Source of the DNA: Parafrankia irregularis
GTDB taxonomy: Bacteria; Actinomycetota; Actinomycetes; Frankiales; Frankiaceae
Reading direction: 5' to 3'
Assembly (NCBI RefSeq): GCF_001536285.1
Contig: NZ_FAOZ01000022.1
Span: 1 to 64,000, forward strand
DNA: 64,000 bases
Positions 1 through 64,000 of the stretch are shown here, piece by piece; the stretch's first letter is position 1; each line of letters starts with the position of its first letter. The notes under the pieces are model-generated. The model made no database searches and was not told the DNA's origin. It saw nothing but the letters and a program-made list of their open reading frames with translations. The position numbers and the translations under genes were made by a program.

Positions 1-1
1 C

Positions 2-256
2 CAGATCCTCGGCGACGACCACCCCGAAACCCTGCGCAGCGCCAACAACCTCGCCAGCGACCTGCACGCACTCGGGGAGTACGAGGCGGCGCGCCACCTG
101 AACGAGGACACCCTCCGGCGCCTCCGCCAGATCCTCGGCGACAATCACCCCAACACCCTGCGCAGTGCCAACAACCTCGCTAACACCCTCAACCAACTCG
201 GCGACTACCAGGCCGCCCGCGAGTGGCTCGAATTCGCCCAGGGTCACCACACCTAG
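2..256 (+). CDS. C-terminal end of a TPR-repeat protein (partial)
   Basis: Only the last 84 residues lie in the window; the frame enters from the left edge and ends at TAG 254-256. Two nearly identical 42-residue units are visible, each carrying QILGD(D/N)HP, TLRSANNLA and then LxxLGxYxAAR. This is the TPR_10/TPR_12 type found at the C-terminus of actinomycete NB-ARC or AAA signalling ATPases. Such TPR stacks bind protein partners. The ATPase part, if present, is outside the window, so the function of the whole protein cannot be given. Confidence 0.8.
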   Translation, partial: QILGDDHPETLRSANNLASDLHALGEYEAARHLNEDTLRRLRQILGDNHPNTLRSANNLANTLNQLGDYQAAREWLEFAQGHHT

Positions 257-759
257 CCGGGAAAGACCCGCAACCCTCCGTGCTTGGAAGTTGCGTCCAG
301 CTCAAAGGGCTGAATACGACACAGTCAGATACGTCACCATGCCAATCTCACGCCCCTTCCCCGTCCGACTGATCACGTACGCGGTTGCAGAGTGCTTGCC
401 GTTCCCGGTCCCTGGGAGCCAGCTGCCTTGCCCGCCACAGCGCGAACGGCGCCAGTCCCACAACAGGACGTGATCACCCTTGGGTGCCGGCAGACGGAGA
501 TCTCCATGATCGGCGAAGGTGACCGCCATCGCGCCCACCGCGACGGGCCAGCCGATTCGTAGCTCACGAATGTTTCAGCGTCGAACCCTGGCCATTCACC
601 GAACATGCAGGGGGCGCGGACCCTGTTTTCACAGGTCAAGCGCCGCCCGGAACGCGAAGCCAAAGATTCTGGCTGGTGGGAATGTTTCACCGGCCGGGAC
701 GGAGCATCGTTACGGCGCGCCCTCGGGGCGTTGCCCTGCTTCCTCCTTCGAAGGGGTTG
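257..759. other. Intergenic region upstream of the lanthipeptide precursor
   Basis: No convincing gene is seen here. The only structure noticed is the 10-mer GAATGTTTCA at 568-577 and again at 680-689, the second 70 bases before the precursor start. It could be a regulator half-site or chance. The promoter of the lanthipeptide operon should lie here, but no clear -35/-10 pair was recognised. Confidence 0.4.
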
Positions 760-951
760 ATGACCATGACGCTTGGTGGTTCCGCGAGTGCGGTTCTGGA
801 GCGGACCGAGGCGCCACCGCTCGGCCTGCTGGACGAGTTCCAGCTCGATGTGCAGGTGACGGTCGAGGCGGCGCCCGGATACACGATGCGGGCGTGCGAC
901 ACGAGCGACACCTGTGGTTCGACCTGCGCTTCGGCGTGCGCCAGCGACTGA
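760..951 (+). CDS. lanA: FxLD family lanthipeptide precursor
   Basis: A 63-residue peptide. The leader has the family-defining FxLD box (FQLD, residues 27-30). It is followed by a short hydrophobic stretch and a Cys/Ser/Thr-rich C-terminus with Cys at 46, 52, 56 and 60 and hydroxy residues at 42, 48, 49, 51, 54, 55, 58 and 62. LanB would dehydrate the Ser/Thr and LanC would couple them to Cys as (methyl)lanthionine. Asp47, Asp50 and Asp63 are candidate targets for the PIMT-like methyltransferase of the cluster. Two in-frame starts exist, ATG 760 and ATG 766; AAGGGG at 751-756 is better spaced from 766. The dehydratase gene starts 79 bases downstream. The leader cleavage site is not obvious; no double-glycine is seen. 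Confidence 0.9.
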   Translation: MTMTLGGSASAVLERTEAPPLGLLDEFQLDVQVTVEAAPGYTMRACDTSDTCGSTCASACASD

Positions 952-1030
952 CCCGGTGACGGCTGCGGCGCCGGCTCGCCGGTCGTGCCCGTTCGGCGAG
1001 CCGGCGACCGCAGTGTGCGACGGAGGTGTG

Positions 1031-4000
1031 ATGGTCGACGTGGAGCTGCCGCTGTACCGCCATGCTGGCGGTGCGATGCTGCGGGCGGCGGTCCTTCCGC
1101 TGTCCCAGCAGCCGGAGGACTGGCCGACGTTGTCCGATCCGGACTCGTGCCGGTCGTGGCTACGCGCCGCATGGACGCTGCCCGGGTTTGCCGACGCGAT
1201 CCGCTACGCGAGTGGGTCGTTCGCCGCTCAGGTCGAGTCGGTTCTCGACGACGACGAGGCGGCGGGCGGCAAGCAGGTTCGACGGGTGACGTCGGCGGTC
1301 GTGCGCTACCTGTTGCGTTCCCTGGGAAGGCCGACTCCCTTCGGCTTGTTCGCCGGTGTCGCCGGGGTCCGTATCGGCGAGGGCGTACGTGCGTACCGGG
1401 GATCGGCCCACCGGCTGGTCCTGCGGGCGGACACGCTGTGGTTGGACGACGTGGTGGAGCAGCTGGAGAGGCTGCCCGACCTGCTCACTCACCTGGACGT
1501 CGTGGTCTGCGATCTGTTGGTCGAACGCGGCGACCGGATCGAGATGCCTCGCGGACCAGGGCGGGTAACGGTACGTAACACGGCGGTGATGCGTCTCGTC
1601 CGTGACCTGGCGGCCAAGCCGATCCCGTTCCACCTTCTGCTCGACCAGGTCGCCCTCGCGTTTCCTGCCGCCCCTGCCGCGGATGTCCGCCGTGTGCTCG
1701 GTGACCTGGTCGCCCAAGGCATCCTGATCACGGGTCTGCGTGCGCCTATGACGGTGTCCGACCCGCTGGCGCATGTGATCGCGGCCGTCGAGCGTGCCAT
1801 GGTCGGCGACGGCGAGGCGACCGCCGCCATGCTGGGCGATCTCCGCGCCGCCCAGCAGCTGATCCGGACGCACAACGACGACCACACCAAGCCGAGCACG
1901 CAGGCACGGCTCCGGGAGGAGGCATCGGAACGGATGCGGCGCCTGTCGCCAGCCGGCCGGACATCGCTGGCCGGGGACCTGCACCTCGACTGCGACATCG
2001 CTGTTCCCACCGACCTCGCCGATGAGATGGCCCACGCGGCTGGTGCGTTGCTGCGTCTCACGCGCCAGCCGCGTCCGGACCAGGGGTGGAACGACTGGTG
2101 CCGCGAGTTCTGGGACCGCTACGGCACGGGAGCGCTTGTCCCCGTCCTGGACGCGGTGCATCCCGATACGGGGATCGGTTGGCCGGCTGGCTTCCCGGGA
2201 AGCATGCTCGCCGAGCCCGAGGACACGGTCAGCCGCCGTGACCAGGAGCTGCTGCGCCTGGCCTGGGACACGATCACCGCCGGACGGCATGAACTCGTGC
2301 TCACCGACTCCCTCATCGCCGCGATCACAGCGGACAGGCCGGTGGACCCACGGTGGATTCCGCCGCACGTCGAGCTGGGCGCCCGTATCCACGCCGCCGA
2401 CGTCGAGGCGCTGGCGGCCGGGGACTACACGTTCGGCGTTCATCCCGCGTGGGCGTTCGGCACGCTGACCTGCCGGTTCGGCTCCGCCGTGGGCCGTGCC
2501 GGCCTGGACACCGTCTTCGCCGCCGCGCCGGCGGCTGTCGAGGGCGCGCTGCCGGTCCAGCTGTCCTTCCCGCCGCTGTTTCCGCACTCGGAGAACGTCT
2601 CCCGGGTTCCCCGCTGGCTGCCCCAGGTGCTGCCGGTCGGTGAGCACCGGGGAGACGAGTCGACCGTGATCCGCCTGGACGATCTCGGGATCGTCGCGGT
2701 GGCCGACGGGCTGCACCTGGTCAGCATCTCGCGGCGCCAGGTCGTGGAACCGCAGATCTTCCACGCGCTCGCGCTGCGTAAGCAGGCCCCGCCGCTGGCA
2801 CGGTTCCTCGCCACGCTGACCCGTGGCTTTCTCGCCCGTTTCACCGAGTTCGACTGGGGACCGCTGGCCGCCGGCATCCCCTACACGCCTCGGGTGCGTT
2901 ACCGGCGCGCAATCCTGTCACCCGCGACGTGGTGGATCAGCGCCGCAGACCACGCCGCGCTACGCGCCGATGGCCACCGCTGGGAGGAAGCATTCGCCCA
3001 ATGGCGGCAGCGAGGGACCTGCCCGGACATCGTGGAGCTCCATGACGACCACCGGTCACTGCGCCTGGATCTCACTGTGGACGCACATCTGGCGATCTTG
3101 CGTGAACACCTGGACAAACACGGCCGCGCGACGCTGACCGAGACCGACTCCGTCGAGGACACGGGATGGATCGGCGGCCACGTCCACGAGATCGTCCTGC
3201 CGTTCGTCCGCGCTGTGCCGGCGACACCGAACCTCGTCACCGGCGCTCTACCGCTCGTGACCAACGCGAACGCCGCACACCGGCCGGCCTCGCCGGATGG
3301 CTCCTGGCTCTACGCGCAGGTCTTCACCCATCCCGAACGTCTCGACGACATCCTCCGGACGCACCTGCCCCGGCTGATTGACCTGATCGACGGAGACCGG
3401 TCGTACTGGTTCGCCCGCTACCGCAGCGTCCGTGAGACCGACCATCTGCGGCTGCGGATCCGCACCACCGGCCAGGAGGGGTACGCCGCAGTGGCCTGTG
3501 CAGTCGGCAAGTGGGGGCAGCAGCTCTGCGACGCGGGCGCCGCGTCCCGGCTGACCCTGGCGACCTACCATCCTGAAATCGGCCGTTACGGTAGTGGGAC
3601 GGCGATGGACGCCGCCGAAGCGGTATTCGCGGCCGACTCGCACGCGGTCGCGACCGCACTCCAGGTCCCGACGCCTCTCGCCGTCCATCCGATGGCGCTC
3701 GCGGCCATCGGCATGGTGGAGATCGCCGACGGATTCCACGCCGACCCCGTCCACGCGAACGCCTGGCTGCTGGAGCACCTCGCCGCCAAAGCCACGCCTG
3801 GCGCGGATCGGGCCGTCACCGAGCAGGTCACCCGCTGGGCAGCCAGCAGGACTCCGCCGGGCGACGCATCCCTTCCCGCCGCCCTCGTGCAGACGTGGCA
3901 GGCTCGCCGGGAAGCGTTGACCCGCTATCGGCTCGCGCTCCCCGGGAACGCCGATGTCGATCAGATTCTGTCGGCGCTCCTGCACATGCACCACAACCGC

Positions 4001-4099
4001 GCCAGGCTCATCGATCGCGCCGACGAGGCCATCTGCCGGCGCCTGGCCCGGCAGATCGCCCTCACCCGGCGCGCACACATCACGGCGGACAGCACGTGA
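1031..4099 (+). CDS. lanB: Class I lanthipeptide dehydratase LanB (glutamylation plus elimination domains)
   Basis: A 1022-residue enzyme that dehydrates Ser/Thr of the precursor by tRNA-Glu-dependent glutamylation and glutamate elimination. The Lant_dehydr_N domain shows the conserved RPTPFGLFAGV at residues 100-110. The C-terminal part, from SWLYAQVF to the end, looks like the SpaB_C elimination domain (thiopeptide-type), with a WFARYRSVRETDHLRLRIR-like strand. Both halves are in one chain, as in NisB-type enzymes. The start is ATG 1031, with GGAGG at 1022-1026; the open frame extends upstream but overlaps the precursor. The stop overlaps the GTG of lanC by 4 bases (GTGA), so the two are translationally coupled. 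Confidence 0.93.
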   Translation: MVDVELPLYRHAGGAMLRAAVLPLSQQPEDWPTLSDPDSCRSWLRAAWTLPGFADAIRYASGSFAAQVESVLDDDEAAGGKQVRRVTSAVVRYLLRSLGRPTPFGLFAGVAGVRIGEGVRAYRGSAHRLVLRADTLWLDDVVEQLERLPDLLTHLDVVVCDLLVERGDRIEMPRGPGRVTVRNTAVMRLVRDLAAKPIPFHLLLDQVALAFPAAPAADVRRVLGDLVAQGILITGLRAPMTVSDPLAHVIAAVERAMVGDGEATAAMLGDLRAAQQLIRTHNDDHTKPSTQARLREEASERMRRLSPAGRTSLAGDLHLDCDIAVPTDLADEMAHAAGALLRLTRQPRPDQGWNDWCREFWDRYGTGALVPVLDAVHPDTGIGWPAGFPGSMLAEPEDTVSRRDQELLRLAWDTITAGRHELVLTDSLIAAITADRPVDPRWIPPHVELGARIHAADVEALAAGDYTFGVHPAWAFGTLTCRFGSAVGRAGLDTVFAAAPAAVEGALPVQLSFPPLFPHSENVSRVPRWLPQVLPVGEHRGDESTVIRLDDLGIVAVADGLHLVSISRRQVVEPQIFHALALRKQAPPLARFLATLTRGFLARFTEFDWGPLAAGIPYTPRVRYRRAILSPATWWISAADHAALRADGHRWEEAFAQWRQRGTCPDIVELHDDHRSLRLDLTVDAHLAILREHLDKHGRATLTETDSVEDTGWIGGHVHEIVLPFVRAVPATPNLVTGALPLVTNANAAHRPASPDGSWLYAQVFTHPERLDDILRTHLPRLIDLIDGDRSYWFARYRSVRETDHLRLRIRTTGQEGYAAVACAVGKWGQQLCDAGAASRLTLATYHPEIGRYGSGTAMDAAEAVFAADSHAVATALQVPTPLAVHPMALAAIGMVEIADGFHADPVHANAWLLEHLAAKATPGADRAVTEQVTRWAASRTPPGDASLPAALVQTWQARREALTRYRLALPGNADVDQILSALLHMHHNRARLIDRADEAICRRLARQIALTRRAHITADST

Positions 4100-5295
4100 G
4101 TACGCTGCCCCGTTTCCCCCCGGTCCCGGCCTCTGGCGATGCGGAATCGGCGCACTGGGCCCAGTCCCTCGGCGACGGGGCACCAGGGATCGCACTGGCG
4201 CATATCGTCCGTGCCCGCGCCGGCCTCGACGGCTGGGAACCGGTGCACCGCCTCGCCGCGGCGATGACACGTAGCCCGCTCAACGCCCATCCGGACACCG
4301 CCAGCCTGTACCAGGGCGCACCAGCCGTCGCCTACGCCCTGCACACGGCCGATCACCCCGCCTACGACACCGCGCTCGCCACCCTCGACGACGCCATCGC
4401 CACCGTCATCCGGAGCCGTCTGGAAGCCGCCCACCGCCGCATCGATCACGGGCAGCTGCCCCACGCCGGCGAGTACGACCTGATCAACGGACTCACCGGC
4501 CTCGGCGCGCTCCTTCTCCACCGCGACCGCGAAAGCGCACTTCTCCGGGAAGTGCTCATGTACTTGGTGCGGCTGACCCGACCCATCCGCGTCGATGGCC
4601 ACGCCCTGCCCGGATGGTGGGCGACGGGCAGCCCCGACCGCCGCGCCTCCGCGCGGTGGAACGCCGGCCATGCCGGCTTCGGCATGGCCCACGGCATCGC
4701 TGGACCGCTGGCGCTCCTGGCCATCACCAAGCGGCAGGGGATCACCGTGGCAGGACACATCGACGCGCTCCACAACGTCATCGCGTGGCTCGACCAGTGG
4801 CGCAGAGGCCAGAGGCGGGCCGGCTGGTGGCCCGAGGTGATCGACCACGACGAGCTGCGCACCGGCAGCGCGGCCCGCCCGGGACCACCGCGACCGTCCT
4901 GGTGCTACGGCAGTCCCGGAATCGCCCGAGCCGAACACCTCGCCGCCCTCGCCCTCGGAGACCAACAACGAGCCTCCAACGCGGTCGAGAGTCTCGTCGG
5001 ATGCCTCACCGACGGCCACCAGCTCGCGCAGCTCACCGACGCGGGACTCTGCCACGGCTGGGCCGGCCTCCTCCTGACCGCCCACCGGGCCGCGGTCGAC
5101 ACCGGGACCTGCGAACTCTCCGCCGCCGTCAGCGCTGCAGAAGCACGTGGGCAGCGGTACCTCCGCGGCCACGGCGAGCCCACCCGAGAAGGGTTCCTGG
5201 AGGGCCTAACCGGCGTGACGCTCACCGCCGCCGCCCTGGAGATCACATCTGATTCCGCGCTGCCAGGCTGGGACCGCTGCCTCCTCATCAGCTGA
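4096..5295 (+). CDS. lanC: Lanthionine synthetase C family cyclase LanC
   Basis: A 399-residue (alpha/alpha)-barrel cyclase that adds Cys thiols to dehydroamino acids. The zinc ligands are recognisable: Cys270 in SWCYGSPG and Cys319-His320 in LCHGWAG. The repeated G-x-x-G helices typical of LanC are present (GHAGFGMAHGIAGPLALL, NGLTGLGALLL). The GTG start at 4096 overlaps the LanB stop, so translation is coupled. With LanB and the FxLD precursor it forms a complete class I core set. No dedicated lanthipeptide ABC transporter or leader protease is found nearby. Confidence 0.93.
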   Translation: MSTLPRFPPVPASGDAESAHWAQSLGDGAPGIALAHIVRARAGLDGWEPVHRLAAAMTRSPLNAHPDTASLYQGAPAVAYALHTADHPAYDTALATLDDAIATVIRSRLEAAHRRIDHGQLPHAGEYDLINGLTGLGALLLHRDRESALLREVLMYLVRLTRPIRVDGHALPGWWATGSPDRRASARWNAGHAGFGMAHGIAGPLALLAITKRQGITVAGHIDALHNVIAWLDQWRRGQRRAGWWPEVIDHDELRTGSAARPGPPRPSWCYGSPGIARAEHLAALALGDQQRASNAVESLVGCLTDGHQLAQLTDAGLCHGWAGLLLTAHRAAVDTGTCELSAAVSAAEARGQRYLRGHGEPTREGFLEGLTGVTLTAAALEITSDSALPGWDRCLLIS

Positions 5296-5354
5296 CAGTC
5301 AGTGACCGGTCAATGCCATCGCTACGACCACCCCCACCATCGCGAAGGAGATCC

Positions 5355-6551
5355 ATGGAGACGACCGCAGCCACATCACCCGGCGCGCTGCGCGACCGGA
5401 TGGTCGACCGCATCCTCACCAACGAGCATCTGCCCCCGTGGGTCGAAGCGGCACTGCGATCCGTCGAACGCCACCGCTACGTCCCCGAGGCGCCACTGAC
5501 CGACGCCTACGACGAGAAGGCGGTCATCACCCACACCTTCCCCGACGGCACCCACCTCAGCTGCGCTTCCGGCCCCACCATCGTGGCCGCGATGCTCACC
5601 GCCCTCGACGTCCGGCCCGACCAGCGCATCCTGGAGATCGGCGCTGGCACCGGCTACAACGCGGCACTCCTCGCCACCCTCGTGGGAGCCGGCGGCCAGG
5701 TCACCACCATCGACATCAACGCCGACGTGACCGCCGCTGCGCGGCGCAATCTTGACGACACCGGCTTTCCGCACGTCCGCGTCCTGACCCGCGACGGCGC
5801 CGACGGTGCCGCCGAGGAGGGCCCGTTCGACCGGATCATCGTCACGGTCGGTGCCTGGGACATCCCCCAGGCCTGGTGGGACCAGCTCGCCCCCGACGGC
5901 CGCCTCGTCCTCCCGCTGCGCTGGCGCGGGACCACCCGCGCCGTCGCCCTCACCAAGCAGGAAGACCACTGGAAGTCCGACTGGGTCTTCCTGTGCGGCT
6001 TCGTGCCGATGCTCGGCCAGCCCGGCGAGCGGAAGAGCGTCATCCACCCCGACGGCCTCGCCGCGCTGCACCACGATCTCGACCAGCCCATCGACGCCGA
6101 CGCCCTGCTCGGCGTCCTCGACCGGGAGAAGTCCGCCATCTGGTCCGACGTGACCGTGCACGGCCAGGAACCCTTCGACCGTGTCTGGCTCCACCTCAGC
6201 GCCGTGGACGACGGCACGGTCCGCATCGAGGCCGACCAGCAGGCCGTCGCCGACGGGCTGTGCACACCCGCGATCGCCTCACGCAGCCCGGCCCTCGTCG
6301 AGGACGGCTCCCTTGCCTACTTCACCATCCGGCGCACCGACAGCCCCGGGCGCTGGCAGCTCGGCGCCATCGGCCACGGGCCCCTCGGCCACCGTCTCGC
6401 CACACGGATCGTCGACCAGATCGACGCCTGGGACCGCGACCGCACGGCCGACCCTGAAATCCTCGCCTTCCCGACCGGCAGGCCGATCCCCGACCGGACG
6501 AAAGGGAAGATCATAAGCAAGCCGGAGAACCGCCTGGTACTGCGGTACTAA
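5355..6551 (+). CDS. PIMT-like methyltransferase of the FxLD lanthipeptide system
   Basis: A 398-residue SAM-dependent O-methyltransferase. The N-terminal half is homologous to protein-L-isoaspartate methyltransferase, with motif I ILEIGAGTGYNAALLA around residues 92-107 and VGAWDIP as a later motif. PIMT itself is about 210 residues; the extra C-terminal half (CGFVPM, WSDVTV, AFPTG) is typical of the lanthipeptide-associated family called methyltransferase, FxLD system. Related LanS enzymes methylate an Asp in the modified precursor, which then collapses to succinimide and isoaspartate. Its target here would be one of the Asp residues of the upstream precursor (inference). AAGGAG at 5345-5350 supports ATG 5355. 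Confidence 0.9.
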   Translation: METTAATSPGALRDRMVDRILTNEHLPPWVEAALRSVERHRYVPEAPLTDAYDEKAVITHTFPDGTHLSCASGPTIVAAMLTALDVRPDQRILEIGAGTGYNAALLATLVGAGGQVTTIDINADVTAAARRNLDDTGFPHVRVLTRDGADGAAEEGPFDRIIVTVGAWDIPQAWWDQLAPDGRLVLPLRWRGTTRAVALTKQEDHWKSDWVFLCGFVPMLGQPGERKSVIHPDGLAALHHDLDQPIDADALLGVLDREKSAIWSDVTVHGQEPFDRVWLHLSAVDDGTVRIEADQQAVADGLCTPAIASRSPALVEDGSLAYFTIRRTDSPGRWQLGAIGHGPLGHRLATRIVDQIDAWDRDRTADPEILAFPTGRPIPDRTKGKIISKPENRLVLRY

Positions 6552-6674
6552 GCAGCGACCGTCCTGGATAGTGAGGCAGCGGTTACTGTGGGCGGGTTCC
6601 GATCGAGAGCCGATCCGTGGCCGTAGCTGCGGGCTCGCGAGCGTCCTTGACCCGGAAGGGGCGGCAACGTCGCC

Positions 6675-8297
6675 ATGAACAAGCCCAGCCAGCGGGTTGA
6701 GCAGGACGAGTTGCGGACTCGGATGCGCGCGACCGGGATGAGCCACCACGAGATCGCGATCGAGTTCGCCCGCCGCTACCGCCTACGCCCCCGCGCCGCC
6801 TACCGGGTCGCACACGGCTGGACACAGCAGCAGGCCGCCGACCGCATCAACGCCCACGCCACCCGGGCCGGCCTCGACCCCGAGGGCACCGCCCCGATGA
6901 CCGCACCGCGGCTGTCCGAGGTGGAGAACTGGCCTCGTCCAGCTCGGCGACGTCCCACCCCCCAGCTCCTCGCCCTACTCGCCGAGGTCTACGGATGCGA
7001 TCTCCACGCCCTGGTCGACGTCGATGACCGTGAGCACCTCCCACCCGCGGACGTGTTCCTGATCAACGGCATGAGCCGTCCGCCGGACCGAGCGGCTACA
7101 TCGTCAGCGGCCTCTTCGTTCACGTCCTCGGCGCCTCTATGGGGCACAGCTACCGAACGACCGGTCGAAGCCGCCCCCAGTGCCGCCAGCGCCGGACACG
7201 CGCCGAACCCCAGCTCAGCCGGTCAGACGCATGAAGATCACTTGATCATTTTTCCGCAACTCGCCCCGGATGGGAGGATCGTCCTCATGCCACTCGATCG
7301 CCGGGGCTTCCTGAGCGGCCTGGGTCTCACCGCCGCCAGCGGCTCGACCCTCAGCCCGCTCGCCATGACGCCGACGATCCCATCAGGATCGTCCTCCATC
7401 GATCCACGCGTCGTCGATCACTTCGCACGCCTGCGCGCCGTGCTCGCGGAGAACGACAACCTTTTCGGACCGCGCCAGGTCATCACCACGGCGCAGGAGC
7501 AAGCCGGCCTCATCGCCACTCATCTCCGCAACGGCACGAACTCCCGCCCCCAACGGCAGACCCTGCTCCACATCCAGACGCAGTTCGCTGATCTCCTCGG
7601 CTGGCTCCACCAGGACAGCGGGGATCACGCCACCGCCGGATACTGGCTCGACCGGGCGCTGGAATGGTCACACCGAGCAGGCGACCCCAAGGCCACGGTG
7701 TTCATCCTCGCCCGCAAGAGCCAACTCGCCGCGGACCGTGGCGACCCAGTCGAAGCCGTCGACGTAGCCGACGCAGCCCTGACCAGCGCGGAACCAACCG
7801 GCCGTCTCGCCGCCATCGCCGCGACCTACAGCGCGCACGGCCACGCACTGCGGGGCGAGAAGACCACCTGCCTGACGCTCTACGACCGTGCCCACGACAT
7901 CCTCGACAGGGCCGGACCCGACACCGACCCCTGGGGAGAGTTCTTCAGCCCTGCCTACATCGAAGTCCAGCGGGCACACAGCCTCGCGGCACTCGGTGAC
8001 TACCCCGCTGCAGCCAGCGGCTTCCGGACCGCGATCGACGGCCTCCCCCCTGCCTTCCATCGCGACCGCGGTGTCTACCTCGCCCGCGAAGCCCTCGCGC
8101 ACGCAGGAGCACGCGAACCAGAGCAAGCCGCAACACTTGGTCTCAACGCACTCACGGTGGGTGCCAGCACGCACTCCGGGCGCATCATGACTAGCCTGCG
8201 GACACTGCGTGACGCCGTCGCCGGGTGGCAGACTGTCCCCCAGGTACGCGAGTTCCGTCAGGCGATGGACCGGGTTCCCACGGCCATCGCCGTCTGA
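6675..8297 (+). CDS. HTH (XRE-like) regulator with TPR-like C-terminal domain
   Basis: A 540-residue protein. Residues about 40-110 contain an XRE-type helix-turn-helix (AYRVAHGWTQQQAADRIN ... RLSEVENW ... LLALLAEVYGCDL). A short linker follows, then DRRGFLSGLGL from residue 208, which looks like a twin-arginine motif but sits internally, as is usual in this actinomycete regulator family. From about residue 240 to the end there are helical TPR-like repeats (LGWLHQDSGDHATAGYWLDR, HSLAALGDYPAAASGFR). It probably senses an intracellular signal or partner. It lies 123 bases after the methyltransferase on the same strand and is likely a regulator of the lanthipeptide cluster, though it may have its own promoter. 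Confidence 0.8.
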   Translation: MNKPSQRVEQDELRTRMRATGMSHHEIAIEFARRYRLRPRAAYRVAHGWTQQQAADRINAHATRAGLDPEGTAPMTAPRLSEVENWPRPARRRPTPQLLALLAEVYGCDLHALVDVDDREHLPPADVFLINGMSRPPDRAATSSAASSFTSSAPLWGTATERPVEAAPSAASAGHAPNPSSAGQTHEDHLIIFPQLAPDGRIVLMPLDRRGFLSGLGLTAASGSTLSPLAMTPTIPSGSSSIDPRVVDHFARLRAVLAENDNLFGPRQVITTAQEQAGLIATHLRNGTNSRPQRQTLLHIQTQFADLLGWLHQDSGDHATAGYWLDRALEWSHRAGDPKATVFILARKSQLAADRGDPVEAVDVADAALTSAEPTGRLAAIAATYSAHGHALRGEKTTCLTLYDRAHDILDRAGPDTDPWGEFFSPAYIEVQRAHSLAALGDYPAAASGFRTAIDGLPPAFHRDRGVYLAREALAHAGAREPEQAATLGLNALTVGASTHSGRIMTSLRTLRDAVAGWQTVPQVREFRQAMDRVPTAIAV

Positions 8298-8374
8298 CTG
8301 CCACCATCCCGCCTATCGGCTTTCCGGTCCGCCCCACTCGGGACCGGGCCCCTCAGGGAAGGACGAGCCGTTCC

Positions 8375-8827
8375 ATGCCCCAGCTGGATGACCACCGTTG
8401 GATGACCCGGGCCATCGAACTCGCTCACCGCTGCCCACCCGCCACCGGCGCCTACTCGGTCGGCGCCGTCATCGTCGACGAGAACAACGAGGAGATCGCC
8501 TTCGGCTTCTCCCGCGAGGTCGACGACGCGGTACACGCCGAGGAGTCCGCCCTCGCAAAGATCGCACCCGACGACCCCCGGCTCGCAACCGCGACGATCT
8601 ACAGCACCCTCGAACCGTGCTCGCAGCGCAAGTCCCGGCCGCGCACCTGCACCCAGCTCATCCTGGAGGCGAAGATCCCGCGAGTGGTCATCGCCTGGCG
8701 CGAGCCCAGCCTCTTCGTCGCCGACTGCCAGGGCTACGAACTCCTCGCCCAGGCCGGCGTCACCGTCGTGGAACTGCCTGAGCTTGGCGAGCAGGCCCGC
8801 GCCATGAACGCCCACCTCTCGGTCTAA
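8375..8827 (+). CDS. Cytidine/deoxycytidylate deaminase-fold protein
   Basis: A 150-residue zinc-dependent deaminase domain. The signature is complete: H54-A-E56 (proton shuttle Glu), then P81-C82 and C92 in PCSQRKSRPRTC. The Pro-Cys-x9-Cys spacing is longer than the x2 spacing of simple cytidine deaminases and resembles the RibD/dCMP deaminase side of the superfamily. The substrate cannot be read from sequence; a riboflavin-pathway pyrimidine or a small-molecule substrate are both possible. It is 77 bases after the HTH/TPR regulator on the same strand, so the two may be co-transcribed. Confidence 0.8.
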   Translation: MPQLDDHRWMTRAIELAHRCPPATGAYSVGAVIVDENNEEIAFGFSREVDDAVHAEESALAKIAPDDPRLATATIYSTLEPCSQRKSRPRTCTQLILEAKIPRVVIAWREPSLFVADCQGYELLAQAGVTVVELPELGEQARAMNAHLSV

Positions 8828-8931
8828 CTCAACGTCGTCGCGTCGCGTCGGACCGCATGGCTGCCACCAGGCTGGAGGCACGCCGCATCGTCGGCAGAAT
8901 CACGTCCGCCCCGCACGCGCTGCGCAGCGAC

Positions 8932-9531
8932 TCAAGGCCCTCCCGCGTTCCAGGAGGCCACTGGCGCAGATGCCCCCGCCGGGAAGTATCGGACGGCGGT
9001 CAGCTCCCGCCCGGTCACGATCGGGTAGATGATCCAGCCCCGAACGCAGGTGCCCGGCTCGAGGTATCCCTGGATCGGGTACTGGGGCGCGGGGAACTGG
9101 TTGTAGGTGAGATTGGCCGGTTCTGTCAGCCCGTTGCCCGCGTCGGTCACCGTCCAGGCGTCCTTCCCCACCTCGCTGCCCGCCTGGCCGGAGTCCAGAC
9201 ACGTCTGAACGTCGATCCCGACCCACTCGGTTCCCGCCTGTTGGGGTGCGGGGGCGCCGGGCGCGGCCTGACGCCGCTGTCCGAAGTACGTCACCGAGCC
9301 CCAGCCGGTGACCACCTCGACGCCAGGACCCGGGCGAGAGGTGGGCGACGCCGCTGGTTGAGTCGGCGTCGGCAAGAGGGGAGCTGACGAACTCGGGACG
9401 ACGGCCGCGGCCGTCGCCGATTCCGCCTCGCCGCCGCCGCAGCCAGCGAGGCTGCCGACGATAGCCAGGACCAGGCAGCCGGATGCTCGTCGTATCGGTC
9501 TCTCACGCAGGACATCGCCAGCCGTTCTCAT
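8932..9531 (-). CDS. Predicted secreted lipoprotein
   Basis: A 199-residue protein with a basic N-terminus, a hydrophobic segment and a lipobox (SLAGC) at about residues 29-33, followed by a Ser/Pro/Thr-rich spacer and a globular domain of about 120 residues. This suggests export and lipid anchoring. No catalytic motif is recognised; the C-terminal part resembles small extracellular beta domains but was not assigned. ATG 9531 overlaps the TGA of the upstream excalibur gene (ATGA), indicating coupled translation; a GTG at 9537 is an alternative. It forms a two-gene operon with that protein. Confidence 0.75.
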   Translation of the reverse strand: MRTAGDVLRERPIRRASGCLVLAIVGSLAGCGGGEAESATAAAVVPSSSAPLLPTPTQPAASPTSRPGPGVEVVTGWGSVTYFGQRRQAAPGAPAPQQAGTEWVGIDVQTCLDSGQAGSEVGKDAWTVTDAGNGLTEPANLTYNQFPAPQYPIQGYLEPGTCVRGWIIYPIVTGRELTAVRYFPAGASAPVASWNAGGP

Positions 9532-10082
9532 TCGCACGCGACGCCGTCGCGGTCCCGGTCAAGCTTGGTGCTGTAGCCCGGCTGACCCGCATAGAGCGGG
9601 GCGGCGCCGGCCGCGTGTGCCTCGGCACAGGATGCGAAGGAGACAGCGGCCGGCGCGGGCTCCGCTGGCGGCGGCGCCTGCGTGGTTTGTGGTGCAGCCT
9701 GGACCGGAGCAGGTGCCGGAGGCGGCGCCTGCTGCTGCACCACCTGGGTCGGGGCGGGAGCGGGAGCCTGTTGCTGGACCGGCTGCGTCGAGGCGGCAGC
9801 AGGAGGTGGTGCGGCCTCCGTGGTGGCAGAGGGCACTGGAGCGGGATCGCTCGGCGCCGGGGAAACCAGGCTCGGCGACGCACTCGGTGTCGCGGACGTC
9901 GTTGGCGTCGTTGACGCGGTGACCTTCGCCGGACTACTCACTGGCGTCTCCTCGGGCGGCGATCCCGCCAGAGAGCCGATCAGGAGCAGCAGCAGGAAGA
10001 CCCCGATGACCCCACTGGCTATCGGATGTCGACGGATCCAGGCGAGAACCCGGAAACCCAGCGCCGACGATTGACGCGACAT
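9528..10082 (-). CDS. Membrane-anchored excalibur calcium-binding domain protein
   Basis: A 184-residue protein with a short cytoplasmic N-terminus, one transmembrane helix (GVIGVFLLLLLIGSLAG, about residues 20-37), a long Pro/Ala/Gln-rich extracellular linker and a C-terminal excalibur domain: FASCAEAHAAG ... YSTKLDRDRDGVACE. The DRDxDGxAC end is the calcium-binding loop of this domain, found on actinobacterial surface proteins and nucleases. No nuclease domain is present. It is the first gene of an operon with the lipoprotein, which starts inside its stop codon. Confidence 0.85.
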   Translation of the reverse strand: MSRQSSALGFRVLAWIRRHPIASGVIGVFLLLLLIGSLAGSPPEETPVSSPAKVTASTTPTTSATPSASPSLVSPAPSDPAPVPSATTEAAPPPAAASTQPVQQQAPAPAPTQVVQQQAPPPAPAPVQAAPQTTQAPPPAEPAPAAVSFASCAEAHAAGAAPLYAGQPGYSTKLDRDRDGVACE

Positions 10083-10509
10083 GTTGTGATCCCCCCTGCT
10101 CGTCCACCCCCGTGGGACAAGCGGCGAGCAGAGTAGCGGACCACCCGAAAGCACACAGCTACCGGGTAGCTCCACAATGAGGACGCCCCTCGGAGCGCGA
10201 GCTGCAGGGCAGACCCACCAACCCGCTCTACAAGATCAAGATCAGGTCCTGCTCCAGATCAGAAACGGACCCGCATAGCCAGCTCCACCCGGCAACATCG
10301 TCGCCAGCTCCCCCGTAGGTAACTGGACAGGTGAGTGGGCGCGCGAACGTGACGCAGCCCCGCCGGCAGCGACGACTCGGCACCGGAGCGGGGTGGTCCG
10401 GGTCTGCCCACCGGACCGGATCCGGGTTCGGACCCGAGGGATCCGTTTCCGGACCGATTGTTCTGGTGGGGGATTTCTCGGGTGGGTGGTACGTCCTGAA
10501 CCGGCCGTG
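10083..10509. other. Intergenic, between excalibur gene and second FxLD methyltransferase
   Basis: No gene is supported. The stretch holds the promoter region of the minus-strand excalibur gene and the 3' end of the minus-strand methyltransferase. A short imperfect repeat of GATCA/AGATCA occurs around 10227-10262. No hairpin with a clear T-run was found. Confidence 0.4.
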
Positions 10510-11748
10510 TCAGCCCGCGACCGGCCAGGAAATCGAGACCAGGCCGTGGGTCTTCGCCAGCGCGGCCGTGCCCTCGCCGGCCGGCGGACGGTCGGTGCCC
10601 GTCGGCCAGTAGGCGAAGGTCGGGGCCGGTCCGCCCCGTGCCTGGCGATCCCAGGCCTGGATCTGCTCGACGAGCACGGTGGCAGCGGCCTCGCCGTACG
10701 GGCCGTACGCCCGCCCGCCGAACTCGACACCGGCGCCGTCCAGCGCCGGGCGCACCGCCGGATAGGCGAACGAGTCGTCCTGCACGGTACCGAAGGGGAA
10801 CCAGCTCTTGCGTTCAGCGGCCAGGTCGGTTCCCTCGTCCGCCGCCAGCCGGCAGAAGCCCGGCAGGAAGCACGCGAACCATAGGTGCAGGTCGGCGAAC
10901 GACACGCCGTTACGGATCGTGACCTCGGACCACACCTCGGTCCGAGGTGTCGCCAGGACACCGTCCAGAAGATCCAGGTCCTGGGGTGGGTTGGCGTCGA
11001 AACGCAGCCTGACGTGGCGGCCGTGCCCGTCTGGCAGAAGGAAGACCCGCTCGTCGTGGGCACCGGCGCCCTGCATGGGAACGAACCCGCACACCTCGGC
11101 CGAGGTGCTCACCAGGTGATCGCCGTCGCGGCGGAACCCGATCGACCGGGTGATCCCGTTCATCCGTAGCGGTACGACGATCCGGCCGTCCTCGGCCAGC
11201 TGCGCGAGCCACGCCGGCGAGAGGTCCCAGGCGCCGGCCGTCACCAGGATCGCGTCGACCCGGTCGCCGAGCTCGGCAACGCCGTCCTCCGCGTCGGTGA
11301 GGATGACCGTGACCCGGTCCGTGTATCCGGTCGCCTCCAGAAGTGCGCGGGCCCGCTCGGTCACCTCGGGATCGATGTCCACGCTGATCACTCGGCCCGA
11401 CGGGCCGACGATCTCGGCGAGGAGCGCGGCGTTGTAGCCGCTGGACCCGATCTCGATCACGCTCATCCCGAGGCCGAGCCCGGCCTGTTCGATCATCCGA
11501 GCCTGGATGAACGGCGCACTGATCGACGAGATGATCACACCATCCGCGGCCCACTTGATCGCCACCGAGTCATCGGAGTTGTAAGCAACCTCCAGCGAGG
11601 TGCCCTCGGGCACGAACAGATGCCGCGGCACGGCGCGAAACGCCCGCTCCACCTCCAGTGAGGTGATCATGCCGGTCACGCAAAGCTTGTCCACCAGCGC
11701 ATTGCGGACCTCCGCCGCCCTGTCCGAGTCGCTGGGCGTGCCAATCAT
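10510..11748 (-). CDS. Second PIMT-like methyltransferase, FxLD system type
   Basis: A 412-residue methyltransferase with the same layout as the cluster enzyme at 5355: PIMT-like N-terminal half, then an extension with CGFVPM, WSEVTI and YWPTG. The glycine loop reads EIGSSGYNAALLA, one residue shorter than EIGAGTGYNAALLA in the first copy, so the two are distinct subtypes rather than a recent duplication. No precursor, LanB or LanC stands next to it. ATG 11748 is given as start, but GGGAGG lies 7 bases before an in-frame TTG at 11757, which may be the true start. It may act on the same precursor or on one elsewhere. Confidence 0.88.
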   Translation of the reverse strand: MIGTPSDSDRAAEVRNALVDKLCVTGMITSLEVERAFRAVPRHLFVPEGTSLEVAYNSDDSVAIKWAADGVIISSISAPFIQARMIEQAGLGLGMSVIEIGSSGYNAALLAEIVGPSGRVISVDIDPEVTERARALLEATGYTDRVTVILTDAEDGVAELGDRVDAILVTAGAWDLSPAWLAQLAEDGRIVVPLRMNGITRSIGFRRDGDHLVSTSAEVCGFVPMQGAGAHDERVFLLPDGHGRHVRLRFDANPPQDLDLLDGVLATPRTEVWSEVTIRNGVSFADLHLWFACFLPGFCRLAADEGTDLAAERKSWFPFGTVQDDSFAYPAVRPALDGAGVEFGGRAYGPYGEAAATVLVEQIQAWDRQARGGPAPTFAYWPTGTDRPPAGEGTAALAKTHGLVSISWPVAG

Positions 11749-12041
11749 CTGAGTCAACGAAGATCCTCCCGGGCGGTCTCGCCCCAGCTTCGCGGCGCCA
11801 CAGACGGAAGATCGTCTGCGCTCCGGCGGTGTGCGTTGCAACGACCGCCCATGCCGAGGCGCGACTCATTCCCCGGACAGGGAAGATTCGACCTCGACTG
11901 CGCATAGGCTCCTGAGCTGCGGAAACGATGACCGAAGCCCCCACCGATTCGGCGTATAGGCCACAGATGCGAGTCGGAAAGTTCGCCAGCCGGTCCGTCT
12001 ACCACGCGGGCCAACAATTCTCGACCGGGTCACGTTCAGGG

Positions 12042-12551
12042 TCACTGCGGAAGCCCCGAGGCGAGATCGGGGATACCGGAGGTGAGGAGACGGTGCAGGG
12101 CGGCACCGGGGTGGCGAGGCAACGGGCGAATGGGGACGGCGAAGTACTCGGGTTCATCGAAGACGGGCTCGCCGTTGGGACGGCGAGCGAACTCGACCCG
12201 GCCGTAGTCGATGCCATCGCCGTTGTCGTAGCTCATCCAGCTGATCGTCTCGGTCTCGCCAGGCTGGAGAGGGGCAGTGAACAGGGGGCGGGCCTGGATG
12301 GTGTCGCCGTCGTCGTACCAGACATGTGGGACGGCGAAGACCCACCGGTGAACGCGGATGGCCTGCGCCTGGGTCGCCACGCGGACCTCGAACGCGAGGC
12401 TCGTCGCCCAGCTGGTCAGATAGTCGTAGTCGCTGAGGATCAAGGTCCGATCGCCGCGCAACCCAACGATGGCCGGAAAATCGCCCGCGCGGACCGCGCG
12501 CTGCACACGGGCGGTGATGTCCTCGACCAGGGCCCCAGTTTCACTGTCCAT
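12042..12551 (-). CDS. Hypothetical protein downstream of the CBASS operon
   Basis: A 169-residue acidic protein of unrecognised family. It is predicted soluble, with many aromatic residues (RVHRWVFAVPHVWYDDGD, SWMSYDNGDGIDYGRVEF), no signal peptide or membrane segment, and no JAMM motif (HxH...D), so it is not the CBASS Cap3 protease. GGAAGGA stands about 10 bases before the ATG at 12551. It is 359 bases from the end of cap2 on the same strand. That gap makes an operon with CBASS uncertain. Confidence 0.6.
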   Translation of the reverse strand: MDSETGALVEDITARVQRAVRAGDFPAIVGLRGDRTLILSDYDYLTSWATSLAFEVRVATQAQAIRVHRWVFAVPHVWYDDGDTIQARPLFTAPLQPGETETISWMSYDNGDGIDYGRVEFARRPNGEPVFDEPEYFAVPIRPLPRHPGAALHRLLTSGIPDLASGLPQ

Positions 12552-12910
12552 AGCCCAGTCCTTCCTTCCGTGGTGTCGGCATATCCGGCGGATACACCGC
12601 AGGGGTGATCACGCCCCTTCACCACTGATGCGCTGTGGCGTCGGGCCCGACCGTCCGCGACACGCGCTAGTTTCTCCGCCTGCATGCCCTGGGCTGCTCT
12701 GCCGCTTCTCGTCGTCGGCCTGGTAGGGCGGTCATCGCGGCCGAACTGTCCGGCGGTCGCCGACTGGTCCTGCAACCCGACCTCCGGTTCAGCGACAGCA
12801 TGGCCGGACTCCGGTCAGGCCGCATGCAGCTGCCGGTCGAGGCTGGCGCGGGTATCGGCTGAGGTGAGTGGAGAGGCCGGGGACAGGTCGGGCGGATTAG
12901 CCACCTCGCG
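12552..12910. other. Intergenic, 3' of cap2
   Basis: No gene or clear terminator is seen between cap2 and the small hypothetical gene. Open frames here are short and do not show a recognisable domain. Confidence 0.4.
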
Positions 12911-14653
12911 TCAGACAGCGGGCACGAAGTGGCGAAAGGGTTCTGCGGGCGAGTGAGGCAGTCCGATCAGATGGGTGCCGGATACCGGTTCGGTGCTCGC
13001 TAGGTAGCTGCCGAGTATGGAGGTCAGACTGGCGGCAACAGCGGCGGTGTCAGCGGCCGAACCATGGAAGGTGGGTACGGAGCAGCCCCGGGTGGGGATG
13101 AGCTCGTCGCCTGGGGGCAGATCCCTCCAAAAGGTATGGAAGGCTTCGAGCTCGCCGTCGGCGCTGATCTTCTCGCCGGCGCGCTGGTCGATCGTGTTCG
13201 GCCCGGAGGGGTTCGTCCGGTCGCTGACGGTGAGTAGCCCAAGGGTGCTGGTTCTCGCGTCGGTCGCGACTTGAGCGAGCAGCGGGCGACCTGGCATCGG
13301 CGCGAGGTCGTCGAGGAGCTGGCCGATGGCGCGGGAGACGGTGGCGTCGAGGACGAGGTCGGCGTCGAGGATCGACGCGATGGCACCTGGGACAAGACCG
13401 ACGTGCGCCTCGACCTCCAGATCGTCGCGGATCGCGGCAAGGCGCTTTCGCAGTGCTTCTGCCTTCGCTGTGCCGATGTCTTCCTCGGTGAAGTCCTGAC
13501 GCACCAGCAGGCCTCCGGTGACGGTGCCGGGGTCGCAGAGGATCAGACGTTTGGCGCCGGCGCGGGCGATGAACTCGGCGATCCAGGATCCGAGGCCGCC
13601 GCACCCCCAGACGTGGATCGTCTTCCCCTGATAGGCGTTGGCGGGACGGTTAGCGTCGCGTCGGGTTGTGACGCTGTCCCGTTCGTCGGACACGGCGCAC
13701 CACTCCACGGGTGTCTGGTGGTCGATCTCGCCCGCCCCAATGCTGATCACCGGGGTGGTGCGCTGACGGACGAGCCGACGCAGTTCGTCGGCCGCCGTGG
13801 CGGGCACCTGGCCTGCGAGAAGGTGAGGAGGGCCGCCGACGGGGTGCGGGATCGCGAGGATGAACGTCTGCGGCGTGCCCTCCTGGTTTCGAGCAGCGGC
13901 AGCCGCGAGAGCCGTGAGGAAGGGCACCGATTGCGCCCGCGGCCGCCATGCGCCGAAAGCTCCAGGCCTGACTGCGGTGTCGAGCAGCTCCAGAAGGCCC
14001 CGCAGTCGGCTCCCTGCTCCGAGAGGCAGGGGATCTGCCAGCTGGAAGACCACGGTTCGGTGTCGTCCGGTGTGATCGTCGCTGTAGCAGAGGTCGTGTC
14101 GATGTGGAGAACGCACGGCGAGGTAGGCAGGCTGGGCCGTGAGCGCCATGCCGGATTCACGGATGACGATCGTGGGGATGCCCGGTGTGCGGTGCAGGAT
14201 CCCGCCGACCGCGTGGAAGAGGGCTACCTCGGGGTTGAACCGCGCAGCTGCCGCGTCCGCGAGCCAGTCGTGCAGCCGGTCGATCGCGCTGGCGAATCCG
14301 CGCCGAGGGTCCCATTCCCTCGCCGAGTCAAGGTAGATACACAGTCGTCGTCCCTGCAGCACGTGCGGGTAACCCAGGAATCGACCATGATCGACCTCGA
14401 CGACCGGAGGCGACAGCTGACTGGCGCCGATCCTCAGAAGGAACTCCTCCTTCTCGCGTAGGGGAAGACCACGTGGGGCGCGGGGCAGGCCGCCTGTTCG
14501 TAGCCGGATGCGGGCCTCGACGAGCCCGCCGTCAGTCAGCCGCGGGTGGTCGAGCAGCTGGAACTCGTTTGGGAAGTCAGCGGCGACCGCGCGCAGTTCA
14601 CGGATGGCCGACTGCTGCCAGTCTGTGAACTCGGCACGTCTCCGTCTCGTCAC
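12911..14653 (-). CDS. cap2: CBASS Cap2-like E2-E1 fusion conjugation enzyme
   Basis: A 580-residue protein. Residues 1-160 form a ubiquitin-conjugating E2-like domain with candidate catalytic Cys105 in GRRLCIYLDS. From about residue 340 a ThiF/E1 adenylation domain follows, with VWGCGGLGSWIAEFIARAG (nucleotide loop) and ILCDPG. Near the end, TRGCSVPTFHG places the E1 transfer Cys at about 524. Cap2 joins the C-terminus of the CD-NTase to target proteins by a ubiquitin-like relay and primes it for second-messenger synthesis. The GTG start at 14653 is 15 bases after the CD-NTase stop, in one operon. No JAB domain is fused. Confidence 0.9.
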   Translation of the reverse strand: MTRRRRAEFTDWQQSAIRELRAVAADFPNEFQLLDHPRLTDGGLVEARIRLRTGGLPRAPRGLPLREKEEFLLRIGASQLSPPVVEVDHGRFLGYPHVLQGRRLCIYLDSAREWDPRRGFASAIDRLHDWLADAAAARFNPEVALFHAVGGILHRTPGIPTIVIRESGMALTAQPAYLAVRSPHRHDLCYSDDHTGRHRTVVFQLADPLPLGAGSRLRGLLELLDTAVRPGAFGAWRPRAQSVPFLTALAAAAARNQEGTPQTFILAIPHPVGGPPHLLAGQVPATAADELRRLVRQRTTPVISIGAGEIDHQTPVEWCAVSDERDSVTTRRDANRPANAYQGKTIHVWGCGGLGSWIAEFIARAGAKRLILCDPGTVTGGLLVRQDFTEEDIGTAKAEALRKRLAAIRDDLEVEAHVGLVPGAIASILDADLVLDATVSRAIGQLLDDLAPMPGRPLLAQVATDARTSTLGLLTVSDRTNPSGPNTIDQRAGEKISADGELEAFHTFWRDLPPGDELIPTRGCSVPTFHGSAADTAAVAASLTSILGSYLASTEPVSGTHLIGLPHSPAEPFRHFVPAV

Positions 14654-14668
14654 CGGTCGCGCGCCTCG

Positions 14669-15697
14669 CTACCCGGCTCGGCCCGAGCGGCCGGACGAGG
14701 AGATGCCCGGGGGCTTGATGCCGTCGGTGATTCGACCCGCGACCCCGGCGGTGCCGAACTTGCTGCTGGCCGACGAGGTCTTCGGAGCCTGGAACTTGTC
14801 CCCGAAGAGCTCCTGCCACTTCTTGACGCTCTTCTCTTCGTCAGTCTCGAGGTAGGCCTCACGGATCTCAGCCGCGTGGACGTGGATGCGAGCGCGGAAG
14901 TAGGAGTAGGTCGTCTGGTCCCATCGATGGTCGAAGGTGACCAACGGGTTCGACGGGTCGACGATGGACGGCTTAGTCAGGCGGGCCTGCAGCCACACGT
15001 CCAGATCGCTGACCAGGTGCAGCAGGGCGGTCGGTAGATCCTGATAGTAGCCCGGGTCACCAATCTTCTTCCAGGCGGCGACCTGTTCGCCGAGGAGGGT
15101 GGTGATGAGGATCGACTTGGTGCCGGTGAAGGAGTTCTTGTGGTCGCGCAGGAACTTCAAGAGACGGATCACCTTGCGCAGGTTGCCGTCGGCGATCTTG
15201 TCCCGCTCCTTCATCCACGCGGTGAAGCCGTCCGGGTTGGTCGTCTCGAACTGGTTGAGGTCCCGGTTGATGATCACCTGGCGACCGTCGGCGAGGATCA
15301 CGTACGGGACGACGTCGACGTGCATCTCGTGGTCCGCGTACTCAATGTAGACACAGCGGCACTTTCGGCCGTGTGGCATGCCACCGTACCGCGAGTGGTG
15401 GTGGATGACCTCCCAGACAGCGTTGCTGTACTCCCGTACGTTGTCTGACCAGACAGCTTCCTCCTTCATCTGGAGGAGGAAATCAGCGTCGAACGGCTTG
15501 CCATTCTGCGGACTAATGATCGTCTCCTGAGCCCAGGAGCCCTGCGGGATCTTTTTGATTAGGCGCGGGCCGAGCTCAGGATCCGCGCTGAGGGCCGTGT
15601 AAATGGCGTCGACACGGGCGGCGAGCAGGTCCAGCTTCGGCTGGCTGAGGTTGACCGTGTTCTTCAAGAAGCTGTTGAAGTAGTCGGTGTGCTTCAC
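14669..15697 (-). CDS. CBASS CD-NTase (cGAS/DncV-like nucleotidyltransferase)
   Basis: A 342-residue enzyme that makes a cyclic oligonucleotide alarm signal on phage infection. The polymerase-beta active site is intact: G53-S54 in QGSWAQE, the metal pair D70 and D72 in PFDADFLLQ, and the third acidic residue D128 in MHVDVVPYV. The C-terminus from about residue 300 is flexible, Ser/Gly-rich and ends in Arg-Ala-Gly. This is as expected for a tail that Cap2 activates and conjugates like ubiquitin. Start is GTG 15697 (ATG absent). It lies between the effector and cap2 on the same strand. The nucleotide product cannot be told from sequence alone. Confidence 0.92.
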   Translation of the reverse strand: MKHTDYFNSFLKNTVNLSQPKLDLLAARVDAIYTALSADPELGPRLIKKIPQGSWAQETIISPQNGKPFDADFLLQMKEEAVWSDNVREYSNAVWEVIHHHSRYGGMPHGRKCRCVYIEYADHEMHVDVVPYVILADGRQVIINRDLNQFETTNPDGFTAWMKERDKIADGNLRKVIRLLKFLRDHKNSFTGTKSILITTLLGEQVAAWKKIGDPGYYQDLPTALLHLVSDLDVWLQARLTKPSIVDPSNPLVTFDHRWDQTTYSYFRARIHVHAAEIREAYLETDEEKSVKKWQELFGDKFQAPKTSSASSKFGTAGVAGRITDGIKPPGISSSGRSGRAG

Positions 15698-15788
15698 GGA
15701 ACGTTTCCCTGGGGTGATCGTGGGTGAGAAGGAGCCGGCATCTACGATCCGGCCGGGGACGCGCGGGAGAGGTCGGAGCCCTGGTCGG

Positions 15789-16958
15789 TCAGGTGTTGAC
15801 CTCGACGGCGCTCACGTAGGTGTCGTTCTGCCGCTCGTACACCTCGACGGGCGGCTGGGCGCCACGCATGAAGGCGCGTCCCATCTCGATGGCGGCGCTC
15901 AGCGGTGTGGCGGCGACGAGATGCCATCGCGTGGCTCGGGGGCACGTCGTCTCGACCTCGGCGAGCAGGCTCCGCCAGCGGTCAGCGAAGTTCCGCAGCG
16001 TGTCTGGATGCGAGACGAGCCGAGGGCCAAACAGATCGCCCTGCGGTCGAATCTCAACGTACGGCAGCCCCTGCAGCGGCTCCGGCAGCTTGAGCCTCTG
16101 GACCTCGGCCGTCAGCGAGGCGGCGAGGACGACCTCTCCGGCCGCGGTGGAGTCGAGGGCGGCGCGGATGGTGAAGTCGTGGATTTCGGCGGTCTCGTCC
16201 CAGCGCCAGCCTTGATCTCCGTCCCGATGCTTCTGGTAGAGGCGGGTGTCGGTCTTGTCGTCGAGCCGGGAACCCAGGTAGACGAGCAGCGGGATCGGCG
16301 CGATCGCGAAGATCGACAGATGGTCAACGACGCCGCTCGCGACTGCCTGCTCGACGAGTGCCAAGGTGTGGTCGATCGTCTCCTGGGCAGCAAGCCAGTA
16401 GGAGGAACGACTCGGGTCGCCGGCGAGGTGGCAGGCGAAGTCCCCCTGCCACCGGCCGTCCGCGAGGCCGAGATAGCCGGCGGCCAGCAGCGCGTCGGCT
16501 GTCTGCCGCTGCGAGGCGAAGGCGGTAGCCCCCCGTACGAGACCACCGACCCGGATCGGCGCGGTACGGCGCAGCCCGCCGCTCGTCGCGGCTACCCGCA
16601 CACGGTCCTCATGCCGCGTCTTCAGGTCACGGAGGCGGTCAGTCGTGAAGTACGGAGAGTGATCATCACTGTCGATCAGACGGTGGCAACCGTGACACAG
16701 CAGAAGGAGGTTCTCCTCCGTCTCTCTCTCCGTGAGGTCCTCGACGAGCCCGCGAGGAGAGCCAGGAGTGGCCGTGGCGCCGACATTGTGTGCCAGCTCG
16801 CCAACGAGGACCGTGTGGAGGAAGGTACGGGCCGCGCCGAGCAGGCTGACGGAGCACATGACGCAGCACCCGCCGGCCCGCGCCCAGACAGCGATTCGCA
16901 CCGAGGGCTTGATGTTCCCCCGAGCGACCGCCGTGTCCCGAACCTTCTTAGATGCCAT
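15789..16958 (-). CDS. cap5: CBASS effector Cap5: HNH endonuclease-SAVED fusion
   Basis: A 389-residue effector. The N-terminal HNH nuclease has a zinc set C32/C35 and C88/C91 with the catalytic core H57 (LAHNVG), N83 (EENLLLLC) and H92 (CHGCHRLID). The C-terminal SAVED domain (about 150-389) shows FACHLAGDPSRSSYW, LSIFAIAPIPLLVYLG and WHLVAATPLSAAIEMGRAF. It binds the cyclic nucleotide, and binding makes the nuclease degrade DNA and kill the infected cell. ATG 16958 is chosen; no good Shine-Dalgarno precedes it, and TACCTT seven bases upstream could be the -10 of a leaderless transcript. First gene of the CBASS operon. Confidence 0.93.
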   Translation of the reverse strand: MASKKVRDTAVARGNIKPSVRIAVWARAGGCCVMCSVSLLGAARTFLHTVLVGELAHNVGATATPGSPRGLVEDLTERETEENLLLLCHGCHRLIDSDDHSPYFTTDRLRDLKTRHEDRVRVAATSGGLRRTAPIRVGGLVRGATAFASQRQTADALLAAGYLGLADGRWQGDFACHLAGDPSRSSYWLAAQETIDHTLALVEQAVASGVVDHLSIFAIAPIPLLVYLGSRLDDKTDTRLYQKHRDGDQGWRWDETAEIHDFTIRAALDSTAAGEVVLAASLTAEVQRLKLPEPLQGLPYVEIRPQGDLFGPRLVSHPDTLRNFADRWRSLLAEVETTCPRATRWHLVAATPLSAAIEMGRAFMRGAQPPVEVYERQNDTYVSAVEVNT

Positions 16959-17190
16959 AGATCGGAAGGTATCCGACGGGTCCGACAGAACCGGCTCGCC
17001 GCCCGGTGTACCAGATACATGGCCGCGCCGCCCGATGGACGCAGCCAGCTTCGCCCGGCCCTGGGGAGTGAGGACAACCTCCCCGTCCACCCCGGCGGTC
17101 TTGCGGCCAACGTCACGCTCCGTAACCCGGTGTGGTGGCCCGCCGGGGACTCGAAACCTGGGCTGGCTTACTCCTTCCGATCGGCCGGGT

Positions 17191-17227
17191 TTCTGGTTGC
17201 CTGGGTGCAACACCCAGGCAACCAGAA
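17191..17227 (-). terminator. 17-bp perfect hairpin, terminator-like
   Basis: Arms 17191-17207 and 17211-17227 are perfectly complementary (TTCTGGTTGCCTGGGTG and its complement) around a three-base CAA loop. It begins 20 bases after the stop of the minus-strand replication-relaxation gene (17247) and precedes the CBASS operon on the same strand. It would separate the two transcripts. There is no T-run, as is common for actinomycete terminators. Confidence 0.75.
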
Positions 17228-17246
17228 CCGATCTGGACGGCTACGG

Positions 17247-18281
17247 TCAGGCCGCGTGTTGCTGATGGTCGAGGCCTATGGGGGGCATTGGCTGCGGCGG
17301 GTGAAGGCGGTTGGGACGCCCGGGGAGATTGATCTTGTCTTCGTGGCCTGTGGCGGCGCGGTCCAGGGGCGACCAGACGAGGGACAACTGGCCCAGTCCG
17401 AGGCGACCGGCGCTAGCGCGGGTCAGGGGTAGCCAGCGGACCAGGGTGGCGTCCAGGTGTTGGTCGGGTTCGGCGAGGTCCGCGGCCGTGGTCGCGACGG
17501 GTACCCGTGCGGGCTGGTCGAGGTGGCGCAGCGCATCGACCAGCGCCTCGCGGATCCGGGCCTCCCGGCGGGTCGTGGTGGTCCAGATCAGGAGCGGTGT
17601 GGTGATCCGGGTCTCCTTGGCGAGCTGATGGTAGGTGTCGATCTTGAGGGCGAGGCGGCGTAGCGGTTCGGTGCCGAAGTCCAGCTCGACGAACCACTCG
17701 ATCTCGGCGCCGCCCTGCGCCCAACGGCCGTAGCCGTCCGGGCGGACGATGTCCCCGTACAGTCCCGCGCACCGTTCCTCTGACCACCAGGCCGTGAGTC
17801 GGCCGGTGGCGTCGGGCTGGCGGGCGTGGTGGATCAGCCGGGTGAACATCCCATTGACCGCGACCCGGTGGGCCAGATGCAGGGAGTGGGCGATGCCCAT
17901 GGCCCGGTCGTGCTGGTAACCGATCTTCCTCGGGTCCAGGCCGTCCTCGTGCGCGAGGACGGCGGCGCCAGCGACGTCGAGGACGTAGTGCATGGGCGAC
18001 AGGCCACTGATGGCCAGGGGCTGGAACCGGTCGAGGACCCGCCAGCGGTACAGCTCCAGCAGACGGATGTTCGCCGACCGGCGGGTGACCCAGCCGAGTT
18101 CGACGATCTGGTGGGTGGTCAACACCCGGTGCTCGTGGATCATGCGGGTGATCCACCGGTCCCGTGGGGTCAGGTGGCGGGCCAGCCACAGTTGGTGCTC
18201 ACCGCTGGACACGATGCGGGCGGTGGGTCGGGCGTAGGTGCGGCGGCCGAGGTAGGTCTGCTGCGGAGGGTTCGTGATCAT
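17247..18281 (-). CDS. Replication-relaxation family protein (plasmid/ICE)
   Basis: A 344-residue protein resembling the Replic_Relax family of actinomycete plasmids and integrative elements. It starts with a winged-helix-like region (TPRDRWITRMIHEHRVLTTH, IVELGWVTRRSANIRL) and continues with a nuclease-like core (EIEWFVELDFGTEPLRRLALKIDTY). The family takes part in plasmid replication or relaxation. ATG 18281 is chosen over longer starts because GGGAG stands about 11 bases upstream and homologues begin near the conserved helix-turn-helix. It lies 173 bases after the DUF2637 membrane gene on the same strand, and the pair marks a mobile-element remnant. Confidence 0.8.
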   Translation of the reverse strand: MITNPPQQTYLGRRTYARPTARIVSSGEHQLWLARHLTPRDRWITRMIHEHRVLTTHQIVELGWVTRRSANIRLLELYRWRVLDRFQPLAISGLSPMHYVLDVAGAAVLAHEDGLDPRKIGYQHDRAMGIAHSLHLAHRVAVNGMFTRLIHHARQPDATGRLTAWWSEERCAGLYGDIVRPDGYGRWAQGGAEIEWFVELDFGTEPLRRLALKIDTYHQLAKETRITTPLLIWTTTTRREARIREALVDALRHLDQPARVPVATTAADLAEPDQHLDATLVRWLPLTRASAGRLGLGQLSLVWSPLDRAATGHEDKINLPGRPNRLHPPQPMPPIGLDHQQHAA

Positions 18282-18454
18282 GCGGAGAGGTCTCCCGAGG
18301 GTCGTCAGGCAGGCAGAGATCGACGAACAGGCAGGTAGGAAGGGGCAGATGGCAGGCCAATCCGGAGGTGAGCGGGCAGTCGCATCCGCACCGGGACATC
18401 CCGCCCGCCAACACACGGGGTGCGCGCCAGTCCCACCCGTCGGGGCGGGGACCC

Positions 18455-19426
18455 TCATCCGACAGCGGCCAGCGCACCTGTCTCGGCCGACTCGACCGGC
18501 CCAAGGTCAACCATGTCGACGTCTCCCGGCACGACCACCGCGGGCAGCCCGTCCGCAGCCGCGTCATCGGCCTCCAGCACGATCGCGGCTGTGCCGACCT
18601 CAGACGCGTCAGCGTTGGGGACGTGTTCCTCCAGCACCCGGTGCGCCTCGATGCGCAGTTGCGTGACCAGCGCCCGCGCCTTCTTCGAGCCGACTTTCAG
18701 CCGCTTGCGCAGCTCGTCCGAGGAGATCGGACGGCGGTGTTCCTCCCAGTAACGGGCGTCCTCACGCCGCGCCCGGTCCAACAGCGAACCATCGACCACC
18801 ACGGCGTTCGCCTGCTCGGGAGCGCGCTGCGCAGGAACCGCACCCACCTCGGCCCGCGGGCTCCCACCTTCCGTTGCCACAGGCACCGCGGTGGACACCA
18901 CTGCCCCGGCAGTCTCTGTCGGCCGGGATGCGGGCTGAGGGATCGCGGCGTCCTGCGCTGCGGGATGGAAGGTGGTGGGGTGGCGCATCGCGCGCAGGAG
19001 CCCCGGGCCAACCTCAGACCAGCCGATCAGCAGCGCCGGGCCGACCGCGTCGAACGCGGCCTTCCCGTAGTCCCCCGCGATCACCGGCTCGGCGATGTTC
19101 AACGCCAGCGTCACCACGCTGGAGAACACCAGCAGCCGCCGCGCCGGACGCAGCAGCTCCGGCGGAGCACCCTGCAGCGCCATCTGCCGCGTGCCCAGCA
19201 AGAGGCCCACCACGGACAAGTCGACCGCCGGAGCCACCAACGGCGCGACCCAGACCGGCACTCCCAGACGCAACCCGAGCTGGAACACATTGCCGAACCC
19301 GAAGGCGAACGTGAGCCCGACGACCACAATCATGATCACCGTGACGAGGGTGACCGCCGCGTCACTTCCTGCTACCGGCCGCGTTCCAGTCGAAGCGTCC
19401 ATCACGGCGGCGCCATCAGCGGCCAT
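18455..19426 (-). CDS. DUF2637 / SpdB-like membrane protein of a conjugative element
   Basis: A 323-residue protein with three to four transmembrane helices in the first 150 residues (VTLVTVIMIVVVGLTFAF, VWVAPLVAPAVDLSVVGLLL, LLVFSSVVTLALNIAEPVIA, AVGPALLIGWSEVGPGLL), a disordered Pro/Ala linker, and a small winged-helix-like segment (ISSDELRKRLKVGSKKARALV). This layout is typical of DUF2637 proteins linked to spread (spd) functions in Streptomyces-type conjugation. A downstream in-frame ATG exists at about 19402. No TraB translocase, excisionase or integrase is in the window. Confidence 0.75.
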   Translation of the reverse strand: MAADGAAVMDASTGTRPVAGSDAAVTLVTVIMIVVVGLTFAFGFGNVFQLGLRLGVPVWVAPLVAPAVDLSVVGLLLGTRQMALQGAPPELLRPARRLLVFSSVVTLALNIAEPVIAGDYGKAAFDAVGPALLIGWSEVGPGLLRAMRHPTTFHPAAQDAAIPQPASRPTETAGAVVSTAVPVATEGGSPRAEVGAVPAQRAPEQANAVVVDGSLLDRARREDARYWEEHRRPISSDELRKRLKVGSKKARALVTQLRIEAHRVLEEHVPNADASEVGTAAIVLEADDAAADGLPAVVVPGDVDMVDLGPVESAETGALAAVG

Positions 19427-20240
19427 CAGGCACCGCCCCCGGTCAGCGCCCGCGCCGCCGCCGGCCGCGATCCGTCACTGGGCGTGATAAATGCAGGTAC
19501 GCGGGCCGACACGACCAGGCTCGCTTTGGCCCGGTTCTGCGTGGATGCTGTCCGAGCCTCCCCGGGGGCACACGACTTGGGTGGTTTGTGCCCAGTGGGA
19601 CTGGGCCTTGGCGTCGTGTCAGTTTGTTGGGGGGGCGACCCCCCAAGCCCCCCGGGTGGCCGGCGCTCTTGGGTAGCCGGGGTTTTGGGGTGGCTTGCCG
19701 GTCCGATCGGTGCCCGGGCGAGTTGGTTCGTGGCCAGCGGTTCGTAGATCTTCGCCGTACCCGGTCGAGCATCGTCGCGACCTCCGAGGGCCGCGGGAGC
19801 AGGCGCTCACCGGCCAGTGCCGTCACCTCGTCCGGTCGTTGGTCCCACCGACGTAGACGTCTGGCGCGTCGAACGCCGACCGCAGGCAGCCGGATCAGTC
19901 CCTTTATTGATCAAGCCGTGGTGCGGGTTGCGCCGCGCGGCCGGCTGCGCCTGGCCGTGCTCGCCGGGCGCGTCGCAGCCCGCACGACGTAGACGATCCC
20001 GAGATGTTCGAGGAACGACACCGGCCGACAGCGTCCCGGAATCGGCCGAGACACCGCGCAGGGAACCGCGGGGCATCCGCCGCGTGCGCCGGTGGCAGCC
20101 GAAAACGAGCAGAGGCACGCCGGCCAAAACCGGGAGACAACGCGAGAACGCCACGCTCCCCGGACAGCGCGGGTGAACTCCATGCCGTCAGGCAATCACG
20201 GCGTTGCGCCTGAGACAGCGCTTGTCGCGTAACGACTACC
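19427..20240. other. Gene-poor stretch beside the conjugative remnant
   Basis: No supported gene lies here. A G7/C6 stem (19629-19644) forms a short, very GC-rich hairpin inside a G/C-tract region that generates low-complexity open frames on both strands. Two weak minus-strand frames (around 19443-19826 and 19904-20350) show no domain. It may be the upstream control region of the DUF2637 gene or decayed mobile-element sequence. Confidence 0.4.
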
Positions 20241-20723
20241 TCAGAGACTCCTGTGGTACCGGACCATGGGCAGTGCCGTGAAACCGGCGCTTTCGTAGGT
20301 GGCTCGCGCGGGAGCATGACCCGGATCACCGCCGGTCTCGACGATGGCAACGCGGCATCCAGATCTTCGGATGTACTCGATGGCTTGCGTCATCAAGGCA
20401 TCCGCGATCCCCTTCCGCTGATGGCGCGGATCCACGCCGATAACCTCGATCTCGCCCCTGCTCAGCTCCCGATCAATGATGACAGCGACGAAACCGGCGG
20501 CGTGTTCGTCGACGTCCGCCACCCAGACCCTGGCCTTATCCCCCAGGCAGACCCCGCGCACGAACTCCGCATGAGAAACGGGCCAGTCCGGCCATACCCG
20601 AAGAAAGACGGCACGCCCAAGCACCTGTTCGACCGACGCGAAAACCGGGCCCCATGCATCCACCGAGAATGCAACGACCTCTTCCACATCCGCGGCGAGC
20701 AGAGGACGTATCACCGGATCCAC
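20241..20723 (-). CDS. GNAT family N-acetyltransferase
   Basis: A 160-residue single-domain acetyltransferase. The acetyl-CoA-binding motif A is clear: IEVIGVDPRHQRKGIADALM (Q/R-x-x-G-x-G/A). It is preceded by the beta strand AGFVAVIIDRE and followed by AIVETGGDPGHAPARATYES, where a Tyr/Glu usually completes the site. The acceptor (antibiotic, protein or small amine) cannot be inferred. Start is GTG 20723. It is isolated from its neighbours by gaps of several hundred bases. Confidence 0.85.
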   Translation of the reverse strand: MDPVIRPLLAADVEEVVAFSVDAWGPVFASVEQVLGRAVFLRVWPDWPVSHAEFVRGVCLGDKARVWVADVDEHAAGFVAVIIDRELSRGEIEVIGVDPRHQRKGIADALMTQAIEYIRRSGCRVAIVETGGDPGHAPARATYESAGFTALPMVRYHRSL

Positions 20724-21124
20724 GGACTCAGTATGGCTGGTGTGGGCGCAGTCAATCGGCTTTCGGCGTCCTGTGATGTACCGCAGGCCGAACGGCTGGG
20801 GAGACCATCACGAATTCCTACTGGACCTCTGATCACGCCAGAAGGTCTTGGCCTCAGGCATGAGCGCCGTTCCCCCGCGATACGCACGACGATCCCGCCG
20901 GGGAAGGGGCAAGGGGCCCGCGTAGCCCCGTCAGACGGCCTTGCATCCCTCGCCCATGTACCGGCACCATCGCCGTCCGGCGCTCCTCGTAGCGTCCCGC
21001 ATCAGAATGGGTGCAGGCCCTCCGCCGTCAGGTTCGGTGAACGGTGCCCGAGCCGCCGTCGCACGTCGAACAGCACGTCGAACAGCAGGGTGAACCGCGA
21101 TGCCCGCGCGTGCGTCCAAAAGCC
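20724..21124. other. Intergenic, no gene seen
   Basis: This 400-base gap separates the divergent acetyltransferase and lipoprotein genes. It contains a tandem CACGTCGAACAG duplication at about 21060-21083 just before the lipoprotein start. Nothing else stands out. Confidence 0.4.
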
Positions 21125-21622
21125 ATGACGTCAAGGGACATTGATCGCAAGCTGACCGTTGTCGGTGCTCTTGCCTCTCTTGTGGCGGCTCTTGCGCTGA
21201 CTGGCTGCGAAAATTCGGGCGAGCCCACTCAGCCGCAGGTCCTGCCCTCGGTGCCCAGCGGCGGCACCGTCGTCGGGGCCGCCGTCGTCGACTGTGGGAG
21301 CGAGCGGATCGGGCCACGCAGCCTGGCCGCCGGGGAGGCCCGACGGTGCTTCGTCGAGGCGGTCGCCGCCCGGCGGGCAGCAGTGCTGGAAAGCACCGCG
21401 CTCGACACAGAGGGCGATCCGACCGTCTACTCGCTCACCGGCGACACCCGAGGTGGCATCGCCGTCCTCGAAGACCGCAGCAAGGCCCGGTTCCGCGGCG
21501 CCGGTCCAGCCCGGTGGCGGTTCGTCTGTACGTCCATCGACAGCGCCGAGGAGACCAGGCCTGGTCATGCCGATCTCGTCGTCAACCGCCTGCGCGGGTG
21601 CACCTCTCCCGAACCCGTCTGA
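21125..21622 (+). CDS. Small predicted lipoprotein
   Basis: A 165-residue protein with a short basic N-terminus, a hydrophobic helix and a lipobox (ALTGC) ending at about Cys28, so it is probably anchored outside the membrane. The mature part has three further Cys, at least two of which could pair (VDCGSERI, RWRFVCTSID, RLRGCTSPE). It resembles DUF4362-like small secreted domains, but that assignment is weak. ATG 21125 is used; longer in-frame starts would place extra residues before the signal peptide. No operon partner is evident. Confidence 0.7.
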   Translation: MTSRDIDRKLTVVGALASLVAALALTGCENSGEPTQPQVLPSVPSGGTVVGAAVVDCGSERIGPRSLAAGEARRCFVEAVAARRAAVLESTALDTEGDPTVYSLTGDTRGGIAVLEDRSKARFRGAGPARWRFVCTSIDSAEETRPGHADLVVNRLRGCTSPEPV

Positions 21623-21768
21623 CCCCACTGGGCTGTTGCCGGCCGGATCGGTCTGATGATGTATGCGACGGCCCGCTGTGGGAATGTGCCCGGCGGACGG
21701 CGGACAATTCGAACTCGACACCGGCGACGGATCTCTAAGCCGGAACGGCCCAGCGCTGGGAGCGGAAC

Positions 21769-22221
21769 ATGGATACGGCACCTCCAGCCGCCGGCGATGG
21801 TGATGGCGATGGCGATGGCAGCTCCGGCGACGGCCACGGTGACGGTCCGCGCGACGTCGTGCAGCTCACCATCCCCGCCACCGGAGCTTTCCTGGTCGTC
21901 CTTCGCACCGCGACCGCGTCCCTGGCCGCGCGGGCGGACTTCACCCTCGACGACATCGAGGATCTGCGGATCGCCGTGGACGAGGCCTGCGCCCTTCTGC
22001 TGGTCTCCGCGGTCCCCGAATCGTCCCTGGAATGCGTCTTCACGCTGTCGCCGGGCGTCCTGAGGGTGACCGTCTCGGTCGACAGCCTCGACGGTGAGCC
22101 GCCGTCGAGGGACACGTTCGCCTGGACCGTGCTGAACGCGCTCGCCGGTGAGGTCCGCACTTCCACCGGGCCGGGCCGACGAGTCACGATCGAGCTGGCG
22201 AAGCGACGCGGCGGTGAATAG
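21769..22221 (+). CDS. Anti-sigma-factor (RsbW-like) ATPase domain protein
   Basis: A 150-residue GHKL-type ATPase domain. The N-box is visible as DIEDLRIAVDEACALLL (residues about 63-79), where Glu and the following polar residue bind Mg-ATP. Strands LRVTVSV and RRVTIELAKR flank the lid. RsbW-type proteins bind or phosphorylate sigma-factor antagonists. The N-terminus is an Asp/Gly repeat, (DG)n, encoded by a GATGGC-type microsatellite, so its exact start is uncertain. No sigma factor or antagonist is adjacent. Confidence 0.8.
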   Translation: MDTAPPAAGDGDGDGDGSSGDGHGDGPRDVVQLTIPATGAFLVVLRTATASLAARADFTLDDIEDLRIAVDEACALLLVSAVPESSLECVFTLSPGVLRVTVSVDSLDGEPPSRDTFAWTVLNALAGEVRTSTGPGRRVTIELAKRRGGE

Positions 22222-22359
22222 CCGGTCGCCCGCGCCTACCGTCCAGCTCCCCGGCGCCGTCAACGTGTCCGGATGCGCCTCCTCCAAGACCTCCCATCGG
22301 CGGGCCGGGCGGACTGTTCGGCATGAATGTCAGGCCATCGCGGGTAACCGCTCATGGCC

Positions 22360-22767
22360 TCAGCCGGTGGGCAGAAGTTCGTTCAGAAGCGTTTCGACGT
22401 GGGCGCGGATCGCGTCGCGGATCGGGCGGACGGCGTCGACGTCAAGGCCGGCGGGGTCGTCGAGCTTCCAGTCCTCGTATCGGATGCCGGGGAAGACCGG
22501 GCAGGTGTCGCCGCAGCCCATGGTGATGACCAGGGTCGAGGTCGCGACCGCGTCGGCGGTGAGGATCTTCGGTGTCGCAGCGGCGATGTCGATGCCGATC
22601 TCGGCCATCGCCGCCACGGCTACCGGGTTGACCTCAGTTGCCGGAACTGAGCCGGCGGAACGGACTTCGACCTGGTCGCCGGCGAGGTGGGTGAGGAAGC
22701 CGGCGGCCATCTGGGAACGGCCGGCGTTGTGCACGCAGACGAACAGGATCGACGGTTTCTCGGGCAC
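22360..22767 (-). CDS. arsC: Arsenate reductase (low-molecular-weight phosphatase type)
   Basis: A 135-residue enzyme reducing arsenate to arsenite. The P-loop is CVHNAGRSQ with nucleophile Cys11, followed by redox Cys85 and Cys89 (MGCGDTCPVFPG) and the DPAG loop carrying the general acid Asp. The three Cys fit the thioredoxin- or mycothiol-coupled LMW-PTP arsenate reductase family. Start is GTG 22767. It is the last gene of arsI-aquaporin-arsC on the minus strand, 39 bases after the aquaporin gene. Arsenite would leave through that channel. Confidence 0.92.
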   Translation of the reverse strand: MPEKPSILFVCVHNAGRSQMAAGFLTHLAGDQVEVRSAGSVPATEVNPVAVAAMAEIGIDIAAATPKILTADAVATSTLVITMGCGDTCPVFPGIRYEDWKLDDPAGLDVDAVRPIRDAIRAHVETLLNELLPTG

Positions 22768-22806
22768 GGATGGCTCAGTCCTTTCACGGTGTGGGAAACC
22801 GCCTGC

Positions 22807-23517
22807 TCACCGCCCGGCAGACGCCAGTGGGTAGAGCACGCGGACCAGGCAGTAGCCGACCAGGCCACCAACGACCTGGGCGACGACGAAGGGCGGGACG
22901 GATGCGGGGGCGATACCGGCGAACGTGTCGGAGAGCATCCGTCCGAGGCTGATCGCGGGATTCGCGAAGCTGGTGGAGCTGGTGAACCAGTAGGCGGCGC
23001 CGATGTAGGCGCCGACCGCGGCCGGTGCCCGTTCCGCGCGGGCGGTCCGGGTCAGCGAGAAGATCAGCAGGATCAGCCCGGCGGTGGCGACGACCTCGGC
23101 GAGCAGGTGTGCTCCCGACGCCCGGTGGTGCGTAGAGATCGACACCGCCGGGCCGTCGAACATCAGGTTCGCCAGGATCGCGCCTCCGCAGCAGCCGGCG
23201 GCCTGGGCGGGCAGGTAGGCGGCGGCGTCCCGCCACGGCAGGCCACCGAACGCGGCGTCGACCGCCGTGACGACCGGGTTGAGGTGGGCGCCGGACACCG
23301 GCCCGACCATCAGGATGATCGCGTACAGGCCGGCGGCGGTCGCCGCGGCGTTCTCGACCAGTTGCAGGCCGACCTGGCCCGGGCTCAGCTGCTGCGCGGC
23401 GATTCCGGAACCGACGACCAGTGCCGCCAGCAGCAGGCCGCCCAGCGCCTCGGCGAGCAGCCGTCGTGCCAGCGGCGGCCGTACCAGCGGCGGATGGCCC
23501 GCCAATGCGTTCGTCAC
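22807..23517 (-). CDS. Aquaporin family channel of the arsenic operon
   Basis: A 236-residue six-helix channel of the MIP/aquaporin family. Two NPA-like half-helices are present: SGAHLNPVV in the first half (NPV instead of NPA) and SFANPAISLGR in the second. Helices include LLLAALVVGSGIAAQQL and LLAEVVATAGLILLIFSL. Aquaglyceroporin-like channels in ars operons release arsenite produced by ArsC. Start is GTG 23517, 11 bases after arsI. No ArsB or Acr3 pump was found, so this channel may be the only arsenite exit. Confidence 0.88.
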   Translation of the reverse strand: MTNALAGHPPLVRPPLARRLLAEALGGLLLAALVVGSGIAAQQLSPGQVGLQLVENAAATAAGLYAIILMVGPVSGAHLNPVVTAVDAAFGGLPWRDAAAYLPAQAAGCCGGAILANLMFDGPAVSISTHHRASGAHLLAEVVATAGLILLIFSLTRTARAERAPAAVGAYIGAAYWFTSSTSFANPAISLGRMLSDTFAGIAPASVPPFVVAQVVGGLVGYCLVRVLYPLASAGR

Positions 23518-23528
23518 GGGCGGCGGGT

Positions 23529-24146
23529 TCAGCAGCAGGAGCCGGTCGAGGCCGGTCCCGGCTCCGCCGTGGATGCGGTGGATGCGGTGGTTGCGGTGAC
23601 TGTGCCGACTGCGGTGGATGCGGTGGTTGCGGTGACTGTGCCGACTGCGGTGGATGCGGTGGCGTCTGGCGCGCAGATCGGGCCGCAGTCGCAGGCGGAG
23701 CCCGGGCCCCCGGCACGCTCCGCACGTTCGGCGGCCGACGGCGTCGCACCTGGACGGGTCGTCTCGGCGACGTCGGCGAGCACCGTGTAGACCTCCCACG
23801 GCGCGCCGTCCGGGTCGTCGACCCACACCTTGTCCTGCAGGGCGTAGCAGCAGGCCGTGTTCTCCTCCACCGCCGTCGCCAGCCCGGCCCCGGCGAGGCG
23901 CGCGGTGGCCGCGGACACCTCGTCGGACGTCCCGACCTCGATGCCCAGGTGGTTGAGCGCCCCGGCGACCCCGGCACCACGCGCCGCCGGGTTCTCGATC
24001 AGGACCAGCTTCAACGGCGGCGCGTCGATCGCGAAGTTCGCGTACCCCGGCCGCCGTTTCGCCGGCTCGGCCCCAAACAGCCTCCGGTAGAACTCCACCG
24101 CCGCGTCCACATCCGAGACGTTCAGCGCCAGCTGCACCCGCTCCAT
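23529..24146 (-). CDS. arsI: ArsI/CadI family glyoxalase-fold metalloenzyme
   Basis: A 205-residue protein. Residues 1-130 form a vicinal-oxygen-chelate domain: VQLALNVSDVDAAVEFYRRL, then NHLGIEV with a metal His, NTACCYALQDKVWVDDPDG with the Cys pair, and WEVYTVLAD with a metal Glu. ArsI cleaves the C-As bond of trivalent organoarsenicals. The tail is unusual: a Cys-rich segment (SACDCGPICAP), a Thr/Ala/Val repeat encoded by a 36-bp tandem duplication (about 23572-23655), and a terminal Gly-Ser-Cys-Cys. ATG 24146 has GGGGG six bases upstream; GTG 24149 is an alternative. First gene of its operon. Confidence 0.88.
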   Translation of the reverse strand: MERVQLALNVSDVDAAVEFYRRLFGAEPAKRRPGYANFAIDAPPLKLVLIENPAARGAGVAGALNHLGIEVGTSDEVSAATARLAGAGLATAVEENTACCYALQDKVWVDDPDGAPWEVYTVLADVAETTRPGATPSAAERAERAGGPGSACDCGPICAPDATASTAVGTVTATTASTAVGTVTATTASTASTAEPGPASTGSCC

Positions 24147-24164
24147 CACGAACCCCCACGATCA

Positions 24165-24182
24165 CATCGACGACCGTCTATG
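24165..24182. promoter_or_regulatory. ArsR operator box 1
   Basis: CATCGACGACCGTCTATG fits the palindrome CATnGAC-n4-GTCnATG, which occurs again at 24210-24227. It lies 19 bases before the arsI start, placed to block arsI-aquaporin-arsC transcription. Assignment to ArsR rests on position, symmetry and duplication. Confidence 0.75.
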
Positions 24183-24209
24183 TCTGGATGAGCAGAGGAT
24201 GACCGACCA

Positions 24210-24227
24210 CATAGACGACTGTCAATG
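24210..24227. promoter_or_regulatory. ArsR operator box 2
   Basis: CATAGACGACTGTCAATG is the second copy of CATnGACGACnGTCnATG, 45 bases from the first (about four helical turns, so on roughly the same face). It overlaps the first possible ATG of arsR (24225), which favours a downstream arsR start and suggests autoregulation. Confidence 0.75.
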
Positions 24228-24248
24228 TCCTGGGGCATGCTGGGACCC

Positions 24249-25011
<763 letters not shown>

Positions 25012-25069
25012 CGCCCGTACCGGGGCGCTCCCGGGGCCGTGCGGGCGGTGGAACCGCGAGGCAGTCCCA

Positions 25070-25112
25070 CCACCCGCGCGGTGTGGCACCGGCCACCCGC
25101 GCGGTGTGGCAC
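25070..25112. repeat. Tandem pair of near-palindromic 20-mers
   Basis: CCACCCGCGCGGTGTGGCAC occurs twice, at 25070-25089 and 25093-25112, 23 bases apart. Each copy is nearly self-complementary (CCAC ... CCGCGCGG ... GTGG). The spacing of about two helical turns and the position just upstream of the CstR box suggest a second regulator's site pair. Confidence 0.7.
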
Positions 25113-25138
25113 TGGGCGGGCGGTACCAGGTTCCGCAG

Positions 25139-25154
25139 ATACCCCCCCGGGTAT
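25139..25154. promoter_or_regulatory. CstR-like operator upstream of the persulfide operon
   Basis: ATACCCCCCCGGGTAT has arms ATACCC and GGGTAT around a CCCC centre, closely matching the ATACCC-n-GGGTAT form of CstR operators. It shares the TACCC/GGGTA core with the site before cstR. Confidence 0.8.
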
Positions 25155-25412
25155 GGGGGCGCCCGTCCGGGGTGCGGCGGCGACGGCCCGGCGTGTTGGA
25201 GCCGTCCCGCCGGGCATCGGTGGGTGCCGTCACGGCCGTCGCCGGGCACCGGTCAGGTGCCGGCCCGCACTCCGCGGGGCCCCGGCGAGCCGCTGCCCCG
25301 GCCGCACCCGGCACCACCTCGACATCAGCGACCAGGCACGACCAGCGAGCACGAGCAGGCATGACCAGCGAGCAGATGAGCAGACGACCAGACGAGCCGA
25401 AGGGAAAAGCCG

Positions 25413-26885
25413 ATGACCGTGGGAGCGGAGCTCCGGATCGACGTCCAGGTCGTGGAGACCTCGTCGCTGGGTGATCGCAGCTACCTGGCGCACGACGGGC
25501 AGGTCGCGGTCGTCGTCGATCCGCAGCGTGACATCGACCGGGTCCTCGCCCTGGCCGGGCGGCTCGGGGTCAGGGTCACCCACGTCGCCGAGACGCACCT
25601 GCACAACGACTACGTCTCCGGCGGGCTCGCCCTGGCCCGGATCACCGGCGCCCGGTACCTGGTCGCGGCCAGCGACGTGGTGGGCTTCGACCGCCTTCCT
25701 GTCGCCGACGGCGACGAGATCGCGGTGTCGGGCGCGATACGGCTGCGGGTGGTCGCCACACCCGGGCACACGTTCCACCACCTGTCGTACGTCCTCGACG
25801 GCACCGGCGGGCCGGTGGGGGTGTTCACCGGCGGGTCGCTGCTGTTCGGAACCACCGGCCGCACCGACCTGCTCGGCCAGCGCCACGCCCACACCCTCGC
25901 CGCGCAGCAGCACGCCTCGGCGCGCCGTCTCGCCGACCTGCTGCCCGACGGCACGCGGATCTGGCCGACCCACGGGTTCGGCAGCTTCTGCTCCGCCACC
26001 CAGTCCGACGCCCGTGCCTCCACGATCGGCCGGGAACGGCAGGTCAATCCCGCGCTGCGGCTGGAGAGCGACGCGTTCGTCACCGAGGTCCTCGCCGGGC
26101 TCGACGTCTACCCGGCCTACTACGCGCACATGGGTGCCCGTAACGCCGACGGTGCCGCGCCGGTCGATCTAACCCCGGCCCGCCCGGCCGACCCGGCCGA
26201 GCTGCGCGAGCGGATCATCGCCGGCGAGTGGGTGGTCGACCTGCGCTCGCGCAGGGCGTTCGCGCACCGGCACCTCGCCGGAACGCTGAGCTTCGGCCTG
26301 GACGGACCGATGTCCACCTGGCTGGGCTGGCTGGTCCCCTGGGGCACGCCGATCACCCTGCTCGGCGAAAGCGAGCGGCAGGTCGCCGACGCCCAGCGCG
26401 AACTCGCCCGCATCGGCATCGACCGGCCCGCCGCCGCCGCGAGCGGCGATCCCGACCACTGGGCCGCCGGCGAGGAGCAGCACCTCGCCCGGCTCGCCAC
26501 CGCCACGTTCGCCGACCTCGCCGCCGCCCGCCGCGGAACCGTCCCGCCCGGGCTTCCGCTGCCGCTGCTGCCGCCGTCACCGCCGCCGTCACCGTCACCG
26601 CCGCTGCCGGCGCCGGATGTCGTGCTCGACGTGCGCCTGGGCAACGAGTGGCGCGCCGGCCGCCTCGACGGCGCCGTGCACATCCCCCTGCCCGACCTGC
26701 CGGCCCGGCTCGACGAGATCCCCGCCGGCACCGTCTGGGTGCACTGCGGATCCGGGTACCGCGCCGCGGTCGCCGCCAGCCTGCTGCAACGTGCCGGCCG
26801 CCAGGTGGTGCATCTCGACGACGACTTTCCCGCCGCCGCCGAGGCCGGCCTGACCATCGTCAACGACGAAACGGAGATCCGATGA
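25413..26885 (+). CDS. cstB: CstB-like persulfide dioxygenase-rhodanese fusion
   Basis: A 490-residue fusion of three domains. Residues 1-250 are a metallo-beta-lactamase-fold persulfide dioxygenase of the ETHE1 type (ETHLHNDYVSG, TPGHTFHHLSY, THGFGSFC). Residues about 265-365 are a rhodanese domain without a catalytic Cys (VVDLRSRRAFAHRHLAG). After a Pro/Ser linker, a second rhodanese (about 395-490) has active Cys445 in WVHCGSGYR. MBL, inactive rhodanese, active rhodanese is the order of Staphylococcus CstB, which turns persulfides into thiosulfate. AAGGGAAAAG precedes ATG 25413. The stop overlaps the next ATG. Confidence 0.9.
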   Translation: MTVGAELRIDVQVVETSSLGDRSYLAHDGQVAVVVDPQRDIDRVLALAGRLGVRVTHVAETHLHNDYVSGGLALARITGARYLVAASDVVGFDRLPVADGDEIAVSGAIRLRVVATPGHTFHHLSYVLDGTGGPVGVFTGGSLLFGTTGRTDLLGQRHAHTLAAQQHASARRLADLLPDGTRIWPTHGFGSFCSATQSDARASTIGRERQVNPALRLESDAFVTEVLAGLDVYPAYYAHMGARNADGAAPVDLTPARPADPAELRERIIAGEWVVDLRSRRAFAHRHLAGTLSFGLDGPMSTWLGWLVPWGTPITLLGESERQVADAQRELARIGIDRPAAAASGDPDHWAAGEEQHLARLATATFADLAAARRGTVPPGLPLPLLPPSPPPSPSPPLPAPDVVLDVRLGNEWRAGRLDGAVHIPLPDLPARLDEIPAGTVWVHCGSGYRAAVAASLLQRAGRQVVHLDDDFPAAAEAGLTIVNDETEIR

Positions 26886-27481
26886 CCCGCAACGCCCCCA
26901 CCGCCGGCGGGAGCCCCGCCACGATCGACGCGGCCACCCTGGCGCAGCTGATGGCCACGGCGCGGCCGCCGCGGCTGGTCGACGTACGCACCTCGGGCGA
27001 GTTCGAGACGGCCCACATTCCCGGCTCGCACAACGTTCCGCTCGACCTGCTGCGCGCCCACCTCAGCGACCTGCGCACCCACCTCGACGACCATGTCGTG
27101 CTCGTCTGCGGCTCCGGGCAGCGTGCCACCGCGGCCGCCGCGGACCTCGCCGCGGCGGGCGTGGCGAACCCGCGGATCCTCACCGGTGGGATGGGCGCCT
27201 GGCAGTCACTGGACGCCCCAGTGCGCGCCGGCCGGCCCCGCTGGGAGCTCGAACGGCAGGTCCGCCTCTTCGCCGGCTCCCTCGTGCTCGGCTCGGTCGT
27301 GGCCAGCACGGTGCTCCCACGCGCGAAGTGGGTCGCGGCGGGGATCGGCACCGGCCTGACCGTGGCGGCCCTGACGAACACCTGCACGATGGCGATGCTG
27401 CTGGCGAAGCTCCCCTACAACCGCGGCCCCCGCCTCGACATCGGCGGCGTCATCGCGGCCCTGGGCGGCCCGCGGCCGTGA
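26882..27481 (+). CDS. Rhodanese with C-terminal membrane segment
   Basis: A 199-residue protein. Residues 1-115 form a rhodanese (LVDVRTSGEFETAHIPGSHNVPLD) with active-site loop VCGSGQRA, so sulfur transfer is expected. The C-terminal 80 residues contain two hydrophobic helices (LFAGSLVLGSVVASTVL, KWVAAGIGTGLTVAALT) and resemble the DUF2892 membrane part of YgaP-type rhodaneses. It would carry out sulfur relay at the membrane. ATG 26882 overlaps the TGA of cstB and its own stop overlaps the GTG of tauE, so the three are translationally coupled. Confidence 0.85.
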   Translation: MTRNAPTAGGSPATIDAATLAQLMATARPPRLVDVRTSGEFETAHIPGSHNVPLDLLRAHLSDLRTHLDDHVVLVCGSGQRATAAAADLAAAGVANPRILTGGMGAWQSLDAPVRAGRPRWELERQVRLFAGSLVLGSVVASTVLPRAKWVAAGIGTGLTVAALTNTCTMAMLLAKLPYNRGPRLDIGGVIAALGGPRP

Positions 27482-28254
27482 TCGCCGCGCTGGGCCTCGG
27501 TGCGGCGATCGGAATCCTGCTCGGCCTGCTCGGCGGTGGCGGCGGCATCCTGGCCGTCCCCGCCCTCGTCTACGGAGCCGGACTGTCGGTGAAGGCCGCC
27601 GTGCCGACCTCGCTGGTGGTGGTCGGGATCTCGTCCGCCACCGGGCTGCTGCCCCGGCTGCGTGCCGGCCAGGTCCGCTGGCGCATCGCCGCGGTCGTCG
27701 GCACCGCCGGCGCGCTGGCGGCGTTCGGCGGCGCGGCCCTCAACCGGCTGCTCGACCCCCGCGTCGTCCTGATCGGGCTGGCGGCCGTCATGGTCGTCGC
27801 CGCGGCCCGCCTGCTGCACGGGGACACCGAGGCCGGTGGCGACTGCGCCCGGCCCGATGGCGGCGTCAACTGGCGCGGCTGCCTGCCCAAAGCCATCGCG
27901 ACCGGCATCACCGTCGGGTTCCTCACCGGCCTGTTCGGCGTCGGCGGCGGCTTCCTCGTCATCCCCGCGCTGGTCCTGTTCCTCGGCCTGCCCATGCCCC
28001 TGGCGGTCGGCACCTCCCTGGCTGTCCTCGTCATCAACTCCGCCGCCGGTTTCGCCGCCCATGCCGGTGACGCCACGCTCGACCACGGCATCACCGCCGC
28101 GTTCACCGCCACCGCGATCATCGGCTCGCTGCTGGCCGGACGGTTCGGTGCCAACCTGCCCGCCGACCGCCTGCGCAGGTCCTTCGCGTACCTCGTGCTC
28201 GCCGTCGCCGCGTTCGTCGCCGTCCAGGCCGCCGTCAACCCGCCCAGCAGCTGA
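27478..28254 (+). CDS. TauE/SafE family sulfite/organosulfur exporter
   Basis: A 258-residue inner-membrane protein with two repeated halves. Each half opens with the family loop: [17 protein letters not shown] near the start and [18 protein letters not shown] in the middle. Seven to eight hydrophobic helices are visible. Proteins of this family export sulfite or other sulfur anions. As the last gene of the persulfide operon it probably removes sulfite or thiosulfate produced by the dioxygenase. GTG 27478 overlaps the preceding TGA (GTGA). Confidence 0.88.
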
Positions 28255-28300
28255 CGTCCCGAAGCAACCGTCCCGAAGCGACGTCCCGAAGCGACGTCCC
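28255..28300. repeat. Short tandem repeat after tauE
   Basis: CGTCCCGAAGC(A/G)A(C) is repeated with starts at 28255, 28269, 28282 and 28295 (the last truncated to CGTCCC), period 13-14 bases. It occupies most of the gap between the convergent tauE and PAP2-like genes. It is not an evident terminator. Confidence 0.7.
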
Positions 28301-28313
28301 GCCGGGCAGCCCG

Positions 28314-29051
28314 CTACCTGGCGCCGACGAGCAGGTAGGCGGCCGTGACCGTCACCGCGGCCACCACCGCGCCGGCGACGGCCTGCGCCGGGGTGTGACC
28401 GTCAAGCTCGTCGTGATCCGCTGCGAGGTCCTGGCCCTCCGCCGGGCCTTCGGCCAGGCGGGCGGTCCGGGCCTGTACCCGCGCCCATGCCACGACCGGG
28501 ACCAGCAGCCAGCCGAACACGAAGGCCGGGCCGAACACGAAAAGGACGACGGTGGCGCAGCTGGCCGCCGCCGCCACATGTCCGCTGATCTTCCAGAACT
28601 TCGTGATCACCGTGAGAATCAGCGCCTCGACGATGATCGCCGCGTACACGGTGACCAGATTCCGCGGTGCGCCCAGCACCGCCAGCAGAAAGCAGCCGGC
28701 GCTCACCGACGCGCAGCCGAACAGCATCGGCGCCATCCGTTTGCTGCGTTCGGGAACGTGGTGGCCGGACCATCGGCGCTGCCGCACCCCGTGAAAGATG
28801 AACGCCATCGGGATGACCGTTCCGAACAGGATGGAGACGGCGCCCCAGAGCAGGGCGTGCGCGGGGTCCGGCGCGTCGTGCCAGGCGATGAGCGCGAGCA
28901 GCGCCGTGACGAGCACCGCCGGCGCGGCGACCTCGGCGACGATGACGGCGACCCGGGTCGCGGGTGTCGATTTCGGTGGTGTTCTGGTCGTGGTGGTCGT
29001 CACCTGATATCTGTCCGCCCCGCTTCCGCCGGAATCATTTTTCCCTGCCAT
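28314..29051 (-). CDS. PAP2-like integral membrane protein
   Basis: A 245-residue membrane protein with about six hydrophobic helices. A divergent PAP2 signature can be read: KRMAPM, then KISGHVAAAAS (the SGH motif), then WARVQAR ... HTPAQAVAGA, corresponding to the last Arg/His motif of lipid phosphatases. Conservation is loose, and phosphatase activity is not certain. The N-terminus is Ser/Thr-rich. ATG 29051. It is convergent with tauE and 75 bases downstream of the DNA methyltransferase on the same strand. Confidence 0.65.
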   Translation of the reverse strand: MAGKNDSGGSGADRYQVTTTTTRTPPKSTPATRVAVIVAEVAAPAVLVTALLALIAWHDAPDPAHALLWGAVSILFGTVIPMAFIFHGVRQRRWSGHHVPERSKRMAPMLFGCASVSAGCFLLAVLGAPRNLVTVYAAIIVEALILTVITKFWKISGHVAAAASCATVVLFVFGPAFVFGWLLVPVVAWARVQARTARLAEGPAEGQDLAADHDELDGHTPAQAVAGAVVAAVTVTAAYLLVGAR

Positions 29052-29126
29052 CCCGAGGATAATCGCAGGCGGCCGGACGACGGCCGTCCGACGGACTTGT
29101 CGGTGGGTCGGTCCGTACCAGGCATG

Positions 29127-30374
29127 TCACGGACGGAAGGCCCGGACATCGAACTCGAAGAGAGCCTTGTTCGAATTCCTCTTTCGTATTACCTCGACCT
29201 CTACACCAACATAGCCGAGCTCGCGCAGCATACGGGCGTACCAGTCCTGCGCGGGTACAACGTGACCGTAGAAGGTGGAGTTTCCGACAATATAGGAGAT
29301 CCGCCCGCCGGGCCGGACGAGACCGGTGCTGGCCTGGAAGTGCAGCCACATGTCGTGGTGGTATTTCCGGACGTACGCGGCCAGCAGCGGCCCGCTCCGG
29401 TCGTCGGCGGCGGCGATGCGCGCGCACACGGCGTCGAGCTCGTCGTCGACCGGCGTGCACGTGCTCGGCAGCCAGGTCCGCAGCCTCGACGTCGCGCTGC
29501 CCCACGTGCCGCCGATCGCGCGCCAGTCGAGCTGCCCGGCCTCCACGGGGCGGTCGAGGAAGCGCAGCCAGTACATGTAGGGCCGCAGCTCCCGGATGTA
29601 GGACATCCGGTTCACGTAGGGCGGGCTGGTAAGCACCAGGTCGGCCGGGCGCAGCCGGGCGGGGCATCCGCGCGAGTCCCCCTCGTGGACGGCCGCCGTG
29701 CCGGGCAGGTCGAGGCGGGCCGACTCGATGAGGTCCGTGGCCTCGGCCTCCCATCTCGCGATCGCGGCCCGCGCGATCGCGGCCCGTGAGATCGCGGCCT
29801 CCGCTGCCGGGGCGCGAGCGCGCAGGGACATCGACTGGTGGTTGAAGGCCGCGTTGCTGACGGAGATGAGCACCCGGCACAGCGCGATCTGGAGCAGGTC
29901 CGCGACCGGACCGCTGAAGGCGTCTATCTCGGCCCGTAGCGCTCGCAGCGCCTGCAGCTCACCGGGTCCCCACCAGCGCTCGATCCGGTGGATGTCCGGC
30001 TGCCACAGCGCCTTGTCCCGATCGCTGCGAGCGGCGCCGGCCGCCACGTCCCGGGCCGCGGCACTGGCCTGCTCGAGGGTGTCGTGCGGGTAGTGGCGGA
30101 CCTTCGCCCGGCCCAGCCAGACCAGGAACGGGTTGACGTCGGTGCTCTGACCGAGGTGCCCGAGCTCGGCCGCGGCCAGCGGCGTGGTTCCGGTCCCCGA
30201 GAAGGGGTCCGTGACGACCGATCCGGCGGGCAGCGCGCGTAGCCGGGCCCGCACGAGCCGAACCCCGAACGCGGGGGTGAGGCGAAGCCAGCCGTGCCGC
30301 CCCACGCCATGGTTCGCCCGAAATGTGAAGTGCTCGTTTCGCGCCAGGGACGTCCGGTCAATGGCCGCGGTCAT
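29127..30374 (-). CDS. DNA methyltransferase (N6-adenine/N4-cytosine type), orphan
   Basis: A 415-residue enzyme. SAM motif I DPFSGTGTTPLAAAELG lies near residues 50-66 and catalytic motif IV TSPPYVNRMSY near 245. SPPY is typical of amino-methyltransferases acting on adenine N6 or cytosine N4. The roughly 190 residues between them, with an Ala/Arg-rich helix partly encoded by repeats (GCGATCGCGGCCCG around 29755-29800), may form the target-recognition region. No restriction gene is adjacent. GGGAGGT just before ATG 30374 supports that start over the upstream ATG 30407. Confidence 0.88.
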   Translation of the reverse strand: MTAAIDRTSLARNEHFTFRANHGVGRHGWLRLTPAFGVRLVRARLRALPAGSVVTDPFSGTGTTPLAAAELGHLGQSTDVNPFLVWLGRAKVRHYPHDTLEQASAAARDVAAGAARSDRDKALWQPDIHRIERWWGPGELQALRALRAEIDAFSGPVADLLQIALCRVLISVSNAAFNHQSMSLRARAPAAEAAISRAAIARAAIARWEAEATDLIESARLDLPGTAAVHEGDSRGCPARLRPADLVLTSPPYVNRMSYIRELRPYMYWLRFLDRPVEAGQLDWRAIGGTWGSATSRLRTWLPSTCTPVDDELDAVCARIAAADDRSGPLLAAYVRKYHHDMWLHFQASTGLVRPGGRISYIVGNSTFYGHVVPAQDWYARMLRELGYVGVEVEVIRKRNSNKALFEFDVRAFRP

Positions 30375-30780
30375 ATGACCTCCCGAAGATGCTCCGATGT
30401 TCGGCATGGTGACCTGCCCCGGAATGTCACCCTGGCAATGTCACCCTGGCACTGCAGACCCGGATCGGCTATCCCGGGACGTGAACCCCGACACCCCCTC
30501 ACGATGCGGATCCGGAGGCCGCGACACGATTCGCACCGAACCCGACTGGAGAAGGCTCCCCTACGGCCGCCCGCCGCACTTGCTCTAAAGCACAGGCGGG
30601 CCGCCGTCGATCGAGCCTGGTCACCGCCCCTTTATCTACACCGCAGCGATCTCCATGCCGCAATGGCATGGCACTGTCGGGTGATTTCGGCGGTGGCTTG
30701 CCACCTCCGGTGCGTACTTCCCAAAAGCCCTTCTGAAAGCGACGCGCCCTGACGAGGGCCGTCGCGGAGAGGTGTGTTGG
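30375..30780. other. Divergent intergenic region (methyltransferase / patatin)
   Basis: This region contains a 14-bp tandem duplication (30423-30450, listed separately), partly mirrored by GGTGAC at 30408-30413. It should hold promoters for both neighbouring genes. No small gene is supported. Confidence 0.45.
30423..30450. repeat. Exact 14-bp tandem duplication
   Basis: AATGTCACCCTGGC occurs at 30423-30436 and again at 30437-30450. With GGTGAC at 30408-30413 the GTCACC cores form an inverted pair. It could be an operator array upstream of the DNA methyltransferase. Confidence 0.7.
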
Positions 30781-31611
30781 ATGCGGCACGCGCTGGTCCT
30801 CGGCGGCGGAGGCGTGGCCGGCATCGCCTGGGAGATCGGCCTGCTGGTCGGTCTCGCGGAGGCGGGCATCGATGTGACCGATGCCGATCTGGTCGTCGGA
30901 ACCTCGGCAGGATCTGCCGTGGGCACGATGATCAGCAGTGGCGCGGACCTGGACCTGCTGTATTCACGGCAGCTGGCTCCCGCCGACCCGGCCGCTGAAC
31001 CGACCGTCGAATTCGACTACAGCGAACTCATGTCGACCCTTGCTCAGGTCACCGCGGGCTCTCGGGGCGCACGCGACGCCCGGGCCCGGATCGGTGCGTA
31101 CGCGCTGACTGCCGCGGTCCCCTCAGAAGAGGATCGCTGGCAGATCGTGGCCGGCCGGCTGCCCGTGCGCGAATGGCCTCGCCGTCGCCTGATGGTGGTG
31201 GCGGTGGAGGCCGAAACGGGTGACTGGGTGGCGTTCGACCGCGACTCGGGAGTCCACCTGGTCGACGCGGTGGCGGCGAGCTCCGCACTGCCCGGCGTGT
31301 TTCCGCCGGTGACCGTGGACCACCGCCGGTATGTCGACGGCGGAATGCGATCCGTGATCAATGCCGATCTGGCGGAGGGCCATGAACGGGTGCTGATTCT
31401 CGCCCCGGTCAACGGCCTGGGCATTCCGACCGAGGTGCGGCGCCTCGAACGCGCGGGCAGCCGGGTGCTCGTGGTCGCCGCGGACGAGGCGTCCCGGGCC
31501 GCGTTCGGCTCGAACATTCTCGACCCGGCGATCCGTGCCGACGCCGCCCGGGCGGGACGGGCGCAGGCCGCCGCGGTCGCGGACAGCGTCCGCGACCTGT
31601 GGAAGGGCTGA
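30781..31611 (+). CDS. Patatin-like phospholipase (RssA-like)
   Basis: A 276-residue serine lipase-fold protein. The oxyanion loop GGGGVAG (residues 8-14), nucleophile Ser in GTSAGS (about 43-48) and the partner Asp in YVDGGMRS (about 188-195) form the patatin catalytic dyad. It is a small bacterial patatin, probably cytoplasmic or membrane-associated, hydrolysing acyl lipids. GGAGAGG eight bases upstream supports ATG 30781. It stands alone and is convergent with the LLM oxidoreductase. Confidence 0.9.
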   Translation: MRHALVLGGGGVAGIAWEIGLLVGLAEAGIDVTDADLVVGTSAGSAVGTMISSGADLDLLYSRQLAPADPAAEPTVEFDYSELMSTLAQVTAGSRGARDARARIGAYALTAAVPSEEDRWQIVAGRLPVREWPRRRLMVVAVEAETGDWVAFDRDSGVHLVDAVAASSALPGVFPPVTVDHRRYVDGGMRSVINADLAEGHERVLILAPVNGLGIPTEVRRLERAGSRVLVVAADEASRAAFGSNILDPAIRADAARAGRAQAAAVADSVRDLWKG

Positions 31612-31672
31612 CCCGCCGATTCCCCGGCCCGGCGCCGGCGGCTGGTCTCGGCCGCCGGCGCCCGGCCCCGGG

Positions 31673-32545
31673 TCAGAGCTTGGCGGCCGCGGGGACCACC
31701 TGCTCGCCCAGGATCCGCAGCGGTTCGACGTCCCAGATGTCGGCGACGCTCCCGAGCGCGACCGAGACACCGAGGTCGGCAAGCGTTCCGAGATCGTCCA
31801 GGATGCGCCCGACGTTCTCGCCGGAGGGACCCACGTCGAACGAGTAGTAGCAGGTCTTGGTGATCTCGTCGTAGTCGCGCCCCTCGGCGTCACAGTGACG
31901 GCGCAGGACGTCCAGCTTGTGCCGCAGCTCCGGACCGAAGAAAAGGTTGCAGGCCTGCCCGTACCTCGCCACCAGCCGCAGCGTCTTCTTCTCTCCCCCA
32001 CCGCCGATCATGATCGGCGGGTGCGGGCGGGTGAGCGGCGCGGGAACGTTCAGCGGCCGGGCCAGCTGGTAGTGCTTCCCGGACCAGGGGCTCTCGTCCT
32101 CCGACCACATCCGCAGGCAGATCTGCAGGGTCTCCTCAAGTCGCTCGAACCGCTCGGCGACGGGCGGAAAGGGAATGCCCAGCCCGACCGATTCCTCCTC
32201 GTTCCAGGCCGCGCCGATACCGAGCATCGCCCGGCCGCCGGAGAGCACGTCGAGGGTGCTGATGATTTTGGCCAGAACTCCCGGTTCCCGGTAAACGGTC
32301 CCCGTGACCAGGGTCAGGAGGGTGACCCGGCTCGTGTTCGCCGCCAGAAAGCCGAGTGTCGTGTAGGCCTCGAGCATGTCGTGCTCGGGCGGGCCGACGA
32401 AGGCGATCTGGAAGAAGTGGTCCATCACCGCCAGATAGTCGAACCCCGCCGCGTCCACCTCCCGGGCGACCTCGGCGAGCGCGGGCCCGAGGTCCGCGGG
32501 CCCAGCGGGACGGGTGAAGTCCGGAATCTGAACGCCAAGTCGCAC
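31673..32545 (-). CDS. LLM-class F420-dependent oxidoreductase
   Basis: A 290-residue TIM-barrel flavin/F420 oxidoreductase: VQIPDF at the start, FDYLAVMDHFFQI, then LTLVTGTVYREPGVLAKIIS and IGAAWNEEESVGLGIPFPP, and PPIMIGGGGEKKTLRLVARY. This fits the LLM class F420-dependent group common in actinomycetes. The substrate is unknown. GTG 32545 is chosen because GAGAGGAGA lies six bases upstream and homologues begin with the VRLGVQIP strand; longer frames would add an unrelated tail. Confidence 0.88.
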   Translation of the reverse strand: MRLGVQIPDFTRPAGPADLGPALAEVAREVDAAGFDYLAVMDHFFQIAFVGPPEHDMLEAYTTLGFLAANTSRVTLLTLVTGTVYREPGVLAKIISTLDVLSGGRAMLGIGAAWNEEESVGLGIPFPPVAERFERLEETLQICLRMWSEDESPWSGKHYQLARPLNVPAPLTRPHPPIMIGGGGEKKTLRLVARYGQACNLFFGPELRHKLDVLRRHCDAEGRDYDEITKTCYYSFDVGPSGENVGRILDDLGTLADLGVSVALGSVADIWDVEPLRILGEQVVPAAAKL

Positions 32546-32714
32546 GTCGTCTCCTCTCAGGCGGCGCGGCCGTCCGGGACTCGGTTTTCTCCCGTCATCA
32601 GACCACGCGGCGACGCTGTCGACACCAGCATCCGCCCGTGCGACGTCCACCCCGGACAACGTCCACCCAGACCTCCCGCCACGGACCACCACCCATTGCA
32701 GCTCACGAGGTCGC

Positions 32715-35135
32715 GTGCAGCAGAATTTGGCCTATGTCCAGGCCAGCCACCAGCCGTGCCGTTTGCGGAGATCGGGCGAGTGGCGGTTGAACATCTCCCC
32801 ACCAGCGCCCCGCCGATTCCGTGTGATCCGGCTGGCGCAGCTTTCGCTGCTGCTCGCCGCCGGGCTGTACGCGGTACTCACGCTGGCCGGCGCCTCCAGC
32901 GACGAGCCGGCCGTCCTGGCGCTGCGGACGTCCATCATCGTCGTGTCGGGCCTGCTGTGCATCCTGCGTGCGGTCCTGCTGCGCGGTGCGCGCGCCCCGT
33001 GGGCGCTGTTCGGCGCCGGGATCATCAGCTACGGTCTCGCCGGCGCCTATTTCAGCCTGGTGGTCGAAGAGCCCACGGGCGGTGCGGGCAGCGGTGAGAA
33101 CAGCATCGTCTCGGCGGCCGACATCGGCTGGCTCCTCTTCTACCCCGCCTGTTATGTCGCGGTCATCCTTTTGCTGCGGCAGCGGATCCTTCGCTTTCAC
33201 CCGAGCGTGTGGCTCGACGCCCTGGTCGGCGTCCTCGGGGTGGCCGCGCTGTGCAGCGGAATCACTCCGTGGATCTCGGAGGCGGATCCCGGTGACACCG
33301 CGACCATCGTGTTCGGGCTCATCTACCCGCTCGCCGACCTGCTGCTGCTCCTGTTGGTCGTCACGGCCTTCGGGCTGATGGACTGGCGCCCGGGGCAGGT
33401 GTGGTGGCTGCTCGGCACCGGGCTCGGCGGCTTCGCCCTGGCCGACTCCTACGTCCTGTACCTGATTGCGAACGGGCAGTACACGCAGGGCGGCCTGTTG
33501 GACATCGTCTGGGTGCTGTCGCTGCTGACCCCCGCGTTCGCGGCCTGGCAGCGCCAGCCCTGGCGCAGACCGGCGCGGATGTCCGGCTGGAGCGTCATCA
33601 CCGTGCCGCTGGTGCTCAGCGTCGTCGCGATCGCGCTGCTCGTGCTCGGATCGACCGTGCACCTTCCGCTGGTGACGGTGATCCTGGCGGCGACGACCGT
33701 GCTCGCCGCGCTCGCCCGCGCCGCGATGACCTTCATCGAGGTCCAGCAGCTCGCCGAGAGCAGGGCGCTGGCCCACACCGACGATCTCACCGGGCTGACG
33801 AACCGGCGGGGTTTCCTCGAACGGCTCTCCCAGATGGAGATGAACTCCGGGCAGGGCGACTCGTCCGCACTGCTCCTGCTCGACCTGGACCGCTTCAAGG
33901 AGATCAACGACTCGTTCGGCCACCACCTGGGCGACGCGCTGCTCATCGAGGTCGGCGCCCGCATCTCGGGCGCCCTGCGGCCCGGTGATCTACAGGCTCG
34001 CCTCGGCGGGGACGAGTTCGCCGTGCTGCTGGAGGACGCCGACGCCGACGCCGCCCGGCTGGTGGCCGAGCGGGTGCTGCAGGCGCTGTCGGGCCCGTTC
34101 GAGGTCGGCGGGATGACCCTGCACGTCGGCGCGAGCATCGGCGCGGCCCTCTACCCGGAACACGCACTCGACGCACAGACGTTGCTCCAGCGTGCGGATG
34201 TCGCCATGTACGGTGCGAAGGCCGGCCGGACCGGCGTCGGCTACTACCGGCCCGGCGCGGAGGTCGACACGCTGCTGCGCCTCGACATGATCGAGTCACT
34301 GCGCGCGGCCCTGGGAACCGGCCAGATCGAGGTCCACTACCAGGTGAAGGTCGATCTCGGCTCCGGGAGCCCGCACGGTGTGGAGGCCCTCGTCCGCTGG
34401 CGGCACCCGACCCGGGGCCTGCTCGCACCGGACGCCTTCGTGCCGCTCGCCGAGCAGGCGGGGCTGATGCGCAAGCTCACCATCGAGGTGCTGGAGCTGG
34501 CGCTCGCCCAGTGCCGGCGCTGGCGGGACGGCGGTGTCGACATGACGGTCGCCGTCAACCTCGCCGCCTCGGACCTGCTCGACCGCGCCTTCCCGGAGCA
34601 GGTCCGCGGGCTGCTGCAGCAGTACGGTCTGCCGCCCTCGGCGCTGGAGGTGGAGATCACCGAGACGACGCTGATGCGCGATCTCGTGCGTTCCGCCGCG
34701 GTGCTGGACGAGCTGCGCGAGCTCGGGGTGAAGATCGCCGTCGACGACTACGGCACGGGCTATTCCTCGCTCGCGTATCTCCAGGAGCTTCCGGTCGACA
34801 TCCTGAAGCTGGACAAGTCGTTCGTCACGCGGCTGGAGGACGGGTCCGAGCGGCGCCGGCAGAAGGCGGAGGCGATCGTCCGGTCGACGATCGGGCTCGC
34901 GCACGCGCTGGGCCTGCGGATCGTGGTGGAGGGCGTGGACAGTGCGAGCGTGCTCGCCAAGCTGCGCAGCTACGGCTGTGACCTGGCCCAGGGCTACTTC
35001 CTGGGCCGGCCGCGGCCCGCGACCGAGCTGACGGCGACCCTGTCCGCGCTCGGCCACCAGGACTGCGCGCAGCACCTGACCCCGACGCCGGCCCCGGCCC
35101 CGGCCCCGACTCCGATGGGTCCGCTGCGATGCTGA
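32715..35135 (+). CDS. Membrane GGDEF-EAL cyclic-di-GMP enzyme
   Basis: An 806-residue protein. About ten hydrophobic helices fill residues 37-340. The GGDEF domain (about 350-510) is intact, with RLGGDEFAVLL and an upstream RPGD that fits the inhibitory I-site. The EAL domain (about 525-780) keeps VEALVRWRHP, NLAASDLLD, ITETTLM, DDYGTGYSSL and LKLDKSF. Both synthesis and breakdown of c-di-GMP are therefore possible. A Pro/Ala repeat ends the protein. GTG 32715 is the longest start; GTG 32823 would begin just before the first membrane helix. The stop overlaps the aat start by 7 bases. Confidence 0.92.
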   Translation: MQQNLAYVQASHQPCRLRRSGEWRLNISPPAPRRFRVIRLAQLSLLLAAGLYAVLTLAGASSDEPAVLALRTSIIVVSGLLCILRAVLLRGARAPWALFGAGIISYGLAGAYFSLVVEEPTGGAGSGENSIVSAADIGWLLFYPACYVAVILLLRQRILRFHPSVWLDALVGVLGVAALCSGITPWISEADPGDTATIVFGLIYPLADLLLLLLVVTAFGLMDWRPGQVWWLLGTGLGGFALADSYVLYLIANGQYTQGGLLDIVWVLSLLTPAFAAWQRQPWRRPARMSGWSVITVPLVLSVVAIALLVLGSTVHLPLVTVILAATTVLAALARAAMTFIEVQQLAESRALAHTDDLTGLTNRRGFLERLSQMEMNSGQGDSSALLLLDLDRFKEINDSFGHHLGDALLIEVGARISGALRPGDLQARLGGDEFAVLLEDADADAARLVAERVLQALSGPFEVGGMTLHVGASIGAALYPEHALDAQTLLQRADVAMYGAKAGRTGVGYYRPGAEVDTLLRLDMIESLRAALGTGQIEVHYQVKVDLGSGSPHGVEALVRWRHPTRGLLAPDAFVPLAEQAGLMRKLTIEVLELALAQCRRWRDGGVDMTVAVNLAASDLLDRAFPEQVRGLLQQYGLPPSALEVEITETTLMRDLVRSAAVLDELRELGVKIAVDDYGTGYSSLAYLQELPVDILKLDKSFVTRLEDGSERRRQKAEAIVRSTIGLAHALGLRIVVEGVDSASVLAKLRSYGCDLAQGYFLGRPRPATELTATLSALGHQDCAQHLTPTPAPAPAPTPMGPLRC

Positions 35136-36007
35136 CCCCGCCGAGCCCCGAACCGCCCTCCTCGGGCTGGGACCATCCGATCCTGGCCCGGTACCTGGAT
35201 CAGGCCCCGCCGTACGGGCCGGTCGCCGCCGGCGGTGGGATGACCCCGGCGACCCTGGTCGGGGCCTACCGCCAGGGGGTCTTCCCGTGGCCGACCGACG
35301 ATCCCGCCGAGGCCGACGAGCTGCGCGCGGCACTGGGCGTGGCCGTCGCCCGCGGGGCGATCCCCCGGATCCCGGCTGAGCGGGGCGGTCGCCGCCGCCG
35401 GATCACCGGTGGGCACCCGGAGCTGCTGGACCCGCCCTGGTGGTGCCCGGATCCGCGGACCGTGCTCGCGCCCGGCACCATGCGGATCCGCCGCTCGCTG
35501 GTCAAACGCCTGCGCAACAGCACCTGGACCAGCACCATGAACGAATGCTTCGTGGACGTCGTCCGCCACTGCCGGCGCGACGGCCCGCACCAGTGGATAA
35601 CCGAGGACCTCATCGAGGGCTTCGCCGAGCTGCATGCCTGCGGCTGGGCCCACAGCATCGAGATCTGGGACGACGACCGCCTGGTCGGCGGGATGTACGG
35701 CGTGCTGGTCGGGCGGATCTTCTGCGGTGAGTCCATGTTCCACCGCGCCTCGGACGCCTCGAAGGTCGCCCTGGTCGACTTCCTGGACCGCTTCGGGCAG
35801 GCCGGCGGGGTGCTCCTCGACACGCAGCTCACCACCGAGCACCTGATCACGCTCGGAGTGCAGGAGATTCCGCGCTCGGAGTTCCTCGCGACTCTGCGGG
35901 CCGTCCGTGATCATCGCATCCGCCTCGAATGCGACCGGCTTCCGGTCTCCCGCCTCGCGCCGCCGCGCAGGCCACCGCAGAACCGTCTCCGGCCGACCGA
36001 CGCCTGA
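35129..36007 (+). CDS. aat: Leucyl/phenylalanyl-tRNA-protein transferase
   Basis: A 292-residue enzyme of the N-end rule pathway that adds Leu or Phe from tRNA to proteins with N-terminal Arg or Lys. Typical segments are AYRQGVFPWP near residue 50, WWCPDPRTVL near 108, TMNECFVDVV, WITEDLIEGF, and GGMYGVLVGRIFCGESMFHR followed by ASDASKVALV. It is somewhat longer than the E. coli enzyme because of an Arg-rich insert (about 75-100). ATG 35129 overlaps the end of the GGDEF-EAL gene, so the two are co-transcribed. Confidence 0.92.
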   Translation: MLTPPSPEPPSSGWDHPILARYLDQAPPYGPVAAGGGMTPATLVGAYRQGVFPWPTDDPAEADELRAALGVAVARGAIPRIPAERGGRRRRITGGHPELLDPPWWCPDPRTVLAPGTMRIRRSLVKRLRNSTWTSTMNECFVDVVRHCRRDGPHQWITEDLIEGFAELHACGWAHSIEIWDDDRLVGGMYGVLVGRIFCGESMFHRASDASKVALVDFLDRFGQAGGVLLDTQLTTEHLITLGVQEIPRSEFLATLRAVRDHRIRLECDRLPVSRLAPPRRPPQNRLRPTDA

Positions 36008-36675
<668 letters not shown>

Positions 36676-37953
36676 ATGGCCCGTCGTCACCACCGGAAGC
36701 TACGAGTGGCAGGCGGGCTCGTCACGTCCGCCGTGATCGCCCTCGCCGGATGCTCCCTGGTCGGGTCCGCCGACGACGGCGCCAGCGCACGGAAGGCCGG
36801 CTGTGTCGCACCTGGAGTGACCGACGACGAGATCCAGATCGGGTTCGTCGTCCCGGACACGGGCCCGCTGGCGAAACCCCTGGCGGCGATGCGCAGCGGC
36901 TTCGACGCACGCATCGGCCTCGCGAACGCCGACGGTGGGATCCACGGCCGGCGCATCGTCGCCACCGCGCGGGATGACGAGTCCAGCCCGGCCACGAATA
37001 ATGAGGTCGTCCGTGACCTCATCGATCGGAAGAATGTTTTCGGCCTGGTGGAGGCGACAACAGCGGCCTCCGGCGGCGCTGACTACCTGCACGACCTCAA
37101 TATTCCGGTTGCCGGGCTGCCGGCCGAGGGCGTGTGGTCCAAATACCAGAACATGTTCGCGTACTCCTACGTGTTCGGCGAAGGCCCGTCCGTCGACACC
37201 TTCGGCCGGTACGTGAAAGCACGCGGAGGTACCACCGCCGCCGTCATCAGGACCGATATCGGTGACGCCCCCCAGGACTTCAGCAGCAAGATCGTGGACA
37301 GTCTCGTCGCCACCGGAATCAGAATCCTGCCCGGCCCGTTCATCTGGAACCTGAACACGACCACGCCCGAGGCGATGGCCCAGCAGCTCAAGGCCTCGGG
37401 TGCGGACACGATCATCGCGCCCATCTCCAGCGACGAGCTCGCCGACATCATGCGGGTGGGGCAGCGGATCGGCCTGAAGCCGAGAGTCATGCTCGCCGCC
37501 AACGGCTACGATCCGAGCCTGCTGGCCCGGCAGGGCAACGCGCTGGCCGGCCTGACCACCTTCGTCAACTACGTGCCCTTCGAGGCACGCACCCCGTCAC
37601 AGCAGATCTACCTGAACGCGATGAGCGAGTTCGCGCCCCAGCTGAGCCGGCCCGACCAGGAGCTCGCGCTGGTGTCCTACATCCTCACGGACGTCTTCCT
37701 GCACGGGCTCGAGCTCGCCGGCCCCTGCCCGACCCGCACCGGTTTCATCGACACCCTGCGCGGGTCCAAGGGCTACAACGCCTCCGGGCTGCTGGCCGGC
37801 GACGTGGACTTCCGCAACGACTTCGGCAGGATCAGCAGCTGCTACAGCTTCGTTCAGGTCAACGACGCGGGCACCGGCTTCGACATCGTCCGCAACGAGG
37901 CGCCCGGCGCCCAGAACGCCTCCCTCTGGTGCGGCCAGCGCCTCGACCACTGA
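36676..37953 (+). CDS. ABC transporter substrate-binding lipoprotein (branched-chain amino acid type)
   Basis: A 425-residue periplasmic-binding-fold protein. It has a signal peptide with lipobox (IALAGC, Cys about 26), then IQIGFVVPDTGPLAKPLAAMRSG, NADGGIHGRRI, and the Peripla_BP_6 core. Four or more Cys in the mature part suggest disulfides. Ligands of this family are amino acids, amides or aromatic acids. GGAGGAG five bases before ATG 36676 is a strong ribosome site. No permease or ATPase gene accompanies it, so it serves a remote transporter or acts as a receptor. Confidence 0.88.
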   Translation: MARRHHRKLRVAGGLVTSAVIALAGCSLVGSADDGASARKAGCVAPGVTDDEIQIGFVVPDTGPLAKPLAAMRSGFDARIGLANADGGIHGRRIVATARDDESSPATNNEVVRDLIDRKNVFGLVEATTAASGGADYLHDLNIPVAGLPAEGVWSKYQNMFAYSYVFGEGPSVDTFGRYVKARGGTTAAVIRTDIGDAPQDFSSKIVDSLVATGIRILPGPFIWNLNTTTPEAMAQQLKASGADTIIAPISSDELADIMRVGQRIGLKPRVMLAANGYDPSLLARQGNALAGLTTFVNYVPFEARTPSQQIYLNAMSEFAPQLSRPDQELALVSYILTDVFLHGLELAGPCPTRTGFIDTLRGSKGYNASGLLAGDVDFRNDFGRISSCYSFVQVNDAGTGFDIVRNEAPGAQNASLWCGQRLDH

Positions 37954-38001
37954 GCTGGCCGCGGCCGCCGGCCGCCGCCACCTCCGGCCTTGCTGTCAGA
38001 C

Positions 38002-38049
38002 AACAGTGGAGGATCGCGGTCGTCGGAACGACCGCGATCCTCCACTGTT
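38002..38049. terminator. 22-bp perfect hairpin, bidirectional terminator
   Basis: Arms 38002-38023 and 38028-38049 are perfectly complementary over 22 bases around a CGGA loop. It sits midway between the convergent substrate-binding gene (ends 37953) and the minus-strand methyltransferase (ends 38125), a classic place for a shared terminator. Confidence 0.85.
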
Positions 38050-38124
38050 CGGGCTCTTCGGACGGGCACTGCTTCCGGTCGACGGCGAGGGCCCTGCTGA
38101 GACGCTGCGCTGGACGACGCTGCG

Positions 38125-38946
38125 CTAGACCTTGCGCAGAACCATCGCGAGGTTCCAGGTGACGACCTCGCGGGCGCCGGGAACGCGGAGGATGACCTTC
38201 GCCCAGTCCGGCAGGTAGCGCGGCATCGCGTCGACGACCACGACATCGTTGCGCTGGCGTGCCCAGGCGAGGGTGCCGGCGACGGAAACCGGGAACAGGG
38301 TCTCGCCGAACCGGTTCTTCGGTGCCTTTCCCTCACGCTTGCGGAACCGCTCGGCGGCCCGGTGGCCCCCGAGGTAGTGCCACGGCGCGGTCTCGTGGCC
38401 GCCCCACGGGGAGAGCCAGTTGGTGTAGCTGAGGAAGATGAGGCCACCGGGCTGGGTGACCCGCACCAGCTCCGAGCACATCCGCCACGGGTCGGGCACG
38501 TGCTCAAGGACGTTCGAGCTGTAGCAGAGGTCGATCGAGTCGGAGCGGAACGGCAGTTCGAGCGCGCTGCCGCGGATTCGCCCCGGAACGTCGATGCCGC
38601 CGGCCTCCATCTCGGAGACGTCGGGCTCAACCCAGTAATACCGGGCGCCCGCGTCCAGGAAGGCGGACCGGAAGTAGCCCGGGCCGCCACCGACGTCGAG
38701 CACCAGCTGGCCGGCCAGGGAGGTGTACCGCTCCAGCTGGCGGACCGAGTCGGCCGCGATGAGCGAATAGAACCCGGCCGGGTCGACCGGCTCCTTGCGG
38801 TGCGCCTTGAAGAGCGTGACCGACCGGTTCAGGCCGAAGCCCGCGTACGGGAGGTCACGGAGGGGCGGCGGGCCCTCATACGCGGGCCTGGCCGAAGCCG
38901 GCGCGCTCGACGACGGGCTGTTCGAAGCGGACACGGTCTCGGACAT
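38125..38946 (-). CDS. Class I SAM-dependent methyltransferase
   Basis: A 273-residue methyltransferase. Motif I is VLDVGGGPGYFRSAF, followed by YYWVEPD (motif II acidic), ELPFRSDSIDLCYSSNVLEHVPD (motif IV) and LVRVTQPGGLIFLSY. This Methyltransf_11/25 pattern often acts on lipids or small molecules; a conserved tail (HYLGGHRAAERFRKREGK ... PRYLPDWAKVILRVPGAREV) resembles actinobacterial cell-envelope methyltransferases, an uncertain hint. ATG 38946; GTG 38955 is also possible. Confidence 0.85.
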   Translation of the reverse strand: MSETVSASNSPSSSAPASARPAYEGPPPLRDLPYAGFGLNRSVTLFKAHRKEPVDPAGFYSLIAADSVRQLERYTSLAGQLVLDVGGGPGYFRSAFLDAGARYYWVEPDVSEMEAGGIDVPGRIRGSALELPFRSDSIDLCYSSNVLEHVPDPWRMCSELVRVTQPGGLIFLSYTNWLSPWGGHETAPWHYLGGHRAAERFRKREGKAPKNRFGETLFPVSVAGTLAWARQRNDVVVVDAMPRYLPDWAKVILRVPGAREVVTWNLAMVLRKV

Positions 38947-39540
38947 GCCGGGCACGATAACACCACTGCCGCGCCGGGTTGTTCCCTGTGGCCGCGACGA
39001 AAGGCCTGCTCCCGCGGCGGCGCCGACGGGCCCGCCCGCGGGTCGCCGCGCGGCCCGATCCGGTGCCCTCGTTCGCCCTGCCGTTCGGCCGGTCGTCGCG
39101 CTGCCCGCGGACCAGCCGGACGAACGCCTGCAAGCCAGCCGGACGAGTGCCTCCGCACCAGCCGGACGAGCGCCCGCGGACCAGCCGGACGAGGTGGCCG
39201 GGGCGAGCCCGGATACCCGCGGGAGGCCACGCCACGGACACCCGGAGAGGGCCCGGAGCCTGCCCGGAGCGCCGGCCGCCGTGGGACGCCCGGCGCCGCC
39301 CCCGCGATAGCGCCCAAGAAAACATGAAAGTGGTGGAAGGCACCGGTTCGACCCGCTATGTTCTTCCTTGGCTCTTCGTCAAGCGTCACCCTCACCTGAC
39401 TTCCCGACGACTCGGGCAGCCTTTCGTCGATTTTTCTCGTTTCCCATGCCCGGAGACCGGACTTTCGGGCGTCCCGAAAGGTCGGTGCCGGCGATGACCC
39501 CGACGGCTCTGCGTCATCCGCAGAACGAAAGCTGGCCCGA
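38947..39540. other. Divergent intergenic region with 23-bp tandem repeats
   Basis: This region separates the minus-strand methyltransferase from the plus-strand oxoamine synthase. It includes the 23-bp repeat array at 39112-39192. About 39320-39450 is lower in GC and may hold the promoter of the plus-strand gene. No gene is supported. Confidence 0.5.
39112..39192. repeat. Four-copy 23-bp tandem repeat
   Basis: CCAGCCGGACGA begins at 39112, 39135, 39158 and 39181, exactly 23 bases apart; the 11-base remainder of each unit varies. It is intergenic. The short 12-bp core and variable remainder do not fit a CRISPR array. Confidence 0.8.
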
Positions 39541-40902
39541 GTGACCCAGATCTCGGATTCCGCCCCGGCCGGCGCCGAGTCGATCCGCACCACGGCCACC
39601 GCCGACGATCCGCGGCTCGCGGCGCCGGCCGTGGCGCCGGCCCGGCAGGCCGACGGCGCAGGTCTTCGCCACGTGCTGGCCCGTCCGTACGGTGTCATGG
39701 CGGAAATGGCCCGGATGCGCCGCCAGTCACCGTTCTACGACTCGCGGGTCGACGAGATCGCGGGACGACGCATTCGCATCGACGGCCGATGGCTGATCGA
39801 CTTCGCGTCCTGCAACTATCTGGGTTTCGATCTGGACCGCGAAATCATCGAAGCCGTGCCGGAGTATCTCGACCGTTGGGGAACCCACCCCAGCTGGTCC
39901 CGGATCATCGCCAATCCACGGCTGTTCACCGAGATCGAGCAGAGCCTCTCCGAGCTTCTCGGCGCGCCCGACACCCTGCTGCTTCCGACGATCAGCCACA
40001 TACATCTTTCCGTGCTGCCCGCGCTTGTCGGCCAGGGCGCCCTCTTCGTCGAGGTGCATGCCCACAGCTCGGTGCACGACGGGGCGGCGATGGCGTTGGG
40101 CCGAGGCGCCACCGTGCGCCGGTTCCGGGAGGCCCGGCTGGACCGGCTGGACCGCGCGCTGCGCGCGTGCCGGCTCTTCCCCCGGGTCATCGCGATCGAC
40201 GGCGTGAACAGCATGACGGGCAACGGGCCGCGGCTGGCCGAGATCCTCGCCGTCGCCCGGTCGCATGAAGCCGTCGTCTACATCGATGACGCGCACGGGT
40301 TCGGCGTCATCGGCGAGCGCTCCCCGACGGAGCCCACTCCGTACGGGCTGCGCGGGAACGGCATAGTCCGCCATCTCGGGCAGTCCTACGACGACGTCGT
40401 CATGGTCGGCGGCTTCTCGAAGTCGTATTCCTCGCTGCTCGCCTTCGCGACCTGCCCGACCGAGCTGAAGGACTACCTGAAGACCATGGCCAACCCGTAC
40501 ATCTTCTCCGGCCCGCCGCCGGTCGCGTCGCTGGCGACCGCGCAGGTTGGGCTACGGGTCAACGCCGAGCGCGGCGAACAGGCCCGGCTGGCCCTGCACA
40601 CCCTGACCGCCCGGGCGCTGGCCGGGATCCGCTCGCTCGGGCTGGCCACCCTGAACAGCTCCGGCCATCCGATCATCGAGATTCCGCTCACCGACCCCGG
40701 CCCCGACCACGCGGACGCACTCGGTGCGTTCCTCTTCGAGCGGGGCATCTACGTGACGGTGGCGCCGTTCCCGCTGGTGCCCCGGGACCAGGTCGGTGTG
40801 CGCGTCCAGGTGACCGCCGCGAACACCGAGGCCGAAATCGACACGCTCCTGGACGTCCTGAGCGAAGCGGCCCGGCGTTTTCCCCTGCGCCGCCTGGACT
40901 GA
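39541..40902 (+). CDS. Alpha-oxoamine synthase (BioF/SPT-like PLP enzyme)
   Basis: A 453-residue fold-type I PLP enzyme that would condense an amino acid with an acyl-CoA. Visible motifs: FASCNYLGFDLDREII, the HAHSSVHDGAAMALG stacking His, YIDDAHGFGVIGE with the PLP-binding Asp, and GGFSKSYSSLLAF with the Schiff-base Lys. The family includes 8-amino-7-oxononanoate synthase, serine palmitoyltransferase and glycine C-acetyltransferase; no other biotin gene is near, so the substrate is open. About 60 residues precede the usual start. GTG 39541. Confidence 0.85.
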   Translation: MTQISDSAPAGAESIRTTATADDPRLAAPAVAPARQADGAGLRHVLARPYGVMAEMARMRRQSPFYDSRVDEIAGRRIRIDGRWLIDFASCNYLGFDLDREIIEAVPEYLDRWGTHPSWSRIIANPRLFTEIEQSLSELLGAPDTLLLPTISHIHLSVLPALVGQGALFVEVHAHSSVHDGAAMALGRGATVRRFREARLDRLDRALRACRLFPRVIAIDGVNSMTGNGPRLAEILAVARSHEAVVYIDDAHGFGVIGERSPTEPTPYGLRGNGIVRHLGQSYDDVVMVGGFSKSYSSLLAFATCPTELKDYLKTMANPYIFSGPPPVASLATAQVGLRVNAERGEQARLALHTLTARALAGIRSLGLATLNSSGHPIIEIPLTDPGPDHADALGAFLFERGIYVTVAPFPLVPRDQVGVRVQVTAANTEAEIDTLLDVLSEAARRFPLRRLD

Positions 40903-40928
40903 TTTCCTTTCGGGCGGCGGCTTGACCT

Positions 40929-40941
40929 TGACCCTGCGTCA
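40929..40941. promoter_or_regulatory. Palindrome at the DrrAB-like operon promoter
   Basis: TGACCCTGCGTCA (TGAC-n5-GTCA) lies 18 bases before the ABC ATPase start and just downstream of TTGACC (40922-40927), which could be a -35. Its position suggests binding of the MerR regulator encoded as the third gene of the operon. Confidence 0.5.
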
Positions 40942-40959
40942 GGCCTCCAGCATGGCCCC

Positions 40960-41919
40960 ATGACCGCCATCAGGCCCGCGATCGAGGTTTCCGGGCTTAC
41001 CAAGTCCTACGGGCAACACGCTGTGCTCAACGGCGTCGACCTGACCGTCCCGCAGGGCTCCGTCTACGCGCTCCTCGGGCCCAACGGTGCCGGCAAGACG
41101 ACCATCGTCAACATCCTCTCCACCCTGCTGGCCCCCGATGGCGGCGAGATCCGCGTCGGAGGCTTCGACATCCGGCGCGAGCCTGCCGGGGTGCGTGCCG
41201 CGATCGGTGTGACCGGGCAGTTCTCCGCGATCGACGAGTTGCTCACCGGGCGTGAGAACCTGCGGCTGATGGCCGAGCTCGCCCACCTGGAACGGGCGAC
41301 CGCGACCGCCGCGGTGACGGTGCTGCTGGAGCGGTTCGACCTCGTCGCCGCGGCCGACCGGCGGGCGCAGACCTACTCAGGTGGTATGAAGCGTCGCCTC
41401 GATCTGGCGATGACGCTCATCACCAGGCCTCGGCTGATCTTCCTCGACGAGCCGACGGCCGGCCTCGACCCACGCAGCCGTCGCGACCTGTGGGCGATCG
41501 TGCGCGAGCAGGTCGCCGACGGCGTGACGGTGCTGCTGACGACGCAGTACCTCGACGAGGCCGACCAGCTGGCCGACCGGATCGGAGTGCTCGACGGTGG
41601 CCGCCTCGTCGCCGAGGGTACGGCCGCCGAGCTGAAGCGCCGGGTGCCAGGTGGGCACGTGACGGTGCAGTTCACCGACGCCGCGGGGCTGGCCGCCGCG
41701 GCGGCCGCGCATCCGCGGGCCTCGTCCAACGTCGAAGCGCTCACCCTGCAGGTGCCGGGCGACGGCAGCGTCGCCGGGCTGCGCCGACTGCTCGCCGGCC
41801 TCGACGACGACACCGTCGCCGGCCTCACGGTCCAGTCCGCCGACCTCGACGACGTGTTCCTCGCGCTCACCGGCCGCACGGCCGCAGCGGCGCCCACCGC
41901 AGAGGGGATCCCCGCATGA
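40960..41919 (+). CDS. ABC transporter ATPase, DrrA/daunorubicin-resistance type
   Basis: A 319-residue ATPase with Walker A GPNGAGKTT, Q-loop ITGQFSAIDE-like segment (VTGQFSAIDELLTGRENL), signature YSGGMKRRLDL, Walker B LIFLDEPTAGLD and a switch His replaced in context LLTTQYLDEAD. The C-terminal extension of about 90 residues is typical of DrrA-type drug exporters. ATG 40960. The stop overlaps the permease start (ATGA). Together with the permease it probably exports a hydrophobic drug under control of the MerR protein. Confidence 0.92.
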   Translation: MTAIRPAIEVSGLTKSYGQHAVLNGVDLTVPQGSVYALLGPNGAGKTTIVNILSTLLAPDGGEIRVGGFDIRREPAGVRAAIGVTGQFSAIDELLTGRENLRLMAELAHLERATATAAVTVLLERFDLVAAADRRAQTYSGGMKRRLDLAMTLITRPRLIFLDEPTAGLDPRSRRDLWAIVREQVADGVTVLLTTQYLDEADQLADRIGVLDGGRLVAEGTAAELKRRVPGGHVTVQFTDAAGLAAAAAAHPRASSNVEALTLQVPGDGSVAGLRRLLAGLDDDTVAGLTVQSADLDDVFLALTGRTAAAAPTAEGIPA

Positions 41920-42737
41920 GCACCGCCTACGCCGTCCGGGACTCGGCGACGATGCTGCGGCGCAACCTGCTGCACATCCGTCGCTACCCCTCGCTGTCGA
42001 TCATGCTGGTCGCGCAGCCGATCGTGTTCCTGCTGATGTTCGTGTACGTGTTCGGCGGGACCCTGGGCGCCGGCCTGCCGGGCCAGGAGGGCGTGACGGG
42101 TGCGGTGGGCCGGGCCGGCACCGGGGACCGCGGCGACTACCTGGAGTTCATCACGCCGGGCATCCTGTTCATGACCGTCACCAGCATCGCGCTCGGCACC
42201 GCGATCTCGACCGCGACCGACATGACCACCGGGATCATCGCCCGGTTCCGCACGATGAACATCGCCCGGGTCTCGGTGCTCACCGGCCATGTGCTGGGCG
42301 CCGTCATCAGGACCGGTTTCGCCGTGGTGATCGTGGCGGCGGTCGCGTTCGGGCTCGGGTTCCGCTCCGACGCCGGCCCGCTCGACTGGCTCGGTGCGAT
42401 CGGGCTGCTCGTCGGTGTCTCGTTCGCGCTCACCTGGCTGACCGTCGGCATGGGCCTGGCGGCGGACAGCGTCGAGACAGCCAGCAACACGCCGTTGTTC
42501 CTGGTGATCCTGCCGTTCATCAGCAGCGGCTTCGTGCCGACCGACGCGATGCCCACCGGGCTGCGCCAGTTCGCGGAGCACCAGCCGTTCACCCCGATGA
42601 TCGACACCCTGCGGGCCCTGGTCACGGGTGCGTCGGCAGGCACCGACCTGTGGCTCGCTATCGGCTGGTGCGCCCTGATCGCGCTGCTCGGCTTCCTGTG
42701 GTCACGTCGGCTGTTCCTGCGCGTGCCCACGAAATAG
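41916..42737 (+). CDS. ABC-2 type permease, DrrB-like
   Basis: A 273-residue membrane protein with six hydrophobic helices (SIMLVAQPIVFLLMFVYVFGG, ITPGILFMTVTSIALGTAI, TGFAVVIVAAVAFGLGF, LGAIGLLVGVSFALTWLTVG, LFLVILPFISSGFVP, LWLAIGWCALIALLGFLW) and the ABC-2 family segment FTPMIDTLRALVTG near the end. It partners the preceding ATPase. ATG 41916 overlaps the ATPase stop, giving coupled translation. Confidence 0.92.
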   Translation: MSTAYAVRDSATMLRRNLLHIRRYPSLSIMLVAQPIVFLLMFVYVFGGTLGAGLPGQEGVTGAVGRAGTGDRGDYLEFITPGILFMTVTSIALGTAISTATDMTTGIIARFRTMNIARVSVLTGHVLGAVIRTGFAVVIVAAVAFGLGFRSDAGPLDWLGAIGLLVGVSFALTWLTVGMGLAADSVETASNTPLFLVILPFISSGFVPTDAMPTGLRQFAEHQPFTPMIDTLRALVTGASAGTDLWLAIGWCALIALLGFLWSRRLFLRVPTK

Positions 42738-42746
42738 GAGACTGGC

Positions 42747-43523
42747 ATGGTGCTCACGATCAGCCAGCTGGCGGCGTACGCGGGCGTCACCGTACGCGCG
42801 GTGCGGCACTACCACGCCAAGGGTCTCCTGGCGGAGCCGGAGCGAGACCACTCCGGCTACCGGCGCTACGACGCCCGCGCCGTCGTCGAGCTGGTCAAGA
42901 TCCGCACGCTCGCCGAGGCCGGCGTGCCGCTCGCGCAGGTCCGCGAGCTGCTGGACGCGGGCGAGGAGGAGTTCAGCACCGCCGTCGCCGACATCGACCG
43001 GCGCCTGCGCGCGGAGATCAGGCTGCGGCAGCGGCATCGCGAGCGGATCGCCCAGCTGGCGGCCGGTGACAGCCTCGCCCTGCCGCCGGAGGCGGTGGCC
43101 TACCTCGACCGGCTGCGCGAGCTCGGGCTCCCGGAGCTGATGATCGCGGGCGAGCGGGACGCCTGGATCCTGGTCGCCGCCCAGCTCCCGGAGCGCATGC
43201 CACTGCTCATGAAGCTGAAGCGGCAACAGCTCGACGACCCGGCGATCGTCACGCTCTACCGCGATCTCGCCACAGTGATCGAATGGGATGCCGACGACCC
43301 GCGGGTGGCGGCCCTGGGCGACCGGCTCATCGCCTCCTTCGAGGCCGCCGACACCACGGAAACGGAAGCGGAGAACCGGGACTGGGAGATCACCGACGAG
43401 CTCGCGGAGCTCCTCGACTCCGTCTTCCTCGAGTCGGTACCGATCGCACGCAGGCTCCTGAAGCAGCTCGAGGAACGCGGCTGGCGCGGCTGGACCAAGA
43501 TCGAGCGAATCCAGCCGAAATAG
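42747..43523 (+). CDS. MerR family regulator of the ABC exporter
   Basis: A 258-residue regulator. The N-terminal winged helix reads TISQLAAYAGVTVRAVRHYHAKGLL and YRRYDARAVVELVKI, typical of MerR, followed by the dimerising helix (residues about 75-110). The C-terminal domain of about 150 residues is likely the drug sensor; it has no Cys pair for metals. TAGGAGA just before ATG 42747 is a good ribosome site and the gene is 9 bases after the permease, so all three are one operon. Confidence 0.9.
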   Translation: MVLTISQLAAYAGVTVRAVRHYHAKGLLAEPERDHSGYRRYDARAVVELVKIRTLAEAGVPLAQVRELLDAGEEEFSTAVADIDRRLRAEIRLRQRHRERIAQLAAGDSLALPPEAVAYLDRLRELGLPELMIAGERDAWILVAAQLPERMPLLMKLKRQQLDDPAIVTLYRDLATVIEWDADDPRVAALGDRLIASFEAADTTETEAENRDWEITDELAELLDSVFLESVPIARRLLKQLEERGWRGWTKIERIQPK

Positions 43524-43875
43524 TGGCGCGCCGCCGCCAGCGCCCATGGCCGTTCAGATCCGTGAACGGACCGGTTCCTCGACCCTCGGCCCTCGGTCCT
43601 CATCAGGCAAAGTGACGGAGGCGCCAGAAACCCGAATCGCTCCAATCCGTTGGATGAATGACGGACACTCGACGATCGGGCCATCGCGGACAAATCGCCC
43701 CCACGGGCAGCCCGCACATCCGACATCGCCGGCCCGGCACCGCGTCATGGCATCCGGCGAGACCCGAAGAACCCCCGCGACCAGCGTCTTCAGGGGCCGC
43801 CGACGACGCCAACCACCCTCTGGACGGACGAAATCCCACCCCCGTAGCTCCCGACCAGGTGTGCGGGATCGGCAA

Positions 43876-43985
43876 CTAAAGGGCTCTTCGTCGCTCTTCC
43901 GATAAACACCCCTCGAAGACTTGCAAAACCGGCGAAGAAATGGATGTAAAGAGGCCCGAAGAAAGAGAAACGCGGAGCCCTTTAG
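43876..43985. repeat. 110-base inverted-repeat structure, lower GC
   Basis: The ends are perfect 11-base inverted repeats, CTAAAGGGCTC (43876-43886) and GAGCCCTTTAG (43975-43985), with further imperfect pairing inward (CTTCGTCGCTCTTCC against CCCGAAGAAAGAG). The interior is purine/A-rich. It could be a MITE-like insertion or the gene of a structured RNA; neither is proven. Confidence 0.6.
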
Positions 43986-44130
43986 GATCGCGAACAGAAC
44001 AGCCGTGCACCCGCCGAAAGCCGACCAGCACTGCCAGAAACCCGGAGGCTCCAATCAAGATCGCTAGCCCGCGGGTGACGGTGCGCTCCATCAACGTGTC
44101 CGGGCCTCCGAGGGTCCGGTAGCCCGGCTT

Positions 44131-44276
44131 GGCGAGTCGCAAGCGTGAAGGATTCCGGTTGTTCCGACGACCGAAATCCTTCACCTTTGCGGTTCGCCAG
44201 GCAATCTGGCGCCCCTTTTGCCCCTTTCGAGGACGAACTGCCGGTGCTGCGCGGGATCCTCGATGGGCAGCCGTGC
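44131..44276 (-). repeat. Dispersed 3' element, copy A, with 68-nt hairpin
   Basis: Read on the minus strand, this begins about 45 bases after the stop of the EndoQ-UvrD gene (44322). It shares CCCATCGAGGATCCCGCGC, then GCAGCACC/AGCACC, GGGGCAAAAG and GGCGC in the same order with copy B at 55273-55426. It ends in an imperfect 68-nt hairpin (44131-44198; 27 of about 32 stem positions pair, core GTGAAGGATT / AATCCTTCAC). Confidence 0.8.
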
Positions 44277-44321
44277 GGGTGCGGTTCGCCTTCCGTCAGC
44301 ACGCCTCAGCCTCGTTAGCCG

Positions 44322-47954
<3,633 letters not shown>

Positions 47955-48333
47955 GGATGCGTATGTTGTCGCATCCCACCTTCGGGCCGGGCAGCGGCAC
48001 GCCGGTGGACACGCCACCGAACACGCAGAATCCCGCACCCGACCACGGACCGACCACGGCCAACCATGCCCAGCCGCAGGCGACTTCCGTCCACCACGGC
48101 CGGCCACCGCCGGGCCATCGATTTCAGCCGCCACACCCCCTGGGCCAACTCCGCATACGGACGAGTGCCGCAAACAGTGGGTCGCGGCGCCACCGTCCTG
48201 GTTCGTCCGGGAGGCTTGCACTAGTTCTGGTATCGGGTGTTCCGGTCCCGGAACGATCGGAACAGGGCGTTCGCGACGCCCCGTCACGAGTTCCGCCGCC
48301 GGCACGCGCCGGCCGGAATCGGGGAGAGACTAG
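47955..48333. other. Shared divergent promoter region of the two helicase genes
   Basis: This stretch separates the divergent EndoQ-UvrD and SF1 helicase-nuclease genes. GGGGAGAG stands just before the plus-strand ATG. No small gene is supported. A single regulator acting here could control both genes. Confidence 0.5.
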
Positions 48334-51300
48334 ATGACGACGGACTCGGGTTCGGTGGACTCCGGAGTGGCTCACGCAGGGGCCACGGACACGGCGGACG
48401 TCGGCACAGACGGGGCGGAGCGCCGTCCGGCACGGGTGACCGCCCGGACCACGACCCGTGCCAGCTCCGACGCGCCACGGACGGGCATCGGCGCCGATCA
48501 CGCGGCAGGCCGCGGCGGAACCGAGAGCCGCGGTCGCACCGAGAGCCACACCGGCACCGGCACTGGCACCGGCCGCCCTGGCCCGGACGTCGGTGACGCC
48601 GGTGACGGTGGCAGCAACGACGCCACCGCGGCTGACGCCGCTGACGCCGGTTACGCCGCTGACGCCAGGGCGCTGGACCTCGCCCGCCGTGAGCGCTACG
48701 CCGCGCTGACCGACCGCTGCCACCGGCTCGTGCGCTTCCTGCACGAGGTGGCGGTCTCCCAGTCCGAGCAGATCGTCGACGTCGACGAGAACCCGTTGGT
48801 GATCTGGCTCGCCGGCCTGCCCTCCGGCCTGTCGCTGTTCGAGGCCGCCGGTGCCGGCGAGGTCCTGCTCGAGGCACCCGCCGCCGCGCTGCTTCCGCCC
48901 GCGCCACCGCTGCCCGAGATCCTCCGTGGCCGGGTCCGGCTGCCCGTCCGTGGCTCGGAGGCGTCCGCCGGCCGGTCGGAGCACGGGATCGTCCTGCACG
49001 GCCCCGTGCCCCCGGCCGACGTGGACCTGAGCGCGGCCCCGCTCCTCGTCTACGATCTGCCCGCCGTGAGCCAGGCGGAGCGGGCCGCGGGCCACCCCAC
49101 CGGCGATGCCGGCCACGGCGACGACCAGTCCGACAGGGATGACGCGGCGCGCCCGGGTGACGCGCCATCGGGTGCCCTGAACGGTTCCTCGCCGACGTCC
49201 AACGGCGCCGCGCCGTCATCCAACGGCAAGGGACCTTCGTCCAACGGCAGCGCGCCCTCCGCCAACGGCACCGCGCCCTCAACCAACGGCACTGCGCCCT
49301 CGGCAAATGGATCCGCGCCGACGTCGAACGGCTCGGGGCCGGCGTCCAAGGGTGGTTCGCCGACGTCCAACGGCCGTCGTTCCAACGGCACCCGGCCGCG
49401 CACCGGTGAGGTGACCGGCCCGCGGCAGCCGAGCACTGCCGGCGCCGCCGGCAACGGGCGCGCCGGCACCTCCGGCGAGCCGGCGACCACCTATCCGAGC
49501 GCCACGCCGGTTCCGGCGGACGTCGCGGCCGCGTTCGCGGAGTGGGCGCGGGCGTGGCAGGTGTGGAGCTCACGGGCGCGGGCCGACGCCGACCGACGCC
49601 ACCTGCACACGACGCTGTACGGGGTCGCGCAGCGTCTGGCCCAGGAAGGCGACACCCTGGAGCTGGTGCTCGCCACCGGCCTGCTGACCTGGAAGCTGCC
49701 CCGCCCGGTCCGGCGGCATCTGCTCGTCACCCGGCTCGTGGTCGAGACCGATCCGATGACGTCGGCCATCCGGCTGCGGGTGCCGGCGGGTACCTCCACC
49801 CGGCTGGAGGACAGCGCCTTCCTCGACCGGGTCCCGGCGTTCCGGCCGGAACGGACCAACGCGTTGCACGAGCGCCTCCGCTCACGTGACGCGGCGCCGC
49901 TGGGGGCCGACGACGAGCGACTCCTGCGGGACTGGCTAACGCTCGCCGTCGACGGCCCGACCGAGGGCTACCGCCCGAACTGGCCACCGCCCGGCCCGGC
50001 CGGCCCCAGCGCCTCGCTCACCCTCGCGCCGGCGCTCATCCTGCGCTCCCGCGGGCATGCCGCGCTGCTCAACTACTACGAGCAGATGCTGGACGCGCTG
50101 CGCGGCGACGGCCTGCCGCCGTTGGGGCTCGCCCAGCTGGTGGAAACCCTCGACACGTCCGAGCGCCTCGCCTGGCTCGCCACGGCGGAGGGCGCCGAAC
50201 CAGGCCGGCTGGCCCTCGCCCCCCGCTCCACAGGCACCCTCGCCGGCCCCACCGACTCCACCGGCTCCGGCTCATCCGGCTCCCCCGGCTCGCCGGATGC
50301 GGCCGATGCGGCCGATGCCGACGTGGCCGGGGACTGGCTCTCGCCGCTCCCGATCAGCCCGGAGCAGACCCGGGTGATGCGCAGGCTGCGCCTGGACAAC
50401 GGGGTCGTCGTCGAGGGCCCACCGGGCACCGGCAAGACCCACACCATCGCGAACCTGATCAGCGCGCTGCTCGCCGAAGGCCGCCGGGTCCTGGTGACCA
50501 GCCAGAAGGGCCAGGCCCTGCGGGTGCTGCAGGAGAAGCTCCCGCCCGAGCTTCGCCGGCTGTGCGTCTCGCTCACCGAGGACGCCGAGAGCGGTGCCGG
50601 CGAGCTCGCCACCAGCGTCAGCGCGCTGGCCGCCCAGAAGGCCGTCTACGACGCCGGATCCCAGGACGAGCGGATTCGGACGGCACGCCAGCGCCGGGAC
50701 TCGGCGGTCTCCGAGCGGGAACGGATCGCCACCGCGGTGGCGGCACGGCGGGCGGCCGAGTGGCGCCGGCACGGCACGTACGAGGTCGGCGCCGGCTGGT
50801 CGGGCACCCGCGCCGAGATCGCCGCGCGGCTGCGCGACGAGGCCTCCGAACACGGATGGATTCCCGTTCCCGTCCCCGGACCGGAGGGTGGCGGCTGGCC
50901 ACGCCCGCCGCTCAACGACTCCGAGGCCGCCGAACTGTGGCGCCTGCTGACGACACCCGACCCCGTCTCCTCGGCAATGCGCGGCTTCGGTGGCCCCGGA
51001 CAGCAGCACGGCGGGCCGGGCGACCCGTCCAGCGCGCCGACCACACCGTTGCGGATCACCATCGGGGGACGGCTGGTCCGGACAATTCCCGCCACCCTCC
51101 CAGCACCGCCCGCGCCACCCGTGTTGCCCGCCGCGCCCGTTCCGGCGGACGGCCAGGCGCCCCCCGCCCAGCCGGGACAGTCCGCGCGGCCAGGTCAACC
51201 CGCCCAACCGGGCCATGGTGGCGGTGGCGCCGGGCCGGAACGTGCCTCGGACGCGGCTGGAGCAGGACGCCAGGGTGGTCCGAGTGCTTCAGCCGGGACG

Positions 51301-54300
51301 GGGACACCGGCCGGTCAGGCTGGTCAGGCCGTCGGGGCGGAGTCCACGGGACCATCCGACCCGCCGACCGTCCCATCCCCGATCACCTCGGCGATCGCGC
51401 TGTCCGCACTGCGTGAGCAGCGGGCGTTCGGGCTGCCACCGGAGCTCGGCGAACTACCCACCCGCTCCGAGCTGACCGCGCTGGCCTACGCCGAGCAGGG
51501 AGCCCTGCACGCCGCCGAGACCGCCGAGCAGGCGCTGTCCCGCCAGGCGGCGGCCATGGTTCCCGTGCTGGCGCACGCCCTCGCCCTGGCCGGAGACGAG
51601 GCGGCCGACCGGCTGGCCGGAGCCGTCGACGGGGTGCTGCGCGCGGCGGAGATCATCGCCCGGCTCGCCGTCCGGCAGCCGTGGGCGGCGGACGCGCTCG
51701 CCGACGCCTTCGCCGGCCGGGCCGCGGTGCTGTGGACGAAGGTCGCCGCCGCCGCGCCCGCGATCGCCGAGGCGACGGCGGCGGTGGTCGAGCTCGGCCT
51801 GCACCAGGTGGAGCTCCCCCGCTACCCCGACGGCCGCGGGCCCGACGCGATCGCGCTGCTGTCCTCCGCCATCGCGCTGCGCGAGCACATGGACGCCGGC
51901 GGCACGCTGCGCAGGTTCTTCCGGTCGAAGGCGCAGAAGGACGCCCGGGTCCTGCTCGAGGAGACCAGCGTCGACGGGGTCCCGCCCCGCACCCCGGAGC
52001 TGCTCGACCTGGCACTGTTCCGGCTGCGCGCGGAGGTCGCGCTCGACGCGGCGACCCGCGCCTGGTCCCTGCTCAGCGTCGCCCCGGACCCGTCCGCGGA
52101 GCTGGAGGTCCGGCTGGCCCGTCTCACCGAGGCGCAGGATGTGGCGCGGGCCATCGACGTCGCCGTGGCGGCCCGCGGCCGGCTGGCGGCACTGCTCGAC
52201 GCGCTCGGCGCGCACGGCATCCCGCTGGACTCCCCGACGGCGTGCTTCGACGTGGGCGCGGCCGCGAACGCCTACCGGCTGCGGCAGGCCGCCACGGCCG
52301 CGGGCACCGGGCTGCGGGACCTCACCGCCGAGCTCGTCGCCGCCGCCGCCCAGCCGGATGCCGTCGACGAGCTGGCCCTGCTCGCCATGGCGGTCGAGGC
52401 CCGCGACCCGGCCGGGTATGTCGCGGCCCTGGAGGCCACGGCGGACGCGCTGAACGGCCGTGCCCGCGCCCGCCGCCGCGACGAGCTGCTCGGCCGGGTC
52501 CGGGAGGCCCACCCCGTCCTGGCCGACCTGCTGCAGGCGGGACGTCTGTTCGCCGGCCAGGGCGCGGCCAGCCACGGGACGCCCGGCCAGGCAGGTCACA
52601 CGGGTCAGGCAGGTCAGACCGGTCAGGGCGGCCAGGCCCCCACCGGCCCGGCGGCCCTCGGCGAGCTGTTCGAGTCCTTCGGCAAGGCGTGGTCGCACGC
52701 GGTCGCCGCGACCTGGCTCGCCCGCGTCCGCGCCACGGACCAGGCCGACCTGGACGCCGACCTCGACGCCGCCGACGAGCTGGTCGCCTCCGCGACGGCC
52801 GAACTGGCCGGATCGCTGGCCTGGAAGCACTGCCTGGAACGGATGGGCACCGAGCAGTCGGCGGCCCTGCGCGCCTACGCCGACGCGATGGCCGCCGGCG
52901 GCCGTTTCACCGGCCGGCACGCCGAGCGCTACCGGCAGGCCGCCCGGGAGGCGATGCGGATCGCGCAGACCGCCGTCCCGGCCTGGGTGATGCCGATCAG
53001 CGAGGTGCTGTCGACCATCCCGGCGGTACGGGACAGCTTCGACGTGGTGATCGTCGACGAGGGAAGCCAGGCCGGTCTCGAAAGCCTGTTCCTGCTCTGG
53101 CTCGCGCCGCGGGTGATCGTCGTCGGCGACGACCGCCAGTGCACGCCGCCGGACGCCTCCGCCGAGGAGCTCGAACCGGTCTTCAACCGGCTCGACACCC
53201 TGCTGCCGGACATCCCCAGCTGGCTGCGGGTCGGTTTCACCCCGCGGTCCAGCCTGTTCTCCCTGCTGCGGACCAGGTTCGGCGACGTCGTACGGCTGCG
53301 CGAGCACTTCCGCTGCATGCCGGAGATCATCGAGTGGTCGTCGGCGATGTTCTACCGTGACGCACCGCTGATCCCGCTGCGGCAGTTCGGCGTGGACCGG
53401 CTCACCCCGCTGCGGGCCCAGTACGTCCCGCACGCCTACACGACCCCGACGGCGGAGGGCCCGCGCAACCCCGTCGAGGCGGAGGCGCTGGTCACCCAGG
53501 TGCTGAAATGCGCCGAGGACCCGCGTTACCGGGGCCTGACCTTCGGCATCGTCGTGCTGCAGGGCAGCGCCCAGGCCGAGCTCATCCGCTCCGAGCTGGT
53601 CTCCCGGATGTCCGCCGCCGAGCAGCAGCGACGCCGGCTGCGGGTCGGTTCGCCGCCCGACTTCCAGGGCGACGAGCGGGACGTCATCTTCCTCTCCCTG
53701 GTCGTCGCACCCGGCACGTCGACCACCTCGCTGACCCGCCTGGAGTACCAGCGCAGGTTCAACGTGGCGGCGTCCCGGGCCCGTGACCAGGTCTGGCTGT
53801 TCCACTCGGTCTCGGCCTCCGACCTCGACCCCGTCGACCTGCGGCACAGTTACCTCAGCTACGTGCTGGCGCATTCGGGGTCGACGCCGACGGCCATCTC
53901 GGCGGCGCCGGTCGCCGCGTCCGAGGTCAGCCCGGTCCTGCCGCATCCGCGCTTCGACTCGCTGTTCGAGCAGCGGGTCTTCCTCGCCCTGGCCACGCGC
54001 GGCTACCACGTGACACCGCAGGTCGAGATCAACGGCCGCCGGTTCGACCTGGTCGTGTCCGGAGGGCGGGCCCGGCTCGCCGTCGAGTGCGACGGGGACA
54101 CCACCCGTTCCACCGACGACGTCGAGCGCGACCTGACCCGCGAGCGGGAGCTGCGCCGGGTCGGCTGGCGGATCTGGCGGATCCGCCGGTCCGAGTTCGA
54201 GATCGACCCGGAGGCGGCGCTCGCCCCGCTGTGGCCCCGGCTCGCCGCCGCGGGAATCCTGCCGATCGCCACCCCGGCGCACCTGCCGGTGACGCCGAAC

Positions 54301-55197
54301 CATCCCGACCCGGCGATGCACGTGACCCAGCTCCTGACCGCGCCCGAGTACGCGAGCCCGGTGCCCGCCGGCACCGCCCTGCCCTCGGCCCCGGCACCGA
54401 GAGCCCTCCCACCGGGGGCTTCGGCGACGTCCATCGCGGCGCCGTCCACTCCAGCGACGCCCGCTCCCGCGACGTTCACTCCGGCGGGGTCGACGGCCGC
54501 GGCGGCGGAGGCCCTGTCGGCGGCCGCGGCCGGCTCGGTGCGGCCGGAGAGCGAGTCGAGGCCGGCGCCACGGCCCGCCGGTGACACCACCGCACCCGGG
54601 CGGGATTCAGCTCCCGTGCGCCCCTCGGCCCTGCCGGTGCCGGAACCACGGGACGCGGGGAGGTCCACCGCGCGGGACCTGTTCCCGAGCACACCGGGCC
54701 TGCCGCTGCCGTCCGTGGGCGGCACGACCGGCTCCGGCACGACCGGCTCCGGCACGACCAGCTCGGGCGCTGCCGGCGCCTGGTCGACATCCGGCGGCTC
54801 GCCCACCGGCTGGGCGTCCGTGGGGACGTCACCCAGCGGCTTCCCCGCCATGCACGACCTCCCCTCCGGGCCGGATCAGTGGTCGGAGGACGCTGTCTCG
54901 CCCGGCGCACCGGTCGTCCCGGACGCGAGCATCGCGGCTGTGCCGACCGGCGGGCAGACCGACGCCGGACCGGCGGCCTCCGTCACTGCGGCCGGTGGGG
55001 CGACCGGTGGCACGGCTGACGCGGACGACCCTTCCTCCAGCCGTCCGTCGGCCGACCATGCTCCCGCCGCATCCGACACCGCTGGTCCCGGTGTGGCCTC
55101 GGTGCACGCGGACCCGGACGAACGCCGCCAGCGTTGGCGTCCCATCCAGCTTTCCGAGCTGGAGGGCCTCGACGACGTTCCTCCCACGGCGCTCTGA
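48334..55197 (+). CDS. Giant SF1 helicase with C-terminal Vsr-like nuclease domain
   Basis: A 2287-residue protein. The ATPase has Walker A GPPGTGKTHT at residue 695, VDEGSQAGLESLF near 1574, GDDRQCTPPD, DFQGDERDVIFLSLV and the SF1 end motif FNVAASRARDQVWLF (UPF1/COG1112-like). Walker A and B are about 880 residues apart because of large inserts. Residues about 1873-1980 form a DUF559/MTES_1575-type, Vsr-like nuclease: SLFEQRVFLAL, INGRRFDLVV and LAVECDGDTTRS. The N-terminus and the last 300 residues are disordered; residues about 283-350 are a Ser-Asn-Gly 8-residue repeat. Such helicase-nuclease fusions occur in defence and repair. GGGGAGAG precedes ATG 48334. Confidence 0.88.
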   Translation: MTTDSGSVDSGVAHAGATDTADVGTDGAERRPARVTARTTTRASSDAPRTGIGADHAAGRGGTESRGRTESHTGTGTGTGRPGPDVGDAGDGGSNDATAADAADAGYAADARALDLARRERYAALTDRCHRLVRFLHEVAVSQSEQIVDVDENPLVIWLAGLPSGLSLFEAAGAGEVLLEAPAAALLPPAPPLPEILRGRVRLPVRGSEASAGRSEHGIVLHGPVPPADVDLSAAPLLVYDLPAVSQAERAAGHPTGDAGHGDDQSDRDDAARPGDAPSGALNGSSPTSNGAAPSSNGKGPSSNGSAPSANGTAPSTNGTAPSANGSAPTSNGSGPASKGGSPTSNGRRSNGTRPRTGEVTGPRQPSTAGAAGNGRAGTSGEPATTYPSATPVPADVAAAFAEWARAWQVWSSRARADADRRHLHTTLYGVAQRLAQEGDTLELVLATGLLTWKLPRPVRRHLLVTRLVVETDPMTSAIRLRVPAGTSTRLEDSAFLDRVPAFRPERTNALHERLRSRDAAPLGADDERLLRDWLTLAVDGPTEGYRPNWPPPGPAGPSASLTLAPALILRSRGHAALLNYYEQMLDALRGDGLPPLGLAQLVETLDTSERLAWLATAEGAEPGRLALAPRSTGTLAGPTDSTGSGSSGSPGSPDAADAADADVAGDWLSPLPISPEQTRVMRRLRLDNGVVVEGPPGTGKTHTIANLISALLAEGRRVLVTSQKGQALRVLQEKLPPELRRLCVSLTEDAESGAGELATSVSALAAQKAVYDAGSQDERIRTARQRRDSAVSERERIATAVAARRAAEWRRHGTYEVGAGWSGTRAEIAARLRDEASEHGWIPVPVPGPEGGGWPRPPLNDSEAAELWRLLTTPDPVSSAMRGFGGPGQQHGGPGDPSSAPTTPLRITIGGRLVRTIPATLPAPPAPPVLPAAPVPADGQAPPAQPGQSARPGQPAQPGHGGGGAGPERASDAAGAGRQGGPSASAGTGTPAGQAGQAVGAESTGPSDPPTVPSPITSAIALSALREQRAFGLPPELGELPTRSELTALAYAEQGALHAAETAEQALSRQAAAMVPVLAHALALAGDEAADRLAGAVDGVLRAAEIIARLAVRQPWAADALADAFAGRAAVLWTKVAAAAPAIAEATAAVVELGLHQVELPRYPDGRGPDAIALLSSAIALREHMDAGGTLRRFFRSKAQKDARVLLEETSVDGVPPRTPELLDLALFRLRAEVALDAATRAWSLLSVAPDPSAELEVRLARLTEAQDVARAIDVAVAARGRLAALLDALGAHGIPLDSPTACFDVGAAANAYRLRQAATAAGTGLRDLTAELVAAAAQPDAVDELALLAMAVEARDPAGYVAALEATADALNGRARARRRDELLGRVREAHPVLADLLQAGRLFAGQGAASHGTPGQAGHTGQAGQTGQGGQAPTGPAALGELFESFGKAWSHAVAATWLARVRATDQADLDADLDAADELVASATAELAGSLAWKHCLERMGTEQSAALRAYADAMAAGGRFTGRHAERYRQAAREAMRIAQTAVPAWVMPISEVLSTIPAVRDSFDVVIVDEGSQAGLESLFLLWLAPRVIVVGDDRQCTPPDASAEELEPVFNRLDTLLPDIPSWLRVGFTPRSSLFSLLRTRFGDVVRLREHFRCMPEIIEWSSAMFYRDAPLIPLRQFGVDRLTPLRAQYVPHAYTTPTAEGPRNPVEAEALVTQVLKCAEDPRYRGLTFGIVVLQGSAQAELIRSELVSRMSAAEQQRRRLRVGSPPDFQGDERDVIFLSLVVAPGTSTTSLTRLEYQRRFNVAASRARDQVWLFHSVSASDLDPVDLRHSYLSYVLAHSGSTPTAISAAPVAASEVSPVLPHPRFDSLFEQRVFLALATRGYHVTPQVEINGRRFDLVVSGGRARLAVECDGDTTRSTDDVERDLTRERELRRVGWRIWRIRRSEFEIDPEAALAPLWPRLAAAGILPIATPAHLPVTPNHPDPAMHVTQLLTAPEYASPVPAGTALPSAPAPRALPPGASATSIAAPSTPATPAPATFTPAGSTAAAAEALSAAAAGSVRPESESRPAPRPAGDTTAPGRDSAPVRPSALPVPEPRDAGRSTARDLFPSTPGLPLPSVGGTTGSGTTGSGTTSSGAAGAWSTSGGSPTGWASVGTSPSGFPAMHDLPSGPDQWSEDAVSPGAPVVPDASIAAVPTGGQTDAGPAASVTAAGGATGGTADADDPSSSRPSADHAPAASDTAGPGVASVHADPDERRQRWRPIQLSELEGLDDVPPTAL

Positions 55198-55515
55198 CCC
55201 CGGCCGTCCGGCAGTCCGGCAGGCCCGGTGGTCCGGCAGGCCCCCGACCGGGTGGTCTGCCGGACTTCCGGGCGCACGGCCACCCATCGAGGATCCCGCG
55301 CCGCCGGGCAGCACCAGCAATTCGCCTCAAGAGGGGCAAAAGAGGCGCAGAGCCACCTGGCGACCCGCAAGAAGTGAGGATTTTGGTCGTTGGCCCGACC
55401 AAAATCGTTCACTCTTGCGACGCGCCAAACCGGGCCACCGGCTTCTCGGACCAGTGGCGGCCCTCAGCCGCGTAGCCGCGTAGCCGCGTCCGTCCGATTG
55501 CCGTCCTACGCCGAG
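55198..55515. other. Convergent intergenic region holding element B
   Basis: The gap between the SF1 helicase-nuclease and the convergent acetamidase. It begins with a GTCCGGCAGGCC-type short repeat (about 55206-55245) and is otherwise filled by copy B of the dispersed 3' element. Confidence 0.6.
55273..55426 (+). repeat. Dispersed 3' element, copy B, with 68-nt hairpin
   Basis: It starts about 75 bases after the helicase-nuclease stop and has the same orientation to that gene as copy A has to EndoQ-UvrD. The shared blocks are GCACGGC, CCCATCGAGGATCCCGCGC, GCAGCACC, GGGGCAAAAG, GGCGC and CGCAA. The terminal hairpin (55359-55426) is also 68 nt, with stem core GATTTTGGTCG / CGACCAAAATC and outer stem GGCGACCCGCAAGA. 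Confidence 0.82.
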
Positions 55516-56880
55516 CTAGGTGACCGGTTCGTCGGTCCCGGCCTGGCCGGCGGCGGTCACCGCCTCGTGGGTCGGCTCCGGCACGATGATCTGACGGTCA
55601 GCGCCGGGACGTCCCACCTCGGCTTCGGGCATCGACTCGGCTTCGGGCATCGACTCGGCTTCGGGTGTCGGGTCGGAGTCGGGTGGGGAGTCGGGTGCCG
55701 AGTCGGAGTCGGAGGCACCGACGATCCGGGCGAAGCCGCCGCGCGGCAGCCGTGACTTGACCGGCGCCGGCTCGTTGAAGTCCGAACGGCGGATCCGGCA
55801 GAAGCCGGTCCCGTGGCCATCGGTCAGCCGGCCGATACCGAAGTCCGCCGCCGCCGCGAGGTACCCGACCGCGTCCGCCCGCTGCAGGCCGCCCCTGGTC
55901 TGCAGGAACCTCACCGCGGCCCGCGCCGCCCGGCGCACCGCCTCCCGCGGATCCGGGTCGAAGCCCGTGGTGATCCACAGCTCCTCGGTCTCGATGAACG
56001 GCTCACGCAGCGCGCCTAGCGCGGCGGTCGCCGCCGCGTCCCGCAGGGTGACCAGGCGCAGGGTGGCCCGCAGCGGACCCTCCAGCGCGGTCGCCCCGAT
56101 CATCCCGTCGCCCACGGAATAGTGGGGGTCGCCAACCGCGAAAAGCGCCCCCGCCACCTGGACGGGCAGGTACAGATGCGCGCCGGGCCCGAGTTCCCGA
56201 CAGTCCAGCGCACCGCCGAAGGCACCGGTCGAGCGCGACGTGATCGCATCGTCCGTCACGTCGGCCGCGACAGCCATGATCCCCAGGCACGGGTTCAGCG
56301 GAAAGCGGATGCGCCCTTGGCTCCCGCTCGGCATGGCCCCGAACAGCCGCCCCCGGCGGCGCTCCACCGCGCAGAAGGACGTCACCGTGCGATAGCCCTG
56401 CCAGCGCCGCGCGTCGGCGTCGGGGGCCGGGGCCGGCGTCTCCGGGAACTCCCCGGCGAGCAGGCCCGCGCCGTGCCGGGTGGAGATCACGCCATAACGG
56501 GCCCGCGGGTGCAGTGTGAGGATGTCGATCCGCAGCATGTCGCCGGGGATGGCGCCACGTACGTGGATCGGGCCCGTCACCACATCCGAGCCGTCCGTGC
56601 CGAACCGGTGTGGAACGCCGGACGCGGCGATGGCCCGCGCGTCCTCCAACACCTCCGAGGGGACGACCCCGAAACCCCCGAGAAAGGCATCGGGATCGCG
56701 GCCCTGGTCCTCGAGAATGCCTTCCTGGCTGACCGTGTCTATGGTGACGGTCGTGCCAGAGTCCACGCTGAGCACCGGTCGCGTCCGCGCGTTCGGGAGG
56801 GCACCCCAGCTGATCGTCTCCGGGGTGGACGGCAGATAGTGCCGGCCCTCGATCTTTCCTCGTCCCGGCTGCAGGGCCAC
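55516..56880 (-). CDS. Acetamidase/formamidase family protein
   Basis: A 454-residue amidase of the FmdA_AmdA family, which hydrolyses short amides to ammonia and acid. Visible segments: VDSGTTVTIDTVS, DVVTGPIHVRGAIPGDMLRIDIL, NPCLGIMAVAADV, GGALDCRELGPGAHLYLPVQVAGALFAVGDPHYSVGDG and FIETEELWITTG. The last 65 residues are an acidic Ser/Pro/Glu tail with a six-residue repeat (MPEAES) encoded by an 18-bp tandem repeat at about 55619-55670. Start is GTG 56880, fitting homologues that begin just before the HYLPSTPET segment. Confidence 0.88.
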   Translation of the reverse strand: MALQPGRGKIEGRHYLPSTPETISWGALPNARTRPVLSVDSGTTVTIDTVSQEGILEDQGRDPDAFLGGFGVVPSEVLEDARAIAASGVPHRFGTDGSDVVTGPIHVRGAIPGDMLRIDILTLHPRARYGVISTRHGAGLLAGEFPETPAPAPDADARRWQGYRTVTSFCAVERRRGRLFGAMPSGSQGRIRFPLNPCLGIMAVAADVTDDAITSRSTGAFGGALDCRELGPGAHLYLPVQVAGALFAVGDPHYSVGDGMIGATALEGPLRATLRLVTLRDAAATAALGALREPFIETEELWITTGFDPDPREAVRRAARAAVRFLQTRGGLQRADAVGYLAAAADFGIGRLTDGHGTGFCRIRRSDFNEPAPVKSRLPRGGFARIVGASDSDSAPDSPPDSDPTPEAESMPEAESMPEAEVGRPGADRQIIVPEPTHEAVTAAGQAGTDEPVT

Positions 56881-57222
56881 TCGCGCCCTACCCGTGCCGA
56901 CGCCCGGCGAGGCCGGGTCGGCGCCCTGCGCACACCCGCGGGAGCCCGGTCATCGCTCGCCGCCCACGTTGGGACGGACGCCGACGCGAGGCCCCACGGG
57001 CTCACGGACGACGCGCACGGCTGTCGGACGAGCCGGCCGCCGACAACGGCGCTGAGGGTGATGCACGCGCGTCAGAGTCGCAGCGGAAGATGACGTCACG
57101 ATGTCGTGGATGTTGCAGTCGGCGTCAATTACCTCGTTAACAGCACCGAATCCCGACTGAATCCCGGCAGAACACCGACCCCCGCGGCAACCACGGCCCG
57201 GACCGATAGCGTGGGCCGGGCC
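56881..57222. other. Divergent intergenic region (amidase / thiL)
   Basis: This region should carry the promoters of the amidase and thiL. A perfect 8-base palindrome TGACGTCA lies at 57091-57098 with ATGTCGTGGATG nearby. No small gene is supported. Confidence 0.45.
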
Positions 57223-58482
57223 ATGAGCACCAGCAGACCCGACACCGATGACACCGCGGATGTCCCCACAACGGATACGCCCGCACCCGACACGGCGGCA
57301 CCGGGTACAGCCGCCACGGCCACCAGCGACGGATCCGGACCGACTGTCGCGGATCTCGGCGAGTTCGGGCTGATCCGGGCGATCACCCGACGCCTGCCGG
57401 CCGGCCCGGACGTCCTGCTCGGGCCCGGCGACGACGCCGCCGTGGTGGCCAGCGCCGACGGCCGGGTCGTCATCACGACCGATCTGCTCCTCGAAGGCCG
57501 GCATTTCCGGCGGGACTGGTCCTCCGCCTATGACGTGGGCCGCAAGGCCGCGGCCCAGAACCTCTCCGACGTGGTCGCGATGGGTGCCCGGCCGACCACC
57601 CTGGTCGTCGGCCTGGGTGTTCCGCGGAGCCTGCCGATCGCCTGGGCCGAGCAGTTCGCCGACGGCCTGCGCGACGAATGCGAGCTGGTCGGGGCCTCGG
57701 TCGCCGGCGGCGACATCAGTTCGTCCGACACCATCGTGCTCGGGATCACCGCGCTCGGCGATCTGGCCGGCCGCGCACCGGTACGCCGGGACACCGCACG
57801 CCACGGGGATCTCGTCGTCCTGGCCGGCCGGCTCGGCTGGGCCCAGGCCGGCCTCGCGCTGCTCCGCGCCACCACTGCCACCGCTGCCACCACTGCCACC
57901 GCTGCCACCACTGCCACCACAGGTGCCGTCAGTGCCGCCACTGCCACCACCGGTGCCGTCAGTGCCACCGCGACCGGCGCCGCTGCTACCGCCACCGGCG
58001 CTACCGCTGCTGCCGGCGGCACCGCGGCGGCGCCCGCCGTGCGCCTGGACGATCCCGAATACGCCGAGCTGGTCGCCGCCCACCGGCGGCCGCAGCCGCC
58101 CTATCCACTCGGCCCGCAGCTGGCCGCGGCCGGCGCGCACGCCATGTGCGACATTTCCGACGGCCTGCTCGCCGATCTCGGTCACATCGCGGCGGCCTCA
58201 TCGGTGTGGATCGACCTCGACACCGCCCTCATACGGGTACCCGCTCGGATAAGCGCTGCCGCCGCGGCACTGGACGCGGATCCACTCGGCTGGGTGCTGA
58301 CCGGCGGGGACGATCACGCACTCGTCGCCTGCGTCGCCCCCGGCACGGAGCTTCCGGCGGGCTGCACCGTGATCGGACGTGTCCTGAACGAGCGGCCGGC
58401 CGACGCCGGCACGCGCGACCACGGCGTCCTCGTCAACGGCCGGGACCAGCACCACCAGCCCGGCTGGGACCACTTCGCCTGA
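57223..58482 (+). CDS. thiL: Thiamine-monophosphate kinase ThiL with internal low-complexity insert
   Basis: A 419-residue enzyme that phosphorylates thiamine monophosphate to the diphosphate. Motifs: GEFGLIRAI, LLGPGDDAAVV (Mg/ATP Asp pair), TTDLLLEGRHFRRDW, AAQNLSDVVAMGA, GASVAGGDIS, MCDISDGLLADLGHI and LTGGDDHALVA. Typical ThiL is about 320 residues; the extra length comes from a 45-residue N-terminal tail and an Ala/Thr/Val insert of about 50 residues near residue 220, encoded by a GCCACCACT/GCCACCGCT microsatellite (57869-58025). The insert falls between the two ThiL halves. ATG 57223 is used. Confidence 0.9.
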   Translation: MSTSRPDTDDTADVPTTDTPAPDTAAPGTAATATSDGSGPTVADLGEFGLIRAITRRLPAGPDVLLGPGDDAAVVASADGRVVITTDLLLEGRHFRRDWSSAYDVGRKAAAQNLSDVVAMGARPTTLVVGLGVPRSLPIAWAEQFADGLRDECELVGASVAGGDISSSDTIVLGITALGDLAGRAPVRRDTARHGDLVVLAGRLGWAQAGLALLRATTATAATTATAATTATTGAVSAATATTGAVSATATGAAATATGATAAAGGTAAAPAVRLDDPEYAELVAAHRRPQPPYPLGPQLAAAGAHAMCDISDGLLADLGHIAAASSVWIDLDTALIRVPARISAAAAALDADPLGWVLTGGDDHALVACVAPGTELPAGCTVIGRVLNERPADAGTRDHGVLVNGRDQHHQPGWDHFA

Positions 58483-58510
58483 TCTGAAGGCCGCGGCGTC
58501 CTCCGGGGAC

Positions 58511-59125
58511 TCAGTCCGCCCGGAACCGGGAGAGCACCGGTAGGACGGTCGCCCGCAAGGCCGTCTGGACCTCCTCGCATGCCCCCTCGGCCGAGACGAC
58601 GGCGAACGACGAGGCCTCCGGCAGGGAGCGGTACGCCTCGTCGAAGGCGACGAGGTAGTCGAGCTCCTCATGGTCGCGCCCGCGCTGCTCCACCCGCCGC
58701 TGCGCAAGCCCGGCCGGGACGGACAGATAGCACACCAGGTCAGGCGCGGGGAACCGGCGAAACGCGGCACGCACCCGGCGTTCGCCACGATCGCCGCGGG
58801 CACGCATGATCGCATACTGGCAGTAGGCGTAGCGGTCCATCACCGCTACACGGCCGGTGAGCCAGGACAGCGCGAGCGCCCGGCTGACCGCCACCCAGCG
58901 CATGGAGGCCTCGATCACGACGTACGCGCGGCGGCCGAACAGCGCGTGCCCGTCAGTGCGGCCGAGCAGCCTCGCCAACGCATCCCAGATCGGGCGACCG
59001 CCCGCGTTCTCGAAGTAGCGGGCCGGCACACCCTGCCCGTTCAACCAGGCCGCGAGCCTTCTGGCCTGGGTCGTCTTACCCGACCCGTCCACCCCGAGCA
59101 GAGCAATGATCGGCCGGCGTCGCAC
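58511..59125 (-). CDS. Thymidylate-kinase-like P-loop kinase
   Basis: A 204-residue nucleoside-monophosphate-kinase-fold protein. The P-loop is LLGVDGSGKTTQARRLA (residues 8-24), followed by the DRY-like VMDRYAYCQYAI, and the lid region with VPAGLAQRRVEQRGRDHEELDYL. It resembles dTMP kinase but the sugar/base-binding segments diverge, so a related phosphotransfer role is possible. GTG 59125 has no ribosome site; TACGCT six bases upstream may be the -10 of a leaderless transcript. Confidence 0.82.
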   Translation of the reverse strand: MRRRPIIALLGVDGSGKTTQARRLAAWLNGQGVPARYFENAGGRPIWDALARLLGRTDGHALFGRRAYVVIEASMRWVAVSRALALSWLTGRVAVMDRYAYCQYAIMRARGDRGERRVRAAFRRFPAPDLVCYLSVPAGLAQRRVEQRGRDHEELDYLVAFDEAYRSLPEASSFAVVSAEGACEEVQTALRATVLPVLSRFRAD

Positions 59126-59254
59126 CTGACAAGCGTAGATGTCCGGCCGTCACAGGATCCGTGGTGCCGGCACGCACGACTGCCAAAGTCATCAAAACCC
59201 CCAAAGCCCCGCTGACCGAGCCTCGGGCTTCCGCTGCCGCCAACCTGCCACAAA

Positions 59255-59306
59255 GCAAGAACTGAGAATCCTGGCCGCCACAGCAACCGAAACCCTCACT
59301 TCTTGC
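59255..59306. repeat. Third, shorter relative of the dispersed hairpin
   Basis: GCAAGAACTGAGAATCCTGG pairs imperfectly with the arm ending CACTTCTTGC. On the minus strand it begins GCAAGAAGTGAGG, identical to 13 bases of copy B. The upstream conserved blocks of copies A and B are only faintly present. It lies between hydA-like and kinase genes. Confidence 0.6.
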
Positions 59307-59460
59307 TGATCACCGAGCGACCCTGTGCCACATTTGCGCCGATTGACGGAATGACACTGACGCTGTGTGGCGACACCGGATCCCTGGTGGGTCACCAAAC
59401 AGCGGGTAGGCGCAGACCGCCAGATCAATATCGGCGCCCCAGAGAACCCCGTGAACGCAG

Positions 59461-59674
59461 GGCGAACACCCAAACCACCCCAACCTCGCCAGCCGTGGGG
59501 GGCCCGGGGGGGCTCGGCCCCACCGGCCAACATCCCACAAGCCACCAGGAAGCCCGCAAAAGCGGGCGAACACCCAAACCACCCCAACCTCGCCAGCCGT
59601 GGGGGGCCCGGGGGGGCTCGGCCCCACCGGCCAACATCCCACAAGCCATCAGGGAGCCCGCAAAAGCGGGCGAA
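59461..59674. repeat. 104-bp tandem repeat, two copies plus a fragment
   Basis: Units start at 59461, 59565 and 59669 (period 104); the first two agree almost base for base, and the third stops after GGCGAAC. Each unit holds a G6/C3/G7 tract, and each junction carries a small hairpin CCCGC-AAAA-GCGGG. It produces similar Trp/Gly/Pro-rich open frames on the minus strand that are not believed to be genes. Confidence 0.85.
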
Positions 59675-59822
59675 CAGGCGAAACCAGGATTGTGGGTGCC
59701 GGCCCGCCAGGTCGCCTCACGGCGTGATGTCGCACGTAGCGACTCAATATGGGTCCGGGGGCCATGATACGGACCGGCACTGCTCATCCTAACGCGGCAC
59801 TGCGCCCGCCTGTTCCCGTCCG

Positions 59823-62000
59823 TTACAACTGACGGGTGAGGACGAGGGTCCCGATGTCGTCGACGGTGCCCGTCCAGCCGGGGCGGAGCAGGCAGGTGGC
59901 CTCGGCGAACTCCACCACCGCCGGGCCCGCGACGACGTCGCCGGCGCCCAGAGCGGCCCGCGGGACCACCTCGACGTCCCGCCAGGCACCGTCCAGCCAG
60001 GCCTGCCGGCGTCCGCGTCGAGCGGTCGGGTCGACGGGTGGGGCGACGGGGACGGGCTTCGGGCCGCGCACGGTGACCACCAGGCGCACCGCGACCGTCT
60101 CGATCTCGCGCTCCGGGGCGATGTGCCCGTACCTGCGCAGATGCTCGGCTTCGAAGGCTGCACGCACGGCCTGGGCCATCGAGGCGGCGTCGACCGAGGC
60201 GTCCCCGGGCTCGACTCCGGCTGCGTCCCCGGGCTCGGCGACGTCGATGGTCAGTTCGTGGGACTGGCCCGCGTACCGGCAGTCGACGCGCCGTTGGAGG
60301 ACAGCCGGCGATCCGGCCGAGGCCTGCCCCGGCTCGGCGTCCGCGGCCGGTCCAGCATCTGCAGCCGCGGCCGGGCCGGCGTCCGCGGCCAGGTCGGCCT
60401 CCGCAGCCGCGGTCGCGGCCAGGTCGGTGAAGGCGCGGGCGAGATCGACCTCGCCGAGCCGGCCGATCAGCGGGCGGGCGTGGTCACGCCGGACGTCCCC
60501 GATCGCCAGCCCCAGCGCCGACAGCACCCCGGCGGCCAGTGGGACCAGCACCCGGGACATGCCGAGTTCCTCGGCCAGCGCGCAGGCGTGCGTCCCACCG
60601 GCCCCGCCGAAGGCCACCAGCACCAGCTGACGCGGGTCGATGCCGCGTTCGACGGAGACGACCCGCAGCGCCCGGGTCATCTCCGCGTCGGCGACGGCGA
60701 CCACCCCGGCGGCGGTCTGTGCCGGGGTGAGGCCCAGCTCGGCGCCGAGCCCGCTCAGCACCGCCTCGGCCGCCGCCCGGGAGAGCGTGACCTCGCCGCC
60801 GAGCCCGGCACCGTCGGCGAGGTAGCCCAGGTAGAGGTCGGCGTCGGTGACCGTAGGCAGGGTGCCGCCGCGCCCGTAGCAGGCCGGGCCGGGGTCGGCT
60901 CCCGCCGAACGCGGGCCGACCCGCAGGGCGCCACCGGCGTCCGCCCAGGCGATCGAGCCGCCGCCCGCGCTGACCGAGTGGACGTCCACCGTGGGCAGCA
61001 TGATCGGCACCCCGGCGAGCACCGACTCGGACGTGGTGAGCGCCCGCCCGCCGAGCACGGGCGCGACATCGGTGGACGTCCCGCCCATGTCAAAGGTGAG
61101 CAGGTCACGGACCCCGGACAGGCCGGCGACGTAGGCGGCGCCGACGACGCCCCCGGCCGGGCCGGACAGCACACAGCGGGCGGCGTGCCCGGCCGCCTCG
61201 GCGAGCTCGGTGACACCGCCCGACGACTGCATGATCATGGGGACGGTGAGCGACTGCCGCGCGCAGCGGTGTTCCAGGCGCCGCAGATAGGTGGAGAGTC
61301 CGGGGGTCAGATAGGCGTCGGCGACAGCGGTGGTGAAGCGCTCGTATTCGCGGAACACCGGCAGCACCTCGCTGGAGGCGACCACCGTGATGCCCGGCAG
61401 CCGCTGCCGCAGCGCCGTGGCGACGGCCTGTTCATGGGCCGGGAAGGCGAAGGAGAACAGCAGGCAGACGGCGACGGCCGCGAGGTCGGGGATGGCCGCC
61501 ACCTCCTCGACGACCCGGGCGACGTCGTCGTCGCGCAGCGGCTCGATCACGCCGTGCGGCCCGCACCTCTCGGCGACGGTGAAGCGCAGCTCGCGCGGGA
61601 CGAGGCTGGGCGGGCGGTCCCTGGTCAGGTCGTAGAGGGACGGCCTGTTCTGCCGGCCGATCTCGATCACGTCCCGGAAGCCCCGGGTGGTCACCAGCGC
61701 GGTGCGGGCCCCGGCGCGTTCCAGCAGCGTGTTGGTGGCCACCGTGGTGCCGTGGGCGAAGGTGCCGACCTGTGCCGGGGCCAGGCCGGCCGCGGCCACC
61801 GCGGCCAGCACCGCGTCGGACGGGTCGGTGGGAACGGAGGGAACCTTGGCGAACCGCACGCCACCGTCCGGATCCACCGCCACCAGGTCGGTGAAGGTGC
61901 CGCCGACATCCACTCCGAGCCGGACCCGCTCGCCGGACGGCTCCTGCTGATCGGGCACTCGGCCTCCTGCTTCCCTGACTTCCGACGGCGTCCCTGACAT
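59823..62000 (-). CDS. Hydantoinase/oxoprolinase A subunit family protein
   Basis: A 725-residue ASKHA-fold ATPase of the HyuA family, which with a HyuB subunit opens hydantoins or 5-oxoproline using ATP. Motifs: GVDVGGTFTDLVAVD (phosphate 1), HGTTVATNTLLERAG, FREYERFTTAVADAYL, MQSSGGV, LTFDMGGTSTDVAPV (phosphate 2), GGGSIAW, and LVAFGGAGGTHACALAEELG. An Ala/Asp-rich insert (about residues 545-570) precedes the C-terminal domain. ATG 62000. No HyuB gene is adjacent in the window, so the partner is missing or remote. Confidence 0.9.
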   Translation of the reverse strand: MSGTPSEVREAGGRVPDQQEPSGERVRLGVDVGGTFTDLVAVDPDGGVRFAKVPSVPTDPSDAVLAAVAAAGLAPAQVGTFAHGTTVATNTLLERAGARTALVTTRGFRDVIEIGRQNRPSLYDLTRDRPPSLVPRELRFTVAERCGPHGVIEPLRDDDVARVVEEVAAIPDLAAVAVCLLFSFAFPAHEQAVATALRQRLPGITVVASSEVLPVFREYERFTTAVADAYLTPGLSTYLRRLEHRCARQSLTVPMIMQSSGGVTELAEAAGHAARCVLSGPAGGVVGAAYVAGLSGVRDLLTFDMGGTSTDVAPVLGGRALTTSESVLAGVPIMLPTVDVHSVSAGGGSIAWADAGGALRVGPRSAGADPGPACYGRGGTLPTVTDADLYLGYLADGAGLGGEVTLSRAAAEAVLSGLGAELGLTPAQTAAGVVAVADAEMTRALRVVSVERGIDPRQLVLVAFGGAGGTHACALAEELGMSRVLVPLAAGVLSALGLAIGDVRRDHARPLIGRLGEVDLARAFTDLAATAAAEADLAADAGPAAAADAGPAADAEPGQASAGSPAVLQRRVDCRYAGQSHELTIDVAEPGDAAGVEPGDASVDAASMAQAVRAAFEAEHLRRYGHIAPEREIETVAVRLVVTVRGPKPVPVAPPVDPTARRGRRQAWLDGAWRDVEVVPRAALGAGDVVAGPAVVEFAEATCLLRPGWTGTVDDIGTLVLTRQL

Positions 62001-62406
62001 GCTGGCGCCCTGGCCGGCCGGTGGCAGCTCCGGCCACCCAGAGCACCGACTACCCAGAGCAACAACGCGAAGCGGTACCGGGCGGCCGGTAAGGCTGAGC
62101 CGGCACCAGGTACGAAACCACCATTTGGGTCTTCATGTGACCTCGCGCGCAGAGCCGGCGGCCGGCGGGGAACCGCGCGGAAAACCCGCCTTTGCCAGCG
62201 GCACAGTCGAGATCGCTATCGGCCCGGGCCAGTGGATCGTGGCGCCGACAGGAGGCGATCAGCCCTGACACAACGGGACGAATGTGACGCGACGCCGGGG
62301 AGGGCAGCTTCGGGGTGTCCGTCCACAGCGGGTAACCTGAGCAGACGGTAGCGAAGGGCCTGCGAACAGGCTGAGATGTACACCGTGGATAGAGGCGATT
62401 GGCTCC
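62001..62406. other. Intergenic region upstream of kgd
   Basis: This divergent region between hyuA-like and kgd should contain both promoters. A short CACCCAGAGCA/TACCCAGAGCA duplication occurs around 62036-62059. No gene is supported. Confidence 0.45.
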
Positions 62407-64000
62407 GTGACAGCACCGACGGTACCCGCGTCAGAACCTGACTTCGGCCCTAACGAGTGGCTGGTCTTCGAGATCTACCAGCAGTATCTCGAGGACCCGG
62501 AGAGCGTCTCCCCCGAATGGCGCGAGTTCCTCTCCGACTACCGCCCCGCGAACCCGGCTGCCGGGAACGCGCAGGCGAGCGGTGCCACCGCCCCCAGTCC
62601 CGCGTCAACGCCGACGCCTTCGACCCCCTCCGCTCCGGCTGCCACCGCGAGCGTGGCACCGGTCACGGCCCCGGCGCCAGCGGTCCCGGCGGCTCCCGCG
62701 CCGGCGGCCCCGGCCGCGGCGCCCGCCGCCGCGAGCGCGAAGCCGGCTTCCGCGCCGGCCAAGCCCGCGACCCCGGTCGCGGCCGGGGAGCGCACCCCGT
62801 TGCGCGGCGCGTCCGCCCGGGTGGTCTCCAACATGGAGACCTCGCTACACGTCCCGACCGCGACGTCCGTGCGTGCGGTGCCGGCGAAGCTGCTGGCCGA
62901 CAACCGCATCGTCATCAACCGGCACCTGGCCCGGTCCAGCGGCGGGAAGATCTCCTTCACCCATGTGATCGGCTACGCCATGGTGAAGGCCCTGATCGAC
63001 CACCCGGCGATGAACGCGTCCTATGCCGAGATCGACGGCAAGCCGACGCTCGTTCAGCCGGAGCACATCAACCTCGGCCTCGCGATCGACCTGGTCACGC
63101 CCAAGGGGCGCCAGCTCGTCGTCGCCGCGGTGAAGAAGGCCGAGACCCTCGACTTCAGCCAGTTCTGGCTGGCGTATGAGGACCTCGTCCGCCGGGCCCG
63201 CACCAACAAGCTGACCATGGACGACTTCACCGGCGTCACGATCAGCCTGACCAACCCCGGCGGCATCGGGACGGTGCACTCCGTCCCGCGCCTCATGGAG
63301 GGCCAGGGCACGATCATCGGCGTCGGTGCCATGGAGTACCCGGCCGAGTTCCAGGGCGCCTCCGAGCAGACCCTGACGAAGCTCGCGATCTCCAAGATCA
63401 TGACGCTGACCAGCACCTACGACCACCGGATCATCCAGGGCGCGCAGTCCGGCGAGTACCTGCGGCGCATCCACGAGCTGCTGCTGGGCGCCGACGGGTT
63501 CTACGACGAGATCTTCGCGTCGCTGCGTGTCCCCTACGTGCCGATCCGCTGGCTGCCCGACATCTCCGCCCACCACGAGGGCGACCTCGACCACGGCGCC
63601 CGGGTGATGGAGCTCATCCACGCCTACCGGGTGCGTGGTCACCTGATGGCCGACACGAACCCGCTCGAGTTCGCCATCCGCAGCCATCCCGACCTGGACA
63701 TCATCGGCCACGGCCTGACCCTGTGGGACCTCGACCGCGAGTTCGCGGTGGGTGGCTTCGCCGGGCAGCGCACGATGCGGCTGCGGGACATCCTCGGCGT
63801 CCTGCGTGACTCCTACTGCCGCCGGGTCGGCATCGAGTACATGCACATCCAGGAGCCGGAGGAGCGCACCTGGATCCAGGCCCGCGTCGAGCGCTCCGCG
63901 GAGCGGCCCGACCCGGCCGAGCAGCTGTACGTGCTGGAGCGCCTCGGTGCCGCCGAGGCCTTCGAGTCGTTCCTGCAGACCAAGTACGTCGGCCAGCGCC
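62407..64000 (+). CDS. kgd: Multifunctional 2-oxoglutarate dehydrogenase E1-E2 (partial)
   Basis: The gene continues past the right edge; 531 residues are visible. The N-terminal E1 segment [20 protein letters not shown] is followed by a Pro/Ala linker, then the succinyltransferase (E2-like) domain with [36 protein letters not shown], and the catalytic [17 protein letters not shown]. The dehydrogenase domain begins after about residue 360 ([21 protein letters not shown]). This order is the actinobacterial KGD type, with no separate OdhA and SucB. GTG 62407 is the only in-frame start matching the N-terminus. It feeds the citric acid cycle. Confidence 0.95.

Follow-up and report, generated by a model that had tools for sequence, protein, structure and literature searches.

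A hairpin-bearing intergenic repeat amplified in two Parafrankia genomes, probably a non-autonomous MITE/REP-like family

The REP, BIME and REPIN elements are defined as palindromes of 20–40 bp with a GTAG or CGTC motif at the foot and stems of 5–13 bp (PMC3733652), and REP families of the CGTC type have no dedicated transposase (PMC3733652). No description of a Frankia repeat such as the one reported here was found in the literature searched, where the subject of Bickhart et al. 2009 (PMC2770080) is insertion sequences and the terms "MITE" and "palindrom" are absent from the text. We regard the repeat as a new MITE/REP-like family, non-coding and otherwise of a well-known type.

Parafrankia are nitrogen-fixing soil actinobacteria, and the window analysed here is a stretch of 64,000 nucleotides of Parafrankia irregularis, in which two copies of the repeat, A and B, each occupy a gap between convergent genes. 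Copy A spans 44046–44310 on the minus strand, as delimited by a profile of all-against-all homology centred on the hairpin, and adjoins the 3' end of a UvrD-type helicase gene. Copy B spans 55274–55451 on the plus strand (BLAST and homology profile) and begins 76 bases 3' of a helicase gene whose product has a REase_MTES_1575 domain. The original prediction that the two share long blocks and end in hairpins of exactly 68 nt was borne out: a BLAST query with 44100–44300 (minus strand) retrieved copy B at 55273–55450 with 78% identity over about 170 bases (E 3.5e-31), the 19-base segment CCCATCGAGGATCCCGCGC is common to both copies, and GGGGCAAAAG is likewise present in each. The hairpins lie at 44131–44198 (minus strand, -42.0 kcal/mol, z -7.3 on the element strand) and 55359–55426 (plus strand, -39.3 kcal/mol, z -6.8 on the element strand), far more stable than shuffled sequence. 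The two stems had also been expected to differ while compensating their differences. They do differ, at 12 of 31 pairs in the symmetric register, but the compensation is weak, with a single true double change (C-G to T-A) among the 12, two pairs kept via wobble and nine altered in pairing status or unpaired in both; the stem of copy B is retained chiefly through a bulged re-register.

Two weaker relatives were located in the same window. The first, at 59255–59348 on the minus strand, is a subfamily-2 copy (stem of the AGTGAGG..GGTTGC type) that scores 80 bits against a subfamily-2 profile whose training set includes it. The second is a short palindrome of a type that we call s3, at 38001–38058, with a 48-nt hairpin (38002–38049) paired at every stem position and convergent genes on either side. 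Separately, a GC-rich hairpin at 55223–55273 abuts copy B and has a counterpart at the same place in Parafrankia sp. EUN1f, and a perfect 37-nt hairpin at 17191–17227, about 20 nt behind a minus-strand gene ending at 17247, resembles an ordinary 3' hairpin. Positions 48334–55197 encode a possibly defence-related protein of 2287 aa that combines helicase-type (AAA_11/AAA_12) and REase_MTES_1575 domains.

To place the copies in a wider context, this genome (G000) was compared with EUN1f (G001) and four other congeners (G002–G005). BLAST alone scored at least 40 places in this genome, with many further candidates. A covariance model trained on 40 copies of the family then returned at least 150 copies here and 149 in EUN1f, so that A and B are by no means an isolated pair, and it gave no match in the four congeners. 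A BLAST survey over 40 relatives agrees with this clade restriction, finding elsewhere short weak matches only, and plasmid and phage collections gave no match. With a size of about 120–430 bp, the element is short, dispersed and high-copy, as MITEs are.

Comparison of orthologous sites revealed insertion polymorphism of the kind expected of such elements. At site A, the gap between a MerR-type gene and the UvrD-type helicase gene measures 798 bp here (43524–44321), while the same two genes lie about 35 bp apart in EUN1f, which is missing an insertion of about 770 bp containing copy A. The insertion also carries a second repeat module (43610–44043) with three EUN1f relatives at 73–76%, one of which sits beside another copy of the A/B element. 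At site B, EUN1f has a subfamily-2 hairpin in place of copy B. The intergenic DNA of the other congeners was compared by gap size and hairpins: from where the protein alignments stop, their site-B gaps are estimated at roughly 6–70 bp, and G002, G003 and G005 show no comparable hairpin. The G004 ortholog has a strong unrelated hairpin (L122 924–989). Elsewhere in the genome, site C2 ~271.8 kb has a copy that EUN1f lacks, on an insertion of about 428 bp relative to EUN1f with TGACG on either side, a 5-bp repeat at one clean empty site that could be due to chance. At each of four further sites (C36 ~68.3 kb, C21 ~27.4 kb, C36 ~52.8 kb and C21 ~45.1 kb), EUN1f has at least one s3-type hairpin instead of the long element. 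Site C23 ~5 kb has an intact s3 palindrome in EUN1f; in this genome, s3 arms flank the long element there, and the right arm is truncated. Since about 15 of 20 sampled EUN1f copies have a counterpart at the orthologous site here, most insertions are old and give no sign of current activity.

The longer copies, of about 430 bp, have GAGCCTGTAGCAGAATCCTGAG as their left ends and CGACAGGCTC as their right ends, and an s3 arm directly adjoins about two thirds of the ends that can be recognised (23 of 35 left, 26 of 40 right), compared with 0.3% and 2.3% of random windows for left and right, respectively. This second, shorter, REP-like palindrome is abundant in both this genome and EUN1f and was not found in G002–G005, the same restriction as that of the long element. 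It occurs in intergenic DNA, singly, paired 20–41 bp apart or clustered, and several orthologous sites in EUN1f have it without the long element. Its arms are inverse complements at the opposite ends of the long copies, and they may belong to the target.

Taken together, these observations lead us to propose, with a probability of roughly three in four, that A and B are degraded members of a non-autonomous, MITE- or REP-like family of interspersed palindromic repeats that multiplied in the ancestor shared by this genome and EUN1f. The original prediction had named a terminator, an RNA element or a MITE as possible identities, and it is the last that copy number, clade restriction, intergenic position, empty sites and palindrome arms favour. 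Mechanistically, a transposase supplied in trans would have driven a burst of amplification in that ancestor; s3 palindromes would have been the insertion sites or, alternatively, the s3 arms would have formed the terminal inverted repeats. Copies would then survive chiefly at places where they interrupt neither a promoter nor an operon, which would account for their location in convergent gaps, and the hairpin may subsequently serve passively as a 3'-end structure. A search of the Y1 transposases found none with the same ends as the element; GGAGCCTGTMGC and the s3 arms are candidate border sequences for a mobilising transposase gene.

A variant of this proposal, in which s3 is not the target but an interior-deleted form of the long element made of its fused terminal repeats, is possible, though we hold it with less than even confidence. 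It would fit the inverse-complementary s3 arms at both ends of the long copies, as well as site C2, where the degenerate 5' arm came with the interior relative to EUN1f. On the other hand, EUN1f has intact s3 at several sites where this genome has the long form, which insertion into s3 explains as well or better.

The gene context of the repeat bears on both the mobile-element proposal and its main rival. With genes called by a codon-usage gene finder, 81 copies could be placed in context, and all 81 are intergenic. Among the 78 with both neighbours called, the flanking genes are convergent in 39 cases, co-directional in 31 and divergent in 8. The anticipated bias to gene 3' ends is thus real: convergent gaps hold half of these copies (39/78) and make up 19% of ordinary gaps (25/133), the latter taken from the window and from eight regions picked irrespective of copies (odds ratio 4.3, Fisher p 5e-6). 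Extragenic position and 3'-end bias, here counted for the long element and not for s3 alone, are features shared with REPs and REPINs. The eight blindly picked regions, 160 kb in total, contain one copy, so most convergent gene pairs are without the element. A universal terminator of convergent genes is ruled out, with the element present in none of the 17 convergent gaps of those regions.

The main rival would have a dispersed RNA element, or a bidirectional terminator or roadblock, at gene 3' ends with its hairpin under selection. The convergent-gap bias and the highly stable folds speak for it, and so does a comparison of 16 orthologous pairs between the two genomes, where identity is 88.6% over the hairpin, with 13 gap columns, and 77.7% over the adjoining 5' core, with 163. 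This comparison is suggestive only, because one of the pairs (L137/L079) fails to align on its left side and because the copies were selected for an intact hairpin in both genomes, an ascertainment that may raise the apparent conservation. With that proviso, a hairpin better conserved than the element around it is not predicted by pure decay and counts against the mobile-element proposal in its simplest form; it suggests that the hairpin may have acquired a secondary use as a 3'-end structure. However, the key features expected of an RNA element or terminator are absent or nearly so. None of 107 hairpins is followed within 12 nt by a T-run of three or more (T fraction 0.076), the convergent gaps of the unbiased regions are free of the element, and the family was not found in the four congeners. 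Covariation, which the original prediction took as support for an RNA element, is close to nil within the family: over 105 copies, 79.2% of stem cells are paired against 78.0% expected for independent columns, an excess above all shuffles, although the shuffles ignore the relatedness of the copies. The hairpin is kept by sequence instead. The RNAalifold consensus of 40 copies has only 11 pairs, one of them with double changes. Matched stem changes do appear in the deeper comparison of the family with subfamily 2 and the s3 hairpins, their number being uncertain because some s3 hairpins are centred 1–2 bases off. Rfam gave no family at the gathering score, only weak microRNA matches far below the cut-off. 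On this balance, drawn from sequence comparison, we consider a selected RNA element or terminator unlikely.

Somewhat less probable still is a two-layer mobile system that would involve no RAYT (REP-associated tyrosine transposase): a non-autonomous element would take as its targets REP-like palindromes located 3' of genes, and its hairpin would since have acquired the role of a barrier, lacking a T-tract, between convergent transcription units. Improbable above all is a classical REP/REPIN family mobilised by a RAYT: the intergenic s3 palindromes, single, doubled or clustered, would suit it, but the Y1 transposase (PF01797) search found no match in EUN1f and, in this genome, two genes that resemble ordinary IS200/IS605-type ones and have no palindromes bracketing them, no GTAG or CGTC foot tag was seen on the inspected s3 hairpins and their flanks, and the stems exceed those of described REPs.

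The family explains a kind of sequence that recurs between genes in two Parafrankia genomes, its copies supply markers for strain typing, and the palindrome burst becomes assignable to one branch. In addition, a hairpin apparently conserved above the rest of the element makes it possible to test whether mobile hairpins are recruited as 3'-end structures.

How, then, does the repeat compare with known systems? Like intrinsic terminators, it places a stable hairpin behind genes; unlike them, it has no T-tract, a 68-nt stem-loop and conserved upstream sequence, and it is missing behind most genes. As with insertion sequences nested in REPs (ISPpu9, PMC8450116), a longer element lies inside a repeated extragenic palindrome, but at about 430 bp the Parafrankia element is too short for a transposase gene. 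With REP, BIME and REPIN elements (PMC3733652) it shares high-copy extragenic palindromes, found downstream of genes, between convergent genes and in doublets, whereas its stems have about 16–31 pairs rather than 5–13 bp, a longer composite form exists, and it comes without a RAYT or a visible GTAG/CGTC foot tag; its size and the absence of foot tags place it formally outside the REPs. Bacterial MITEs differ in that no parental insertion sequence was identified for the Parafrankia repeat, a possible target duplication was seen at a single site and its copies are ragged and truncated. Nevertheless, like them, it is short and high-copy and varies in presence between relatives, and many of its ends have inverted repeats, which may belong to the target.
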